Of a stretch of 51,122 nucleotides of DNA, positions 1 through 51,122 are shown one piece after another (position 1 is the first letter of the stretch; every line of letters begins with the position of its first letter). Below the pieces are notes generated by a model. That model saw nothing but the letters and a program-made list of their open reading frames with translations. It made no database searches and had not been told where the DNA came from. This DNA is from Phycisphaerales bacterium (GTDB lineage Bacteria; Planctomycetota; Phycisphaerae; Tepidisphaerales; Tepidisphaeraceae), in contig JAQGHM010000221.1 of the NCBI GenBank assembly GCA_028291615.1, positions 1 through 51,122 on the forward strand, given 5' to 3'. Both the position numbers and the translations under genes were made by a program.

Positions 1-188
1 TTGACCCTGTTTGGGCGGACCATCTGGGGGCGGGGGTATTCGGGGAGGGGCTTGTCGGGGATAACGTCTTTGGCCCAGCGGGTCATCAGGGGGCCGGGGG
101 CCGGTTTCCAATCTTCTGCGGCGGGTAAGGCGCTCGACAACATCGTGACAACCATTGCGGTGACGATCAGTTGGGTTGTGGCGGTCAT
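1..188 (-). CDS. Secreted GH2-like glycosidase, N-terminus only
   Basis: This is the first 62 codons of a minus-strand gene that runs off the left edge of the window. It starts at ATG 188 with a signal peptide (hydrophobic LIVTAMVVTMLSSALPA, then AAEDW), followed by LMTRWAKDVIPDKPLPEYPR and PQMVR. In my knowledge of the family, this stretch precedes the sugar-binding domain of secreted beta-galactosidase-like proteins of glycoside hydrolase family 2, common in planctomycetes and Bacteroidetes, which act on plant or algal oligosaccharides outside the cytoplasm. The catalytic domain lies outside the window, so activity and substrate cannot be judged. There is no Shine-Dalgarno sequence; a TATCAT box (198-203, minus strand) lies 9 bases upstream of the ATG. 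The plus-strand reading frame over the same bases looks like a shadow. Confidence 0.78.
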   Translation of the reverse strand, partial: MTATTQLIVTAMVVTMLSSALPAAEDWKPAPGPLMTRWAKDVIPDKPLPEYPRPQMVRPNRV

Positions 189-444
189 GGTGGGGGGATG
201 ATAGCGGAAATGGGGTAAGCGTCACGACAGTAGCGGGACTTTCTGACATGCGGCTTCGCCGTTTGGACTAAATGCGTCGGTGCGGCGTTACGGGGATCGA
301 GGGCATTCCTTATCATCGCTGTCTCATTCCCCGTCTCTAAGGTGTGTATGGGAGATCGCGGTGGCTGGAGTCTGGATTAAGTGCGGGATTCGAGAACGAC
401 GCACTTGGACACGGCCCGCAAGCGAGCCGGCTAAAAGGTTGGTG

Positions 445-3267
445 ATGTTCGAACATCGCAGTCGTTTATTCGCTCGTCGATTGGCCCGCCGTCTGGTGGT
501 GGTCGAGGCGGTGGAGGCGCGCCTGCTGCTGGCGGGGAGCGTGCAGGGGATTGCGTGGGATGATCTGAATGCGGACGGGGTGCTGCAGTCGGGGGAGCCG
601 CTGCTTTCGAACTGGACGCTTTATCTTGATGCGAATCACAATGCGAAGCTGGACGCGGGAGAGGTTACGACGACGTCTTCGGCGAGTGGGGCGTTTTCGT
701 TCGGAAATCTGACGGCGGGTAATTATCTGATTGGGGCGGTGCTGAAGTCGGGGTGGAGTCAGACTTATCCGTCGGCCGCAGTGCCTGCCGCGGCGCCGCC
801 AGTTGCGGGCGGTAGTACGACGGCGGCGGCTTCGGCGGATTCGGTTACGGCGGATTCGGTTAAGGGGGCGATTGGGCGATCGAGTAACAAATCCCGGTAT
901 ACCGCGGCGCAGGTTGATTCGGCTTCGGGATGGGTGATTGGTCTCTCGGGGAAGCTCAGCCTGCGCACGATTGTTTCGCGCACGGGGGCTGCGAGTGCGA
1001 CTGCCAGCGGGGTGCTTCCGGATACTTACATCCTGCGTTTTCCGGCGGGGGTGAAGGGATCAAAAGGGGCGGCGCAACTGGCGCGGGTGGCGGGGGTGTC
1101 GTTTTATTATCCGCTGGTTGCTCATGCGCTGAAGAGCCGGTTCATTCCGAATGATCCGCTGTTTTCCAAGGAGTGGAATCTTCGGAACACGGGGCAGTTT
1201 GGTGGGTTGGCGGGGGCGGATGCGAACGTTACGCCGGTGTGGGATCAGTATCAGGGGGCGGGGGTTGTGGTGGGGGTTGTCGATGACGGGTTGCAGTATA
1301 CGCACCCGGATCTTGCGCCAAATTATGATGCGATCGACAGCTACGATTTTAATGACAATGATCCGGACCCGTCGCCGAATAGCAACGATGAGCATGGGAC
1401 GGCGGTAGCGGGGATCGTGGCGGCGCAGGGGAATAACGGGATCGGGGTGAGCGGGGCTGCGCCGCAGGCGAGCATCGCGGGGATCCGGCTGACCGATACG
1501 GACACGACCGATCAGCAGGAGGCGAGCGCGCTTTCCTATCATCGCAATAGCATTGCGATATACAGCAACAGTTGGGGGCCTGACGATAATGGGCAGACGT
1601 TGGAAGGACCGGGCCCCCTGACGCTTGCTGCGTTGAGCGATTCGGTGACCAATGGGCGGAACGGGAAGGGGAACGTTTACGTCTGGGCATCGGGAAATGG
1701 GCTGCAGCGGAAGGACAACGTCAACTACGACGGTTACGCGAATTCGCGGTACGTGATCGCGGCGACGGCGCTGGATGACTCGGGAAAGCAGGCGTATTAC
1801 GCGGAGCCGGGGGCGCCGATATTGGTTTCGGCATACTCGGGCGGGGTTTCGCCGGGGATTACCACGACCGATCTGTTGGGGGGGAATGGGTATGCTTCAG
1901 GCGATTATTACACGAATTTCGGAGGGACCTCGGCTTCTGCGCCGCTGGTCAGCGGGGTGGTGGCGCTGATGCTGCAGGCGAACCCGAACCTGACGTGGCG
2001 CGACGTGAAACACATCCTGGTGGACACGGCGCGGAAGAATGATGCGACGGACAGCGGCTGGTCTTTGAATGGGGCGCAGCACTGGGTTAATCACAAGTAT
2101 GGGTTTGGCGCGATCGACGCGGCGGCGGCGGTGAACGCGGTGCTGAACTGGACCAATGTAGCGCCGGAGACTTCGACAACGTCGGGGACGATCAACGTCA
2201 ACCGGACCGTTCCGGATAACAACACGACGGGGCTGACGTCGTCGGTGACGATTAGCAGCTTGATCAAGGTGGAGACGGTGGAGGTGGTGTTCGATGCCAC
2301 GCATCCGGACCGCGGGGATCTGCGCGTGGTGCTGACTTCGCCGAACGGGACGAAGTCGGTGTTGGCGGAGGTTCACGGCGATGCGCATGCGAACTACTCG
2401 CACTGGACGTTTACTTCCAATCGCCACTGGGACGAGATTGCGAAGGGGGCGTGGACGTTGCAGGTGACGGACGAATCGGGCGCGGATGTGGGGACTTGGA
2501 ATTCGTGGAAGCTGAATATTTACGGCACGGCGGTGACGAGCGAGCAGTACGCGAGCGTGGCCGCTAATGCGACGGTTACGGCGAAGAGCTTTGGGCTTCG
2601 GCCACTGCCGGGGGCGAAGATTGCGGCGGCCAGTTTTCCGTATCAGACCGGGCAACGGCTTGTCGTCACGTTTGACCAGGATGTGGCGGGGAGCATCTCG
2701 GCGGAAGATATCGAGGTCCGCAACGACACGACCGGGCAGATTGTGACGGGGGCCAATCTTCATCTGGATTACGACTCGGGCACGCGGACGGCGGTGTGGA
2801 CGTCTCCGGGGATTTCGACGCTGCTGGCGGATGGGAACTACACGGCGCGCTTGAAGGCTTCGCAGATCACGCTGGCGAATGGGGGGATGCTGGATGGGAA
2901 CGGAGACGGGCTGGGGGGAGATGATTTCACGCTGGGGTTCTTTCAGCTCAACGGGGATGCGAATCGCGACCGGGTGGTGGATACGGCGGATTTCAAGATC
3001 CTGTTCGCCAACCTTGGCAAGGGGAGCCCGACGTGGGATCAGGCTGATTTTAACTATGACGGGTTGGTTGATTTCACCGACTTTCAATATCTGGAGCAGT
3101 CGTTTGGGCACTCGCTGCCGAGCGCGGCGGCGCCTGCTTCCACGGCGACGTCTTTTGGGGAGATTGCGCCGGCGCGACTGGTTACCGCGCCGCGGCCGAT
3201 CTTTGGTGATCGGCCGATTCGCCGGAGGATGGACCTTCTCGACGGATCGGACGACGTCAAAGCCTGA
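445..3267 (+). CDS. Secreted S8 (subtilisin/kexin-like) protease with P domain and dockerin repeats
   Basis: A 940-residue secreted serine protease. The Arg-rich N-terminus followed by VEARLLLAGS (about 23-32) is the planctomycete LEPRLLL-type export signal. Next comes an SdrD/CNA-B-like module (GIAWDDLNADG, about 35-100). The peptidase S8 domain has the full triad: Asp280 (VGVVDDG), His317 (DEHGTAVAG) and Ser496 (GGTSASAP), with oxyanion Asn418 (ASGN). About residues 590-690 form a proprotein-convertase P domain (GDLRVVLTSPNGT, GAWTLQVTDESG), a pairing seen in kexins. The C-terminus carries an Ig-like segment and paired dockerin-type calcium loops (NGDANRDRVVDTADF, DFNYDGLVDFTDF). ATG 445 was chosen over the longer frame from 280 because AAAGGTTGG precedes it and the export signal follows directly. 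It probably degrades extracellular protein; the dockerin partner is unknown. Confidence 0.93.
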   Translation: MFEHRSRLFARRLARRLVVVEAVEARLLLAGSVQGIAWDDLNADGVLQSGEPLLSNWTLYLDANHNAKLDAGEVTTTSSASGAFSFGNLTAGNYLIGAVLKSGWSQTYPSAAVPAAAPPVAGGSTTAAASADSVTADSVKGAIGRSSNKSRYTAAQVDSASGWVIGLSGKLSLRTIVSRTGAASATASGVLPDTYILRFPAGVKGSKGAAQLARVAGVSFYYPLVAHALKSRFIPNDPLFSKEWNLRNTGQFGGLAGADANVTPVWDQYQGAGVVVGVVDDGLQYTHPDLAPNYDAIDSYDFNDNDPDPSPNSNDEHGTAVAGIVAAQGNNGIGVSGAAPQASIAGIRLTDTDTTDQQEASALSYHRNSIAIYSNSWGPDDNGQTLEGPGPLTLAALSDSVTNGRNGKGNVYVWASGNGLQRKDNVNYDGYANSRYVIAATALDDSGKQAYYAEPGAPILVSAYSGGVSPGITTTDLLGGNGYASGDYYTNFGGTSASAPLVSGVVALMLQANPNLTWRDVKHILVDTARKNDATDSGWSLNGAQHWVNHKYGFGAIDAAAAVNAVLNWTNVAPETSTTSGTINVNRTVPDNNTTGLTSSVTISSLIKVETVEVVFDATHPDRGDLRVVLTSPNGTKSVLAEVHGDAHANYSHWTFTSNRHWDEIAKGAWTLQVTDESGADVGTWNSWKLNIYGTAVTSEQYASVAANATVTAKSFGLRPLPGAKIAAASFPYQTGQRLVVTFDQDVAGSISAEDIEVRNDTTGQIVTGANLHLDYDSGTRTAVWTSPGISTLLADGNYTARLKASQITLANGGMLDGNGDGLGGDDFTLGFFQLNGDANRDRVVDTADFKILFANLGKGSPTWDQADFNYDGLVDFTDFQYLEQSFGHSLPSAAAPASTATSFGEIAPARLVTAPRPIFGDRPIRRRMDLLDGSDDVKA

Positions 3268-3307
3268 TCTTTGGCGCGGGCCTGTCGTCTCCAATTGATC
3301 TCCGCCG

Positions 3308-3313
3308 TAGAAT
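3308..3313 (+). promoter_or_regulatory. Possible -10 box for a leaderless start
   Basis: TAGAAT lies 7 bases before the in-frame GTG at 3321 and overlaps the ATG at 3312. Bacterial leaderless promoters have a TANNNT box at about this distance from the start codon. No clear -35 box is seen. Confidence 0.4.
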
Positions 3314-4895
3314 GCGGCCGGTGCATTCGTCCCCCCCGATCGATCGCGACTTGGCTGACAGTGAAGCGGGGAGTGCGCGCGCGGAGGCTGCGGACCCGCA
3401 TACGCGCACCTGTTTTCGGCTGGTTCTGATTTCGATGGGGGTCGGGGTCGTGTTGCGATTGGTGCAGTACTTTCACCATACGTCGTATTGGAATGACGAG
3501 GCGGCGCTGGTGCTGAACATCCTGCAGCGGGATTATCGCGAGCTGCTGCGGCCGCTGGATTTTGCGCAGGCCGCGCCGCCGCTGTTTCTTTGGGTGGAAC
3601 GGTGGGTCGCGCTGCGATTTGGATCGTCGGAGTATGCGCTGCGGGCTTTTCCGGTTTTGCTGGGGCTGGGGGCGCTGCCGTTGTTTGGCACGCTTGCGTG
3701 GCGGCTGCTGAGGCCGGCGGGCGCGGCGTGGGCGGTGGCGTGGTTTTCGGTCAATAACCGGATCGTGCCGCAGGTTTGCGAGGTGAAGCAGTACAGCGAT
3801 GATTTATTTTTTTCGACGCTGATGTTCTTCGTGGCGTTTGCGCCAGGTCGCGAGGTGTCGGTGCTGCGCCGTCTGGTGCGCGTGGCGATGGTGGCATCGG
3901 TCGCGTTTTGGTTTTCATTCCCGTCGGTGATCGTGTTTGGCGGCATTACGCTTGCACTGCTGCCGGGGGCGTTGCGTGGGCGGCGGGGGGTGGCGCTTTC
4001 GGCCGCGGCTTTGCTTGCGCCGATCGTGTCGGGGGCGCTGCTGGCGAAGCTGGTGCTGGGGAACCCGCGCGACCCGTACCTGGATGAATTCTGGGCAGAT
4101 CGTTTTGTTAACTTTGCACGGCCGGCGCGATGGTTTGCGCATGCATTCTTCGAGCTGGGCGATTATCCGTTTGCGTCGGCGGGCGTGGTTGTGCTGCTCC
4201 TTGCGATCGTGGGGTTGTTCGCGCTGCGGGCGCAGGGCCGGCGGAAGTTTGTGGCGGCGGTGCTGGGGGTGGTGGTGCTGGCGATCGTTGCGTCGGCGCT
4301 GCGGGTTTACCCGTTCGGGGGGCTGCGCGTGACGCTTTACCTGCTGCCGCCGCTGTTCCTGCTCATGGGCGCTGGTGCGCAACCGTGGGGTGGCGTCGCC
4401 GCGGGTGGGCCGCCGGTTGAGCGACATTGGGTTCGCCGGGCGTGGTGGATCTTGCCTGCGCCGCTGCTGATCCTGGCCGTTGCGCAGTGCGCGAAGCATT
4501 CGGTGGATCCGGAGGCGCGGTCGAATATCCGGCCGGTGGTGCGGTACGTGCGCGAGCACCGGCAGGCGGAGGAGGCGATTTATTTGGCGGGGGGCGGGGT
4601 GCTGCCGCAGGCGCGGGTTTCGGGGCGTAATGTGGAGTTTCTGTGCTATTGGCCGTTGGGAGAGGAGCGGAATATTTATCGGCAGATGATTCCGCCGGAG
4701 CAGATCACGGCGCGGCGGTTCTGGGTGGTGTTCTCACTGATTTCGACAGAGAAGTCCGCTCCTGTGGAACCGCTAATCCATCAACTTGAAGCCGTTGCGG
4801 AGGAAAAGTTGAACTTCAAAAGGGGTCCGGCCAGCGCGATCCTGTACGAGCGACATGGCCCACCCGCTTCGCAGCCTGACGTCGCGCCGCGTTAG
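3312..4895 (+). CDS. Polytopic membrane protein, GT39/PMT-like glycosyltransferase
   Basis: A 527-residue protein with about ten hydrophobic segments. Near the N-terminus, after the first membrane segment, it has YWNDEAALVLN, the acidic pair that in the GT39/ArnT/PMT superfamily sits in the first periplasmic loop and acts in catalysis, followed by DFAQAAPPLFLWVERW, which fits the same family. Such enzymes transfer a sugar from a polyprenyl-phosphate donor to lipid or protein at the outer face of the inner membrane. The acceptor cannot be told from sequence. A TAGAAT box (3308-3313) overlaps ATG 3312; a leaderless transcript from that box would start at the in-frame GTG 3321, so the true start may be 3321. 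A second member of the same broad family lies at 49303-51081. Confidence 0.75.
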   Translation: MRPVHSSPPIDRDLADSEAGSARAEAADPHTRTCFRLVLISMGVGVVLRLVQYFHHTSYWNDEAALVLNILQRDYRELLRPLDFAQAAPPLFLWVERWVALRFGSSEYALRAFPVLLGLGALPLFGTLAWRLLRPAGAAWAVAWFSVNNRIVPQVCEVKQYSDDLFFSTLMFFVAFAPGREVSVLRRLVRVAMVASVAFWFSFPSVIVFGGITLALLPGALRGRRGVALSAAALLAPIVSGALLAKLVLGNPRDPYLDEFWADRFVNFARPARWFAHAFFELGDYPFASAGVVVLLLAIVGLFALRAQGRRKFVAAVLGVVVLAIVASALRVYPFGGLRVTLYLLPPLFLLMGAGAQPWGGVAAGGPPVERHWVRRAWWILPAPLLILAVAQCAKHSVDPEARSNIRPVVRYVREHRQAEEAIYLAGGGVLPQARVSGRNVEFLCYWPLGEERNIYRQMIPPEQITARRFWVVFSLISTEKSAPVEPLIHQLEAVAEEKLNFKRGPASAILYERHGPPASQPDVAPR

Positions 4896-4929
4896 AGCGG
4901 CGCGGCTATGATGTTAGCGCGAGGCGCTT

Positions 4930-5433
4930 ATGGCCGACGACATTCCCCCACCCATTCATCCGCAGACGTCGATCGGGCACGTTCACCTCAAGGTGGCGGA
5001 TTTGGACCGTGCGCTTGAGTTTTACCGCGGCGTGCTCGGGTTTGACCTGACCCAGCGCTTTGGGCGCAGCGCGGCGTTTCTTTCGGCGGGGGGTTATCAC
5101 CATCACATCGGCTTGAACACGTGGGAAAGCCAAGGTGGGCAACCGCCGCCGCCGCGGGCGACGGGGTTGTATCATCTGGCGATTTTGTATCCGACCCGCG
5201 CGGCGCTGGCGGATGCGCTGCGGCGGCTTATGGCGGCGCACATTCCGCTTGAGGGGGCTGCGGATCATGGCGTCAGCGAGGCGCTTTATCTTCGCGATCC
5301 TGACGACAATGGGGTGGAGCTGTATTGGGATCGCCCGCAGCAGGCCTGGCCGCGCGACGCGGAGGGGAACCTGGCGATGCATACCCATCCACTGGATTTG
5401 GAGGATTTGCTTCGCGAGCCGCAAGGGAAGTAA
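4930..5433 (+). CDS. VOC family (glyoxalase/ring-cleavage dioxygenase fold) protein
   Basis: A 167-residue protein of the vicinal oxygen chelate fold, closest in appearance to CatE/catechol-2,3-dioxygenase-like proteins. The metal-ligand positions are visible: His19 (IGHVHLKV), His82 (LYHLAI) and Glu120 (DNGVELYWD), within two beta-alpha-beta-beta-beta modules (about 13-60 and 78-122). The family includes glyoxalases, extradiol dioxygenases and fosfomycin-type resistance enzymes, so the substrate cannot be assigned. The next gene, an acetyltransferase, starts only 6 bases downstream on the same strand, so the two are probably co-transcribed. A TATGAT sequence at 4906-4911 is a possible -10 box. 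Confidence 0.85.
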   Translation: MADDIPPPIHPQTSIGHVHLKVADLDRALEFYRGVLGFDLTQRFGRSAAFLSAGGYHHHIGLNTWESQGGQPPPPRATGLYHLAILYPTRAALADALRRLMAAHIPLEGAADHGVSEALYLRDPDDNGVELYWDRPQQAWPRDAEGNLAMHTHPLDLEDLLREPQGK

Positions 5434-5439
5434 TCGCCG

Positions 5440-6213
5440 ATGTCCAAAGATTTGCGGGAGATCCTCGCTCGGCTGGATCACGAGCGCCGTTCCCTGGTGC
5501 GCTACGGGGAGGTTCTAGAGTCGCTGCCGGCGGTTACGCGGCTTCGGACGGTTGATGGTTCGCGGTATTCGGTCATTTACTCGTCGCTTAGCGCGGACAC
5601 GGCCGACGCGGCGATTGTTCGGGAGATCGATCACCATCGCGGTCTGAACGCCTGGTTCGAGTGGAAGTTTTTTGCGCACGATGCGCCGATGGACCTGCTT
5701 GAGCGCCTGCGGCATTACGGTTTTGACATTGGGCCGAAGGAGGCGGTGTTGGTGCTCGATCTGAATCGGCCGCCGATGTGGGTGCACGAGGAGAGTCATG
5801 CGGTGATGTGCGTGGATCGGGTTGAGCAGGTCGCGGTCTTTCGTGAGGTGGCCGAGCAGGTGTTTGCGAAGGACTACTCGTTTACGGCGACGGAGCTTGA
5901 GGCGGCGATCCGCGATGGCTCGGCGGAGCAACGCGGGTACGTTGCCTATGCGGGCGAAGAGCCTGTGGGCGTGGGGCGGCTCTACACTCATCCGGAGAGC
6001 GCCTTCGCCGGGCTTTATGGTGGGGGCACGCTTGTGGCTCATCGCGGGCGGGGATTTTATCGAGCGCTGGTGGCAGCCCGGGCGCGGGATGCGATCGCGC
6101 GGGGGGCTCGGTACCTGCAAGTGGACGCATTGCCGACGAGCCGGCCGATTCTTGAGCGGCTGGGTTTTGAGCACCTGACGGATACGTGGCCTTGCGAATG
6201 GCGGCCGGCGTGA
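5440..6213 (+). CDS. GNAT-family N-acetyltransferase
   Basis: A 257-residue protein whose C-terminal half (about 130-255) is a GNAT acetyltransferase domain. AYAGEEPVGVGRLYTHP forms the central strands, GGTLVAHRGRGFYRAL contains the acetyl-CoA pyrophosphate-binding R/Q-x-x-G-x-G/A turn, and ALPTSRPILERLGFEHL is the usual closing helix (S..IxxxxGF). The N-terminal half (about 1-125) is an unassigned alpha/beta region that may be a degenerate GNAT copy, as in tandem-GNAT proteins. The substrate is unknown. It follows the VOC gene by 6 bases, so they probably form a two-gene operon, perhaps acting on one small toxic molecule (inference). Confidence 0.85.
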   Translation: MSKDLREILARLDHERRSLVRYGEVLESLPAVTRLRTVDGSRYSVIYSSLSADTADAAIVREIDHHRGLNAWFEWKFFAHDAPMDLLERLRHYGFDIGPKEAVLVLDLNRPPMWVHEESHAVMCVDRVEQVAVFREVAEQVFAKDYSFTATELEAAIRDGSAEQRGYVAYAGEEPVGVGRLYTHPESAFAGLYGGGTLVAHRGRGFYRALVAARARDAIARGARYLQVDALPTSRPILERLGFEHLTDTWPCEWRPA

Positions 6214-6289
6214 CTTCATTCGCGGGATGAGCGAGTATGGCCTGAAGACCATCCGCGCGAGCGCATCCGCTACGAGGTAACTTGAATCC

Positions 6290-7861
6290 ATGGACACTAC
6301 ACTCGCCCCATCGCTTGCCACGGCCGAGCCGGAACCGCAGCCGCTGACCCAATCGACTTCAGCCGCGGTGTCGCCGCGCCTGCTTGCGCTGGATGTTTTC
6401 CGTGGGCTGACGATCGCGGGGATGTTGTTGGTGAACAATGCCGGCAAGGGCAAGCCGTATGCCCCGCTGGACCATGCGGAGTGGCACGGCTGGACGCCGA
6501 CGGACCTGGTCTTTCCGTTTTTCCTGTTCATCGTGGGCGTGGCGATTCCATTTTCGATGGGGCGGCGATCGGCGGAGCAGACTCGTTGCCAACTGCTCGG
6601 GCGGATTGCGATGCGTGCGCTGGCGCTCTTCATGCTGGGCGCGCTGCTGAACGGGTTTTCATATACGACGGTCGCGCTAACGCTGGGCGAGCGGCCGGCG
6701 GGTGTGCCGCTGTTTACGCTGGGGGCGCTGCCTGATGGATTTGTCTTTCTCAAGATCATCCGCGCCGTCGCGTGGGGGTTCATTCCGCTGGGGATTCTCG
6801 CGCTGCTGATTCCGTGGAAGTCGCGGCGGTTGCAGTGGGTCGTGCCGGTGGTCGTAACGGTGATGTTTTTCCTACTGATGTTCGCGGTGGTGTTCGCCAA
6901 TCGGCATGCGTGGGGCCACGGCCTTTCGTTTGACGGCACTAATCTCGGCGGTGGCATTTTCCGGCCCGACCTGTACCGGATTCCGGGGATCCTGCAGCGC
7001 ATCGCGATCTGCTATGCCGCTGCTGCCACGCTGGCGTTGTTTGCGGGGCCGCGAATTCTGCTGGTAGCGCTCGTGCTGTTGCTGGGGATTTATTCGGCGC
7101 TCATGCTGGTCAGCATTCAGGCTCATCCATTTTTCAACGGTTCATTGACGAAGGGCGACAATCTCGCTCGGCGCATTGACGTGGCCGTCTTTGATCATCC
7201 TCGCGCGGCCGATGGCAGCGGGGCGGCGTGGAAGCACACTTACGGGGCCTACCCTGACCCCGAAGGGTTGCTGTCTACGATTCCGGCGATCGGCACGGCG
7301 ATCCTCGGGGTGTTTGTCGGGATGCGGCTGCGCCGGGAGCGGCCCGCGGCGGAGCGGTGCGCCCAGCTTTTGGCGACGGGCGTTTTCGTTACGTTGGTGG
7401 GCGTCGGCCTCAACGCGTGGCTGATGCCGATCAACAAGAGCATCTGGACGCCGTCGTTCGTGATCTTCTGCGGCGGCATGGCGATGCTGGGCCTGGGGGC
7501 GATCTTCTACGTCACCGACGTGCGCGGGCGGCGACACTGGGCGCTGCCGCTGGTCATTTATGGCAGAAACGCGATCGCGGCGTTCGTCGCGGCGGCGCTG
7601 GTGGTGCGAATTGGGCTGATCGTCAAACTTCCCAATCCCAAAGAACCCGGCAGCACTTATTCACTGGTCGGCGTCGCGAAAGATTGGGCGGCCGATCAGG
7701 TCGGCCACGCCGACGCGTGGCTGCACCTACACGTCAACGCTCACATGCCCAGCATCCATACGCCCGCGAATGAATCGCTCGCTTATGCCCTGCTGTTCGT
7801 GCTGACGATCTTCGTCTTGATGAGCATCCTCTACGTCTGCCGGATATTCGTGAAAGTGTGA
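6290..7861 (+). CDS. HGSNAT-like membrane acyltransferase (DUF1624/DUF5009 type)
   Basis: A 523-residue polytopic membrane protein. The segment RLLALDVFRGLTIAGMLLVN (about 31-50), then DHAEWHGWTPTDLVFPFF and FLFIVGVAIPFSMGRR, is diagnostic for the heparan-alpha-glucosaminide N-acetyltransferase-like family, in which the His of the first luminal/periplasmic loop (here in HAEWHGW) takes part in moving acetyl groups from cytoplasmic acetyl-CoA to an amino sugar on the far side of the membrane. About ten hydrophobic helices follow, in line with family length. The bacterial substrate is unknown; an extracellular or periplasmic amino sugar is likely. The ABC permease frame follows closely but has its own probable -10 box. 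Confidence 0.85.
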   Translation: MDTTLAPSLATAEPEPQPLTQSTSAAVSPRLLALDVFRGLTIAGMLLVNNAGKGKPYAPLDHAEWHGWTPTDLVFPFFLFIVGVAIPFSMGRRSAEQTRCQLLGRIAMRALALFMLGALLNGFSYTTVALTLGERPAGVPLFTLGALPDGFVFLKIIRAVAWGFIPLGILALLIPWKSRRLQWVVPVVVTVMFFLLMFAVVFANRHAWGHGLSFDGTNLGGGIFRPDLYRIPGILQRIAICYAAAATLALFAGPRILLVALVLLLGIYSALMLVSIQAHPFFNGSLTKGDNLARRIDVAVFDHPRAADGSGAAWKHTYGAYPDPEGLLSTIPAIGTAILGVFVGMRLRRERPAAERCAQLLATGVFVTLVGVGLNAWLMPINKSIWTPSFVIFCGGMAMLGLGAIFYVTDVRGRRHWALPLVIYGRNAIAAFVAAALVVRIGLIVKLPNPKEPGSTYSLVGVAKDWAADQVGHADAWLHLHVNAHMPSIHTPANESLAYALLFVLTIFVLMSILYVCRIFVKV

Positions 7862-7937
7862 CCGTTTGCCCTGGGGCAATTTGCCACAGGCGGCGCGGTC
7901 GCGGGGACGCGGCGTAGTCCCTACAATCTCCGGCTTC

Positions 7938-8756
7938 ATGAGCACGATCGCGCAAGTTCCATCCCGCCCGCTGTGGTTGCCGGCTTTGTCGCTGGCTAAG
8001 CGGGAACTGGTGCGTTTCCTGCGGCAGCGGAACCGGATCATCGGGGCGCTGGCGACGCCGATCGTCTTCTGGCTGCTGATCGGGGCGGGGATGGGGCGGA
8101 GTTTTCAGGGCGCGCCCGGGGGCGGCGGTGACGGGAATTACCTGCGGTACTTCTATCCCGGCACTGTGCTGATGATCCTGCTGTTCACGGCGATCTTCTC
8201 GACGATCTCGATTATCGAGGATCGCCGCGAGGGGTTTCTGCAGTCGGTGCTGGTGGCGCCGATCTCGCCGATGGTGATCGTGCTGGGGAAGGTGCTGGGG
8301 GGGACGGCGCTGGCGTTCGGGCAGGGGCTGATCTTTTTGGTGCTGGCGCCGCTGGTGGGGTTTTCGTTTACGCCGATCTCGTTTCTGTTGGCGCTGTTCG
8401 TGATGTTCGTGGTTGCGTTCGCGCTTACGGCGCTGGGGTTTTGCATCGCCTGGCGGATGTCATCCACCCAGGGGTTTCATGCGATCATGAACCTGTTCCT
8501 GATGCCGATGTGGTTTTTGTCGGGGGCACTCTTTCCGGCATCGGGGGCGATGGCCGGGTTGCAGTGGGTCATTCGCCTGAACCCGCTGAGTTACGGTTTG
8601 TCGGCGCTGCGGCAGACGATGCAGTGGCACGCGCCGCTTTCCGGCTCAGTGGCGAGTTTTTCGGTTTGTGTGATCGTTTCGGTGGTTTTCGCGCTTGTGC
8701 TGTTCTTCCTTGCCAGCGTGATTGCGACCGGTCGGACCAGTGCAGATCTTCAATGA
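7938..8756 (+). CDS. ABC-2 type transporter permease
   Basis: A 272-residue membrane protein with about six hydrophobic helices. The stretch FYPGTVLMILLFTAIF, then IIEDRREGFLQSVLVAPISP, is the signature region of ABC-2 permeases (DrrB/NodJ/YadH type), with NPLSYGLSALRQTM near the C-terminus. Such permeases pair with a separate ATPase to export lipids, drugs or cofactors. No ATPase gene is adjacent in this window, which is unusual. The stop codon overlaps the start of the SCO1-DUF420 gene (ATGA), so the two are translationally coupled and the permease may serve cytochrome oxidase assembly (inference). ATG 7938 was chosen over the upstream TTG 7866; TACAAT at 7922-7927 lies 10 bases before it. 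Confidence 0.88.
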   Translation: MSTIAQVPSRPLWLPALSLAKRELVRFLRQRNRIIGALATPIVFWLLIGAGMGRSFQGAPGGGGDGNYLRYFYPGTVLMILLFTAIFSTISIIEDRREGFLQSVLVAPISPMVIVLGKVLGGTALAFGQGLIFLVLAPLVGFSFTPISFLLALFVMFVVAFALTALGFCIAWRMSSTQGFHAIMNLFLMPMWFLSGALFPASGAMAGLQWVIRLNPLSYGLSALRQTMQWHAPLSGSVASFSVCVIVSVVFALVLFFLASVIATGRTSADLQ

Positions 8757-9817
8757 ATAAAACGGCTCCCTTTTTCGTATCGTGCTTCGCGCTGTTGTTG
8801 GCATCGGTGGCTGCTCGCGCGGAGCTTTCGCCGACGGCGCTTTATCCCGCGCCGCACTTCACGCTGACCAATCAGGATGATCGCCCGTTCTCGGATGCCG
8901 ATCTGGTAGGGAAGACGTGGGTGGTGGACTTCGTCTTCACCCGCTGCGGCGGGCCCTGTCCGATGATGACGCAGAAGATGGTGAAGCTGTCGAAGCAGAT
9001 TAAGTCTCCCGACGCCCGCTTCGTCTCGATCAGCGTTGACCCGACGTATGACCGGCCCGCGGTGCTGAAGCAGTACGCCAAGGACCAAGGGGCGACCGAC
9101 CCGCGCTTCGTTTTTCTTACCGGCGAGCCGAAGGCGATCTATGATCTGGCCGAGAAGGGGTTCAAGCTGACCGCGCGACCGTCGCTGGACGGCAGCTCGA
9201 TCGACCATGATGAACATTTTCTGCTGATCGACGGCAGCGGCGGCGTGCGCGGCATCTATCACTCGCGCGATGACGTGAAGCTGGCGCAACTGGTCGCGGA
9301 TGCCACGGCGCTGACGTCGGACGCCAACATCAGCAGCGGCGGTGGCATGAGCGATAACCGTCGCGCCTGGATCGCGCGGTTTCCCGCGATCAACGCATCG
9401 CTCAATGCGATCAGCGGCATCCTGCTCTGCCTGGCGATGATGTTCATTCAGATCCGGCGGGTGCGCATCCACGCGGCCCTCATGATCGCGGCGGTGATTT
9501 CCTCGACCGTTTTTCTCGCCTGTTACCTCACGTATCACACGCTAAAGTACCAAGCCGGATCGGCGACGACCGTCTTCCCCACCAGCCCGGTGCGCCCGCT
9601 CTATTTGGTGATCCTGCTCTCGCACACGATCCTGGCGGTGGTGGTCGTGCCGCTGGTGGTAATGACGCTGGTCCGCGCCTGGCGGCGGCAGTGGGATCGG
9701 CACCGGCGCATCGCCAAGCCGACGTTCTGGATCTGGCTTTATGTCTCGGCCACCGGCGTGATTGTCTATTGGATGTTGTACCACCTTGCCCCTAGAATCG
9801 TGGCCCAGCAGTCGTAG
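8753..9817 (+). CDS. SCO1/SenC copper chaperone fused to DUF420 (CtaM-like) membrane domain
   Basis: A 354-residue fusion. Residues 1-23 are a signal/anchor segment. Residues about 30-180 form a SCO1/SenC thioredoxin-fold domain with the copper-binding CxxxC (Cys65-Cys69, RCGGPCPMM) and the distal His155 (DHDEHF); SCO proteins help load the CuA site of cytochrome c oxidase subunit II. Residues about 205-350 hold four or five membrane helices matching DUF420, the family that includes the oxidase assembly factor CtaM, with His at 240, 262, 291 and 344, the pattern conserved in that family. The ATG overlaps the permease stop codon. Both halves belong to haem-copper oxidase maturation, which supports that role for the locus. 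No oxidase subunits are in the window. Confidence 0.92.
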   Translation: MNKTAPFFVSCFALLLASVAARAELSPTALYPAPHFTLTNQDDRPFSDADLVGKTWVVDFVFTRCGGPCPMMTQKMVKLSKQIKSPDARFVSISVDPTYDRPAVLKQYAKDQGATDPRFVFLTGEPKAIYDLAEKGFKLTARPSLDGSSIDHDEHFLLIDGSGGVRGIYHSRDDVKLAQLVADATALTSDANISSGGGMSDNRRAWIARFPAINASLNAISGILLCLAMMFIQIRRVRIHAALMIAAVISSTVFLACYLTYHTLKYQAGSATTVFPTSPVRPLYLVILLSHTILAVVVVPLVVMTLVRAWRRQWDRHRRIAKPTFWIWLYVSATGVIVYWMLYHLAPRIVAQQS

Positions 9818-9828
9818 GAGAGGTTCAC

Positions 9829-10122
9829 ATGAAGCGTTTGCTCGCCACCTTTATCGTCACCGCCGCAACGACCACGGGCGCGTTCGCCTGTCCGATGTGC
9901 AAGGACAGCGTCTCCAATCGCGAAGGGGAGACGAATGAGCTGCACGATTCTTACACTACTGGCGGGCAGAACATCGCTGGCGGGATGAATACCAGCGTCT
10001 ACGTCATGCTCGGCACACTTTTCGGGATGATGGGGCTGGTGTCGATGGTGATCGTGAAAGGGGTCCGCAGCTCAGAGGCGGGGCGGGGGTTTCCGGTCGA
10101 GCGCAAGGACAGACGCCCATAG
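9829..10122 (+). CDS. Small secreted/membrane CPMC protein, possible metal handling
   Basis: A 97-residue protein. The signal peptide ends at AFA, so the mature protein would begin CPMCKDS, placing a CxxC (Cys21-Cys24) at its very N-terminus. One membrane helix follows (about 58-78, VYVMLGTLFGMMGLVSMVIV) and a short charged tail. I do not recognise a named family. The position 11 bases after the SCO1-DUF420 gene, the exported CxxC and the Met residues suggest a copper chaperone or redox partner for oxidase assembly (inference). GGAGAGG lies about 6 bases before the ATG, and a TAGAAT sequence (9792-9797) inside the previous gene's end could give it its own promoter. Confidence 0.8.
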   Translation: MKRLLATFIVTAATTTGAFACPMCKDSVSNREGETNELHDSYTTGGQNIAGGMNTSVYVMLGTLFGMMGLVSMVIVKGVRSSEAGRGFPVERKDRRP

Positions 10123-10136
10123 TCTCGTCCATCATG

Positions 10137-10223
10137 GGTGGCATGGGCAAATTTTTTTTGCCCGTGGTCGTTTTTTGACTTGGAAGAAAACCACGGGCAA
10201 GCGAGTACGCTTGCCCATGCCAG
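10137..10223. repeat. Nested palindrome, MITE-like or bidirectional terminator
   Basis: Outer arms TGGCATGGGCAA (from 10139) and TTGCCCATGCCA (10211-10222) enclose inner arms TTGCCCGTGGT (10158-10168) and ACCACGGGCAA (10190-10200), plus runs of eight and six T. It sits between two convergent genes and could end transcription from both sides. The nested symmetry also fits a small non-coding mobile repeat. Confidence 0.7.
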
Positions 10224-10233
10224 CCGGCATTGC

Positions 10234-10848
10234 CTAAATCGCGGCAAAGTTCGACAGGATCTTCAACCCCACCCGCTGGCTCTTCTCCGGGTGGAACTGC
10301 GTCGCCATCACGTTGTCGCGCCAGATGCTGCTGACGAAGGGGCGGCCGTAGTCGGTCGTGGTGGCGATAACCCCGGGGTCTTCGGGGACCACGTGATAGC
10401 CGTGAACGAAGTAGACGCCCGCGCCGGCGGGCAGGTCTTTGAACAGCGGTGACGGCCGCTTGAATTCGAGTTGGTTCCACCCCATGTGCGGCACCTTGAG
10501 GCTTAGCGTGTCATCGACGTCGAAGCGCACGCACTTGCCCTTGATCACGCCGAGCCCCTCGTGCACACCGTCTTCGTAGCCGACGTCGAAGAGCATTTGC
10601 AGGCCCAGGCAGATGCCGAGGAACGGCTTGCCTTTGTCGATCTGCGCCAGGATCGGGCCAGCCAGTTCCTTCTCGCGCAGCGTCCGCACCGCATCGGCGA
10701 ACGCGCCCACGCCCGGCAGGACGATCCTATCGGCGCGCTCGATTTCCTCTGGCGTTGAGATAATCTGCGCGGCGACCCCGACGCTCTCGAACGCCTTCTG
10801 CACCGACCGCAGGTTGGCCATACCGTAATCGATAATCCCGATCGACAT
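10234..10848 (-). CDS. hisH: Imidazole glycerol phosphate synthase glutaminase subunit
   Basis: A 204-residue class I glutamine amidotransferase that releases ammonia from glutamine for HisF, which makes IGP and AICAR in histidine synthesis. Seen in the sequence: N-terminal [19 protein letters not shown], the PGVGAFADA loop typical of HisH, the nucleophile Cys80 in [25 protein letters not shown] and the catalytic His/Glu in FHPEKSQ near the C-terminus. The length is normal for the family. It is a lone histidine gene here: no hisF, hisA or hisB flanks it. ATG 10848 is preferred to the GTG one codon earlier. Confidence 0.97.
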
Positions 10849-10863
10849 CACGACACTACTTTA

Positions 10864-10880
10864 GGTGGGCTCTGCCCACC
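10864..10880. repeat. Short perfect hairpin
   Basis: GGTGGGC-TCT-GCCCACC just upstream of hisH. It may be a leader structure, or a remnant of a dispersed repeat. No function is assigned. Confidence 0.5.
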
Positions 10881-10900
10881 ATATCCTTCCTGAATGGACC

Positions 10901-10941
10901 AAAAACGAGACGGCCGACGTCAGGTAAACGTCGACCGTCTC
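10901..10941 (-). terminator. Intrinsic terminator of the OmpA-like gene
   Basis: On the minus strand a stem GAGACGGTCGACG / ACGTCGGCCGTCTC with a short loop is followed by GTTTTT, about 30 bases after the stop codon of the OmpA-family gene. Confidence 0.75.
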
Positions 10942-10970
10942 TTAAATCTAATCAACTCCGTGTCTGCTGC

Positions 10971-11645
10971 CTATCCCACCTGCACGACGATCTCGACGCG
11001 CCGACTGGCGGCCTTCTGCCCCTTGGGGTGGTTGGGGCCAAACGCCCGCAGGTCGACCTTCTTCGAATCGACCCCGTGCGCGGTCAGGTAACGCCGAACC
11101 GCATTGGCGCGGGCGGCGGCGAGGTCCCAGTTGTCTTCCCAAGTGTTCTTGGTGCGGGTGATCGGGTCGGCATCGGTATGGCCATCGACATAGATCGTCT
11201 TGGCCGCGTAATCTTTCTTGATCGCGGCGACCACCTTGTCCAGCGTCGAATATGCCGAGGTTTTAATCGCGGCCTTGCCCGGCTCGAAGAGCACTTCGCC
11301 CGGGAGGTTGACCGTCAGCGTGCCGCGGGCCTTGTCGTAGGTCGCTTCAACGCCGGTCAAACCGGGATCGGCGGCGGTGCCACCGCCCGGCGTCGGCTGG
11401 CTCTTAAGCTGGTTTTCCAGCTCGTTGATCCGCGCCTGCATCTGCGAGACCGACGCCGGGTCGGGCGCCTTAGCCAGGCGCGACTCGCTGTCGCCCAGGC
11501 GGTCGCGCGTGTCGTTCAGGTCCGCCTGCAGCTTGCGGTTCTGATCGTGCAGCGCCATGTTGTCGTCATGGACCTTGTTCTGGCACCCGCCGGTGAATAC
11601 TGAAATGGCCCCCAGGAAAATCGCCCCCATCCGTAGTCCGTTCAT
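10971..11645 (-). CDS. OmpA/Pal-family peptidoglycan-binding lipoprotein
   Basis: A 224-residue lipoprotein. The start at ATG 11645 gives MNGLRMGAIFLGAISVFTGG followed by the lipobox Cys, and GAAAGGAA lies upstream as a ribosome binding site. Residues about 25-80 form a charged coiled coil (NRKLQADLNDTRDRL, QARINELENQL). Residues about 105-220 are an OmpA C-terminal domain: VLFEPGKAAIKTSA, IYVDGHTDADPI, the NWDLAAARANAVRRYL helix and RRVEIVV, which bind peptidoglycan through the conserved Asp and Arg. It probably links the outer membrane or envelope to the cell wall, like Pal. A strong terminator follows. It is not beside tol genes. Confidence 0.9.
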   Translation of the reverse strand: MNGLRMGAIFLGAISVFTGGCQNKVHDDNMALHDQNRKLQADLNDTRDRLGDSESRLAKAPDPASVSQMQARINELENQLKSQPTPGGGTAADPGLTGVEATYDKARGTLTVNLPGEVLFEPGKAAIKTSAYSTLDKVVAAIKKDYAAKTIYVDGHTDADPITRTKNTWEDNWDLAAARANAVRRYLTAHGVDSKKVDLRAFGPNHPKGQKAASRRVEIVVQVG

Positions 11646-11789
11646 GCCCGATTCCTTTCGGTAGAAAATTCGTGTCTCCACACAACTAGCTGAAAATGTA
11701 GGGCAATTTGCAATTGGGTCAAGGGATGGGGGTGGCTGGATATCGAGAAAGGGCGGGTAATTCGAGGATTCGAGGCGACGATTGCAGTG

Positions 11790-12191
11790 TTAGATATCAG
11801 ACGCATCTGCCGGGCGGGGCAGGGGCGCGGAGGCTGTCGCCGTTCCGGTGGGGATCTTTGGCCCAGGCGTCTCGCGCGTCTGCAGCATCCCCGCTTTGGC
11901 CTTCATATCCGCGACTTCCCGTTCCAGTTTGCTGGTGCGCGAGCGTTCGCGAACCGTCTGGAACTGGCGCATGGTCTTGAAGATCGTGCGGAACAACCAC
12001 CAGCCGAAAACGCTCAAAACCGCCGTCACCAGCAAGACGACCAGGATGCGCGGGCGGTCGAACTCCGCGAAGATTAGTTGGAGCTTGCCTCCCAAGACTA
12101 GGCCCCAGTTGAGCGTGACAACGATCAGCACGTAAAGCGCCATCGTTCCGAAGACGATGACCCGCAGCCAGAGTTTGAATTTTTCCCACAT
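11790..12191 (-). CDS. LapA-like small membrane protein with coiled coil
   Basis: A 133-residue protein with two membrane helices (about 9-31 and 46-68; LVVLLVTAVLSVFGWWLF) and then a predicted coiled coil of about 45 residues (TVRERSRTSKLEREVADMKA). This layout matches the LapA/YciS family, which in Escherichia coli takes part in lipopolysaccharide assembly at the inner membrane. The tail is Pro/Thr/Ala rich. ATG 12191 follows CAAATT with no Shine-Dalgarno. It lies 17 bases downstream of the prepilin peptidase gene on the same strand, so read-through is likely. Confidence 0.7.
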   Translation of the reverse strand: MWEKFKLWLRVIVFGTMALYVLIVVTLNWGLVLGGKLQLIFAEFDRPRILVVLLVTAVLSVFGWWLFRTIFKTMRQFQTVRERSRTSKLEREVADMKAKAGMLQTRETPGPKIPTGTATASAPLPRPADASDI

Positions 12192-12208
12192 AATTTGAAC
12201 GTTGGTGG

Positions 12209-13606
12209 TTAATGTTGGACGTGTTGCAACATGTTTGACATCGCCGTCAGGCCGGGCCGCAGGTATTCGGCGATCGGGCAATAATAGATCATTACAAAAG
12301 CCGTGCCCAAAGCCAAATAGGGGCCGAACGGCAGTTCCCGGCGTTTGCCGACGACGAACATGTAGATCGCCAGGACGATGCCGAAGAATGGGGCGACGAA
12401 GAACGCAACGGTCGCTGCGCCGGCGCCGATGATCGTGCCGACACCGAACATCAGGTCCACGTCGCCCATCCCCATCGCCTCGCGACCGAAGACCAGCGAG
12501 CCGAGGATGCGCCAAAACCAGACGACGAATCCGCCGACCATGCCGCCCAGCAATGCCCCGAGGAAACCGCTGATCCAATGGTGCTGGTGGAGGAATCGTT
12601 CCCAGGACGCGCCGGTGGAATGGCTGAAGGTGACCAGTGCGAAACCTGCGATGCCCAGGATGAGCGGGGGCATCAGGAAGACCATTTCTTTGCGAATCTC
12701 GCGGGTGATGTCGGCGCGGGTGAACTCCTTCGCCTCGACCTTGGGTTGCTCAGCTTGTTCGGCTGTGCGGCGATCCGCCTCCTGCTTGTCGCGGGCGGCG
12801 GCCTGGGCTTTGAACTGATTTAGCGTCTGCTCCTGTTGGGGCGTCAGCTTGCTGCGGTAGGTGTCGATCCAGCGCCGTACCATTGCGGCGACACGGCCCT
12901 CCTTCGCGTCGGCGGGCGGGGGGTCCTTGTCGATTTCCAGTTCCGGCCAACCCTCCGCGAAACTGCGCGGCAGCTTTCCCCACGCCAGCAGGCCCAGGCT
13001 GATCAGCAGGCCAAGCCCGGCGCCGACGGTCATCGCCGCCGCGCCGCCGCTTTGCAGGTTCAGCGATCCCGGCTCGTGCGGGCGGTCGAGGATCGTGTGG
13101 TAGAGCAGGCCAATCGCGGCCATCAGCATCGGGATCGACTGCGGGATCCAGAACTGCTTCGCGTCGATCATGGCCGCGGGCAGGAGCGCGCTGATCGTGA
13201 AGACCGCCAGGAAATACTGCGGCCAGTGCTGGGCGATCGTCTCGACGAAGTAATAATGCGCCCGGTCTCCATCCCAGCTCGAGGTCATTTCCATCCAGCA
13301 GGGCCCGCGGTGCTGGATGAAGTACATCACGTAGTAGAGGACGAAGAGCGCGCCGGTGACGAATTCAACGGTTGGATACTGCACCGAGATCGGCGTGTGA
13401 CAATACCGGCACCGGCCGCGCAGCTTTAGCCAGCCGAGCACGGGAACGTTGTCGTACCACGCCAGCCGGTGCAGGCAGATCGGGCAGCGCGAAGGGGGCG
13501 AGACCAGGGATTCTCCGCGCGGCAATCGCCAGACGACGACGTTGAGAAAACTGCCGACAATGGCGCCGAGGAGGAACGCGAAGACGATGAAGATTAGATG
13601 AGGCAT
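12209..13606 (-). CDS. Prepilin peptidase (A24 family) with long central insertion
   Basis: A 465-residue polytopic aspartic peptidase and methyltransferase that cleaves type IV prepilin-like signal peptides in the inner membrane. The N-terminal domain has GSFLNVVVWRLPRGESLV and two CxxC pairs (RCPICLHRL and RCRYCHTPIS) that bind zinc. The first catalytic Asp is in AMIDAKQFWIP, the second in GMGDVDLMFGVG. At 465 residues it is much longer than usual (about 260-290). The extra length comes mainly from a charged Gln/Glu/Lys-rich segment of about 100 residues (around 225-325) between the two halves of the membrane domain. A natural substrate in this window is the FTLVELLVV pseudopilin at 26128. 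Confidence 0.95.
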   Translation of the reverse strand: MPHLIFIVFAFLLGAIVGSFLNVVVWRLPRGESLVSPPSRCPICLHRLAWYDNVPVLGWLKLRGRCRYCHTPISVQYPTVEFVTGALFVLYYVMYFIQHRGPCWMEMTSSWDGDRAHYYFVETIAQHWPQYFLAVFTISALLPAAMIDAKQFWIPQSIPMLMAAIGLLYHTILDRPHEPGSLNLQSGGAAAMTVGAGLGLLISLGLLAWGKLPRSFAEGWPELEIDKDPPPADAKEGRVAAMVRRWIDTYRSKLTPQQEQTLNQFKAQAAARDKQEADRRTAEQAEQPKVEAKEFTRADITREIRKEMVFLMPPLILGIAGFALVTFSHSTGASWERFLHQHHWISGFLGALLGGMVGGFVVWFWRILGSLVFGREAMGMGDVDLMFGVGTIIGAGAATVAFFVAPFFGIVLAIYMFVVGKRRELPFGPYLALGTAFVMIYYCPIAEYLRPGLTAMSNMLQHVQH

Positions 13607-13621
13607 CTGGGCAGGACGATC

Positions 13622-14134
13622 CTAGAGAAGGCGGACGATATAAACCATCGCCTCTTCCGGTGAAAGATTCGTCACGTCCAGTTCGGCGGTCTTCATTTCC
13701 CGGTAGATGGCTTCTCGTTCGGCCAGCACGCGCTCGATTTCTTCGACGCCGCCGAATTGAGTCAGGTTGGGGCGCATCATGCTTGTCGCCTCGTCGGCTT
13801 CGATTCGCCGGTGCAGTTCGGTGGGTTCGCACTTGAGGTAGATCACCTTGTGGCCGGATTCCTTGATGGCCTGGCGGTTTTCCTCGCGCAGGACCGCGCC
13901 GCCGCCCATGGAGATGACCACGTCCTGAAGCTTCACCACCTCGCGGACGACCTCGCTCTCCAGGTTTCGGAAGTTTTGTTCCCCCTCCTGCTCGAAGATC
14001 TCCTTGATGGTCTTTCCCGCCTTTTTGACGATGAGCTTGTCGGTATCGACGAGGTCCTGCCAGAGGCGGTCCGCCAGTTTCTGGCCGGTGGTGGTCTTGC
14101 CGCTGCCGCGATAGCCGATCAATACGATGCTCAT
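13622..14134 (-). CDS. aroK: Shikimate kinase
   Basis: A 170-residue P-loop kinase that phosphorylates shikimate at the 3-OH in the chorismate pathway. Walker A is GYRGSGKTTTG (7-17). DTDKLI and the FRNLESEVV segment carry the shikimate-binding Asp, Arg and Glu; SMGGGAVLRE is the second shikimate-binding Gly-rich loop; the Arg lid is near TSMMRPNL. Length is normal. It lies 16 bases downstream of no gene and 16 bases upstream of the prepilin peptidase start, so the two may share a transcript. A GATAAT box lies 8 bases before the ATG. Confidence 0.96.
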   Translation of the reverse strand: MSIVLIGYRGSGKTTTGQKLADRLWQDLVDTDKLIVKKAGKTIKEIFEQEGEQNFRNLESEVVREVVKLQDVVISMGGGAVLREENRQAIKESGHKVIYLKCEPTELHRRIEADEATSMMRPNLTQFGGVEEIERVLAEREAIYREMKTAELDVTNLSPEEAMVYIVRLL

Positions 14135-14142
14135 GTACGGGG

Positions 14143-14148
14143 ATTATC
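14143..14148 (-). promoter_or_regulatory. Probable -10 box of aroK, leaderless spacing
   Basis: On the minus strand GATAAT is followed by 8 bases and the aroK ATG. There is no Shine-Dalgarno between them. Confidence 0.4.
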
Positions 14149-14171
14149 GGCCCGTGAGGGGGGGACTCAAG

Positions 14172-14200
14172 AGGAGTAGGTGGGCAGTAGGCGGTAGACG
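14172..14200. repeat. CAGTAGGC-type short tandem words
   Basis: GAGTAGGTGGGCAGTAGGCGGTAGACGG: repeats of a 7-8 base word (GTAGGC/GTAGAC) in the gap between aroK and pyrH. The same words occur at 23919-23950 and 47678-47716. Confidence 0.6.
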
Positions 14201-14249
14201 GCCCTCCCACCCGATTGACAAATCCCCCATCACAACTGACAACACCCCC

Positions 14250-15095
14250 ATGCCCCAGTCCAAGTCCGCCGCACCCGCCAAAGCCAAGTCCACGTCCGGC
14301 CCCGCTTACAAACGCGTTCTTTTGAAGATCTCCGGCGAGGGGTTTAGCCATGAGGGGGGCTTCGGCATTGAGGCTGATGAGATCGAGAAGATCGCCAAGC
14401 AGTGCGTCGAGGTTTGCAAGAGCGGCGTTGAGCTGGCGATCGTGGTGGGGGGCGGGAACTTCATCCGCGGGGCCACGTTTGCCGAGGACGGTCACATCAA
14501 GCGGGCGACGGCGGATTACATGGGGATGCTGGCAACCGTCATCAATGCCCTGGCGCTGCAGGAGACGATGGAGAAGTTTGGGCAGCCGACCCGCGTGCTG
14601 TCGGCGATCAGTGTCTATAACGTCTGCGAGCCGTTCATCCGCCGGCGGGCGATCCGGCACCTGGAGAAGGGGCGGGCGGTGATCCTGGCCGCGGGCACGG
14701 GCAACCCCTTCTTCACCACCGACACGTGCGCGGCCCTGCGAGCCACCGAGCTTGAAGCTGACGTCGTGCTCAAGGCGACCAAGGTCGACGGCATCTACGA
14801 CAGCGACCCCAAGAAGAACCCGGCCGCCAAGCTTTACCACACGGTGTCGTATGAGGAAGTGCATCAGAAACAGCTCCGGGTGATGGACCTGACCGCGATC
14901 ACCCTCTGCATGGAGCGGAAGATCCCCGTGGTCGTCTTCAATTTGAAGACCGAGGGGAACATCGCACGGGTGCTCCGAGGCGAAGACGTCGGCACGAGAA
15001 TCCTCCCCAGCAACGATGGCCAGCTCGCCGAGACGGCCTTCGCCCAGCCGATGACCCCGGCCGCCCCGGCCAAGTCCCCAAAACCGCGCAAGTAG
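14250..15095 (+). CDS. pyrH: UMP kinase
   Basis: A 281-residue amino acid kinase-fold enzyme that makes UDP from UMP, a hexameric cytoplasmic enzyme in pyrimidine synthesis. Core motifs: RVLLKISGEGF (start of fold), VVGGGNFIRGA, DYMGMLATVINALALQE (typical PyrH), RRRAIRHLEKGRAVILAAGTG, NPFFTTDTCAALRATELEAD and ATKVDGIYDSDPKK. Compared with the usual 235-245 residues it has a Lys/Ala/Ser-rich N-terminal extension of about 22 residues and a Pro/Ala/Lys-rich C-terminal tail, both probably disordered. frr follows downstream, the pairing (pyrH-frr) found in most bacteria. Confidence 0.97.
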   Translation: MPQSKSAAPAKAKSTSGPAYKRVLLKISGEGFSHEGGFGIEADEIEKIAKQCVEVCKSGVELAIVVGGGNFIRGATFAEDGHIKRATADYMGMLATVINALALQETMEKFGQPTRVLSAISVYNVCEPFIRRRAIRHLEKGRAVILAAGTGNPFFTTDTCAALRATELEADVVLKATKVDGIYDSDPKKNPAAKLYHTVSYEEVHQKQLRVMDLTAITLCMERKIPVVVFNLKTEGNIARVLRGEDVGTRILPSNDGQLAETAFAQPMTPAAPAKSPKPRK

Positions 15096-15118
15096 GATAT
15101 GATTGTTCCCGCGTTGTG

Positions 15119-15157
15119 CTGACTTCTGATTTCTGGTTTCTGACTTCGGGTTTCTCC
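15119..15157. repeat. TTCTGGTTTCTGACTTCGGG-type repeat between pyrH and frr
   Basis: CTGACTTCTGATTTCTGGTT followed by TCTGACTTCGGGTTTCTCCC, a run of related words ending at the frr start codon. The same words form the right arm of the inverted repeat at 20269-20380. Confidence 0.6.
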
Positions 15158-15158
15158 C

Positions 15159-15719
15159 ATGCCCACCGACGACATCCTGCTCGACTGCGAAGAACACATG
15201 GAAAAGGCCGTGGAGCATTTGCGCCACGAGCTTCGGGCGATCCGCACCGGCCGGGCCTCGCCGGCGCAGGTGGAGCACCTGATGGTGGAGTATTACGGCA
15301 CCCCCACGCCGCTGAAGAACATCGCGCAGATCTCGGTGCCCGAGTCGATGCAGCTTCTCGTGAAGCCATTCAGCCCCGGCGATTTGAAGGCGATCGAGCG
15401 CGCCGTGCAGGACAGCAAGCTGGGGATGACCCCGCGGAGTGATGGCAAGACGCTGCGGCTGATCCTGCCGCCGATGAGCCAGGAGACGCGCATCAAGATG
15501 GTCGCGCAGTGCAAGGCGATCGCGGAGACGGCCAAGGTGAGCATCCGCGCGGCTCGCCGTGATGCCAACAAGCTGGCCGAGACCGAGGAGAAGGGGAGCA
15601 TCCTGACCGAGGACGAAGCCAAGAAGGCCAAGGAAGACATCCAGGATTTGACGAAAAGCTACGAGGCGAAGGTGGATGAGCTGATCGAGCATAAGCGGAA
15701 GGAAGTGATGGAGGTGTAG
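15159..15719 (+). CDS. frr: Ribosome recycling factor
   Basis: A 186-residue protein that, with EF-G, splits the post-termination ribosome. The tRNA-mimic helices and hinge are clear: HMEKAVEHLRHELRAIRTGR, ASPAQVEHLMVEYYGTPTPL, ISVPESMQLLVKPF, then RLILPPMSQETRIKMVAQC and RAARRDANK. The length matches the family (about 185). It follows pyrH after a 63-base gap filled by a dispersed TTCTGGTTTCTG-type repeat; no separate promoter is evident, so co-transcription with pyrH is likely. Confidence 0.98.
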   Translation: MPTDDILLDCEEHMEKAVEHLRHELRAIRTGRASPAQVEHLMVEYYGTPTPLKNIAQISVPESMQLLVKPFSPGDLKAIERAVQDSKLGMTPRSDGKTLRLILPPMSQETRIKMVAQCKAIAETAKVSIRAARRDANKLAETEEKGSILTEDEAKKAKEDIQDLTKSYEAKVDELIEHKRKEVMEV

Positions 15720-15787
15720 GGGGGGTGCCTGTGTGGTGCGGCCGTCCCGGCTGCTCTTCATTCAATTGAAGGCCAACCGCAGGTGGC

Positions 15788-15817
15788 GTGAAACATGAAG
15801 ACGTGAAACATGAAGAG
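15788..15817. repeat. 15-base direct repeat, two tandem copies
   Basis: GTGAAACATGAAGAC immediately followed by GTGAAACATGAAGAG in the gap after frr. The rest of this gap (15720-15918) shows no gene. Confidence 0.7.
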
Positions 15818-15918
15818 GGGGGAACGGCGAGGACGGAGCACCGGCGGCGAAGGGCTCTCCCGCCCGGAAGACCGCCTTGCCGTAAGCTGGTCGGCGGTAT
15901 TCTTAACGGGCGGCGCGG

Positions 15919-15924
15919 TAGGAT
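15919..15924 (+). promoter_or_regulatory. Possible -10 box, leaderless spacing
   Basis: TAGGAT followed by 8 bases and ATG 15933, with no Shine-Dalgarno sequence. Confidence 0.35.
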
Positions 15925-15932
15925 GCCGGACG

Positions 15933-16475
15933 ATGAGGCGACTGCTCCGCATCCTCCTGACCGCCGCAACCTTTGTATCCCTGCTCTTGTTCGCGCTGAC
16001 GGCTGGGCTGTGGTTGCGAAGCCATTGGGCATACGACGCGCTAGGCTGGGACGACGGCGGAGTCGTTAAATCCGTCACTGTTCTGCACGGGGGCGTGTTC
16101 TTTTCGGCCGACGAGATCGAGGGTCGACCCGACCGCGAGGGCGTCAATTATCTGAATGGGGACGCAGGTCCTGCAGCGGCCTACGAGAACGCTGGGGCGT
16201 TCGGATTCTCCCGCAACCACTATGGCGGTGGAAAGCTCGGGGTGCCGGTGAGCGATATCGTGCGCGTGCCGCTCTATCCGTTAGTCGTGACGCTGGCCAT
16301 CCTTCCGTCAATTGGATACATCCGAATCACTCGCGCCCGTCGAGCGAGATCGCGACGGCGTCGTGGCCTCTGCCCGTCATGCGGATACGACCTGCGCGCA
16401 ACCCCAGGGCAGTGCCCGGAATGCGGTGCGATTCCGCCCGCAAAAGAAGCGAGGCTCCCGAAGCCGGGAGGGTGA
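15933..16475 (+). CDS. Planctomycete-type small membrane protein with C-terminal zinc ribbon
   Basis: A 180-residue protein with an N-terminal membrane helix (MRRLLRILLTAATFVSLLLF), the WLRSHWAYDALGW motif, an extracytoplasmic region of about 75 residues, a second helix (about 110-130, VPLYPLVVTLAILPSIGYI), an Arg-rich linker and a zinc ribbon CPSCGYDLRATPGQCPEC (Cys146/149/160/163). This layout is a lineage-specific family of planctomycetes of unknown function. The longer frame from 15810 is not used because the family begins MRR at the first helix. Its last codons run into a copy of the repeat family that fills the next gap. Confidence 0.8.
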   Translation: MRRLLRILLTAATFVSLLLFALTAGLWLRSHWAYDALGWDDGGVVKSVTVLHGGVFFSADEIEGRPDREGVNYLNGDAGPAAAYENAGAFGFSRNHYGGGKLGVPVSDIVRVPLYPLVVTLAILPSIGYIRITRARRARSRRRRGLCPSCGYDLRATPGQCPECGAIPPAKEARLPKPGG

Positions 16476-16582
16476 CGGGACGAATCGAGAGTCCGCACAT
16501 CCTGCAGCGAAGCTGCATTCACTCCGTCGAATGACAATGGGGGGCGATTCGCCCCGTCGGGCCAAGGGGGGCCGAGCGGCTT
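16451..16582. repeat. Palindromic repeat family, degenerate copy A
   Basis: A diverged copy: GCTCCCGAAGCCGGGAG hairpin, then GAGAGTCC, GCAGCGAAGCTGC, GTCGAATGACA, GGGGGGCGATTCGCCCC and GTCGGGCCAAGGGGGGCC. It matches copies at 17843, 18441 and 19461 in word order. It overlaps the end of the preceding gene. Confidence 0.6.
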
Positions 16583-16663
16583 GGGGAGCCGGAGGAGTAT
16601 CTACGCTTGTCGCAGCGCAGCTACTTGGACGCGCGGACTATTTATACTCTCTTAGGGTGAACG

Positions 16664-16669
16664 TAGAAT
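16664..16669 (+). promoter_or_regulatory. Probable -10 box, leaderless spacing
   Basis: TAGAAT is followed by exactly 7 bases (CCCCAAC) and the ATG at 16677, with no Shine-Dalgarno sequence. Confidence 0.5.
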
Positions 16670-16676
16670 CCCCAAC

Positions 16677-16865
16677 ATGAAGGAGAACTTCAGGAACACC
16701 GGAATCCTCTGTGCGGTCATGATTACAGGCACGGGCTTTGGAATGCTGATTACGAGTGGAACGCACCTCGGGCCCAACGCGCTCAGCCTGGGTACAGCTT
16801 TCATGTTTTTCGGGTGCTGCGTTCAAGCATTCCTATCGCGAAAGCGGCCTCCGCTTCGCCCTTAA
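16677..16865 (+). CDS. Small membrane protein, two helices
   Basis: A 62-residue protein with two hydrophobic segments (about 9-27, GILCAVMITGTGFGMLI, and 36-53, LSLGTAFMFFGCCVQAF) and a basic tail. I do not recognise a family. Support for it being real is the TAGAAT box 7 bases before the ATG and the clean hydrophobic profile. It lies between two copies of the intergenic repeat, like its neighbours. Confidence 0.55.
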   Translation: MKENFRNTGILCAVMITGTGFGMLITSGTHLGPNALSLGTAFMFFGCCVQAFLSRKRPPLRP

Positions 16866-16903
16866 ATAGGTCGACGAGCGGTGACGATTTGATCGCTGAG
16901 TGA

Positions 16904-17027
16904 ATCTCACCCGCCCCGCCTGCACGCCTTGTCTTTCACTCCGCCCGATCGCGCAAGCCGCGAGGGTGACGCCCGCCCCATGGGCGGATCGAGAGTCCGT
17001 CGCACTTCGCGGCGCAGCCGCATTCGT
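16904..17027. repeat. Palindromic repeat family, degenerate copy B
   Basis: ATCTCACCCGCCCCGCCTGC, then TTGTCTTTCACTCCGCCC, AGCCGCGAGGGTGACG, GATCGAGAGTCCG and a GGCGCAGCCGCATTCG end: the left arm, loop, right arm and first part of the tail of the same repeat, diverged. Confidence 0.6.
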
Positions 17028-17058
17028 TGTAGCGTCGCTGCGTGGAGATTAGCCGCAT

Positions 17059-17298
17059 ATGGCCTTCTTCAAGACCAAGTGCATGCGCGACAGGCCCGCG
17101 AGGTTAGCGTTCCGCGCCGGTGCCGCGCTGCTTGGCTTGCTGGGGTTGTGGATGGCGTGCTCGTTTCTGTCCTCCCATATGCGGTCACGCCTGCACAGCG
17201 TGTGGGAAATAGCAGGCTTTTTCGGTCTGGCTCTTTACTGGCTGTGGGCTGCCGCCACCGGGTTTTTGTTCCCACGGCGGCGATCCAGGCGCAGATGA
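17059..17298 (+). CDS. Small membrane protein, two helices
   Basis: A 79-residue protein with a basic N-terminus, two hydrophobic helices (about 18-38, FRAGAALLGLLGLWMACSF, and 47-70, VWEIAGFFGLALYWLWAA) and an Arg-rich end. No family recognised. Being an open frame in GC-rich DNA is weak evidence, but the hydrophobic pattern and charged flanks look like a real inner-membrane protein. It sits between repeat copies at 16904 and 17328. Confidence 0.5.
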   Translation: MAFFKTKCMRDRPARLAFRAGAALLGLLGLWMACSFLSSHMRSRLHSVWEIAGFFGLALYWLWAAATGFLFPRRRSRRR

Positions 17299-17327
17299 CG
17301 CGCCGCCACGTCCTCGCGCCATGCTCC

Positions 17328-17476
17328 GGCCGACGGGGCGGGGCGAGGCTCAGCCGGGCCGGCTGCCCCCCTGCACGTCCGTAGAGGTGGGCGTCGCTAC
17401 CCGACAAAGATCAAAGGACTTTCAGCCGCCCCGGCATCTCACCCGGATCCGTTGGCCTGCGGTCTTGATCTTTCAG
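17328..17476. repeat. Composite repeat: second repeat type plus left arm of the palindromic repeat
   Basis: Bases 17328-17441 match 19969-20081 word for word: GGCCGACGGG, GAGGCTCAGCCGG, CTGCCCCCCTG, CGTCCG, GTCGCT, CGACAAAGAT, TTTCAGCCGCC and CGGCATCTCACC. Both copies lie just after a small membrane gene. The palindromic repeat's left arm (TCTCACCCGGATCCGTTGGC) follows. Confidence 0.75.
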
Positions 17477-17492
17477 GGCCGCGCGCGGGAGA

Positions 17493-17822
17493 ATGATAGT
17501 TATGCCCATCCGGACGCTTCAGCTCCTCGTGATTCTCCTCGTCGCGACGCTGACAGGTTGCGGGCCACCGCCACGGCTGCCGGAGAATACATACGCCAAC
17601 AAAACCGAGGCGGCCGTTCGATCTTTGCTTGGGAAGCCGGATCGTGAATTCGCGGGCCATTTCGGAGCTCCGCCGCCCGACTTTACGGAGAAGTTTAGCG
17701 GCGAAATAAAGACGCTCGTGTTTAAGAAGGCGGGCTACGAACACTACGTGACGTTCGAGAAGCGGTCCACCGGTTGGATCAGCATCTGCTCTCAATCCGT
17801 GCCTGAGGGTTCGGTGTTCTGA
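17493..17822 (+). CDS. Small lipoprotein of unknown function
   Basis: A 109-residue (or 106, from ATG 17502) lipoprotein. A hydrophobic signal (LQLLVILLVATLTGC) ends in the lipobox LTGC. The mature part has NKTEAAVRSLLGKPDREF, a pattern like the SmpA/OmlA fold (helix, then a G-x-P turn), then EIKTLVFKKAGYEHYVTFEK and GWISICSQ beta strands. SmpA/BamE-like lipoproteins bind envelope partners, but the match is only in overall pattern. It lies between repeat copies and has no operon partner. Confidence 0.7.
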   Translation: MIVMPIRTLQLLVILLVATLTGCGPPPRLPENTYANKTEAAVRSLLGKPDREFAGHFGAPPPDFTEKFSGEIKTLVFKKAGYEHYVTFEKRSTGWISICSQSVPEGSVF

Positions 17823-17842
17823 GTGGGACGCCGCGCAAATTC

Positions 17843-18050
17843 CGGCCTTTGTCTTTTACACCGCTGCAAATGCAAAACCGGCGAGGCCCGGCGGGGCGGG
17901 AGGGTGAGGGGCGCAAGTCGAGAGTGCTTATTCCGCCTGCCGCCTGTTCCGAGCTTGTCGAGGGGCGCAGCGGCTTCGCCCCGCCGCATGACAGAGGGGG
18001 CGACTTCAACCAAGGGGGGGGCCGAGGGACCACCACGGGCCGGTCGAGCG
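17843..18050. repeat. Palindromic repeat family, copy D
   Basis: CGGCCTTTGTCTTTTACACC, ATGCAAAACCGGCGAGGCCC, GGCGGGGCGGGAGGGTGAGG, GGCGCAAGTCGAGAGTGCTTA, then GCAGCGGCTTCGCC, CGCATGA, GGGGGCGACTTC, AAGGGGGGGGCC and ACGGGCCGGTCGAGCGG. An insertion relative to copies at 18441 and 19461 adds CCTGTTCCGAGCTTGTCGAG. Confidence 0.8.
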
Positions 18051-18070
18051 GTTGGCGCGCGACGGTCGTT

Positions 18071-18397
18071 TCACCGCGGTCGAAGCGCGCGTCCCCATGG
18101 GCGGCCGATGGCATCGCTCTCGTCGGCGGCCCAGTCCCCTACGAGTGATGCAAGGATGGCGGTTACCAGGAGGATCGGACACGCCGTTCCGAAGCCGTCG
18201 CGCCATCGCGCCACATCGGGTCGGGCGAAATACGTCTGTCCATGTTCGACGAATTGGGGCCATCCCGGTTTCGCCTCAGTGCTCGCGGTCCGAGATCGCA
18301 AGTTGTCACTGACGGCGAAGCCGATCCCGCTGGCGAACCAGGCCGCCCATATCAGAACGCAGCCGATTGCAATTACCCGTGCAGTGCGGATCGACAT
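18071..18397 (-). CDS. Small membrane protein of unknown function
   Basis: A 108-residue minus-strand protein starting at ATG 18397 (MSIRTARVIAIGCVLIWAAW). It has one N-terminal helix (about 7-28), an extracytoplasmic loop of about 40 residues with WPQFVEHGQTYFARPD, and a second helix (about 73-92, ACPILLVTAILASLVGDW). No family recognised. The choice of start is supported by TAGAAT exactly 7 bases upstream. It is the only minus-strand gene, with 18708-19355, in this repeat-rich stretch. Confidence 0.6.
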   Translation of the reverse strand: MSIRTARVIAIGCVLIWAAWFASGIGFAVSDNLRSRTASTEAKPGWPQFVEHGQTYFARPDVARWRDGFGTACPILLVTAILASLVGDWAADESDAIGRPWGRALRPR

Positions 18398-18404
18398 GCC
18401 TGTT

Positions 18405-18410
18405 ATTCTA
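18405..18410 (-). promoter_or_regulatory. Probable -10 box, leaderless spacing
   Basis: Minus-strand TAGAAT followed by 7 bases (AACAGGC) and the ATG at 18397. Confidence 0.5.
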
Positions 18411-18440
18411 GCAACTCGGGCCATGACGTGGGAACCGGCC

Positions 18441-18650
18441 CAGCATCTCACCCGCCCCGTCGGCCTGCGGGCTTTGTTCTTCACACCGCCCAGATGCAAA
18501 AGCCGCGAGGCCCGGCGGGGCGCTAGGGTGAGGGGCGGAAGTCGAGAGTCCTTATTCTCCTGCCGCGCAGCGGCTCCACCTCATCGCATGATCCAGGGGG
18601 GCGACTTCGCCCCTCGGGCCCCGGGCGACCCGACGGGCCGGTCGAGCGGC
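18441..18650. repeat. Palindromic repeat family, copy E (most complete)
   Basis: Left arm CTCACCCGCCCCGTCGGCCT and GCGGGCTTTGTTCTTCAC pairs with right arm AAAAGCCGCGAGGCCCGGCG and GGGCGCTAGGGTGAG, giving a hairpin of about 85 bases. A tail of about 120 bases follows: GTCGAGAGTCCTTATTCTCC, GCGCAGCGGCT, CGCATGATCCAGG, GGGGCGACTTCGCCCCTCGG and CCCGACGGGCCGGTCGAGCGG. It fills most of the 310-base gap 18398-18707; I see no gene there. Confidence 0.85.
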
Positions 18651-18707
18651 GCGGGCGCCGGGCGGACCCGGCGTCTTTACGGGGGCTTCCCGCACGCTAA
18701 CGAGCCT

Positions 18708-19355
18708 TCAACGAATGAGTGGACCGCGAGGTCCCGTCAACGTCGCTCCGTTCTTCCGGACCTCTAAAATCATGTCATGAGCGACTGAAGAAAACGCCGA
18801 GAAGGAGACTACGATTCCGTACTGTTGCCGCCGATTGTCAAGTCTCGAACAGGCAATGGAAATCATGCCAGCCGGATGACTAATCTGGCCAACACAAAAG
18901 TTTGGGGATACGGAATTGATCGTTTTCAATGCAAACGCAGGCTCTTGGTGCAAAAGCTGATCGAGAAGGGAATCAATTACTTCCCGCGGGACATTGACAT
19001 TCGAATCGTCGGAATCCGACTCATTACGTTCCGCCATCCCAAGTAGGAAACTTCCACAACGGTAGTAATAGCGATCGGAAACCGATCCCCCTCCCTGCTC
19101 AAACCCTGGGCCCTGATAGTGAAAATCAATTGTTTCCACCGGGAGACCCTCTTGATAAAAACGGACGTGAGCCGAAGGCTTAATCGAGAATTCCGATTGG
19201 CAGAATCGCTTCACGAAGGCTATTTCGCGCAGTCTACGACCGTCCAATGACATCCGTCGATTTCGCTCTTTAAACCACAACGTCGTGATACAGCCACATG
19301 CAATGCAAACGGCGATCACAATGGCAATGAGCAGTTTCCGACTGATCGTCATCAT
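18708..19355 (-). CDS. Membrane-anchored protein of unknown function
   Basis: A 215-residue protein with one N-terminal membrane helix (MMTISRKLLIAIVIAVCIAC) and a long soluble, probably periplasmic, domain (LREIAFVKRFCQSEF, HVRFYQEGLPVETIDFHYQG, PREVIDSLLDQLLHQEP). No family recognised. Its base composition is clearly less GC-rich than the neighbours, and codon use is less biased, which suggests a different origin or relaxed selection. A longer start at 19397 is possible, with TATAAC 15 bases before it. It is bounded by repeat copies at 18441 and 19461. Confidence 0.65.
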   Translation of the reverse strand: MMTISRKLLIAIVIAVCIACGCITTLWFKERNRRMSLDGRRLREIAFVKRFCQSEFSIKPSAHVRFYQEGLPVETIDFHYQGPGFEQGGGSVSDRYYYRCGSFLLGMAERNESDSDDSNVNVPREVIDSLLDQLLHQEPAFALKTINSVSPNFCVGQISHPAGMISIACSRLDNRRQQYGIVVSFSAFSSVAHDMILEVRKNGATLTGPRGPLIR

Positions 19356-19460
19356 TGGACTCTCTGATATGAGCTGGTTCGGGTGATGTAAATTCATGAC
19401 CCGCACGGCGTGGTTATACCACGTGTGCGGGATGAAATCCGCGCGGGTTTGCCCGCGCAA

Positions 19461-19615
19461 CCCGCGAGGTCCGGCGGGGCGGGCGGGTGAGGGGCGCAAG
19501 TCGAGAGTCCTTATTCTCCTGCCGCGCAGCGGCTTCGCTCCGTCGCATGATCTAGGGGGGCGACTTCGCCCCTCGGGCCAAAGGGGGGCCGAACGACCCG
19601 ACGGGCCGGTCGAGA
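19461..19615. repeat. Palindromic repeat family, copy F
   Basis: CCCGCGAGGTCCGGCGGGGC, GGGTGAGGGGCGCAAGTCG, AGAGTCCTTATTCTCCTGCC, GCGCAGCGGCTTCG, GTCGCATGATCTAGGGGGGC, GACTTCGCCCCTCGGGCCAA and CGACGGGCCGGTCGAG. It is nearly identical to the tail of copy E. The left arm is replaced by a different hairpin, GCGCGGGTTTGCCCGCGC (19441-19458). Confidence 0.85.
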
Positions 19616-19653
19616 TGGCCGCTGCCGCAAATCACGGGTATGGTCGGGTCCTC

Positions 19654-19962
19654 ATGCGACGTCAACTCTTCACGCTATGCTCGGCCGCCTCGCTGCTGGC
19701 GTGTGCGGCGTTCTGCTTGCTGTGGGCGCGGAGTTACCTTGTGCCGACCGTGGGGGAGGAGACGATCTTCACCACCCGATCATTGCGGGTAGTTCTCGAA
19801 CGCGGCGGCGGCCTACGGCTGACGACCGTCACCGCGGACCGGACATTTGCATGTGCGCCGGCGACGATCGCGACGGCGGTGCTTCCCGCCTGCTGGGCCG
19901 TTTCGGCTGTCAGATCACGCCGCGCTCGTCGGCGGGCGCACGGCTTCCCAATTATTGGTTGA
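19654..19962 (+). CDS. Truncated paralogue of the planctomycete WLRSY/zinc-ribbon membrane family
   Basis: A 102-residue protein. The N-terminus (MRRQLFTLCSAASLLACAAF, CLLWARSYLV) and the second helix followed by an Arg-rich stretch (AVLPACWAVSAVRSRRARRR) match the layout of the family seen at 15933-16475. The zinc ribbon that should follow the Arg stretch is missing: the frame ends in AHGFPIIG. The extracytoplasmic part is also shorter. It may be a functional short form or a gene cut by the repeat that begins 7 bases after its stop codon. Confidence 0.55.
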   Translation: MRRQLFTLCSAASLLACAAFCLLWARSYLVPTVGEETIFTTRSLRVVLERGGGLRLTTVTADRTFACAPATIATAVLPACWAVSAVRSRRARRRAHGFPIIG

Positions 19963-19968
19963 ATCTCT

Positions 19969-20145
19969 GGCCGACGGGACGGTGTGAGGCTCAGCCGGAG
20001 CGTCTGCCCCCCTGTGCGTCCGCAGAAGAGGATGTCGCTGCGCGACAAAGATGAAAGAATTTTCAGCCGCCGCGGCATCTCACCAAGGGGGGGCCGCCCC
20101 GTCGGCCTGCGGGCTTGGTTCTTCACGTCGTTCAAATGCATAAGC
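19969..20145. repeat. Composite repeat, second copy, with palindromic left arm (copy G)
   Basis: Bases 19969-20081 repeat 17328-17441. Then ATCTCACC, an AAGGGGGGGCC insertion, CGCCCCGTCGGCCTGCGGGC and TTCTTCACGTCGTTCAAATGC follow, the left arm and loop of the palindromic repeat without its right arm. The gap 19963-20428 (466 bases) holds this repeat, an unlikely 41-codon frame (20136-20261) and the inverted repeat at 20269-20380; I see no convincing gene. Confidence 0.75.
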
Positions 20146-20268
20146 AGAGCTACACGGATGTCCTGCTCGACGCGAGCTCCGCGAATGGGATCGTCGCCGT
20201 GGATGATGGCGGCGCGTGGCCGGGGACCGGTGGCGGGACGATCGTGCTGCCGTTTGGGTGAAGAGGGA

Positions 20269-20380
20269 GAAACCAGAAACCAGAAACCCGAAATCAGAAT
20301 CAAGAAGAAATGCCGAATGCACGATTCGGATTTCGTCATTCGGGCTTGATTCGGATTTCTGGTTTCGGACTTCGGGCTTC
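20269..20380. repeat. Inverted repeat upstream of the E1-like gene
   Basis: Left arm AAACCAGAAACCAGAAACCC and GAAATCAGAATCAAG (20270-20304) pairs with right arm CTTGATTCGGATTTCTGGTT and TCGGACTTCGGGCTTC (20345-20380); an inner stem CCGAATG/CATTCGG is nested inside. It belongs to the same word family as 15119-15157. It could terminate upstream transcription and insulate the operon that follows. Confidence 0.7.
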
Positions 20381-20428
20381 GCCCCGCCTGCCTTGACGTG
20401 GGGCAGAGCGCGAGGCAGAGTAGCGCGC

Positions 20429-21661
20429 GTGTCGGACAAGCCCCTGCGAATTTCGGTTGATGAGACTTCCGCTGAGCAGGAGGATCGTTTTCATCGGTTT
20501 AAGCTGATCTCCTGGTGGGATCAGGAGCGGTTGAAGCGCGCGAAGGTGCTGGTGATCGGGGCGGGGGCGCTGGGGAATGAGCTGCTGAAGAATCTGAGTT
20601 TGCTGGGGGTGGGGAACGTTATTGTTGCGGACATGGATCGGATTGAGAATTCGAATTTGTCGCGGTCGGTGTTGTATCGGGCGGCGGATAATGGGTCGCT
20701 GAAGGCTACGGCGGCGGCGCGGGCGGCTCGGGAGATTTATCCGGATCAGCGGGTGCAGGCGTTCAACGGGAACGTGGTGTACGACCTGGGGCTGGGGGTG
20801 TTTCGATGGGCGGATATAGTGCTGGGGGGGCTGGATAATCGGGAGGCTCGGCTGGCGATCAATCGGGCTTGCTGGCGGCTGAACAAGCCTTGGATTGATG
20901 GGGCGATCGAGGCGATTCAGGGGACGGCGCGGGTGTTTGTGCCGGATGGGGCGGAGCAGGCTGCGCCGTGCTATGAGTGCACGATGTCGGAGACGGATTG
21001 GCGGCTGCTGAATTTAAGGCGGTCGTGCAATTTGTTGACGCGGGCGGAGATGGAGCACGGCAAGACGCCTACGACGCCGACGATTTCTTCGATTATCGCG
21101 GGGGTGCAGACGCAGGAGGCGGTGAAGATCTTGCATGGGATGGCCTCGTTCGCGGGAAAGGGATGGGTGTTTGAGGGGTTGTCTTCGGATTCGTATCAGG
21201 TGGAGTTTCAGCGGAAGGAGGATTGCTATAGCCATGAGCCGCTGGACGAGGTGATCGAATTGGATGCGCGGGCGGATACGCTAACCGTGCGCGAGCTATT
21301 GGGGCGGACGCGGGAGATGCTGGGGCCATCGGCGGAGATCGAGCTGGGGCGGGATATCCTGGAGAAGCTGGTTTGTCCGAAGTGCAAGGGAGAGGAGACG
21401 CTCTTCGCGTCGCTGGGGAAGGTGAGCGCGGAGAAGGCTTGGTGCCCGAAGTGTAAAGATGCCCGGCGGGATGTGCAGACGTTTCACAAGATTCGGGGGC
21501 GGGAGGCGTTTCTGGATCAGACGCTGGCGAGCATCGGCGTGCCGGCGTTTGATATCCTGATCTCGCGGAACCCGGAGCGGGCGGTGGGGTTTGAGTTGAG
21601 CGGGGATGCGGGGGGGGTGTTGGGGGCGGTTTTTCCCGATGAGGGGTTGTCGGTGTTGTAG
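20429..21661 (+). CDS. E1-like ubiquitin-activating (ThiF/UBA-type) enzyme
   Basis: A 410-residue activating enzyme that should adenylate the C-terminus of a ubiquitin-like protein and take it up as a thioester. Residues about 25-240 form the ThiF/MoeB adenylation fold: GAGALGNE (44-51) binds ATP, ADMDRIENSNLSR (67-79) holds the Asp, Asn and Arg that contact ATP, and GLDNREAR (134-141) the Mg-binding Asp136. CxxC at 181/184 (PCYECT) matches the first zinc pair of MoeB/UBA3; Cys200 (RRSCNLL) lies where E1 enzymes keep the catalytic Cys. TPTISSIIAGVQTQEAVKIL (214-235, in part) is the usual crossover helix. The C-terminal part has a possible ubiquitin-fold-like stretch (about 258-312) and CxxC pairs at 316/319 and 339/342. 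GTG 20429 excludes an upstream repeat. First gene of the cluster. Confidence 0.92.
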   Translation: MSDKPLRISVDETSAEQEDRFHRFKLISWWDQERLKRAKVLVIGAGALGNELLKNLSLLGVGNVIVADMDRIENSNLSRSVLYRAADNGSLKATAAARAAREIYPDQRVQAFNGNVVYDLGLGVFRWADIVLGGLDNREARLAINRACWRLNKPWIDGAIEAIQGTARVFVPDGAEQAAPCYECTMSETDWRLLNLRRSCNLLTRAEMEHGKTPTTPTISSIIAGVQTQEAVKILHGMASFAGKGWVFEGLSSDSYQVEFQRKEDCYSHEPLDEVIELDARADTLTVRELLGRTREMLGPSAEIELGRDILEKLVCPKCKGEETLFASLGKVSAEKAWCPKCKDARRDVQTFHKIRGREAFLDQTLASIGVPAFDILISRNPERAVGFELSGDAGGVLGAVFPDEGLSVL

Positions 21662-21759
21662 CCGATAATGGGGTGGGCGTTAAACATCGCGGAACCGCAA
21701 GCGGGATGCGGCGGTAAGTTTCATATGGACAAGGACTTGTGCCCGTAGAACGGTTGATT

Positions 21760-22626
21760 ATGTCTGAAGATGCGGAGAAAGCGGAGAGGGGGGAATCGGA
21801 AGCGGAGGGGGCGGTGCGCGATGTGGGGCAGATCGTGGTGACGGATTGGGAACTGCGGGAGATGCCCAAGGTTTCGGGCGGGGGGCGGGAGACCAAGTTT
21901 CAGGCGGTGGTTCGGCAGTCGGTGTTGAATCAGGTTCACCGGCATGGGAAGTCTTCGGAGGATATTGAGGTTTGCGGGGTGCTGGTGGGGAGCGTGTTTC
22001 ATGACTCGGCGGGGGCTTGGCTGCACGTGCAGCATGCGATCGAGGGGAACCACGCGACGCAGCGGGCGGCGCAGGTGACGTTTACGGCGGAGACCTGGAC
22101 GCACATCCAGTCGATCATGGATCGGGAGTATCCGGAACTGCGGATCCTGGGGTGGTATCACACGCATCCGGGGTTTGGGATTTTCCTGTCGGACATGGAC
22201 GTGTTCATCCAGGAGAACTTCTTCCCCGAGCCGTGGCAGGTGGCGCTGGTTTACGATCCGAAGGCGAAGGAGGAGGGGGTGTTTTTGTGGAAGGGGGGTA
22301 AGCCGGTGCCGGAGGCGTTTTTGCTGGACGCGGACGCGCCGGTGGAAGAGGCGACGGCGATGATTACGGCGGCGCGGGCGGTTTCGGGCGAAAATGCGAA
22401 GGCGGGGGAAATGGTGGGGGAAGTTGCACAATTTGCGGACCGACTTGATGCAATTGAAAAACGGCAGAAGATGATCATGGTCATGCTGGCGGTGATCGGG
22501 TTGATCGCGCTGGCTTGGCCGCTGGTGGTGACGGCGTTTTTGCCGGAGCTATTGCAACAGAAGCAAAGCCACCCGCCGATTAACCTTCCATCGGACGACC
22601 CGACGAGTCGGCCGTTTAAGATCTGA
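21760..22626 (+). CDS. Membrane-anchored JAB/MPN (JAMM) metallopeptidase, deubiquitinase-like
   Basis: A 288-residue protein with a complete JAMM zinc site: Glu70 (IEVCGVLVG) and His134-x-His136-x7-Ser144-x2-Asp147 (YHTHPGFGIFLSDMD). Proteins with this site remove ubiquitin or process ubiquitin-like precursors (Rpn11, AMSH, bacterial JAB). The fold spans about 45-190. A single membrane helix follows at about 238-260 and a short Pro/Ser-rich tail, so the peptidase domain probably faces the cytoplasm while tethered to the membrane. ATG 21760 was chosen because TAGAAC lies 8 bases upstream; GTG 21739, seven codons earlier, remains possible. It lies between the E1 gene (98 bases) and the FHA membrane gene (8 bases). 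Confidence 0.93.
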   Translation: MSEDAEKAERGESEAEGAVRDVGQIVVTDWELREMPKVSGGGRETKFQAVVRQSVLNQVHRHGKSSEDIEVCGVLVGSVFHDSAGAWLHVQHAIEGNHATQRAAQVTFTAETWTHIQSIMDREYPELRILGWYHTHPGFGIFLSDMDVFIQENFFPEPWQVALVYDPKAKEEGVFLWKGGKPVPEAFLLDADAPVEEATAMITAARAVSGENAKAGEMVGEVAQFADRLDAIEKRQKMIMVMLAVIGLIALAWPLVVTAFLPELLQQKQSHPPINLPSDDPTSRPFKI

Positions 22627-22634
22627 CATATCCA

Positions 22635-23918
22635 ATGGTGCGAGAAAAACTGACGGTATCGTGGGAGGATGTGAACAGTCCCGACGTTGACGCCCGGCTT
22701 AGGGAGCAGGAGGCGAAGTCGCGGGAGGAGGCGTTTACGTCGCCGGCGCTGTCGATGAATGCGCATCAGCTTAAGACGCAGCAGCGGACGAGCATCTGGT
22801 ACAACACGGTTTTTGCGATGGCGTTCTTCGGATGCATGGGGGGGCTGCTGGCTTGGGGGGCGGGGGAGTTGATTCAATTGAAGCCGATGGTGCGGACGCA
22901 ATATCTGGCGCAATTGGCGGACGCGCAGGAGAAATGGGAAGCGGTTGAGGCGGTGCAGCGGCGATTTGAGGCGGGGATCATCGATCGCATCAGGGCACAG
23001 GCGGAAGTTAACTTGCTGCAACAGTCGGCGGAGTCGGATGGGAACCCGTACTTCACGATCCTGGCGGATAAGTCGATGAGCCCGGATCAGAAGCGGCAGC
23101 GGATCGAGAAGCAGCATGCGAATTACGATACGAAGGCGTTCATTGCGAAGGTGCTGGCGTATGGGCTCATCGGGATGTTGATTGCGCTATCGTTGTCGGT
23201 GGCCGAGCCGCTGATCGATCACAATCGGCATGGGGCGATGGTGAACGGGGCCGTGGGGGCGATGCTGGGGTTGTTTGGCGGGGTGGTGGTGTCGCTGTTC
23301 GTCGATCGGCTGCACGCGGCGCTGGGAGGGAGCGAGAATGCGGAGCTCAACACGGTGAAGCAGTCGGTGGCGAACGCGATCAAGTATGGGGTAATCGGGT
23401 CGTTCCTGTTGATAGCGCCGGGGGTGCTGATGCGGAATGGGCGGAAGCTGATGGTGGGGTTGGCGGGAGGGTTTGCGGGCGGGTTGATTGGCGGGCTACT
23501 GTTTGCGCCGGTGGCGAAGATGACGGGGAACGCGATGCTGTCGCGGGCGATCGCGACGCTGGCGATCGGACTGATCGCAGGGGCGGCGACGGGGCTGATT
23601 GAGAACGTGGCGAAGGCGGGGTGGCTGAAGGTGATCCAGGGGTTTATCGCGGGGAAGCAGTTCATCTTGTATCGCGCGACGACTTACATTGGGTCTAGTC
23701 CGGAGTGTCATGTTTATTTGTTCAAGGATCCGGCGATCGGGCGGCGGCATGCGGCGGTGCACGTGGTGCCGGGGGGGTTTGACCTGGAAGATCTGCCGCT
23801 GGGCGGGGCGACGTTTGTGAATGGTAAGCCGGTATCGCGGGTGCGGCTGCGGACGGGGGATCAGATTCAGGTGGGGTCTACGGCGTTTACGTTTCAGGAG
23901 AAGGTGAAGGCGGCTTGA
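22635..23918 (+). CDS. Polytopic membrane protein with C-terminal FHA domain
   Basis: A 427-residue protein. A charged cytoplasmic N-terminus (1-50) precedes a helix at about 55-80, a helical extracytoplasmic or cytoplasmic segment (about 85-165), and five or six more Gly/Ala-rich helices (about 170-190, 200-225, 250-268, 272-295, 305-325). The C-terminus (about 343-422) is a forkhead-associated domain: YIGSSPECHVYL, DPAIGRRHAAV (the Ser/Arg-x-x-His core), FVNGKPV and LRTGDQIQVG. FHA domains bind phosphothreonine, so the protein may recruit phosphorylated partners or E1/E2 substrates to the membrane (inference). It starts 8 bases after the JAMM gene. The Gly-rich membrane part is not a family I can name. 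Confidence 0.9.
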   Translation: MVREKLTVSWEDVNSPDVDARLREQEAKSREEAFTSPALSMNAHQLKTQQRTSIWYNTVFAMAFFGCMGGLLAWGAGELIQLKPMVRTQYLAQLADAQEKWEAVEAVQRRFEAGIIDRIRAQAEVNLLQQSAESDGNPYFTILADKSMSPDQKRQRIEKQHANYDTKAFIAKVLAYGLIGMLIALSLSVAEPLIDHNRHGAMVNGAVGAMLGLFGGVVVSLFVDRLHAALGGSENAELNTVKQSVANAIKYGVIGSFLLIAPGVLMRNGRKLMVGLAGGFAGGLIGGLLFAPVAKMTGNAMLSRAIATLAIGLIAGAATGLIENVAKAGWLKVIQGFIAGKQFILYRATTYIGSSPECHVYLFKDPAIGRRHAAVHVVPGGFDLEDLPLGGATFVNGKPVSRVRLRTGDQIQVGSTAFTFQEKVKAA

Positions 23919-23950
23919 GCAGTAGGCGGTAGGCAGTATGCAGTAGGCGG
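23919..23950. repeat. CAGTAGGC-type short tandem words
   Basis: GCAGTAGGCGGTAGGCAGTA followed by TGCAGTAGGCGG: four copies of a GTAGGC-like word between the two FHA genes. Similar runs occur at 14172-14200 and 47678-47716. Confidence 0.75.
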
Positions 23951-24004
23951 ATGAAGGGGGAGTTGCCAAGGGGATTGGTCGCGCTGACAATCCTTCGGAA
24001 GCTG

Positions 24005-25147
24005 ATGGCGATTTTGATTGTTAACAATTTGGAGCAGCCGCAGGGGCTGGTGCTGGGGGAGCGGGTGCTGATCGGGCGCCGGCCGTTCAACACGATCATG
24101 GTGCCGGACCCGGAGGTGTCGCGCATTCATGCCTGGATCGGGCGGCGGGATGGGCGGTACTTGCTGTTTGATGCTGGGTCGCGGTCGGGAACTCGGTTGA
24201 ACGATCGGACGGTGGGATCGAGCCCGCGGGCGCTGGCGGATGGGGATGAGATTCGGATCGGGCCGGCGACGATTCTTTTCATGGAGGCGGACGAGTTGCC
24301 GGTGGATGTGGCGGAGATCGAGGCTGCGCCGGTGCCGCCGGCGGCGGACCCGTATGATGGTGGGATTTACTTCGATTGCGCATGTGGGGGGCCGATGTGG
24401 GTGACGGCGAATCTGGCGGGGCAGATGGGGAAGTGCCGGTATTGCGGGGAGCGGCTGGTGGTGCCGCACATGTCGGGGAAGATGGCGCGGCCGTTGGCGC
24501 CTGCGGCGGTCATCTTGACGGCGCCGGTGCGTCGGCCACCGGAGATGGCGGCTGGGCGTGCGCCAGGAATTGCGCCGGGAATGCCGGCGGCGCGGGGGGC
24601 GGAGGTTGCTGCGCCGGTGGAGGCGGAGGAGTCGCCGGAGGCGCCTTGTTCGATCTGTCAAACGCCGATCGTGGCGGGGGAGGAGCGGACGACTTGTCCT
24701 TCGTGTCATCTCACGTTTCACGCGGGGTGCTGGCAGGAGAATTATGGGTGCAGCGCTTATGGGTGTGACCAGGTGAATGTGCTTGCGCCGGCGGCGGAGC
24801 CTGCGGCGGCGGTTGCGGGCCCGATGACGACTTCGGTTATGCCGATGCCTACGCCGGTTGGGGAAGCGGCGGTGACTGTGGATATGGAGGGGCGGCCGCC
24901 ATTCCCGTGGGAGCCGGTGTTGCTGGCGTTGTCGTTTGTGGCGTCGGCGCTGGGGGCGCTGTTGTTTGGGATTCCGTCGGGGGTGATGCTGGTTTGCGTG
25001 CTGGCGTTTCTGGTGGTGGGTCGGCCGCGGCGGCGCGGACTGGTGATCGTGGCGCTGCTGGTGACGCTGGCGGGCGCGGCGGCGGGGTATGCGACGTCGA
25101 TGTTCTGGTGGAAGGGGCAGCGGGTTTGGGAGGTCTTCCTGAAATGA
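24005..25147 (+). CDS. FHA - zinc ribbon - RING finger - membrane protein, candidate E3-like factor
   Basis: A 380-residue protein. Residues about 1-95 form an FHA domain (VLIGRRPFNTI, DPEVSRIHAWI, GSRSGTRLNDR, LADGDEIRIG). A zinc ribbon follows (Cys125, Cys127, Cys144, Cys147). After an Ala/Pro-rich linker comes a RING-type finger at 215-254: Cys215-x2-Cys218, Cys231-x2-Cys234, His239-x2-Cys242-Trp, Cys249, Cys254, resembling the prokaryotic RING families noted near E1, E2 and JAB genes. Three hydrophobic segments (about 303-340 and 345-367) anchor it in the membrane. RING domains bring charged E2 to substrates, so this is the candidate E3, with FHA as the substrate or scaffold reader (inference). 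ATG 24005 is used; the frame continues upstream to 23951. The stop overlaps the E2 start. Confidence 0.88.
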   Translation: MAILIVNNLEQPQGLVLGERVLIGRRPFNTIMVPDPEVSRIHAWIGRRDGRYLLFDAGSRSGTRLNDRTVGSSPRALADGDEIRIGPATILFMEADELPVDVAEIEAAPVPPAADPYDGGIYFDCACGGPMWVTANLAGQMGKCRYCGERLVVPHMSGKMARPLAPAAVILTAPVRRPPEMAAGRAPGIAPGMPAARGAEVAAPVEAEESPEAPCSICQTPIVAGEERTTCPSCHLTFHAGCWQENYGCSAYGCDQVNVLAPAAEPAAAVAGPMTTSVMPMPTPVGEAAVTVDMEGRPPFPWEPVLLALSFVASALGALLFGIPSGVMLVCVLAFLVVGRPRRRGLVIVALLVTLAGAAAGYATSMFWWKGQRVWEVFLK

Positions 25148-25857
25148 TCGAGTTCAACTGCCCCAACTGCGGGAAGCGGTTCAAGGTGCCCGACGAGCTG
25201 GCGGGGCGCGCGGCGAAGTGCAAGGCTTGCGCGGCGCTGCTGCGGGTGCCGGCGTTGGGGGCAGTGTCGTCGGCGGTGGTGGGGAATGGCTCGGAGAATG
25301 CTCCGGCCGTGCCGGCGTCGGTTGGGAGTGGGGCGAGCGTCGTGGCGAGCGCGCCTGCGCCTGCTCGGGCGGCGGCTTCGCGGATTCCGATGCGGACGCG
25401 GCGGTTGATGGCGGATGCGCAGCATGTCGGGGAAGCGTTTAAGGATTCATCGATGATCCGGGTGCTGGAGACGGAGGGGAATCCGCCGGATCTTTATCGG
25501 ATCGAGTATCACGTCGAGAGCCTGGAGCCGACGGAGAATCCAGAGCGGCCTGCGCCGCGTAATGTGCATCAGGTGGAGATACAGCTAACGGGCGAATATC
25601 CGCGCGTGTCGCCGCAGTGCAAGATGCTGACGCCGGTTTATCATCCGAACATCGATCCGAGTCACATCTGCGTGGGGGACCACTGGGCGGCGGGGGAGCG
25701 GCTGGTGGATCTGGTGGTGCGGATCGGGGAGATGCTGGCGTACCAGGCTTACAACATTAAGAGCCCGCTGGATGCGCATGCGGCGATGTGGGCGGATTTG
25801 AATGGGGAGCGGCTGCCGACGGATTCGAGGACGATCCGGCCGGCGGAAATGCAATAA
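25144..25857 (+). CDS. E2-like ubiquitin-conjugating enzyme with N-terminal zinc ribbon
   Basis: A 237-residue protein. Residues 3-35 are a zinc ribbon (FNCPNCGKRFKVPDELAG, then KCKAC; Cys6, 9, 26, 29). An Ala/Ser/Val-rich linker follows (about 36-80). Residues about 85-225 are a UBC fold: VHQVEIQLTGEYPRVSP holds the central strands and the Tyr-Pro turn, YHPNI (166-170) is the HPN motif, and Cys176 (HICVGDHW) is the expected thioester Cys. LVDLVVRIGEMLAYQAYNIK and SPLDAHAAMWA match the helix after the active site and the P-L-x-x-x-A motif. It should take the modifier from the E1 and pass it on. The start codon overlaps the RING gene's stop (ATGA), so the two are translationally coupled. Last gene of the cluster. 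Confidence 0.93.
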   Translation: MIEFNCPNCGKRFKVPDELAGRAAKCKACAALLRVPALGAVSSAVVGNGSENAPAVPASVGSGASVVASAPAPARAAASRIPMRTRRLMADAQHVGEAFKDSSMIRVLETEGNPPDLYRIEYHVESLEPTENPERPAPRNVHQVEIQLTGEYPRVSPQCKMLTPVYHPNIDPSHICVGDHWAAGERLVDLVVRIGEMLAYQAYNIKSPLDAHAAMWADLNGERLPTDSRTIRPAEMQ

Positions 25858-26127
25858 CGTCTGTTATACCAGACATTTGTCAGTGGTTCACCCACGACAG
25901 CAACATTACTCTAGACAAATACTGTAGGAATAGTAGAAGAATGTTGCATTTCTCTGCGGGCGGGTTAAAAGGGGCCTCCGCATGATGATTGAACCGTTAT
26001 TCCGATTTTGTCCTGCCGACCTGCCAGTGCGGCGGGTCAGAGCGGCGTGTTGCCGTTAGGGCACGCGCACGCTTCCTCATCAGCCTCGATCGCGCAAATC
26101 TGAACCTGCCCTTCCCCGAGAGAAAAT

Positions 26128-27135
26128 ATGAGAATGAAATCGCATCGCCCCCCAGCGTTCACGCTCGTCGAACTATTGGTTGTAATTGGGATTATCGCGC
26201 TACTGATTGCCATCCTGTTGCCGGTGCTGGGAAAGGCGCGGGAGGCTGCGAACACGGTGAAGTGCGCCGCCAACCTCCGCGGCATCGGCCAGGGGTTCGC
26301 GCGGTACGTGTCGGAGAACAAGAACACGTATCCGCCGTGCATGGACTACAACGGGGCGCACACGCCGCTAAACGTTGCGAGGGGCTACGTGCATTGGACG
26401 GCGTTCATCCACGGGGGTGATCTGGGGGACGGCAACGACGCGAAATATCGGTCGTTGGACGCGTGGCAGATGTTCCAATGCCCGAGCCTGCAGCAGGGCG
26501 GGTTGCCGCCGACCAATACTTTTGACGGCAACCTGGACGCCGGTCAGGCGAATGAAACGCCGGGGATTGTGGATCTGCAGGCGCCGCGGTCGGCGTATGC
26601 GGTTAATGAGGCGATCTGCGGTCGGAACAAGTACCCGCGCGGTTTCGAGGGCGCCGGGCACGAGTACCAGTTCGTCCGCGCGGGGCAGATTACCCGATCG
26701 GCGCAGACGATCCTGGCAACGGAGTGGACGCAGAACTGGCGGATGATCCAGGATGTGTCGAAGACCGACAGCGCCGCCGACGTGTGCGAAAGTCATCGCG
26801 GGGTACACGGGTTCGAGATCATCGGGGGGCAGGGGCCGGAGATCTGGAAGCGTCCGGCGGCGCCGGGGCGGCCGACCTACACCCGCGCCCCCTTGAGCGA
26901 CGTGATCGGCGACCCGCAGCCGAACGGGGCGATCCCGCCCACGCTGCTGAACGCGATCGGCCGCAACCACGGGAGCAAGCGGCTGGACGGTCGCGGAAAC
27001 GACGAGCGGAAGTCCAACTTCCTGTACGTCGACGGGCACGTCGAGACCAAGAACGTCGTCGAGACGGTTGCGCCGCAGTTCGAGTGGGGCGACAACTTCT
27101 TCAGCCTTTCCCCGAATGACATGGCGACGAATTGA
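26128..27135 (+). CDS. Type II secretion pseudopilin-like protein with H-X9-DG-type end
   Basis: A 335-residue protein of the large planctomycete DUF1559-like group. The N-terminus has a prepilin cleavage and methylation signal, PAFTLVELLVVIGIIALLIA, cut by a prepilin peptidase such as that at 12209-13606. The rest is extracytoplasmic, with DAWQMFQCPS, APRSAYAVNEAICG and the C-terminal NFLYVDGHVETKN, equivalent to the H-X9-DG region. These proteins are exported to the envelope by a pilus-like machine; their task is unknown. It starts 270 bases after the E2 gene. That gap has no gene; a weak hairpin (GTCTG..CAGAC, 25859-25874) may end the previous operon. Confidence 0.92.
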   Translation: MRMKSHRPPAFTLVELLVVIGIIALLIAILLPVLGKAREAANTVKCAANLRGIGQGFARYVSENKNTYPPCMDYNGAHTPLNVARGYVHWTAFIHGGDLGDGNDAKYRSLDAWQMFQCPSLQQGGLPPTNTFDGNLDAGQANETPGIVDLQAPRSAYAVNEAICGRNKYPRGFEGAGHEYQFVRAGQITRSAQTILATEWTQNWRMIQDVSKTDSAADVCESHRGVHGFEIIGGQGPEIWKRPAAPGRPTYTRAPLSDVIGDPQPNGAIPPTLLNAIGRNHGSKRLDGRGNDERKSNFLYVDGHVETKNVVETVAPQFEWGDNFFSLSPNDMATN

Positions 27136-27181
27136 GCGTAACGAGACAACCCAACTGACGAGAGAGAGAGAAGAGGATCGC

Positions 27182-30172
27182 ATGATGAACTCGCGACAAA
27201 TGAGAAGGAATCCGGGCGGCGTATGGAGGAAAGCGCGAACGGCGCTGGCCGGTACGGCCACGGCGCTGGCGGCGACGTCGGGCTTCGCAGACGTTTCGAC
27301 CAATACCGCCGGGCCGGTGCAGCAGGGGCAGACCGCGGGGGTGAACAACCCGGCGGAGACGATCTCGCTGAGCGGCACGACGTCGTTCCTGACGTTCATC
27401 CAGAGCGGGGCGATCAGCCTGCTGAGCCCGAACAGCGGCATCACGCTGCACAACGGCACGGGGGGCGGGCCGGTCGCCTACTACTCTGGGACGAGCAACG
27501 TCCAATCGACGCAACTGGCGTCGAACAACTTTCTCGCGCCCGACGTCGGATTGGGCGCGACGAGCATCGGCACTGCGCCGGTGACGCAGAAGCATTCGGG
27601 GTTGCGCGTCGAATGGCACCGGGTCGGGTCGACGGACGGGACGATCGAGCTGGTGAATGACCAAATCGGCTATTCCGGGGGAATCACCGGCACGCCGCTG
27701 TACACGCCCGGCAGCCGCGCGCCGACCAGTGTCAACTCGATCTACGTCAACACCAATCGGTTTCAAGCCGGGGGCACGATCAACGGCTTGGCGCTGAGCG
27801 GCGACAACACGTACAACACCTATAGTGCGGCGAACTACGAGCTGGCGACCGGGCGGAACCTGCTTGGCGGGCAGAATCGCGTGCAGTTCTCCGTCGCGGA
27901 CGCGCCGGTCCAGATCTTTTCGCAGGCGGGCACGCCCAGCGTCTTCGCTACCGCGGGCGTCGCGGGGTATGGGAAGGGGAACCCAGCATTGGCCGCGCCG
28001 TCCACCTCAGGCTTGGGCGTTGTCGGAAGCCGTCAGCAGTTGGTGGACGCGTCGGTGAACAACTTCGAAACCAGCAAGATCAACCCGCAGACCGCCGCGA
28101 ATTATGCCGCCGGGCCGTGGAACAGCGCCGGCGCGGGCAACCTGAAGGCCGAGAAGGTCTACGTGGACGCGGTGCTGTTCGTCGCCAACCCTGGCACTGG
28201 GTTGAACCGCCTCAACAAGGGGGACGCGCAATGGCTGCAAACGACCAGCCGCTTGCAGAATGGTGCGACGTTCAATTTTACGGAGCGTGACGTCAACGCC
28301 GGGCAGCGCGAGGTGCCGGCACTAAATACGGGGATCGACCCGTCGTGGGCGGTAGGACTCAACGACGGCGGCGACAGCACCACTAACGCCGCGGCCCAGC
28401 ATAGCATCGGGGCGGGCCTGCGGTATTCGGGCAAGACCACGGGCGGCGAGTTGGTGACGACCGTCGAACAGGGCCGTGCGTCGATCGGCGTGGCATCGAT
28501 TTCCGAGGCCAAGGCGGCGCTGGCCAGCGCGCCAATCCGGGCGCTGGACGTGTACTTCAATGGTCAAACCGATCCATTGAGCGGCGGGCAGACCGACTCC
28601 ACACAATTCGTCCGCGCTAACTTCGACACGATCCATAGCGGCGACTATCAGATCTTCCGCAATAATCATTTCGTGACGGTCAAGTCGCCCGACGCAGCGT
28701 ACGGTACCGCCAATCCCAACATCAAGGGGGACAACCAGGGAGACGTCCGCGCATTCATCAACAACGTGACGCAGACGGTGTCGGCGTATCCCAATTTGTC
28801 GGCCAGCATTGCCAATCCGGCGGACGGATTGCTCGCGAACGGATACGCCCTTCCTGGCTTGCTCGACAAGCAGCGCGATTACGACGGCGGGACGCTGTAC
28901 AGCCAGAACCTCACTGCGCAGCAGTTGGCGCTGCGGGACCAGATCAAGGCGGCGTATGGTTTCAACTTCACGACGGACGGGACGAATGCCGACAACGGCT
29001 CGACGATCGGCAGCAGCGCGACGTACGGCGCGCTGGGCGTCTCGTCGGCGGTGAACGGCGCCATCCCGATCACGTCCGCAAACTACCTGCTGGGCAACTT
29101 CAATCAGGACGGGCGGCGCGACCTGAGCGCGGTCAAGGAATCGGTCAACGCCGCGCTGTCGCTCCGCCACGCCGACGTGCTGGCGGGTGGCGCGAACAGC
29201 GATATCTTCGGCGGCGCCGTTAACGGCTCGGTCGTCCCGTCACTTTCGGGCACGCCCGGATGGGCAGCCGGCGCCAACAAGAAAGGGGACCTGATCGTAC
29301 TGGGCGATTACGACGGTGACGGGGCGTTCAACGGGCGGGACGTGCTGGCGCTGGCCCGCGGCGCGGCGCTGGCCGACAGCACTGGCGCCGATCACCTCTC
29401 GAGCGCGTCGGGTCCGACGTTTGCCGACCAAGTGCGCAATCCCAATGCCGTGCTTCGCAAGAACGTGGCATTGGATTACGTCAGGGCGCAGAGCGCCAAT
29501 ATCGCCGACGCGGACCAGACGTTCCTCCGGCGGACGGCGGAATCTCCGCAGGCGCAGGCCAATGACGCCGCCAACAATTACCTCAACGCGTTCAACAAGC
29601 TCGACGTCGATCACAACGGCAAATTCGACCGCAATGACGGGGCCATCGTCGACAAGTTCATCGGCAAGGATTTTAAGAACCTGGCCCAACAGGTCATCGC
29701 CACGATCAATGACCCTTACGGTTATTCGAACCAATACGCGACCGCCGGCGCGCAGGTCGCGTTTAGCCTGGTCGATGCCAACCTGACGGACGGCAAGTCG
29801 GTCATCGACGTGACGGACTTCGCACAGGTACGGACGGCGCTGGGCGCGAAGCTGCTCGATGGAGACGCGAACTTTGACGGCCTTGTTGATTTTCTCGACT
29901 TGGCCATACTCGCTCAACATTACAACATCAATGACGGAACGCTGCGCTGGGGATTCGGTGATTTCACGGGCGACGGAAGTGTGGATTTCCTTGATTTGGC
30001 AAAGTTGGCGCAGAATTACAATGTTTCGGCAGCGGGCGTCAGCTTCCAGTCCGATGTAGCAGCCGCGTTTGCGCGCGTGCCCGAGCCGTCATCTGTCGCG
30101 ACAATGTTGCTCGCGGCAGTCGGAGGTCTGATGCGCCCGCGGCGGCGACGTCGCCGCTCGGCCTGCCAATGA
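27182..30172 (+). CDS. Secreted PEP-CTERM protein with dockerin-like repeats, PstS-like N-terminal part
   Basis: A 996-residue exported protein. A basic signal peptide (about 1-35, ending SGFADV) starts it; GAGAGAGAAGAGGA upstream supports ATG 27182. Residues about 50-420 have the pattern of periplasmic phosphate-type binding proteins: STDGTIELVNDQIGYSGG, VQFSVADAPVQIF, VDAVLFVANPGTGLNRL, GATFNFTERDVNAGQRE (inference). The remainder has calcium-loop motifs: GDYDGDGAFNGRDVL, KLDVDHNGKFDRNDG, LDGDANFDGLVDFLDL and DFTGDGSVDFLDLAKL. The end is a PEP-CTERM sorting tag: VPEPSSVATMLLAAVGGL and an Arg cluster, recognised by an exosortase and linked to exopolysaccharide producers. It lies 46 bases after the pseudopilin gene and converges on the tyrosine kinase gene 8 bases downstream. 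Confidence 0.88.
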   Translation: MMNSRQMRRNPGGVWRKARTALAGTATALAATSGFADVSTNTAGPVQQGQTAGVNNPAETISLSGTTSFLTFIQSGAISLLSPNSGITLHNGTGGGPVAYYSGTSNVQSTQLASNNFLAPDVGLGATSIGTAPVTQKHSGLRVEWHRVGSTDGTIELVNDQIGYSGGITGTPLYTPGSRAPTSVNSIYVNTNRFQAGGTINGLALSGDNTYNTYSAANYELATGRNLLGGQNRVQFSVADAPVQIFSQAGTPSVFATAGVAGYGKGNPALAAPSTSGLGVVGSRQQLVDASVNNFETSKINPQTAANYAAGPWNSAGAGNLKAEKVYVDAVLFVANPGTGLNRLNKGDAQWLQTTSRLQNGATFNFTERDVNAGQREVPALNTGIDPSWAVGLNDGGDSTTNAAAQHSIGAGLRYSGKTTGGELVTTVEQGRASIGVASISEAKAALASAPIRALDVYFNGQTDPLSGGQTDSTQFVRANFDTIHSGDYQIFRNNHFVTVKSPDAAYGTANPNIKGDNQGDVRAFINNVTQTVSAYPNLSASIANPADGLLANGYALPGLLDKQRDYDGGTLYSQNLTAQQLALRDQIKAAYGFNFTTDGTNADNGSTIGSSATYGALGVSSAVNGAIPITSANYLLGNFNQDGRRDLSAVKESVNAALSLRHADVLAGGANSDIFGGAVNGSVVPSLSGTPGWAAGANKKGDLIVLGDYDGDGAFNGRDVLALARGAALADSTGADHLSSASGPTFADQVRNPNAVLRKNVALDYVRAQSANIADADQTFLRRTAESPQAQANDAANNYLNAFNKLDVDHNGKFDRNDGAIVDKFIGKDFKNLAQQVIATINDPYGYSNQYATAGAQVAFSLVDANLTDGKSVIDVTDFAQVRTALGAKLLDGDANFDGLVDFLDLAILAQHYNINDGTLRWGFGDFTGDGSVDFLDLAKLAQNYNVSAAGVSFQSDVAAAFARVPEPSSVATMLLAAVGGLMRPRRRRRRSACQ

Positions 30173-30180
30173 GACACCGT

Positions 30181-32439
30181 TCATTTCCGTCGGAGGTCGA
30201 GGAATGAGCGGGCGGGGATCATCGCGGTGGTTTTGTTGCCGGCGGTGTTGATGGTGGATTGCTGGTCGGGGGCGATGGGTTGGCCTGCGCCGCCGTTGTA
30301 TTTGGCGCGGTAGCCGCTGTAGCTGCCGTAGTCGCCGGCGCGGTCGCGGGCTCTTGGGACGTCGTTGACGACTACGCCGAGGATCGCTGCGCCGACGCTT
30401 TGCAGGGCTCGGCGGGCGTGCATGGCGGCTTTGCGGGTGCTGGTTTGGGCGCGGAGGACCAGGATGGTCACGCTGCACATGGCGGCGAGGATGCGGGCGT
30501 CGGCGACGGCCATGACGGCGGGTGAATCGACCACGACGTGCTCGTAGCGGACGCTGAGCTCTTCGAGGACTTCGTTAAAGCTCTGGCTGTTGAGGATCTC
30601 GGACGGGTTGCTTGGCTGCGGGCCGGCGGGAAGGATGTCGAGACCGGCGATGCCGGTGCTTTGGATGGTCTTGTCGAGCGGCTCGTGACCTGCCAGGACG
30701 GTGGAGAGGCCGATGCCGGGGCGCGATTCGAAGATGCGATGTTGGACGGGGCGGCGGAAGTCGGCATCGACGAGGAGCACGCGCTTGCCGGTCTGGGCCA
30801 TGGCGATGGCGAGATTGCTGGCGAAGGTGCTCTTGCCGTCGCCGGGGGCGGGGCTGGTGACGAGGATGGTGCGGCTTTCGCGGTCGGGGGTGCCGAAGAA
30901 TACGGCGGTGCGGATGGTGCGGTAGGTCTCGGCGACGTCGCTGGCGGGTTCGAAGTCAACCTTGCGTCCCTGGGCCATCGGGTTGGGCGGGCCGGACATG
31001 TGGGGCACCGAGCCGAGGAGCGGGACGCCCATGGTCTCGATGATTTCTTCGCTCGAGCGCAGGCCCTGGTCGGTCCAGTCGCGCACCAGCGCGGCGAAGC
31101 AGCCAAGGACCAGGCCGATGATCAGGCCCTGCATGAGCGTCGCGTAACGATCAGGTTTGATCGGGATTCCGGGCAGGTTCGGCTCGTCGAAGACCTGCAC
31201 GGTGGGGACACCGACGTTTTCGGTGGCGTTGAGGTCGATGATCTGGAGGTCGGCCTTTTCGACCATGCTGGCGAGGCGTTTGGCGTCGCCGTCGATCTGC
31301 TCGTATTCGGCTGCCTTGTCGTTGTGGGCCATGGCGGCGCGGTTCTGCGTCTCATAGGACTGCTGAAGCTCGGCCTCGCGGTTTTTGGCGGCGTTGACCT
31401 TCTGCTCCATGGCGAGCAGATAGGTTTCGGCCTGGCTACGGTCCATTTCGCCGATTCGCGCTCTCAATGTCGCCACGGTTGCCTGCGAGGCGCGGACCGA
31501 CGGGTGACTGGGCAGGTAGCGGCGGGCGAGCTCGTCGGATTGCGCTTCCATCGCCAGGAGCTGGCTGCGCAGGGCTTGCTCGTTGGAATCGGCGCCGATG
31601 GAGATGCCGGTGGAGCGGAGGTACTCGACGAAGTTGTGAAGTTGGGCGGGATCGCCAAGCTTGGCCTTGGCGGATTCGTAGACGCTTTTGGCGTTGACGG
31701 TTTCTACATGGGCGTCGGTCAGCGCGTTTTGCAGGCTGACGAGCTTTTGGACGGTGAGGTTGTTCTTGTCGCCGCCGGTGAAGGAGACGGCGTGGTTGGC
31801 CTTTTTGAATTCGAGCAGTTCCTTCTGCTTTTGCTCGAGTGTCAATTGGGTCTTGTTCCGCCATTTTTCGAGTTCGGCGACACGGGAGCGCTTTTCTTTG
31901 GAGTGGTAGTTGGCGTAGGCATCGACGACGGTCTTGAGGATCGTCTGGGCTTCCTTGGGATAGGCGGATTCGAACGACACGGTGATGATGTCGTTGTCCT
32001 TGCCGACGGTGGCGCTTAGGTTTTCCTTTAGCTTGGTCCAGCGCGAGCCATCGTCGAAGGTTTTGAGGTCGGCGAGTTCGGGCGAGGCGAGGACGCTGGC
32101 GAGGATGGAGGCGGATTTGATCAGCTCGCACTGAGTGTGGAGGTTGCCCTGGCTTGCTCCGCCGTTTGAGGCAGTGCCGACGTCGAGGGGCGCTTTGGAG
32201 CCGCCGGTCTGGACGAAGAGGCGGGCGTCGCTGCGGAAGATCTGGGTGGAGAAGAGGTATTTAACGCCCGCTGCGAGCACGCAGACGAGGAGGACGGCGA
32301 CGAGGATGCCCTTGCGGCGCCAGATCATCATGAGCGGATTGATGCCGGGCGCTCCCACCTCGGGGACGGCCATCATCTGCATCTGCGGCTGCACCGGATA
32401 CGACAGGGCGTGTGAATTATCGACCTTCTCGATGTCCAT
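30181..32439 (-). CDS. Wzc-type polysaccharide co-polymerase / BY tyrosine kinase
   Basis: A 752-residue inner-membrane protein controlling chain length in exopolysaccharide synthesis. A Wzz domain begins with a helix at about 38-60 (KGILVAVLLVCVLAAGVKYL), followed by a long periplasmic coiled coil (about 150-430) and a second helix near 455-475. The cytoplasmic kinase has Walker A (PAPGDGKSTFASNLA), Walker A' (RVLLVDADFRRP) and Walker B (VVVDSPAVMAVADA), all typical of bacterial tyrosine kinases. The C-terminus has the Tyr cluster that is autophosphorylated (DYGSYSGYRAKY). ATG 32439 is used rather than the upstream 32538. It sits opposite the PEP-CTERM gene, consistent with the known pairing of exosortase systems and polysaccharide export, but other export genes are not here. 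Confidence 0.94.
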   Translation of the reverse strand: MDIEKVDNSHALSYPVQPQMQMMAVPEVGAPGINPLMMIWRRKGILVAVLLVCVLAAGVKYLFSTQIFRSDARLFVQTGGSKAPLDVGTASNGGASQGNLHTQCELIKSASILASVLASPELADLKTFDDGSRWTKLKENLSATVGKDNDIITVSFESAYPKEAQTILKTVVDAYANYHSKEKRSRVAELEKWRNKTQLTLEQKQKELLEFKKANHAVSFTGGDKNNLTVQKLVSLQNALTDAHVETVNAKSVYESAKAKLGDPAQLHNFVEYLRSTGISIGADSNEQALRSQLLAMEAQSDELARRYLPSHPSVRASQATVATLRARIGEMDRSQAETYLLAMEQKVNAAKNREAELQQSYETQNRAAMAHNDKAAEYEQIDGDAKRLASMVEKADLQIIDLNATENVGVPTVQVFDEPNLPGIPIKPDRYATLMQGLIIGLVLGCFAALVRDWTDQGLRSSEEIIETMGVPLLGSVPHMSGPPNPMAQGRKVDFEPASDVAETYRTIRTAVFFGTPDRESRTILVTSPAPGDGKSTFASNLAIAMAQTGKRVLLVDADFRRPVQHRIFESRPGIGLSTVLAGHEPLDKTIQSTGIAGLDILPAGPQPSNPSEILNSQSFNEVLEELSVRYEHVVVDSPAVMAVADARILAAMCSVTILVLRAQTSTRKAAMHARRALQSVGAAILGVVVNDVPRARDRAGDYGSYSGYRAKYNGGAGQPIAPDQQSTINTAGNKTTAMIPARSFLDLRRK

Positions 32440-32748
32440 CGAACGTCTCCCGCGACCGCGATTCCGTCCGTGGAAGGTTACCCGTGGATTTTTCGTGCTA
32501 CGCGCTCGGCGATCGCGCGAATCCGTTCGCGCACGCAATTACACCCCACGGAATGACTTGTACCCCGCCCGCACAATTGACACAAACAATTACAGCTTGC
32601 GCCGCCGGTCCAATAATCCATCAAATCCGCGCCGCTTACACGAAGCGCACCCACGCGTCGTCTGGGGTGAAGCTATCTCTTCAGTTGTAAGATTGTCAAT
32701 GCGTGATTTTCCTTAGTCGGTGACGGGCGGGTAAGCTTTGCATCCAAC
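32440..32748. other. Intergenic region between divergent kinase and debranching enzyme genes
   Basis: 309 bases with no open frame I would call. It is AT-richer than its surroundings. It contains a hairpin CGCGCGAA-TCCG-TTCGCGC (about 32514-32532), a TTGACA (32577-32582) with no matching -10 box, and the repeated word CAATTACA/CAATTGACA. It must hold both promoters. Confidence 0.5.
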
Positions 32749-34797
32749 ATGGAACCGCTCTACACGATTCAGACGCACGGGCAGCTTCAACCGCACTTGT
32801 CGCAGGAATTCCTGCTAACCAACGGGATGGGGGCGTTTTCATTCTCGACGGTGGTCGGCTGCAACACGCGGCGGTATCACGGGCTGCTCTGCGCGGCGAC
32901 GCATCCGCCGCTGGGGCGGATGATGGCGTTGTCGCGCCTGGGGGAGATCCTGTACTTCGACGGGCGGATGGACCGGCTGCTGGAGTTGTCGGTGAATCAA
33001 TTCGAGGGGGGGAACATCCACCCGCGCGGGGATCGCTATCTGCAGATGTTTGAACTTGGCCGCACCGCCAAGTGGACGTATGACGTGGAAGGGGTCGAGG
33101 TTACCAAAGAGTTGCAACTGGTCTGGGGGCAGAACGTGGTGGGGGTTCGTTACACGATCAAGCCGCAGCAGCGGTCTCGGGTGATGCGGTTCGAACTGCT
33201 GCCATTTGTGGCGATGCGGGATTTTCATTCGCTGCGGCATGGCACAGATTTTCCGTTCCGCACGGTTTCGTCCGGCGGGCATGCGAAGGTGGAAGACGGC
33301 CGCAATGCTCTGCATCTGCGCGCGAACTGGGGCGAATTTCACGACAAGCCGGATTGGTGGCGCGGGCACAAGTATGCGGTCGAAACCGAGCGCGGTCAGG
33401 ATGACACGGAAGAACTGTTCAATCCCGGGCGATTCGTGCTGGAGGGGACGGGGGAGATGGCGGTGACCGTCTGGGCGGGGCTGACGGACCCGGGGCCACG
33501 CGACTGGGAGGATGAATTGCAGAATCATCCGGACTCGACGCGCGCGGCGAACCGCATCGTCGCGCCGCGCGGGCCGCGCGGTGCGAGGCTGCGCGCGGCG
33601 AAGGGGGTGCAACCGGATATGGCGAAGGCTGAAAAATCGCCGGCGGTGACGGGCGAATTATCGACGACGATGAAGCGGCTCTTCCGGGCGGCGGCGGATT
33701 TTATCGTGCTGCGGAATCGGCCGGATGGGAAGGCCGGGACGACGATCCTGGCGGGTTATCCGTGGTTCAGCGATTGGGGGCGCGATTCGATGATCTCACT
33801 CCCTGGGCTGCTGCTGGATACCGGGCGGTTCAGCGAGGCGTGCCAGGTGCTGACGGTATTCGCCGAGTACGTGAGCGAGGGGATGATTCCGAATCGGTTC
33901 GACGATTACACGAATGAGCCGTCGTACAACACGGTGGATGCGAGCCTCTGGTTCGTGCACGCGTGTCACGAGTATCTCGATTATTCGGGCGACGCCAAAA
34001 CGTTTGAGAACGTGCTGTTGCCGGCTTGTCGCGAGATCTTGCGCGGGTATCGCCAGGGGACGCGCTATCACATTAAGATGGACGAGGCGGACGGTTTGAT
34101 CACGCAGGGGGATGCGACGACGCAGCTCACGTGGATGGACGCGAAGATGGGCGACACCGTCTTCACGCCGCGGCAGGGGAAGGCTGTTGAGATCAACGCG
34201 CTCTGGTACAACGCGCTGCGGTTGATGAAGGATGATGCGCTGGCGGACCAGGTGCAGCGAAGTTTTCAGAAGGCGTTTTACCTGTCGCCGTTCCGAGGAT
34301 TGGCGGACGTGGTGAACGGGTCGGGCGAGTCATACACGCGCGACAGCACGATCCGGCCGAACCAGATCTTCGCGGCGAGTTTGCCGCATTCGGCGCTGAC
34401 GCGGGAGCAGCAGTCGGCGGTGGTGGAGGTGGTGCGGCGGGAATTGCTGACGCCGTTCGGCCTGCGGACGCTGGCGCGGTCTGCGCCGCAGTACAAGGGG
34501 CGCTATACCGGTGCGCAGTGGTTCCGCGATGAGGCATATCACAATGGGACGGTCTGGCCGTGGCTGATCGGCGGGTTTATCGAGGCGTACTTGAAAGTGA
34601 ACGATCATTCGGAGGCGTCGGAGCAGCAGGCGCGGAAATGGTTGCGGCCCCTGATCGATCACATGAATGATCGCGGGTGCATCGGGCAGTTGCCGGAGAA
34701 TTTTGACGGGGACGAGCCGCATCGGCCGGTGGGAACGCCGGCGCAGGCATGGAGCGTGGCGGAAGTTCTGCGGCTGGCGGCGATGCTGGGGATGTGA
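32749..34797 (+). CDS. Glycogen debranching enzyme (amylo-alpha-1,6-glucosidase type)
   Basis: A 682-residue cytoplasmic enzyme. The N-terminal domain (about 15-240) matches bacterial GDE_N: FLLTNGMGAFSFSTVVGCNT, RRYHGLLCAATHPPLGR. The C-terminal (alpha/alpha)6 catalytic domain (about 300-680) has AGYPWFSDWGRDSMISLPGL, with acidic residues expected at the active site, then RFDDYTNEPSYNTVDASLW, TWMDAKMGD, YTRDSTIRPNQIFA and NGTVWPWLIGGFIEAYL. It hydrolyses alpha-1,6-glucosidic branch points after phosphorylase action. Length is typical for the planctomycete and cyanobacterial form. It ends 8 bases before the convergent gene; no glycogen genes are adjacent. Confidence 0.94.
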   Translation: MEPLYTIQTHGQLQPHLSQEFLLTNGMGAFSFSTVVGCNTRRYHGLLCAATHPPLGRMMALSRLGEILYFDGRMDRLLELSVNQFEGGNIHPRGDRYLQMFELGRTAKWTYDVEGVEVTKELQLVWGQNVVGVRYTIKPQQRSRVMRFELLPFVAMRDFHSLRHGTDFPFRTVSSGGHAKVEDGRNALHLRANWGEFHDKPDWWRGHKYAVETERGQDDTEELFNPGRFVLEGTGEMAVTVWAGLTDPGPRDWEDELQNHPDSTRAANRIVAPRGPRGARLRAAKGVQPDMAKAEKSPAVTGELSTTMKRLFRAAADFIVLRNRPDGKAGTTILAGYPWFSDWGRDSMISLPGLLLDTGRFSEACQVLTVFAEYVSEGMIPNRFDDYTNEPSYNTVDASLWFVHACHEYLDYSGDAKTFENVLLPACREILRGYRQGTRYHIKMDEADGLITQGDATTQLTWMDAKMGDTVFTPRQGKAVEINALWYNALRLMKDDALADQVQRSFQKAFYLSPFRGLADVVNGSGESYTRDSTIRPNQIFAASLPHSALTREQQSAVVEVVRRELLTPFGLRTLARSAPQYKGRYTGAQWFRDEAYHNGTVWPWLIGGFIEAYLKVNDHSEASEQQARKWLRPLIDHMNDRGCIGQLPENFDGDEPHRPVGTPAQAWSVAEVLRLAAMLGM

Positions 34798-34805
34798 CGC
34801 GCGCG

Positions 34806-36707
34806 TTACTGCTTTTCGTAAGCGAGGGTGTCGCCTTCATTCAATATGCCGGCGTGGGGGAGGACAAGCTTGCCGGTCTTGGGGTCGGTGCGGCCTTGCC
34901 ACGTGGCGTTTTTGAATGCGCCCTGCCATTGGATGGTGACGCCGCCGTTGGCGTCGGCGGTCCAGCGGCCGTAAGACTTTCCGGTCTGGCCTTGTTTTTC
35001 CTTCCACGAGCGGAAGCGCACGAAGTTCTCATCGATGCGAGTGCGGCTCGCGCCGCCTTCGGATTTTTCGAAGCCGACCGAGCCGTCGGGGTAGAGGGTG
35101 AGGTACTGGGTGATGGACATGAAGAACTGCGGATCGAGAGAGGATTCGGTGACGGTGTAGATGCCAGCCGGGCCGCCGGCGGAGCGGGTGAGGGTCTTGC
35201 TCGGGCCGCTGCCGAGGATCAGTTTGTCGCCGTCCAGCTTGTAGGGAATCTTCACCCACTGCTTGTCGTCGGAGAGGGTGATGAACTGATCGTCGATCTG
35301 GTAGCGGCCTTCGGAGGCGTTGGAGCGGACGGTGCCGTCGGCGCGGACGACGACGCTACCATCGGCGGATTCCCACGTACCGACGATGGACTTGGGATCG
35401 GCGGCGGGTTTGGCGGTGTCGCCGGCGTCAGCGCCTTTCTTGGCGGGAACGGCTGCGCCCCCGCCGCCACCGACGCGCTTGAGCGCGAGGGGCTGACCGT
35501 TGATGGTGATGTTCATCGCGTCGCCGGTGACTTCGAACGGGCATTCGATCGATTGGCCGTTGGGGGTGAGGCGGATGCTCTTCTCGCCCAGTACGCCGGG
35601 GATGACGTTGCCGCCATAGACCAGGGCATTGGCGCGGATTTCGAGTCGGTCGCCGTCGATGGCCTGCCATGTGCCGATCGGGCTGCCCGCTCCGGCGGCG
35701 GCCTTCGCCTCGGGCGCGGCGGCGGGCGCGGGGCCGGTGCGCTTGAGCATCTGCGGGGTTCCTTCGAGCGTGAGGGTGAGCTTGTCTCCTTCGACGGTGT
35801 AGGGCCATTCGATCGGCCCCGCGGCGCCGGTGATTGAGATCTTTCCGCCCGCTGCTTTGTAGGGAACATTGAGGCCGTTGAAGAGCAAGGAGCTTTCGCC
35901 GAATTCGACAATGGTTCCGTCGGTGGCTTCCCACTTTCCAGGGAGGCCCGCGGCGGTGGCGGGCGCTGCGCCGGCGACCTTGCCGATGACGTCGAATGGG
36001 CTTCCCTGAGCGGCGCCGGTCTTGGCGCGTTCGAAGGCGATGGTATTCGCGCCGCCGGGCATGGTGAGCTTGAGCGTATCACCGGTGATCGTCGTCTGAT
36101 ATGCCATCGAGGCTTCGCCGACGGCGGTGGTGAGCAGGCCGTCCTTCAGCGTCCACTTCATCGGCTTGCCATTGAAGGTGCCGGTGCCGTCGGGATCTAG
36201 CGTCATCAGGAGGGAGGCTTTGTCGGTTTTGAATTCCCAGCGGCCGACGGCGGCCTTGGCGGCGTCGGCGGTGTCGGTCTTGGCGGCATCACCTTTAGGT
36301 GCATCGGTAGCGGTGGCGGCACCGAGGCCCTTGATCTTTGCGCCCAAGCCTTTTTTCGGCGCGGCGTTCTTGCGCGCGAAGGGGGTGGGTTTGTCGAGGT
36401 CGCCGCCGGAGACGGTCATGGTGTCACCGTCGATTTTGAAGGTGTAAGTGGCGGTCTCGCCACCGGTGATGATCTTGATGGTGTTGCCGGTGACGGTGTA
36501 GGTGACGGCGTCGTCATCGACTTTGCCGGTGCCGTCGGGGTTGAGGGTGAAAGTGATCGAGTTGGCGGCGACGGCGGGGTCTTTGTATTCCCAGACGCCG
36601 GCGACGGCGGGAGCATCGGCGGCGTGAGCATTCGTGGTGAAGAATACGAGGAGCGCGAGACTAACGAACGCGCAGATTGTTCGCGCGGATAGGATCGAAA
36701 TGTTCAT
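34806..36707 (-). CDS. Secreted protein of six repeated lipocalin-like domains
   Basis: A 633-residue exported protein with a signal peptide (CAFVSLALLVFFTTNAHAAD). After it come six related units of about 75-110 residues, each opening with G-x-W-E/Q or a close form (GVWEYKD, GRWEFKT, GKWEATDG, GTWQAIDG, GTWESADG, GIYTVTE), followed by beta strands with L-x-x-D/N-G-T-G and a closing LTL or NITI strand plus a basic K/R residue, separated by Ala/Pro/Lys linkers. This looks like DUF5640/lipocalin-like small beta barrels in tandem. No catalytic motif is visible; a binding role in the periplasm or cell surface is likely (inference). The frame extends upstream to 36740 but ATG 36707 starts the signal peptide. 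Confidence 0.85.
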   Translation of the reverse strand: MNISILSARTICAFVSLALLVFFTTNAHAADAPAVAGVWEYKDPAVAANSITFTLNPDGTGKVDDDAVTYTVTGNTIKIITGGETATYTFKIDGDTMTVSGGDLDKPTPFARKNAAPKKGLGAKIKGLGAATATDAPKGDAAKTDTADAAKAAVGRWEFKTDKASLLMTLDPDGTGTFNGKPMKWTLKDGLLTTAVGEASMAYQTTITGDTLKLTMPGGANTIAFERAKTGAAQGSPFDVIGKVAGAAPATAAGLPGKWEATDGTIVEFGESSLLFNGLNVPYKAAGGKISITGAAGPIEWPYTVEGDKLTLTLEGTPQMLKRTGPAPAAAPEAKAAAGAGSPIGTWQAIDGDRLEIRANALVYGGNVIPGVLGEKSIRLTPNGQSIECPFEVTGDAMNITINGQPLALKRVGGGGGAAVPAKKGADAGDTAKPAADPKSIVGTWESADGSVVVRADGTVRSNASEGRYQIDDQFITLSDDKQWVKIPYKLDGDKLILGSGPSKTLTRSAGGPAGIYTVTESSLDPQFFMSITQYLTLYPDGSVGFEKSEGGASRTRIDENFVRFRSWKEKQGQTGKSYGRWTADANGGVTIQWQGAFKNATWQGRTDPKTGKLVLPHAGILNEGDTLAYEKQ

Positions 36708-36814
36708 CGCCGACTCCCGAAAGATGCGTCCGTGGATCACCCAACGGCGCTATCCTGCCAAGGGTCGCCGGGGATTTCAACGCAAATATGTAGCCTGATC
36801 AGGGCAATCCGCGG

Positions 36815-38686
36815 TCAGGCGCTGGCCTTGACGATCAGGTCGTTCAGCCGCTTGGCGAAGCCGGCGATGTCGTCGATTTTGCTTCCTTCGGCGATGACGG
36901 CTTCCTCGTAGAGGAGGTGGCCGAAGGCGTCGATGCGGTCGTCGGTTGGGGATTTCTCGAAGAGGGTCAGGAGCGAGGTGACGGCGGGGTGGTCGGGGTT
37001 GAGCTCGAGGATGCGCTTGGATTCAGGGAGTTCGCCCGAGCGGCCGGCGCGCTTCATGATGCGTTCGAAGTGGGCGCTGGGGCCATGTTCGTCGGTGACG
37101 AGCACGGCGGCGCTTTCCTTGAGACGGCCGGAGAGGCGGACTTCCTTCACGCGCGGCAGCTTGGCGGCGAGCACCTTGAGCAGGCCCTCGAAGCGCGCGT
37201 CTTCCTTCTTCTCGACTTCACCGCGGTCGGCGGCCTGGATTTTCTTGCCCTTGTATTCGCCGATCGTGGACATGACGAATTCGTCGATCGGCTCGGTCAG
37301 GAGGAGCACTTCTTCGCCTTTGGCTTTGAACGATTCGAGGTAGGGGGAGTTTTCGATCTGCTGGCGGGTTTCGCCAATTATGTAGTGAATTTCCTTCTGC
37401 TCGGCGGGCATGGCTTCGACGTACTTCGCCAGCGTGGTGTATTCGCCCGGCTTGGTCTTGGTCGATTCGAAGAGGAGCAGGTCGGCGATGCGTTCCTTGT
37501 TGGACCAGTCCTGCGGAACGCCTTCCTTTAAGGTGACGCCGAATTCCTTGTAGAACTTGAGATAGTTTTCGTACTCGCCGTCCTTCATTTCGCCGAGGGT
37601 TTTGAGCACGCGGTTGATGAGGTTGGATTTGATCTTGGCGAGCAGCGGGTGGTGCTGCAGCGTCTCGCGGGAAACGTTAAGCGGCAGGTCGGCGGCATCG
37701 ACGACGCCCTTGACGAAGCGCAGGTACGTCGGCAGCAGTTCCTCGGACTCGTGTTGGATCAGCACGCGCTTGACGTACAGGTCGAGGCCGGACTTGGGTT
37801 CCTTGTAGAAGAAGTCCATCGGCCGGTGCGCGGGGATGAACATCAGCGCCTTGAAGTCGGTCGCGCCGCCTTCGGCTGAGACGTGGATGACCTTGAGCGG
37901 GTCTTCGAAGTCGCGGCCGATGCTCTTGTAGAACTCGGTGTATTCCTCGGGCTTGACCTCATTCTTGTTGCGGAGCCAGATCGCCTGGCGGCTGTTGAAC
38001 GTCTCCTCCTTGACCTCCGTCTTGTCATCTCCGATGACAGACTCGACGTCCATCACGATCGGGTGCTCGATGAAGTCGGAGTACTGCTTGACGATCTGGC
38101 GGAGGCGGTAGGGGTCCAGGAACTCCTTGGCGTCCTCACGAAGGTGCAGGATGACGTCGGTGCCGCGCGACGGTCGATCGGCCGTCTCGATCGTGAACTC
38201 GCCCTGGCCGTCGGACTCCCACTTGACCGCCTCGGTGGAGCCCGCCGCGCGCGTGACCACGGTAACCCGTTCGGCCGCCATGAATGACGAGTAAAACCCG
38301 ACACCGAACTGCCCGATCAGGTCGGGCCGGTCCTTCACGTCGGCCTGTTTCAGATTCTCGATGAACGCCTTAGTGCCCGAGCGCGCGATCGTCCCAAGGT
38401 CCTGCACGACGGCCTCGCGGCTCATGCCGATGCCGTTGTCGCTGACCATCAGCGTTCCAGCGTCCTTGTAGACCGTCAGCTTGATGCGCCAGTTGGTGTC
38501 GCCTTCGAGCAGCTCGGGGTGCTTGAGGCCTTCAAAGCGCGCCTTGTCGATGGCGTCGGCGGCGTTGCTGATCAACTCGCGGAGGAAGATCTCCTTCTTG
38601 GTGTAGAGGGAGTGAATGATCAGGTCGAGGAGTTGCTTCAGCTCGGTTTTGAATTCGAGACGTTCTGGGGCTTGGGTTGCGCTCAT
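36815..38686 (-). CDS. htpG: Chaperone protein HtpG (Hsp90)
   Basis: A 623-residue ATP-dependent chaperone. The N-terminal GHKL ATPase domain shows EIFLRELISNAADAIDKARF, DNGIGMSREAVVQDLGTIA, GQFGVGFYSSFMAAERVTV and RGTDVILHL. The middle domain has the conserved KGVVDAADLPLNVSRETLQ and the catalytic-loop Arg. The C-terminal dimerisation domain ends without the eukaryotic MEEVD, as expected for bacteria. The length matches the family. No heat-shock operator such as CIRCE is visible upstream. Confidence 0.98.
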   Translation of the reverse strand: MSATQAPERLEFKTELKQLLDLIIHSLYTKKEIFLRELISNAADAIDKARFEGLKHPELLEGDTNWRIKLTVYKDAGTLMVSDNGIGMSREAVVQDLGTIARSGTKAFIENLKQADVKDRPDLIGQFGVGFYSSFMAAERVTVVTRAAGSTEAVKWESDGQGEFTIETADRPSRGTDVILHLREDAKEFLDPYRLRQIVKQYSDFIEHPIVMDVESVIGDDKTEVKEETFNSRQAIWLRNKNEVKPEEYTEFYKSIGRDFEDPLKVIHVSAEGGATDFKALMFIPAHRPMDFFYKEPKSGLDLYVKRVLIQHESEELLPTYLRFVKGVVDAADLPLNVSRETLQHHPLLAKIKSNLINRVLKTLGEMKDGEYENYLKFYKEFGVTLKEGVPQDWSNKERIADLLLFESTKTKPGEYTTLAKYVEAMPAEQKEIHYIIGETRQQIENSPYLESFKAKGEEVLLLTEPIDEFVMSTIGEYKGKKIQAADRGEVEKKEDARFEGLLKVLAAKLPRVKEVRLSGRLKESAAVLVTDEHGPSAHFERIMKRAGRSGELPESKRILELNPDHPAVTSLLTLFEKSPTDDRIDAFGHLLYEEAVIAEGSKIDDIAGFAKRLNDLIVKASA

Positions 38687-38827
38687 ATGAGAGGCATAGG
38701 CAAACGTCGTTCCAGATGCGGCGCGTTGTAAGTCTTGATGCGATCAGGACGTAGGCGGGTGACCTAAGCCGTAGTCGCTGCCGGGAGTTGTTGCGGCGAA
38801 CGAACGGGCTGCCATATTGGCGGAAGG

Positions 38828-38998
38828 TCAGCGGACAACGTGGAGGTAGACAAGCAGGAAAAATACGAGGAACGGGACCGCGAATAGCGTTATCAGCACC
38901 GCGAGTATCACGAGAAGCGCAACCCAATTCGGGAGCGGATTCGAACGCGGGTTTGGGCGTGCATAATTGAGAGGCTTCGACGAATTGGACATCGCCAT
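38828..38998 (-). CDS. 56-residue single-helix membrane protein
   Basis: A small minus-strand frame (MAMSNSSKPLNYARPNPRSN start) with a Pro/Asn-rich hydrophilic N-terminus and one strong hydrophobic helix (about 24-52: WVALLVILAVLITLFAVPFL, VFFLLVYLH), ending VVR. The alternative start is the third codon, 38992. The clean charge and hydrophobicity pattern is what small inner-membrane proteins show, so I think it is real. It lies 8 bases before the DUF1570 gene's end codon on the same strand, so it may be the upstream neighbour's short companion, or have its own promoter. Function unknown. The rest of the gap to htpG (38687-38827) is empty. Confidence 0.6.
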   Translation of the reverse strand: MAMSNSSKPLNYARPNPRSNPLPNWVALLVILAVLITLFAVPFLVFFLLVYLHVVR

Positions 38999-39006
38999 AT
39001 CACGCC

Positions 39007-40347
39007 CTACAGCGTTTGCGTCAGCAGCTTTCGCGCTTCTTCCACCTTGGGTGATTTCGGGTTGCGCTTGATCGCGTCCTGCAGCATGGCCTTGGCATCG
39101 GCCTTCTTTTTCGCGGCGAGCAGTTCCTTCACCTTTTCAATCTTGGGGGCAAGGTCATCAATGGTGACGATGACGCGGTCGGGGCCGGTGCGGATCGCGC
39201 GATTGTAGCTGGCGACCAGGCGAGTCTCATCCGGCAGGGTGGCGATCACCTGCGGGGTCTTGGGATCTTTGCCCAGTTCGTATTTGATCTCCTTGCCGAG
39301 CTTGTCCTTGAGGTCGAGCATTGCGGTGATCAGCGTGGGCGGGAGCCAATCGTCTTGCGCGATCTTGATCGTACCTTCCTTGGCATTCTTCGTGAACTCT
39401 TCCAGGTTGTCGAAGGTCTGTTTCTGCGTGGCGGCGCGGCCGATGTAACTGGCCATCGTGGAGACGGCGGCTTTGACGTAGAGATCCTTGGTCACGTACG
39501 GGTCCTGCGCCAGCCACCAGTCGCCCCACTTTTTCTCAAAGCCCTCGGCTGATCCGAAGTTGGCTTCCCAGGCTTTGTCCCACGGGCGATTGCGGCCGAG
39601 GTCCCGGACAAAGCTGGAGAAGGCGCTCTGGTACTTGCCGTTGTCGCCGTGGGCGAGGAAGTGCGCCATGGACCAGGCCATGTCGTAATTCGTTCCGTCC
39701 ATCTCCGCGTTCCACTGCGCGTGCGAGAGGAGCATCATGTTCTTGATCGATTTGAAGCGCTTGTTTGTGATCTCGTCCTGCACGCGCTTGCAGCGGTTGG
39801 GGGGGATGACGCCGGTGACCATGCCGTCGCCGGTGTAGATCCCTTCGCCGAAGTATTCCGCGAGGCCTTCGTTGAGCCATGGCGGAAGCTCGCCACCGAT
39901 GACGGCGTGGGCGAACTGGTGGAAGCCCTCGTGCTGGACGATGTGCCAGGTGGTGTTGGTGCTTTTCTCACCGGCGATGGCCATGAGCTTGGCCTCCCCG
40001 CCGCGCACCATGAAGACCCCCGCCGAGCCGGGGAGGCCACCGGCCGCGTAATAGTCGGCCGGGCTTTTGAAGAGGTAGAACGGGAACTTATTGCGAATGA
40101 CGCCGGAGAACTCCTTAGTGCGGTCGTGATAAACCTCGGCCATGCGGGTCATGCGAAGGAGGGCCTCCTGCACGCGCTCGGGTTCGAGGTCGGAGTAGAG
40201 GTCGTAGTAGGGGGATTGATACGCCTCCATGCCGGCCGGGACGTCCTTGGGCGCGCGGTTGGCCGCGAAAAGCGGAAGGGTTAGAAGCGTCAGGAATAGA
40301 GCGGAGGCGATCAGAATGCTTGCGCGGCGATGGGGGCGGTTCGGCAT
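39007..40347 (-). CDS. Secreted DUF1570-type zinc metallopeptidase
   Basis: A 446-residue exported protein of the planctomycete DUF1570 group (gluzincin-like, peptidase MA fold). Signal peptide: ILIASALFLTLLTLPLFAA. The zinc site is His139-Glu140-x-x-His143 in QHEGFHQFAH, with the downstream Glu160 and Glu164 in WLNEGLAEYFGEG, the usual third ligand and support. Preceding YDLYSDLEPERVQEALLRM matches the family N-terminus. A substrate is not known; the family is expanded in planctomycetes and presumed to cleave proteins in the periplasm. The last 60 residues are a helical, Lys-rich tail with no clear domain. Confidence 0.88.
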   Translation of the reverse strand: MPNRPHRRASILIASALFLTLLTLPLFAANRAPKDVPAGMEAYQSPYYDLYSDLEPERVQEALLRMTRMAEVYHDRTKEFSGVIRNKFPFYLFKSPADYYAAGGLPGSAGVFMVRGGEAKLMAIAGEKSTNTTWHIVQHEGFHQFAHAVIGGELPPWLNEGLAEYFGEGIYTGDGMVTGVIPPNRCKRVQDEITNKRFKSIKNMMLLSHAQWNAEMDGTNYDMAWSMAHFLAHGDNGKYQSAFSSFVRDLGRNRPWDKAWEANFGSAEGFEKKWGDWWLAQDPYVTKDLYVKAAVSTMASYIGRAATQKQTFDNLEEFTKNAKEGTIKIAQDDWLPPTLITAMLDLKDKLGKEIKYELGKDPKTPQVIATLPDETRLVASYNRAIRTGPDRVIVTIDDLAPKIEKVKELLAAKKKADAKAMLQDAIKRNPKSPKVEEARKLLTQTL

Positions 40348-40512
40348 GGTGGAGGGAGGTTACCACCCGCGGATTGGAAGGCAAAAGAGTCTTATAACTC
40401 CTTATAGACCCCATTTATCCGAAATTACCCAAATTAACAAAAGTGAAGTGCAATGCGCGTCGATAGAAGGAATGTCAAATTCGCCAGAGTCACATTTCAG
40501 AGGAGCAACGCG

Positions 40513-40968
40513 ATGACCACGCTGCATGAGAAACGGGCTGCAAAGCATTTCAAGGTTCAGAGTGACGTGAGCTCGGAGCAGCGCGAGCATCGCCGGTATG
40601 ACCTGGGCGGACAGACGTTGTCGGTGAATCGCTGGGATGCGAATCGCCGCTCGACAGCGCCTCTTGGATACCTGATGGATCTGTCGGCGGGCGGTGTGCG
40701 CGTTCGCACCGATCAGGGAAACATCAAGGCTGACAGCCAAATCCGCGTGCGCCTGGAACTGCCGTCTTACGCGGGGATCAGCCCGTTCATCGACACCGCC
40801 GCGGGACATCCGCAGGCGAAGACCGAGTGGATCGGTTGGCTGGCGGTCAGCCGGGTGAAGAAGGTGGACGGGAAGAGCTTCGACGTGTCGGGGCGGTTGA
40901 TCGACATGGACGAGATGGATCGCGGGATGCTGGGTTTGTATTTGTCGACGCAGCCGCTCGCGGCGTAG
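40513..40968 (+). CDS. PilZ-domain protein, probable c-di-GMP receptor
   Basis: A 151-residue cytoplasmic protein with a PilZ domain. The c-di-GMP binding motifs are partly visible: an Arg-rich start (REHRRYDLGG, RxxxR-like) and DLSAGGVRVRT, the D/N-x-S-x-x-G box. PilZ proteins alter motility, polysaccharide synthesis or surface attachment when c-di-GMP is bound. The start at ATG 40513 is preferred to 40453 because GAGGAG lies 7 bases upstream, one of the few clear Shine-Dalgarno sites in the window. A strong terminator follows (40998-41032). It stands alone as a transcription unit. Confidence 0.86.
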   Translation: MTTLHEKRAAKHFKVQSDVSSEQREHRRYDLGGQTLSVNRWDANRRSTAPLGYLMDLSAGGVRVRTDQGNIKADSQIRVRLELPSYAGISPFIDTAAGHPQAKTEWIGWLAVSRVKKVDGKSFDVSGRLIDMDEMDRGMLGLYLSTQPLAA

Positions 40969-40997
40969 ATTGTCATTCAGCGAAGTAAATTTGTGAG

Positions 40998-41032
40998 ACA
41001 CCGCTGGCCTTCGGGACCGGCGGTGTTTTTTT
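40998..41032 (+). terminator. Intrinsic terminator of the PilZ gene
   Basis: ACACCGCTGG-CCTTCGGG-ACCGGCGGTGT stem and loop followed by a run of seven T, 30 bases after the PilZ stop codon. Confidence 0.88.
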
Positions 41033-41046
41033 GCGCGCATGAAAAT

Positions 41047-41072
41047 GCCCGGACTCGCAGGCGAGTCCGGGC
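41047..41072 (-). terminator. Hairpin terminator of the secreted protein gene at 41122
   Basis: Perfect hairpin GCCCGGACTCGC/GCGAGTCCGGGC followed on the minus strand by ATTTTC, about 50 bases after the stop codon of the gene at 41122-41991. Confidence 0.65.
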
Positions 41073-41121
41073 AGGGAGTGAAGGAAGGGAAAAAGTCTGG
41101 TTGGCTCCACGCGGGCCGGGC

Positions 41122-41991
41122 TTACTTCGCGATGGGCTTCGCGGTGTCGTCACCGTGCTTGGCGCCGGCGGCGCTGGCGTTTTCATCGACGTCGAGGATC
41201 GCCATCAACACGTGATGTGAGACCGCGCGGTAGGCGTCGTTGACGTCACTCGGCCATTGATCTTTCTGCTCGTTCACCATCGTCAGGTGCTTGAGCAGGT
41301 TGTCGTAAAGCTTCTGACCGGTGACGCTGTCGGGGACGTCGATCTTCCAGACGTCGGGCAGCTCGTGGATGAGGGGCACTTTCAACTCCGGAAGACCGTG
41401 GCTGGCCGCGACGGTGACGAAGGCGATGTTGCGGCCTTTATCGAGGTTGCGATCGCCACCGGTGGCCGGCTTGCTGGAATCGGCTGCGGGAACGCGCTCG
41501 CCGGCGAGCTGGGCGTCCTTACCGATCTCGCCCTGGGCGACGGTGAACATCGAGTTGCCGAAGACGACGTCGTCCTTGCGGATCTTGAAGTTCTCGCCGT
41601 ATTTCGCCTTCCAGTCCTTCTGGAACTGCGCGATGCGACCATCGAGCACATCGAGTTTCTCCTTGTTGTTCTTGTCCTTGATCCACGGCCCGATCCGGTT
41701 GCGATCGGCGTCGTTGAAACGTTCGACCAGATCGTTAAAGCCGCCCTTGGTCAGGGCCGCATTGGTGACCTGGCCGAGCATCGTATAGATGCGGCCATTT
41801 TCCCAATTGGTCTTGACGTCGTGGGCTTTTTCCTTGGTTTTGTCGATGGCGTTTCCGGTGGCCTCCTTGGTGCGGTCGACGGTGCGATCCACTTTGTCGC
41901 CTACCGTGTCATCGGCGCGTACGTTGGCGGTGAGGGCAAGACCGCCGACAGAGAGAGCTGCAGCGGCAGCCCAGTTGATGAACTTATTCAT
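41122..41991 (-). CDS. Secreted protein of unknown function (paralogue 1 of a tandem pair)
   Basis: A 289-residue exported protein. Signal peptide MNKFINWAAAAALSVGGLAL then TANVRADD. The mature N-terminus is a Lys/Glu/Asp-rich helical stretch (KVDRTVDRTKEATGNAIDKT), like late-embryogenesis or CsbD-type repeats. A middle region has NDADRNRIGPWIKDKNNKEK. The C-terminal 100 residues share a domain with the next gene: AASHGLPELKVPLIHELPDV, VWKIDVPDSVTGQKLYDNL, QWPSDVNDAYRAVSHHVLMA. AAGGAG 6 bases before ATG 41991 decides the start, and a hairpin (42010-42028) lies just upstream. No known family; the shared domain looks like a conserved planctomycete module. Confidence 0.8.
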   Translation of the reverse strand: MNKFINWAAAAALSVGGLALTANVRADDTVGDKVDRTVDRTKEATGNAIDKTKEKAHDVKTNWENGRIYTMLGQVTNAALTKGGFNDLVERFNDADRNRIGPWIKDKNNKEKLDVLDGRIAQFQKDWKAKYGENFKIRKDDVVFGNSMFTVAQGEIGKDAQLAGERVPAADSSKPATGGDRNLDKGRNIAFVTVAASHGLPELKVPLIHELPDVWKIDVPDSVTGQKLYDNLLKHLTMVNEQKDQWPSDVNDAYRAVSHHVLMAILDVDENASAAGAKHGDDTAKPIAK

Positions 41992-42297
41992 GACGAACTC
42001 CTTTGCTGTGTCGCGTAATTGACGCGACGGTTTGAACATCGAACCGGGAGGGGAAGGTGCAAAGGTCGCGCCGACTAAGGGATTACGGAAGAATTAAAAA
42101 GAATTGCGGCGCATAAAGCGTTGCGTCTTTGGGAGTAACGGAGTGCGCTAAAAGTGACGACAATTTGGACCGCAGACGTGGTGCGGCAACTCGGTGCGAA
42201 CGATTGTCGCATTGCGACAAAATGAGACGAACGCGGAAGAGTTTTCCGCGTCCGCCTCGCGATTTTGATGCCTTTGCCGGGACTCCAGCCCAAGCGG
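41992..42297. other. Gap between the paralogous secreted genes: leader hairpin and probable terminator
   Basis: 306 bases without a gene. It holds the AAGGAG site (41998-42003) and GTCGCG/CGCGAC hairpin (42010-42028) of the downstream gene, and, further up, a CGCGGAA-GAGTT-TTCCGCG hairpin (42232-42250) and TTGTCGC/GCGACAA hairpin (42203-42219) that may terminate the upstream paralogue. The middle is AT-rich (GGAAGAATTAAAAAGAATTG) and probably holds the promoter. Confidence 0.5.
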
Positions 42298-43434
42298 CTA
42301 TTGCTGTTTACCGCCGGTCGTGCTGTTACCAGCTCCGGACCCGGTGCCGGTGCCCGTGCTTCCAGTATTGCGATCGCGATCGCGATCACGGTCGCTGCTG
42401 TTCGAATTGCGGTCGGTTCCGGCGCCGCGGTCAGCGCCGTTAGTTCGGCTACTGTCTTGATCCATCACTGCGATGAAGACGTGATGGGCGAGGGCACGCT
42501 GGGCGTCGTTCGCGTCGGCGGGCCATTGCGCCTTCATGTCGTTGGCACGGTTCAGTTCGCGGGCGAGGTTGTCCTGGAGACGATCGGGGGTGAGGGTGGA
42601 GGGGACGTTGATCTTCCAGTCGCTCCCTTCCTTGACGAGGTTCAGGCGAACTTCGGCCAGGCCGTGACTTGCGGGGATGGAGACGGACTGGGAACTGGCG
42701 GTGTCATTGTTTCGCGACGGGGTGCCGACGATCCCCGTGTTATCGCTGGAGCCGGGCGTGCCGTTGCCGGACGCGCCGGAATTGGCGGTGATTGTGCGAT
42801 CCGAGCCGGAGGAGCCCGAGCCGCGCGGGCCGGTTGTGCCGTCGCCGATGTTGGGGGAGGTGCCAGCGCCGGTGCCGGAGCCTGCGGCGCCGCTGCCGGT
42901 TGTGTTGCTCGCGCCGGTGCCGCTGCCTTCGATGCGGCTGCCGGCGGGGCGGGCGCGGTCGCCGGTGTCGGCGCCGCCGCTGGGGCGGATGAAGTCAGAG
43001 CCGAACGTCTTTGACGCATCGGCGAGGGAGAGATCCTTGTTGTATTTCTCGCGATAATTGCGCTTGAGGTCGGCGGTGGCCTGCTGCAGGCGGGTGTTCT
43101 GCTGCTGGGCCTGGTCCTTGTTCGCGTCTTCAAAGCGGCGCTGGTCGCGTTGGCCGAAGTTCTGGCTGATCTGGCGGACGTCGCCATTTAGGGCGGCATC
43201 AACGGTCTTGACGATGACCACCGCGACAGCTTGGGTGTCGGGGGAGTTGGCGTTGTTGCTCGACGAGCGATTTGAGTTATCGCCGGCGCGGTCCTGGCGG
43301 TCATTGCGCGAGGTGTCGGAGTTGTTGGTGCGGTCGCTGCCGGCGGCCGGACGATCCTCGGCGTAGGAGAATGACGCGGCGCCGATGGCGAGGGCTGCGG
43401 CGGTGAGGAAACGAACGCGCTGGTTGGACTTCAT
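42298..43434 (-). CDS. Secreted protein of unknown function (paralogue 2 of a tandem pair)
   Basis: A 378-residue exported protein. Signal peptide ends near ASFSYAED. The mature N-terminus is Asn/Ser/Asp/Arg rich. A helical region with QQQNTRLQQATADLKRNYRE follows, then a low-complexity Gly/Thr/Ser linker (about 160-240), and a C-terminal domain shared with 41122-41991: IPASHGLAEVRLNLVKEG, DWKINVPSTLTPDRLQDNL, QWPADANDAQRALAHHVFIA. The tail is again low-complexity (DRDRDRDRNTGSTGTG). AAGGAG lies 5 bases before the ATG, and a 14-base palindrome (43446-43459) directly before that. Function unknown; probably extracellular or periplasmic. Confidence 0.8.
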   Translation of the reverse strand: MKSNQRVRFLTAAALAIGAASFSYAEDRPAAGSDRTNNSDTSRNDRQDRAGDNSNRSSSNNANSPDTQAVAVVIVKTVDAALNGDVRQISQNFGQRDQRRFEDANKDQAQQQNTRLQQATADLKRNYREKYNKDLSLADASKTFGSDFIRPSGGADTGDRARPAGSRIEGSGTGASNTTGSGAAGSGTGAGTSPNIGDGTTGPRGSGSSGSDRTITANSGASGNGTPGSSDNTGIVGTPSRNNDTASSQSVSIPASHGLAEVRLNLVKEGSDWKINVPSTLTPDRLQDNLARELNRANDMKAQWPADANDAQRALAHHVFIAVMDQDSSRTNGADRGAGTDRNSNSSDRDRDRDRNTGSTGTGTGSGAGNSTTGGKQQ

Positions 43435-43808
43435 GCGGGCTCCTTCAGCAGTTCTGCTGAGTTAAAGAATCCCCCGGGGCCGCGACCGCCTCCGCGCGGT
43501 CAAGACTGCGACGCCGGGTAGCGGGCGGGGAGAGCAAGCAGCGGACCCGCTGGACCAAATCTCTGATTTCCCAGCGGGATTTACCGCATTTTTATCCGGA
43601 CGCGTCCGCGACGTGGATGAGGCCGGCTGTCCGATGAGTTGATCGTAGATGCGGGGCGACGCATGTTGTCGCGGCGGGAAAATGTGGCGTGTCGTGCGAG
43701 GCGCGCGGATGGACAGAGATCGACTACAATGGCGGCACGACGTTTTGATTGGGACAGGTGGAATCGGTGGTGAACAGTGAGGCGGGTGGTGAGGTGAAGG
43801 TTGAAGCG
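43435..43808. other. Intergenic region between divergent secreted-protein and MFS genes
   Basis: 374 bases with no convincing gene. It contains the AAGGAG site and palindrome CAGCAGTTCTGCTG (43446-43459) of the minus-strand gene. On the plus side TACAAT (43725-43730) is a possible -10 box for the MFS gene, 18 bases before the in-frame TTG at 43749. GTG 43770 and ATG 43809 are further possible starts. Confidence 0.5.
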
Positions 43809-45299
43809 ATGTCGAAGGGGGGCCGTCCGGTGCGCCGGCAGGATTTGCGCAAGGCGCTGACGGCGGGGACGCTGGCGTGGATGTTCGGAAACGTCTGGTT
43901 CGTGGCGATCAGCGGGTCGGCGTTTACGCTCTTCGTGAAGAGCATGCGGGCGTCGCCGTTTCAGTTCGGTTTGCTGACTTCGCTGCAGTACCTGGCGGCG
44001 CTGGTGTCGATACCGGCGAGTCTGCTGATCGAGCGGACGGGGCAGCGCAAGCGGATCTTCTTCTGGGGGCATTACTTTCAACGCGGGATGTGGTTCGTGC
44101 TGGCGCTGGCGCCGCTCTGGGTGATGAGCCGGTACGGCGTTTCGCAGGCGCACGTGGCGCTCAACCTGTTTATCCCGCTGTTGTTTTTGATGTACGCGGG
44201 CGGGGCGGTGGGGGGGCCGGCGTGGGTGAGCTGGATGGCGGACGTGGTTCCGGGGCGGGTGCGCGGGCGGTATTTTTCGCGAAGGCGGCAGTGGAGCGTG
44301 CTGACGGCGCTGCCGGCGGCGTGGTTTGTGGGGTGGCTGCTGGACCGGTACGGCGGGGGCGTGGGCGGGACGGGGGTGGACACGCTTACGACCATGCGCT
44401 GGTGCGCGATCATCTTCATGTGCGCGGCCTGCTTCGGCATCATGGACATTGTGATGTTTCAGATCGTGCCGGACGTGCCGAAAGCGCCCCAGCGCGGGGC
44501 GGGGCTATTGCGGGCGATGGCGCGGCCGCTGCGGGATAAGAATTATCTGTGGTTTGCCGGTTACATCGCGACGCTGCAGTTTGCGTTCGTGCCGATGGCG
44601 CAGTTCCTCACGCTCTACGCGATGGACAAAGCGGCGCTGAACAATCGTGATGTGCAGTTGATGATGCTGGTGCTGCCGATGGTGGCGCAGTTGATCGTGC
44701 TGCCGGTGTGGGGTTTGGCGGCGGACCGGATGGGGAAGAAGCCGCTGTTGGTGGTGGCGACGCTGGGGCTGGTGCCGGTCGGGCTTGGGTGGTGCCTGAT
44801 GACCAAGGGGAGCATCTGGATCGGGTACGTGCTGGCGAGCCTGGGGACAGCGCTCTGGACGGGGGTGGAGGTGGCGAACCTGAACCTGGTGCTGGGGATG
44901 TCGGGTTCTGCGGATGACGATCCGAAAACCGCCAGTGGTGGGACGGCGTATCACGCGGTCAACAGCGTGATCCTGAGCATGGCGGCGGTGATCGGCGGGT
45001 TGGCGTGGGGCGGGATTGCGCAGGGATTGAAGGATTGGAACTGGACCCCGGTAGCGGGGTGGAAGACGTTGACCTCTTACGATGTGCTTTTCGTTTTGAG
45101 TGGCGGGTTGCGGCTGGTGGCAGTGGTGGTGTTCCTGCCGCACATCCACGAACCTGAGGCGCGGCCAACGCGGGAGGCGCTGCGCTTTATGGGGGCGAAC
45201 ATTTACAACAACCTGTTCGGCGCCGTGCTGCAGCCACTGCGATTCATGCGGTTGAGAAAGTCGGAGACGTACAAGGTGGAGGCGCGGAAGGAGAGCTAG
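43809..45299 (+). CDS. MFS transporter
   Basis: A 496-residue membrane protein with about twelve helices, typical of the major facilitator superfamily. Helix 1 is at about 18-40 (LTAGTLAWMFGNVWFVAISG). The loop between helices 2 and 3 has LIERTGQRKRIFFWGH, a variant of the MFS motif A; VWGLAADRMGKKPLLVVATL is its equivalent in the second half. The substrate cannot be told. ATG 43809 begins the typical basic N-terminus (MSKGGRPVRRQDLRK), but the frame is open to 43749 and longer starts are possible. A hairpin terminator follows. Confidence 0.85.
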   Translation: MSKGGRPVRRQDLRKALTAGTLAWMFGNVWFVAISGSAFTLFVKSMRASPFQFGLLTSLQYLAALVSIPASLLIERTGQRKRIFFWGHYFQRGMWFVLALAPLWVMSRYGVSQAHVALNLFIPLLFLMYAGGAVGGPAWVSWMADVVPGRVRGRYFSRRRQWSVLTALPAAWFVGWLLDRYGGGVGGTGVDTLTTMRWCAIIFMCAACFGIMDIVMFQIVPDVPKAPQRGAGLLRAMARPLRDKNYLWFAGYIATLQFAFVPMAQFLTLYAMDKAALNNRDVQLMMLVLPMVAQLIVLPVWGLAADRMGKKPLLVVATLGLVPVGLGWCLMTKGSIWIGYVLASLGTALWTGVEVANLNLVLGMSGSADDDPKTASGGTAYHAVNSVILSMAAVIGGLAWGGIAQGLKDWNWTPVAGWKTLTSYDVLFVLSGGLRLVAVVVFLPHIHEPEARPTREALRFMGANIYNNLFGAVLQPLRFMRLRKSETYKVEARKES

Positions 45300-45316
45300 C
45301 CGCGCGGGAACTTAAA

Positions 45317-45350
45317 GAGGCCGTGGATCGTTTGATTGATCCACAGCCTC
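45317..45350 (+). terminator. Hairpin terminator of the MFS gene
   Basis: GAGGCCGTGGATC-GTTTGATT-GATCCACAGCCTC hairpin, 17 bases after the stop codon, followed by TGGTGTT rather than a clear T run. Confidence 0.65.
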
Positions 45351-45688
45351 TGGTGTTGCGAAGGGATTTTGTTGGAAACCCCGGGCTAACGTGTCGTCCG
45401 GCGACCGCCGCCGGACGACACGGCCCGTGGGAACCAACCGCGCTCAAAGTTATAGGATGCCCGTCTTGCGTTCCCGGTCATCCGTATCCGTCTCAATGAC
45501 GTCTACGTGGGACTGTAGAGCGAAGGCGGTGCCAGCAATTGGAATTTTCGTCGCGCCCGGCGGAACGGCGATTTTGCGGCGGGAAACGGGATAAATCAGA
45601 GCTTTGCGGTATCGGGTGGCGGCGCGCTGCGCGCGCTTTGTTATCAGCGGCCGGATGAGGCGCGCAGGAATTGGGCAGGACATTCCGT

Positions 45689-45716
45689 TTGACAGTCGGG
45701 GGAGCGCGGATAGGGT
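45689..45716 (+). promoter_or_regulatory. Sigma70-type promoter of the PfpI-like gene, leaderless spacing
   Basis: TTGACA (45689-45694), 16 bases, then TAGGGT (45711-45716), 8 bases and the ATG at 45725. The -35 box is perfect and the -10 box fair; no room exists for a Shine-Dalgarno site in the transcript. Confidence 0.6.
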
Positions 45717-45724
45717 GATAGGTT

Positions 45725-46294
45725 ATGGCTAAAGTCGCAATTCTCGTCGAGAAGATTTACGAAGATCTGGAACTGCAATATCCGCGCCTGCGGTTGAAAG
45801 AGGCGGGGCATGCGGTGGACGTTATCGGGCCCAAGGCGGGGGAGACGTACGTAGGCAAGCACGGCTATCCGCAGAAAAGCGAGAAGGCGGCGAAGGACGT
45901 GAAGGCGTCGGATTACGATCTGATCGTGATCCCGGGCGGGACGTCGCCGGATCACATGCGGCGGAGCGGGGACATGGTGAAGTTCGTGCGCGACGCGGCG
46001 GCGAAGGGGATTCCGATGGCGGCGATCTGCCATGGGCCGTGGATGCTCTGTTCGACCAATGCGCTCAAGGGGCGGCGGTGTACTTCTTATATGTCGATCG
46101 TGCATGACGTGATCAATGCGGGTGGGAAGTGGGTGGATGAGGAGTGCGTGGTGGATGGGCCAATCATCACGGCGCGGACGCCGGACGATCTGCCGGCGTT
46201 CATGGAGGCGATTTTGGCGTTGGTGAGCGGGGAGAAGCCAAAGGGACGGGTGGGGCGGCCGATTGCGCCGGAGTGGTTGAAGGAAGTGATTTAG
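45725..46294 (+). CDS. PfpI/DJ-1 family protein (type 1 glutamine amidotransferase fold)
   Basis: A 189-residue protein with the PfpI/YhbO/DJ-1 layout. The nucleophile elbow is AAICHGPWML (Cys102, His103); Glu15 or Glu13 in KIYEDLELQYP is the usual acidic partner, and VIPGGTSPDHMRR the oxyanion Gly-Gly loop. Family members act as proteases, glyoxalases or protein deglycases, so the exact activity is uncertain. Its promoter has a consensus TTGACA. The DinB-like gene follows after 25 bases in the same direction and may share its transcript. Confidence 0.92.
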   Translation: MAKVAILVEKIYEDLELQYPRLRLKEAGHAVDVIGPKAGETYVGKHGYPQKSEKAAKDVKASDYDLIVIPGGTSPDHMRRSGDMVKFVRDAAAKGIPMAAICHGPWMLCSTNALKGRRCTSYMSIVHDVINAGGKWVDEECVVDGPIITARTPDDLPAFMEAILALVSGEKPKGRVGRPIAPEWLKEVI

Positions 46295-46319
46295 GAATGG
46301 AGTCAGTAGGCTGAATGCT

Positions 46320-46841
46320 ATGACGGATGCTCGTGCGATCAACGATCGATTTGTGGCGGAGGCGCGGAAGACGCTTTCCACGATGCATGGGAAGATCGTG
46401 CATTGCCTGGGGCAGTTGTCGGATGAGGATTTGAACTGGCGGCCGTTTGCGGGGGCAAACAGTATTGGGAACATCATCACGCACCTGTGTGGGAACGTTA
46501 CACAGTGGATTGTTGATGGGGTCAGCGAGCGGCCTAGCCGGCGGAATCGGCCGGGGGAGTTTGCTCAGGATTTGGTGGTCGGGCGGGAGAAACTGCTGAA
46601 CGACTTGGCGGCGGTGGTGCGGGCGGCGGACGAGACGATTGCGGGGATGACGGTGGAGATGGCGCTGTCGCCGCGGCGGATTCAGGGGTGGGAGGAGACG
46701 CCGCTTTCGGCAATCTTTCATGCGGTGTCGCATTTTGAGGGACATACGCACCAGATCGTTTACATCACGCGGTTGCGGTTGGGGGAGCGATATCAGTTTA
46801 AGTGGGTGCCTTCTACTCCTGAGCAGGTGTCGGCAAAGTAG
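46320..46841 (+). CDS. DinB-like/DUF1572 four-helix protein
   Basis: A 173-residue all-helical protein of the DinB/YfiT/DUF1572 superfamily. MHGKIVHCLGQLSDEDLNWR, NSIGNIITHLCGNVTQWIV and AVSHFEGHTHQIVYITRL match the family, and His residues in ITHLCGN and the SHFEGHTHQ stretch are at the three usual metal-ligand places. Members of the fold include thiol transferases using bacillithiol or mycothiol and uncharacterised stress proteins. It lies just after a PfpI/DJ-1 gene; a joint role in stress response is possible but unproven. Confidence 0.85.
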   Translation: MTDARAINDRFVAEARKTLSTMHGKIVHCLGQLSDEDLNWRPFAGANSIGNIITHLCGNVTQWIVDGVSERPSRRNRPGEFAQDLVVGREKLLNDLAAVVRAADETIAGMTVEMALSPRRIQGWEETPLSAIFHAVSHFEGHTHQIVYITRLRLGERYQFKWVPSTPEQVSAK

Positions 46842-46856
46842 CGGGGCGGGTCTGAT

Positions 46857-47654
46857 TTACTCACTGTACTCGCACCAGGTCTTGGGGGTTTCCCAGACGG
46901 TTACGCTGGCGAGTTTCGTGCGGTCGGATTGCAGCTTGGGTTTCAGGAGGCGGTAGATCACCCGCGCGATGTTTTCTACGCTGGGGATTTCGTTTTGGAA
47001 TTCTGGGACTTGTAGGTTCAGGTTTTTGTGGTCGAAGCGGTTGATGACGGTTTCGGCGACGGTTTGTTCGAAGGCGGGGATATCGATCAAGAGGCCGCTG
47101 TTGTTGGCAGGGGTGCCGATGAGGGTGACCTGGAGTTCATAGTTGTGGCCGTGGCCATGGGGGTTGTTGCACTTGCCGAAGGTCTGGCGGTTTTGTTCGT
47201 CGGAGAGGGCGGGGTTGTGCAGGCGATGGCTGGCGGCGAACTCGAACTTTTGGCTGAGGCGGGTCATGGGGCGCTCCGTGGCGTGCAATGAGAGTGAAAG
47301 GAACGGACTGAGCGAGAGGGTGAGGGATTCGAGCTTTGCGGGGGGCCAGGCGTTTTGCAGGAGGTCGAAGATTTCGGCCAGCAGGGGGGCGCCGAAATGG
47401 CTTGGGTTGTGGCGGATTGTGTTATCGAAGAGTGGGATCGCGAGCTGGCGGACGGTCTGGTCGATCTGCTTGATGTTCTCAAGGTAGTGGCTGTCGGGGT
47501 TCAGATCGCCGGCGAGCGTGACGGCGAGGGTGAAGTAGTGGCCCAGGCCGTTGAGAGATGGATAGCCGGCGTAGGAGTTGGTGGGGGGGCGGTCGAGCGG
47601 GCGATCGTCGGCGGCATTGATGGCGAAGCGGACTTCGCGGGTCAGGCGGAACAT
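46857..47654 (-). CDS. Tandem 6-pyruvoyl-tetrahydropterin synthase/QueD fusion, first half degenerate
   Basis: A 265-residue protein made of two T-fold units. The C-terminal unit (about 130-265) is a complete PTPS/QueD: FEFAASHRLHN (His143), GKCNNPHGHGHNYELQVTL (Cys162, His168, His170), DHKNLN and PSVENIARVIY, followed by the C-terminal Glu region (VTVWETPKTWCEYSE). Such enzymes make 6-carboxy-tetrahydropterin for queuosine, or 6-pyruvoyl-tetrahydropterin. The N-terminal unit (about 1-128) keeps the same outline (GLGHYFTLAVTL, then LLAEIFDLLQ, LESLTLSLSP) but has lost the His ligands and Cys, so it is probably a structural partner. No other queuosine genes are here. Confidence 0.88.
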   Translation of the reverse strand: MFRLTREVRFAINAADDRPLDRPPTNSYAGYPSLNGLGHYFTLAVTLAGDLNPDSHYLENIKQIDQTVRQLAIPLFDNTIRHNPSHFGAPLLAEIFDLLQNAWPPAKLESLTLSLSPFLSLSLHATERPMTRLSQKFEFAASHRLHNPALSDEQNRQTFGKCNNPHGHGHNYELQVTLIGTPANNSGLLIDIPAFEQTVAETVINRFDHKNLNLQVPEFQNEIPSVENIARVIYRLLKPKLQSDRTKLASVTVWETPKTWCEYSE

Positions 47655-47677
47655 GGTGCGAATTATAGGGGAGGGGG

Positions 47678-47716
47678 AGAGTAGACAGTAGCCAGTAGTC
47701 AGTAGACAGTAGGGGG
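47678..47716. repeat. CAGTAG-type short tandem words
   Basis: AGAGTAGACAGTAGCCAGTA followed by GTCAGTAGACAGTAGGGGG: five copies of a 7-8 base word (AGTAGAC/AGTAGCC/AGTAGTC) between the PTPS gene and the ABM gene. It is followed by an AAAGGCAAAGGGCAAAAGG run (47724-47742). Confidence 0.8.
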
Positions 47717-47764
47717 CGGAAGAAAGGCAAAGGGCAAAAGGTCGAAGCTTGGCGCGGAGGTCTT

Positions 47765-48070
47765 ATGTATGTGGTCAGCGTGACGGTGTTCGTGAAGGCG
47801 GAGTTCGTGGCGCGGTTTGCGGAGGCGATCCTCGACAATGCGACCAACACGCGGAAGGAGCCGGGGAATATCCGGTTCGACGTGTCGCAGGGAGAGGATG
47901 ATCCCTCTCGCTTTCTGCTTTACGAGGTGTATCACACGAAGGAGGATTTTGCGCGGCATCAGGAGACGGCGCATTACCTCCGGTGGAAGAATGCGGTGAC
48001 GGACTGGATGACGCAGCCGCGGCAGGCGGCGAAATATCAGCCGATCTTCTTCGGGGAAGCGACGGTGTGA
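47765..48070 (+). CDS. Antibiotic biosynthesis monooxygenase (ABM) family protein
   Basis: A 101-residue protein of the dimeric ferredoxin-like ABM/YgiN/LsrG group: VSVTVFVKAEFVARFAEAIL, NTRKEPGNIRFDVSQGEDDP, FLLYEVYHTKEDFARHQETA, HYLRWKN. Members oxidise quinols or process small signalling molecules without metal or flavin. Length is typical. Its stop codon overlaps or abuts the start of the iron-type alcohol dehydrogenase gene (GTGA at 48067-48070), so the two form an operon and probably work on related substrates. Confidence 0.9.
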   Translation: MYVVSVTVFVKAEFVARFAEAILDNATNTRKEPGNIRFDVSQGEDDPSRFLLYEVYHTKEDFARHQETAHYLRWKNAVTDWMTQPRQAAKYQPIFFGEATV

Positions 48071-48078
48071 GGAGCGAC

Positions 48079-49254
48079 GTGCGCAAGTTTGAATTTTATG
48101 GCGTGGGTCGCATCGTCTTCGGGCTGGGGGAATTTGCGCGCGCGGGGGAGCTGGCGGCGGGGATGGGGCGGTCGGCGCTGGTGGTGTTTAACGGCTCGGA
48201 GGAACTGGCGGAGCGGCTGGTGGCGATGTTGAAGGTGGCGGGGGTGTCGGCGGTTCTGCGGCGACAGCGCGGGGAGCCGGTGGTTACGGACGTGGATGGC
48301 GCGGTGGAGGTGGCGCGGCGCGCGGGGGCCGACGTGGTAGTCGGGCTGGGGGGCGGGAGCGCGATTGACGCCGCCAAGGCGACGGCAGCGCTTTTGGGGA
48401 ATGGTGGGTCGGCGGTGGATTACATGGAGGTGGTGGGGAAGGGGCAGAAGATCACCCGCGCGGCTGCGCCGTGGATGGCGATTCCGACGACGGCGGGGAC
48501 GGGCGCGGAGGCGACCCGCAACGCGGTGATCGGGTTGCCGGAAAAGAAGTTCAAGGCGAGCATTCGAAGCGAGCTGCTCTTGCCGCGGGTAGCACTGGTC
48601 GATGCGGAACTGGGCGTGAACGTGCCGGCGGCGGTGACGGCGAGCTCGGGGATGGACGCGCTTTGCCAGTTGATCGAGTCGTACACGTCCAGCGGTGCGA
48701 CGGTGATGACGGATGGGCTGGCGATGCAGGGAATAAGGGTGGCAGCAGGTGCGCTTATGCGCGCCTATCGCGATGGGCAGGACCTGGCGGCGCGGGAAGA
48801 AATGTCGATGGCGGCGCTCTTGAGTGGCATGACGCTGACGAATGCCGGCCTGGGGGCCGTCCATGGGTTCGCGGCGCCGATCGGGGCGAATTTCCCGGTG
48901 CCGCATGGGGTGGTGTGCGCGGCGTTGCTCCCGCATGTCATCTGGGCGAACGTCAACGCGATGCGGGAAGCAGGAGATGCGAAGGGGCTGGAGCGCTATG
49001 CGACGGTGGGCCGGTTGTTGTCGGATCAGGATCAATTGTCGGAGGAGCGGGCGGTTGATGCGTGCGTGTTGATCACCGAGGCAATGGCACTGGAAATGAA
49101 TATCCCGCGGCTTGGCGCGTATGGCATGGCGGAAATGAACGTGCCGGAGATGGTGGGCTTGGCGCGCAAGGCGAGCAGCATGCGGTTCAATCCGGTGGTG
49201 TTGTCGGATGAGGCACTGGCGGGGGTTCTGCGGGCGGCGATCAATGGAGATTGA
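48079..49254 (+). CDS. Iron-type alcohol dehydrogenase (group III), altered metal ligand
   Basis: A 391-residue NAD(P)-dependent dehydrogenase. The N-terminal Rossmann-like part has GLGGGSAIDAAKATAALLG, and the middle PTTAGTGAEATRNAVI, the second signature of the family. Metal ligands in the helical domain would be Asp in GMDALCQLIESY, His in GAVHGFAAP and His in PVPHGVVC; the His usually four residues after the Asp is Gln here, as in some subfamilies. GTG 48079 is used because GAGGAG lies 4 bases upstream; GTG 48067 overlapping the previous stop is the alternative. Substrate unknown; the ABM neighbour suggests a quinol or aldehyde route (inference). Confidence 0.93.
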   Translation: MRKFEFYGVGRIVFGLGEFARAGELAAGMGRSALVVFNGSEELAERLVAMLKVAGVSAVLRRQRGEPVVTDVDGAVEVARRAGADVVVGLGGGSAIDAAKATAALLGNGGSAVDYMEVVGKGQKITRAAAPWMAIPTTAGTGAEATRNAVIGLPEKKFKASIRSELLLPRVALVDAELGVNVPAAVTASSGMDALCQLIESYTSSGATVMTDGLAMQGIRVAAGALMRAYRDGQDLAAREEMSMAALLSGMTLTNAGLGAVHGFAAPIGANFPVPHGVVCAALLPHVIWANVNAMREAGDAKGLERYATVGRLLSDQDQLSEERAVDACVLITEAMALEMNIPRLGAYGMAEMNVPEMVGLARKASSMRFNPVVLSDEALAGVLRAAINGD

Positions 49255-49302
49255 GGGGCCACTTGCCAAGATCGGTGTCGCAGCTACGCTACCCCGATTC
49301 TG

Positions 49303-51081
49303 GTGACACCGGACCATCTTCCGCAGGAGGTCGTCTCGGCTCGCGCTCCCATATGGTTGATCGTTGTGCTGCTTGGCGCTGGTGCGCTGCTCTTCGCGCT
49401 GGACTCAGACTTCGGAAGATATCCGCAGTACATCGTTGCCGCCGGGGTGGCAGCGGTCGCGCTCGTGCCCGGCGTGGGGGCTCCGCTGTCGCGGAGATTG
49501 GATCGCCTGCGCCTTCCCTCCGCGCGGGTGAAGGGGATCACGGCGGCCGTCTTGTTCACCGCCTCGGTGTGCTACCTCCCGTTTAGCGCCCTGCTCGCTG
49601 AGCGTCGCATTTTTCCCACGTACCACGACGAGTTCATGTACCTGGTGCAGGCCCAGTTGCTTGCCCACGGGCGGCTTTGGCTGCCCGCGCACCCGCTGGC
49701 GGAATTCTTCGACTCGTTTTTCCTCTTCACGCAACCCGTATATGCGGGCGCATACTTTCCAGGGACGGCGTTGTTTTACGTGCCCGGGGTCTGGTTTGCA
49801 CTTCCGCCGTGGTACACGTCTGCATTCATCGCCGCCGCAACGGTGGCCTTGATTTACCTGGTGACAACGGAACTGGTGGACGGGGTGGCGGGTCTGCTGG
49901 CGGCGCTGCTGACGCTCTCCCTGGAGCAGTTCCGGGTCGTCGCGGTGATGACCATGTCGCACACGGCGATGCTGCTGCTGTTTCTGATGACGTTCCTGTC
50001 GTATCTGCGTTGGCGGCGTCATCGGTCGATCGCATGGGGGGTGACTTTCGGCGTCTTCGCGGGTTGGGCCGCGATCACCCGTCCGCTCGATGCCGCCTGT
50101 CTTATCCTGCCGCTCGGACTCGCGATGCTCTGGGATCTGCGAGGCTATTCGTTCAGGCGGGCGGCGTTCACCCTCTCGGCGGTCGTCATCGGCGCCCTGC
50201 CGTTCCTGTCGCTGCAGTTGATCTTCGACCGCGGCGTGACCGGGCATTGGCTCCAGACGCCGATCACCACCTACGGCCGGGCAAACTTTCCCGGGCTGAC
50301 GCTTGGGTTTCGCCCGCATCCCGAGGCGACCGAGTCGACGTCACCCCTTCCGCAGGTGCGGGACTATTACCGCCAGTTCCTGCGCGGTGATCTGAACAAT
50401 TATGGCACGCAGGGGTTCTTGCGGACGTGGGTGGGCGAGCGCTGGAAGCAGGCCTTGCACGTCTCGCTGCCGGCTCACCTATTGTTACTGCTGCTGCCAC
50501 TTGGATTGATCGGACTGTCGCGGCCAGGAGCAGCGGCGCTGATCGCCGGCGCGATCCTGCTGCCGTTCGCGTACACGTTTTGGCCGTCGTACCTGAATCA
50601 CTACGGCGTGGTCCTGGCCCCGGCGTATATCCTCCTTGCGCTGATGGGGGGCGAGGTGCTCCGCCGGCGATTGCCGGGCACCGGAGCCGCGATTGCGCTT
50701 GCGGTCGCGGCGCTGGCGATCGGCAGCCTTCCGGAAATGCGCGGCACGCGCGATCATTTCGTCAGCGCCCCGATTCTTTTGGATATCAACGACAAACTCG
50801 CGCATCTCGAGCACACACCAGCCGTCGTCCTCTTCAGGTATCAACCTGGCAGCGACGTGCATGAGGAGCCCGTTTTCAACATCGACAGCGCCTCGCCGGA
50901 TCAGGCGGCGGTCGTTCGCGCGCACGACCGCGGCCCGGATAATCAGCGGATCTTCGAATACTACGCGCGTCGCGAGCCGGCTCGTTTCTTCTATCGCTAC
51001 GACCGCGCCCGGGCCGAGCTCTCCCCCCTCGGGTGGGCGAAAGACCTCGCGGCGTCCACCCCCGACACCGGCGGCCGTTAA
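49303..51081 (+). CDS. Polytopic membrane protein, GT39/ArnT-like glycosyltransferase
   Basis: A 592-residue membrane protein with about eleven hydrophobic helices. After two N-terminal helices (about 17-60) it has PTYHDEFMYLVQAQLLAHGR, the acidic Asp-Glu pair of the GT39/GT83 superfamily in the first large loop, and GAYFPGTALFYVPG. A soluble C-terminal part of about 110 residues follows the last helix (DHFVSAPILLDINDKLAHLE). Such enzymes move sugars from polyprenyl phosphate to an acceptor on the periplasmic side; the acceptor is unknown. It starts at GTG 49303 with no Shine-Dalgarno. Similar in type to 3312-4895, but the sequences are not close. A probable tRNA gene follows. Confidence 0.78.
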   Translation: MTPDHLPQEVVSARAPIWLIVVLLGAGALLFALDSDFGRYPQYIVAAGVAAVALVPGVGAPLSRRLDRLRLPSARVKGITAAVLFTASVCYLPFSALLAERRIFPTYHDEFMYLVQAQLLAHGRLWLPAHPLAEFFDSFFLFTQPVYAGAYFPGTALFYVPGVWFALPPWYTSAFIAAATVALIYLVTTELVDGVAGLLAALLTLSLEQFRVVAVMTMSHTAMLLLFLMTFLSYLRWRRHRSIAWGVTFGVFAGWAAITRPLDAACLILPLGLAMLWDLRGYSFRRAAFTLSAVVIGALPFLSLQLIFDRGVTGHWLQTPITTYGRANFPGLTLGFRPHPEATESTSPLPQVRDYYRQFLRGDLNNYGTQGFLRTWVGERWKQALHVSLPAHLLLLLLPLGLIGLSRPGAAALIAGAILLPFAYTFWPSYLNHYGVVLAPAYILLALMGGEVLRRRLPGTGAAIALAVAALAIGSLPEMRGTRDHFVSAPILLDINDKLAHLEHTPAVVLFRYQPGSDVHEEPVFNIDSASPDQAAVVRAHDRGPDNQRIFEYYARREPARFFYRYDRARAELSPLGWAKDLAASTPDTGGR

Positions 51082-51102
51082 CGCTTCGGGCCCGGCGCCT
51101 CG

Positions 51103-51122
51103 GCGGTGGTGGCGGAATGGTC
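51103..51122 (+). tRNA. tRNA-Leu, 5' end only (cut by window edge)
   Basis: GCGGTGGTGGCGGAATGGTC: a 7-base acceptor arm GCGGTGG, T8, G9, then GCGG and AATGGTC, which fits the D arm of class II tRNA-Leu (the usual TGGCGGAAT pattern). Only 20 bases are present, so the anticodon cannot be read and the call rests on pattern alone. Confidence 0.6.

Follow-up and report, generated by a model that had tools for sequence, protein, structure and literature searches.

The window, by which we mean the whole stretch of 51,122 nucleotides of planctomycete DNA that was analysed, carries between positions 20429 and 25857 of the forward strand five open reading frames, all in the same orientation and each verified at the coordinates collected in Table 1. 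An earlier note on this DNA had read them as genes for an E1, a JAMM protease, an FHA membrane protein, an FHA-RING membrane protein and an E2, the last two overlapping by ATGA; the reading frames and Pfam searches bear out this set, and the overlap lies at 25144-25147. Matches to the E1, E2 and JAB families exceeded their cut-offs and FHA domains were matched in two of the proteins, whereas the RING assignment held in part, with the window protein falling below the cut-off of Prok-RING_1. The five proposed genes are present, but the gene for a modifier is absent from the set, and relatives carry one, encoding a ubiquitin-like protein (Ubl), before that of the E1.

Table 1. Features of the conjugation-type gene cluster and its surroundings in the window
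Feature	Position	Strand	Details
Dispersed palindromic repeat	20262..20385		Hairpin z -6.0; 24 matches in own genome, itself counted
ThiF-family E1-like adenylating enzyme	20429..21661	+	GTG start; Pfam ThiF 2.1e-51
JAMM/JAB metalloprotease, membrane-anchored (predicted)	21760..22626	+	Pfam JAB 5.2e-13
Polytopic membrane protein with C-terminal FHA domain	22635..23918	+	Pfam FHA 4.5e-12
FHA/RING-like/membrane protein, candidate E3	24005..25147	+	Pfam FHA 5.8e-15; Prok-RING_1 3.5e-4
E2 ubiquitin-conjugating-type enzyme	25144..25857	+	Pfam UQ_con 3.3e-9
Wzz/Wzc-like exopolysaccharide ATPase	30181..32538	-	Wzz 3.4e-7; AAA_31 4.5e-10

Gene order was scored with our own profiles (>20 bits) at 79 loci, all picked via their E2; 35 of these had no E1 in the available stretch and were left uncounted, and among the 44 loci holding both E1 and E2 the exact order UBL-E1-JAB-FHAm-RING-E2 was found in 35. 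The conservation of gene order that the earlier note had proposed to look for was thus found, exceeding what chance would give, and the gene set and its order are common to relatives across several bacterial groups, with the record of Lacipirellula limnantheis I41 (L128) containing the full set in the exact order. The Ubl gene lies at most 222 bases 5' of the E1 gene in 33 of 39 loci.

In the E1, Cys200 is invariant together with C181, C184, C266 and H269 in all 16 aligned rows, and two additional CxxC pairs are found in the C-terminal region, as expected from the Cys200 and CxxC pairs previously pointed out in this protein. By an assumed analogy to UBA5, Cys200 is the candidate thioester cysteine, and C181/C184/C266/H269 would be zinc-type residues. 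Searches against PDB chains gave UBA7 (3e-26, two domains, best stretch 65 bits) and ThiF (1e-18, 70 bits); in best-stretch scores, UBA-type and ThiF/MoeB chains reached 65-70 bits, compared to 32 for Cap2 and 31 for the BilD model, and one PADLOC E1-E2 model gave 58 bits. The idea of a specially eukaryote-like E1 was dropped, as the whole-chain score of UBA7 (95 bits) is the sum of two domains, and its best stretch is close to that of bacterial ThiF. The JAMM site is complete, as had been claimed, and its residues E70, H134, H136, S144 and D147 are invariant in 15/15 aligned relatives. Hydropathy predicts a single C-terminal membrane helix at residues 239-257 of this protein, and a helix is likewise predicted in 13 of the 15 relatives. 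The best PDB match of the JAMM profile was RPN11 (1e-19); it also matched the Rpn11-like 6fju/6fjv (1e-16), which we take to be the Caldiarchaeum protein. The enzyme is likely both maturase and deconjugase.

The two FHA proteins differ in their phospho-binding residues. The product of 22635-23918, with six predicted helices (five to six in 14/14 relatives), has the phospho-binding Arg and Ser of its FHA domain replaced, the Arg of the GR motif being missing in 15/15 rows. On the other hand, the FHA-RING protein keeps GR in 11 of 12 rows and SxxH in all 12, a count that leaves out three relatives whose open reading frame lacks the FHA domain. Assuming that these residues have their usual roles in phosphothreonine binding, the pocket of the FHA-RING protein is intact, with phosphothreonine as its predicted ligand. 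The phospho-regulation suggested in the earlier note is thus supported by residues for this one of its two FHA proteins.

The FHA-RING protein consists of an N-terminal FHA domain, zinc-ribbon-like cysteines, a finger at residues 215-254 and two C-terminal membrane helices, and a fold search with the model of the whole protein listed FHA chains. The eight ligands of the finger noted before (C215, C218, C231, C234, H239, C242, C249 and C254) are invariant in 15/15 rows, and their C4HC3 order in 15/15 and 19/19 rows, not matching the eukaryotic C3HC4 order. The label "RING-type" is less firm for the window copy, which scored 20.9 bits against Prok-RING_1 as a whole protein and 26.4 bits as a segment, compared to a cut-off of 29.1, and which also resembles C1 and PHD fingers; a paralogue in the same genome reached 38.4 bits. 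It is improbable, though worth weighing, that the finger is a C1- or PHD-like binding module and that the E2 conjugates without any E3, as might be read from this score and from its best PDB profile matches, a mixture of PHD-type and RING-H2 chains (2e-5). Against this, Prok-RING_1 was matched at E<=0.01 by 16 of 19 whole aligned proteins and by 32/32 finger segments, although the latter count is partly circular because the segments were chosen out of 87 by their ligand pattern. Moreover, the available text of a 2024 survey gives C4HC3 as a ligand order of RING domains in prokaryotes (PMC11354881), and the finger gene adjoins the E2 gene, overlapping it in the window. The FHA-RING protein is accordingly treated below as a candidate E3, an activity that we infer from its domains.

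The E2 is composed of an N-terminal zinc ribbon followed by a UBC domain. It scored 36.9 bits with UQ_con (cut-off 27), a family matched by 33/33 aligned proteins, and H167-P168-N169 and C176, the HPN and cysteine reported earlier, are invariant in 20/20 rows. The best PDB match of its profile was UBE2C (6e-10), with the catalytic cysteine aligned, and the predicted structure (pLDDT 86.9) matched E2-25K in Foldseek (3e-8). A UBC fold with Cys176 at the catalytic position is thus supported by profiles and by the model. The Prok-E2_B profile produced zero matches anywhere, the controls being likewise unmatched. In the available text of the 2024 survey (PMC11354881), E2 homologues of bacteria are limited to single ones from Nitrospinota, Riflebacteria, Vulcanimicrobiota and Aminicenantes, which does not fit the spread among planctomycetes seen here.

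The sixth gene found before E1 in relatives encodes a YukD-family ubiquitin-like protein (Pfam YukD 1.4e-13, 3.2e-11 and 2.4e-7 in three relatives). No such gene was found upstream of E1 in the window, either by tblastn, whose best match (E 0.027) fell within the gene of the E1 itself, or by hmmsearch --max (best E 7), so the whole genome was searched, and an A-type Ubl gene was located on contig C227, apart from the contig of the cluster. This Ubl belongs to a nine-member clade of A-type Ubls (96/96), and the tetranucleotide correlation between C227 and the window is 0.979. The window cluster is therefore not self-sufficient, its modifier gene being on C227; in genome G109 the Ubl is likewise on a contig other than that of the cluster. 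In the window, the place of the relatives' Ubl gene is taken by the palindromic repeat, which is separated by 43 bases from the start of the E1 gene; the repeat stands outside the pathway, and may explain the displaced modifier. Among the genomes searched, a Ubl was present in 20 of 21 E2-positive genomes (E<1e-40), the exception being G098, and in none of the seven E2-negative ones (one-sided Fisher test, kinship ignored; p-value: 7e-6).

All 44 Ubls of our set end in PEITAG, and 26 of them extend at least two residues beyond it, with tails that are mutually unlike by eye; as the set was gathered with a profile of PEITAG-ending proteins, there may be relatives that match less well and end differently. 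Ends were read for the already known ones among 32 matches of the Ubl search. At E<=1e-3 the Ubl profile matches at least 5,624 database proteins, and the best 120 of these all contain PExTAG, 34 stopping there and 86 carrying tails of 1-57 residues; where these 120 bear a name, it is YukD-like, EsaB/YukD or hypothetical. The PEITAG motif and variable tails fit a pro-protein that would be trimmed at its glycine, with a predicted mature end of a single Gly (AG) and not GG.

We propose, with a probability of about 0.7, that the cluster encodes a phospho-gated, membrane-anchored, ubiquitin-like conjugation pathway whose Ubl is supplied from another contig. What we observe is the gene set, the order in relatives, residues at catalytic positions, membrane segments predicted by hydropathy and Ubl genes with the PEITAG end. 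The JAMM protease would trim the Ubl precursor after its glycine, the E1 would adenylate the Ubl and load it onto Cys200, and the Ubl would then pass to Cys176 of the E2. A substrate, likely bearing phosphothreonine, would be held by the FHA domain of the candidate E3 while the RING-like finger delivers the charged E2, and the tag could later be taken off by the JAMM. The second membrane FHA protein, its phospho-binding residues lost, might act as a scaffold. As the JAMM, the candidate E3 and this putative scaffold have predicted membrane helices, the pathway is placed at the inner membrane, and the earlier note's proposal, that a planctomycete has a partly membrane-bound pathway for modifying proteins in a ubiquitin-like way, is in this sense upheld by domains, gene order and helices. 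A proteasome link was uninformative, since PF00227, a family that also covers HslV, was found in 21 of 28 genomes, both with and without the system; it was not found in the window's own metagenome-assembled genome (87% complete).

A Bil- or CBASS-like anti-phage system that tags phage or defence proteins is an improbable alternative, considered here because known bacterial UBL cascades appear chiefly defensive in the available text of a 2025 review (PMC12687455), and because PADLOC models matched the E1 (E1-E2 model, 2e-16) and the JAB protein (2e-6). However, the 2023 PADLOC library produced zero matches for the FHA-RING protein, the E2 and the Ubl, and no strong match among ten flanking window proteins (an HSP90 protein with TmtA, 7e-7; a shikimate kinase with VakA, 4e-4). 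Pfam assigns several of these flanking proteins to housekeeping families (shikimate kinase, amino-acid-kinase family, ribosome recycling factor, debranching enzyme, HSP90). Of 26 genomes from the same family, the window's own counted, 19 have the E2, and same-family Ubls mostly cluster together, save for L083 and L048. For Bub operons, protection is described as not demonstrated in the accessible part of one report (PMC13373217). With its family-wide spread and its non-defence flanks, the system more likely acts on the envelope of its own cell than against phages.

Somewhat less probable is that the pathway serves exopolysaccharide assembly, its targets being the Wzc-like ATPase encoded nearby or proteins that partner it; this gene is a lead and not counted as a component. 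Of the 17 A-type loci with more than 1.1 kb of upstream DNA, 9 have a divergent Wzc-like gene beside the Ubl gene, a sugar-transferase-like gene was seen by eye farther out in six stretches, and in the window the Wzc-like gene persists 4.3 kb past the E2, despite the Ubl gene being gone. Conversely, it was not seen at the other 8 of the 17 loci, and B-type loci have no Wzc-like neighbour except for one weak partial match (L112); its absence from many loci means that it may be shared synteny only.

It is very unlikely that the YukD-like protein works non-covalently, as it would in type VII secretion, or carries sulphur, with E1 and E2 serving something else; the secretion reading was rejected. 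In its favour, the Pfam family is named for a component of that secretion system, and a single WXG100 match, scoring just at the cut-off, was found in the genome of the window. However, WXG100 does not follow the conjugation-type system (14/21 genomes with, 5/7 without), whereas the Ubl does (20/21 against 0/7), the PEITAG end and variable tails fit processing, and an E2 with HPN and Cys would be superfluous for a sulphur carrier. Counting against the conjugation pathway, YukD of B. subtilis is stated to be non-conjugatable in the available text of one source (PMC5845737). The same holds for the low Prok-RING_1 score of the window finger and its likeness to C1 and PHD fingers, the E2-positive genome G098 with no Ubl found, the separate contigs of Ubl and cluster in this genome and in G109, and the single Gly predicted for the mature end.

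If the conjugation pathway is real, it would be a complete bacterial E1-E2-E3-deconjugase pathway reading phosphothreonine outside phage defence, with its modifier concealed in a family named after a secretion component. More tentatively, the YukD-family protein could be a true modifier, matured by the JAMM at PEITAG and attached to phosphorylated envelope proteins by the membrane FHA-RING ligase, which would be a counterpart in bacteria of ubiquitin ligases that are embedded in membranes and gated by phosphorylation; in a sister branch, tagged proteins would go to membrane proteases in which the same RING-type finger is fused to a trypsin-like domain, giving bacteria an equivalent of ER-associated quality control. 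As a named strain, L. limnantheis I41, carries the set, the question of which bacteria put ubiquitin-like tags on proteins of their own, and to what end, can be tested directly, and since relatives of several groups keep the gene order, the idea is likely testable in cultured ones.

A search of chiefly openly accessible literature found no experimental study of this gene arrangement. Burroughs, Iyer and Aravind reportedly described in 2011 prokaryotic E1-E2-JAB-RING operons, including some for conjugation of YukD-like Ubls. E1, E2, JAB, RING-type finger and YukD-like Ubl are common to those operons and to the system described here. In relatives these five share one neighbourhood, and in the window's genome the Ubl is elsewhere. 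Related operons of Planctomycetes were predicted in that same year according to the available text of a 2014 review (PMC4197634). Possible additions to the 2011 set are the membrane anchor of the JAMM, the union of FHA, RING-like and membrane parts in one protein, the Ubl pro-protein tails and the unlinked Ubl. The modifier of Caldiarchaeum is ubiquitin itself in type, not YukD. The Caldiarchaeum operon (Ub, E1, E2, RING, Rpn11-like) clusters the same five functions, its set as described in the accessible part of the review lacking an FHA protein (PMC4197634). EsaB/YukD of type VII secretion shares the Pfam family, whereas here the Ubl gene is linked to E1, E2 and JAMM genes. Bil/Bub systems have Ubl, E1, E2 and JAB in common with the pathway, the BilD model matching the window E1 with the 31 bits given above. 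To our knowledge, no RING or FHA protein belongs to them. Finally, FHA-RING ubiquitin ligases are described in eukaryotes, namely CHFR, RNF8 and yeast Dma1, in the available text of PMC9499959. An intact FHA pocket is common to both, whereas the protein from bacteria has zinc-ribbon-like cysteines and a pair of predicted membrane helices in addition, and its finger is C4HC3 instead of C3HC4; the likeness is probably convergent.

Our reading of the cluster, with a probability of about 0.7, is that it encodes a ubiquitin-like conjugation pathway which is anchored in the membrane and phospho-gated. The five ORFs described in the earlier note were all found where it had placed them on one strand, and a Pfam scan of their products returned ThiF, JAB, two FHA domains and UQ_con, each above cut-off.

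Genes of the cluster and their positions in the window
Gene	Position	Strand	Start
E1	20429-21661	+	GTG
JAMM	21760-22626	+	
FHA/membrane protein (FHAm)	22635-23918	+	
FHA/RING/membrane protein	24005-25147	+	
E2	25144-25857	+	

That the last gene encodes a UBC-type E2, as had been claimed, was borne out both by UQ_con and by the predicted structure (pLDDT 86.9), for which all 50 fold matches listed by Foldseek were entries containing an E2, headed by E2-25K (3e-8), with TM-scores by target mostly of 0.5-0.7 and rmsd of about 5-7. The best solved relative of the E2 profile was UBE2C (6e-10), and the two align at HPN and at the catalytic cysteine. The JAMM profile matched RPN11 (1e-19), and the E1 matched UBA7 at 3e-26 (a sum over two domains) and bacterial ThiF and MoeB at 1e-18 and 1e-17, with Cap2 far behind (7e-7).

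The RING proposed for the fourth product was recovered as a Prok-RING_1 match (3.5e-4), but its score lay below the Pfam cut-off. The eight finger ligands, in C4HC3 order, were invariant in 15/15 and 19/19 alignment rows, Prok-RING_1 was detected in 16 of 19 whole proteins and in 32/32 finger segments preselected by ligand pattern, and the solved relatives of the finger profile were a PHD-type chain and the RING-H2 chain EL5 (2e-5), followed by Arkadia. Ligands, matches and relatives together make E3 activity likely, if unproven, for this candidate ligase.

Membrane helices, called from hydropathy, were predicted at the C terminus of the JAMM protein (window and 13/15 relatives), in FHAm (5-6 helices; window and 14/14) and in the FHA-RING protein (2-3 helices; window and 12/14). 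The E1 showed none in the window or 15 relatives, and one weak call in the window E2 (residues 28-46) was missing from 20 relatives. The claim of phospho-regulation found residue support in the FHA-RING protein but not in FHAm: the FHA domain of the former retains Gly-Arg in 11/12 rows and Ser-x-x-His in 12/12, residues which we take to bind phosphothreonine, whereas in FHAm the Arg of Gly-Arg is absent in 15/15 rows and the Ser in 13/15. Judged by these pockets, the first domain can read phosphothreonine and the second probably cannot.

E2 matches at E<1e-40 were found in 23 of 298 genomes of the class, comprising 19 of the 26 from the same family (own genome counted) and 4 of the 272 outside it, one of these four with an internal stop. 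Within 20 stretches extracted around E2 from class genomes, E1, JAB, FHA, RING and E2 kept a constant order wherever present, one stretch (L039) being without FHAm. An E2 profile search yielded 79 loci (from the best 80 of 116 confirmed candidates), belonging to Planctomycetota and to records labelled Riflebacteria, Sumerlaeota, Victivallales, Holophagaceae, Acidobacteria, Armatimonadota, Zipacnadia, Bacillota and one proteobacterium. Gene-order conservation, a check set out in the earlier note, was evident as the exact order UBL-E1-JAB-FHAm-RING-E2 in 35 of the 44 loci holding E1 and E2; JAB occurs in 44 of these, RING in 42, and FHAm and UBL in 39 each, counts that are uninformative on E2-less variants since loci were sampled via E2.

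Several loci show further features. L060 (3056-9836) holds JAB, FHAm, RING and E2, and neither E1 nor the ubiquitin-like protein (Ubl) was detected between these genes and a Wzc-like exopolysaccharide ATPase gene. ORFs of 848-984 residues (L055:8399-10942, L056:8847-11798, L057:11136-13958) open with an E2-like domain in which HPN is retained and the catalytic Cys is missing, and continue into a long region; they are possible UEV-like partners. A DUF2752 protein with a CPGCGLTRSF-type motif is encoded in 23/79 loci (e.g., L119:2263-2772), mostly downstream of E2 on the same strand (18 cases), and upstream on the opposite strand in L116 and L118. Trypsin_2 proteases lie inside or beside the clusters in 31/79 loci and on contig C386 of the source genome (L050:2151-3458); in many of them the protease domain is preceded by membrane segments (DUF4190) and a finger of Prok-RING_1 type, which joins a ligase-type finger to a protease, and finger-less members also exist (e.g., L062, L122).

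The proposed modifier is encoded by a small gene that flank clustering placed immediately upstream of E1 in 13 of the 20 stretches, several of the others stopping short of that point. Its product belongs to the YukD family (Pfam 1.4e-13 in L033, 3.2e-11 and 2.4e-7 in two others), whose conjugation was reportedly already suggested by Burroughs in 2011, and measures 84-97 residues up to its glycine. The end motif PEITAG is present in all 44 Ubls compared (43 different; 39 from E2-fetched loci and 5 others, including 2 from the source genome), of which 18 terminate there and 26 extend by at least 2 residues. Likewise, the best 120 of at least 5,624 database matches all contain PExTAG, 34 ending at it and 86 bearing tails of 1-57 residues. 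Compared by eye, a few tails are alike or similar to translated repeats. A conserved sequence that ends at one glycine, with free tails beyond, looks like a protease-cut pro-modifier, which the JAMM protein would trim. Ubl matches also lie within ORFs of 901 aa (G298:C174:7771-8028) and 502 aa (G357:C153:4457-4717), either fusions or merely long open frames.

Co-occurrence was scored in 28 genomes (25 other family members plus G204, G143 and G088; G057 left out). The Ubl was present in 20/21 genomes with E2 (E<1e-40) versus 0/7 without (one-sided Fisher 7e-6, kinship uncorrected); for WXG100 proteins the counts were 14/21 versus 5/7. The single WXG100 match in the source genome (L137; G000:C89:23894-24067) scores exactly at the family cut-off. 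Across 392 genomes drawn from the phylum, 29 had a Ubl at 1e-10, so the set is uncommon in the phylum yet frequent in Tepidisphaeraceae; the much weaker-scoring matches among the 29 may be other YukD relatives.

No Ubl gene was found among the ORFs upstream of E1 in the window, where a 124-base palindrome (20262-20385), a dispersed repeat with 24 matches in the genome, occupies its place. Certain Ubl tails among the best 120 database matches resemble, by eye, translations of similar repeats. Two Ubl genes lie elsewhere in the source genome. That on contig C227 (9.3 kb), which carries no other gene of the system, falls within a clade of nine A-type Ubls (those of loci scoring at least 280 by our E2 profile; support 96/96), and C227 and the window have a tetranucleotide correlation of 0.979. 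The second gene, located on C67, lies ahead of an E1 and a JAB at the end of its contig, and its product clusters with B-type Ubls (support 94/85). C386 starts within an FHA domain and then encodes, in turn, a zinc/membrane protein, a protein matching Prok-RING_1 (1.2e-9), one that combines Trypsin_2 and DUF4190 with a sub-threshold Prok-RING_1 match (2.3e-5), and an E2. C67 and C386 may be a single second cluster split by assembly. Ubl and cluster likewise occupy separate contigs in genome G109.

Ten proteins flanking the window cluster gave Pfam names of prepilin peptidase, shikimate kinase, amino-acid-kinase family, ribosome recycling factor, a dockerin-bearing protein, a Wzc-like protein, debranching enzyme, a DUF5640 protein and HSP90, one having no Pfam name; PADLOC returned no strong match among them, the best (7e-7) being HSP90 to TmtA. 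Among the 17 A-type loci for which more than 1.1 kb of upstream DNA is available, 9 have a divergent Wzc-like gene next to the Ubl; that of the window (30181-32538) lies 4.3 kb past E2.

As far as the literature searched shows, the candidate FHA-RING membrane ligase, the anchored JAMM, the Ubl pro-protein end, the phyletic match and the displacement of the modifier in the source genome are apparently new. Related operons were noted earlier in Planctomycetes, according to a passage of PMC4197634 (citing Burroughs 2011), and a 2020 survey (PMC7159879) covers further bacterial Ubl systems of the tri-ligase type that include a RING-type E3, a related system being present in Planctomycetes as well. 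The joining of FHA and RING in one protein, as in the cluster's FHA-RING product, is found in the eukaryotic CHFR, RNF8 and Dma1 (excerpt of PMC9499959).
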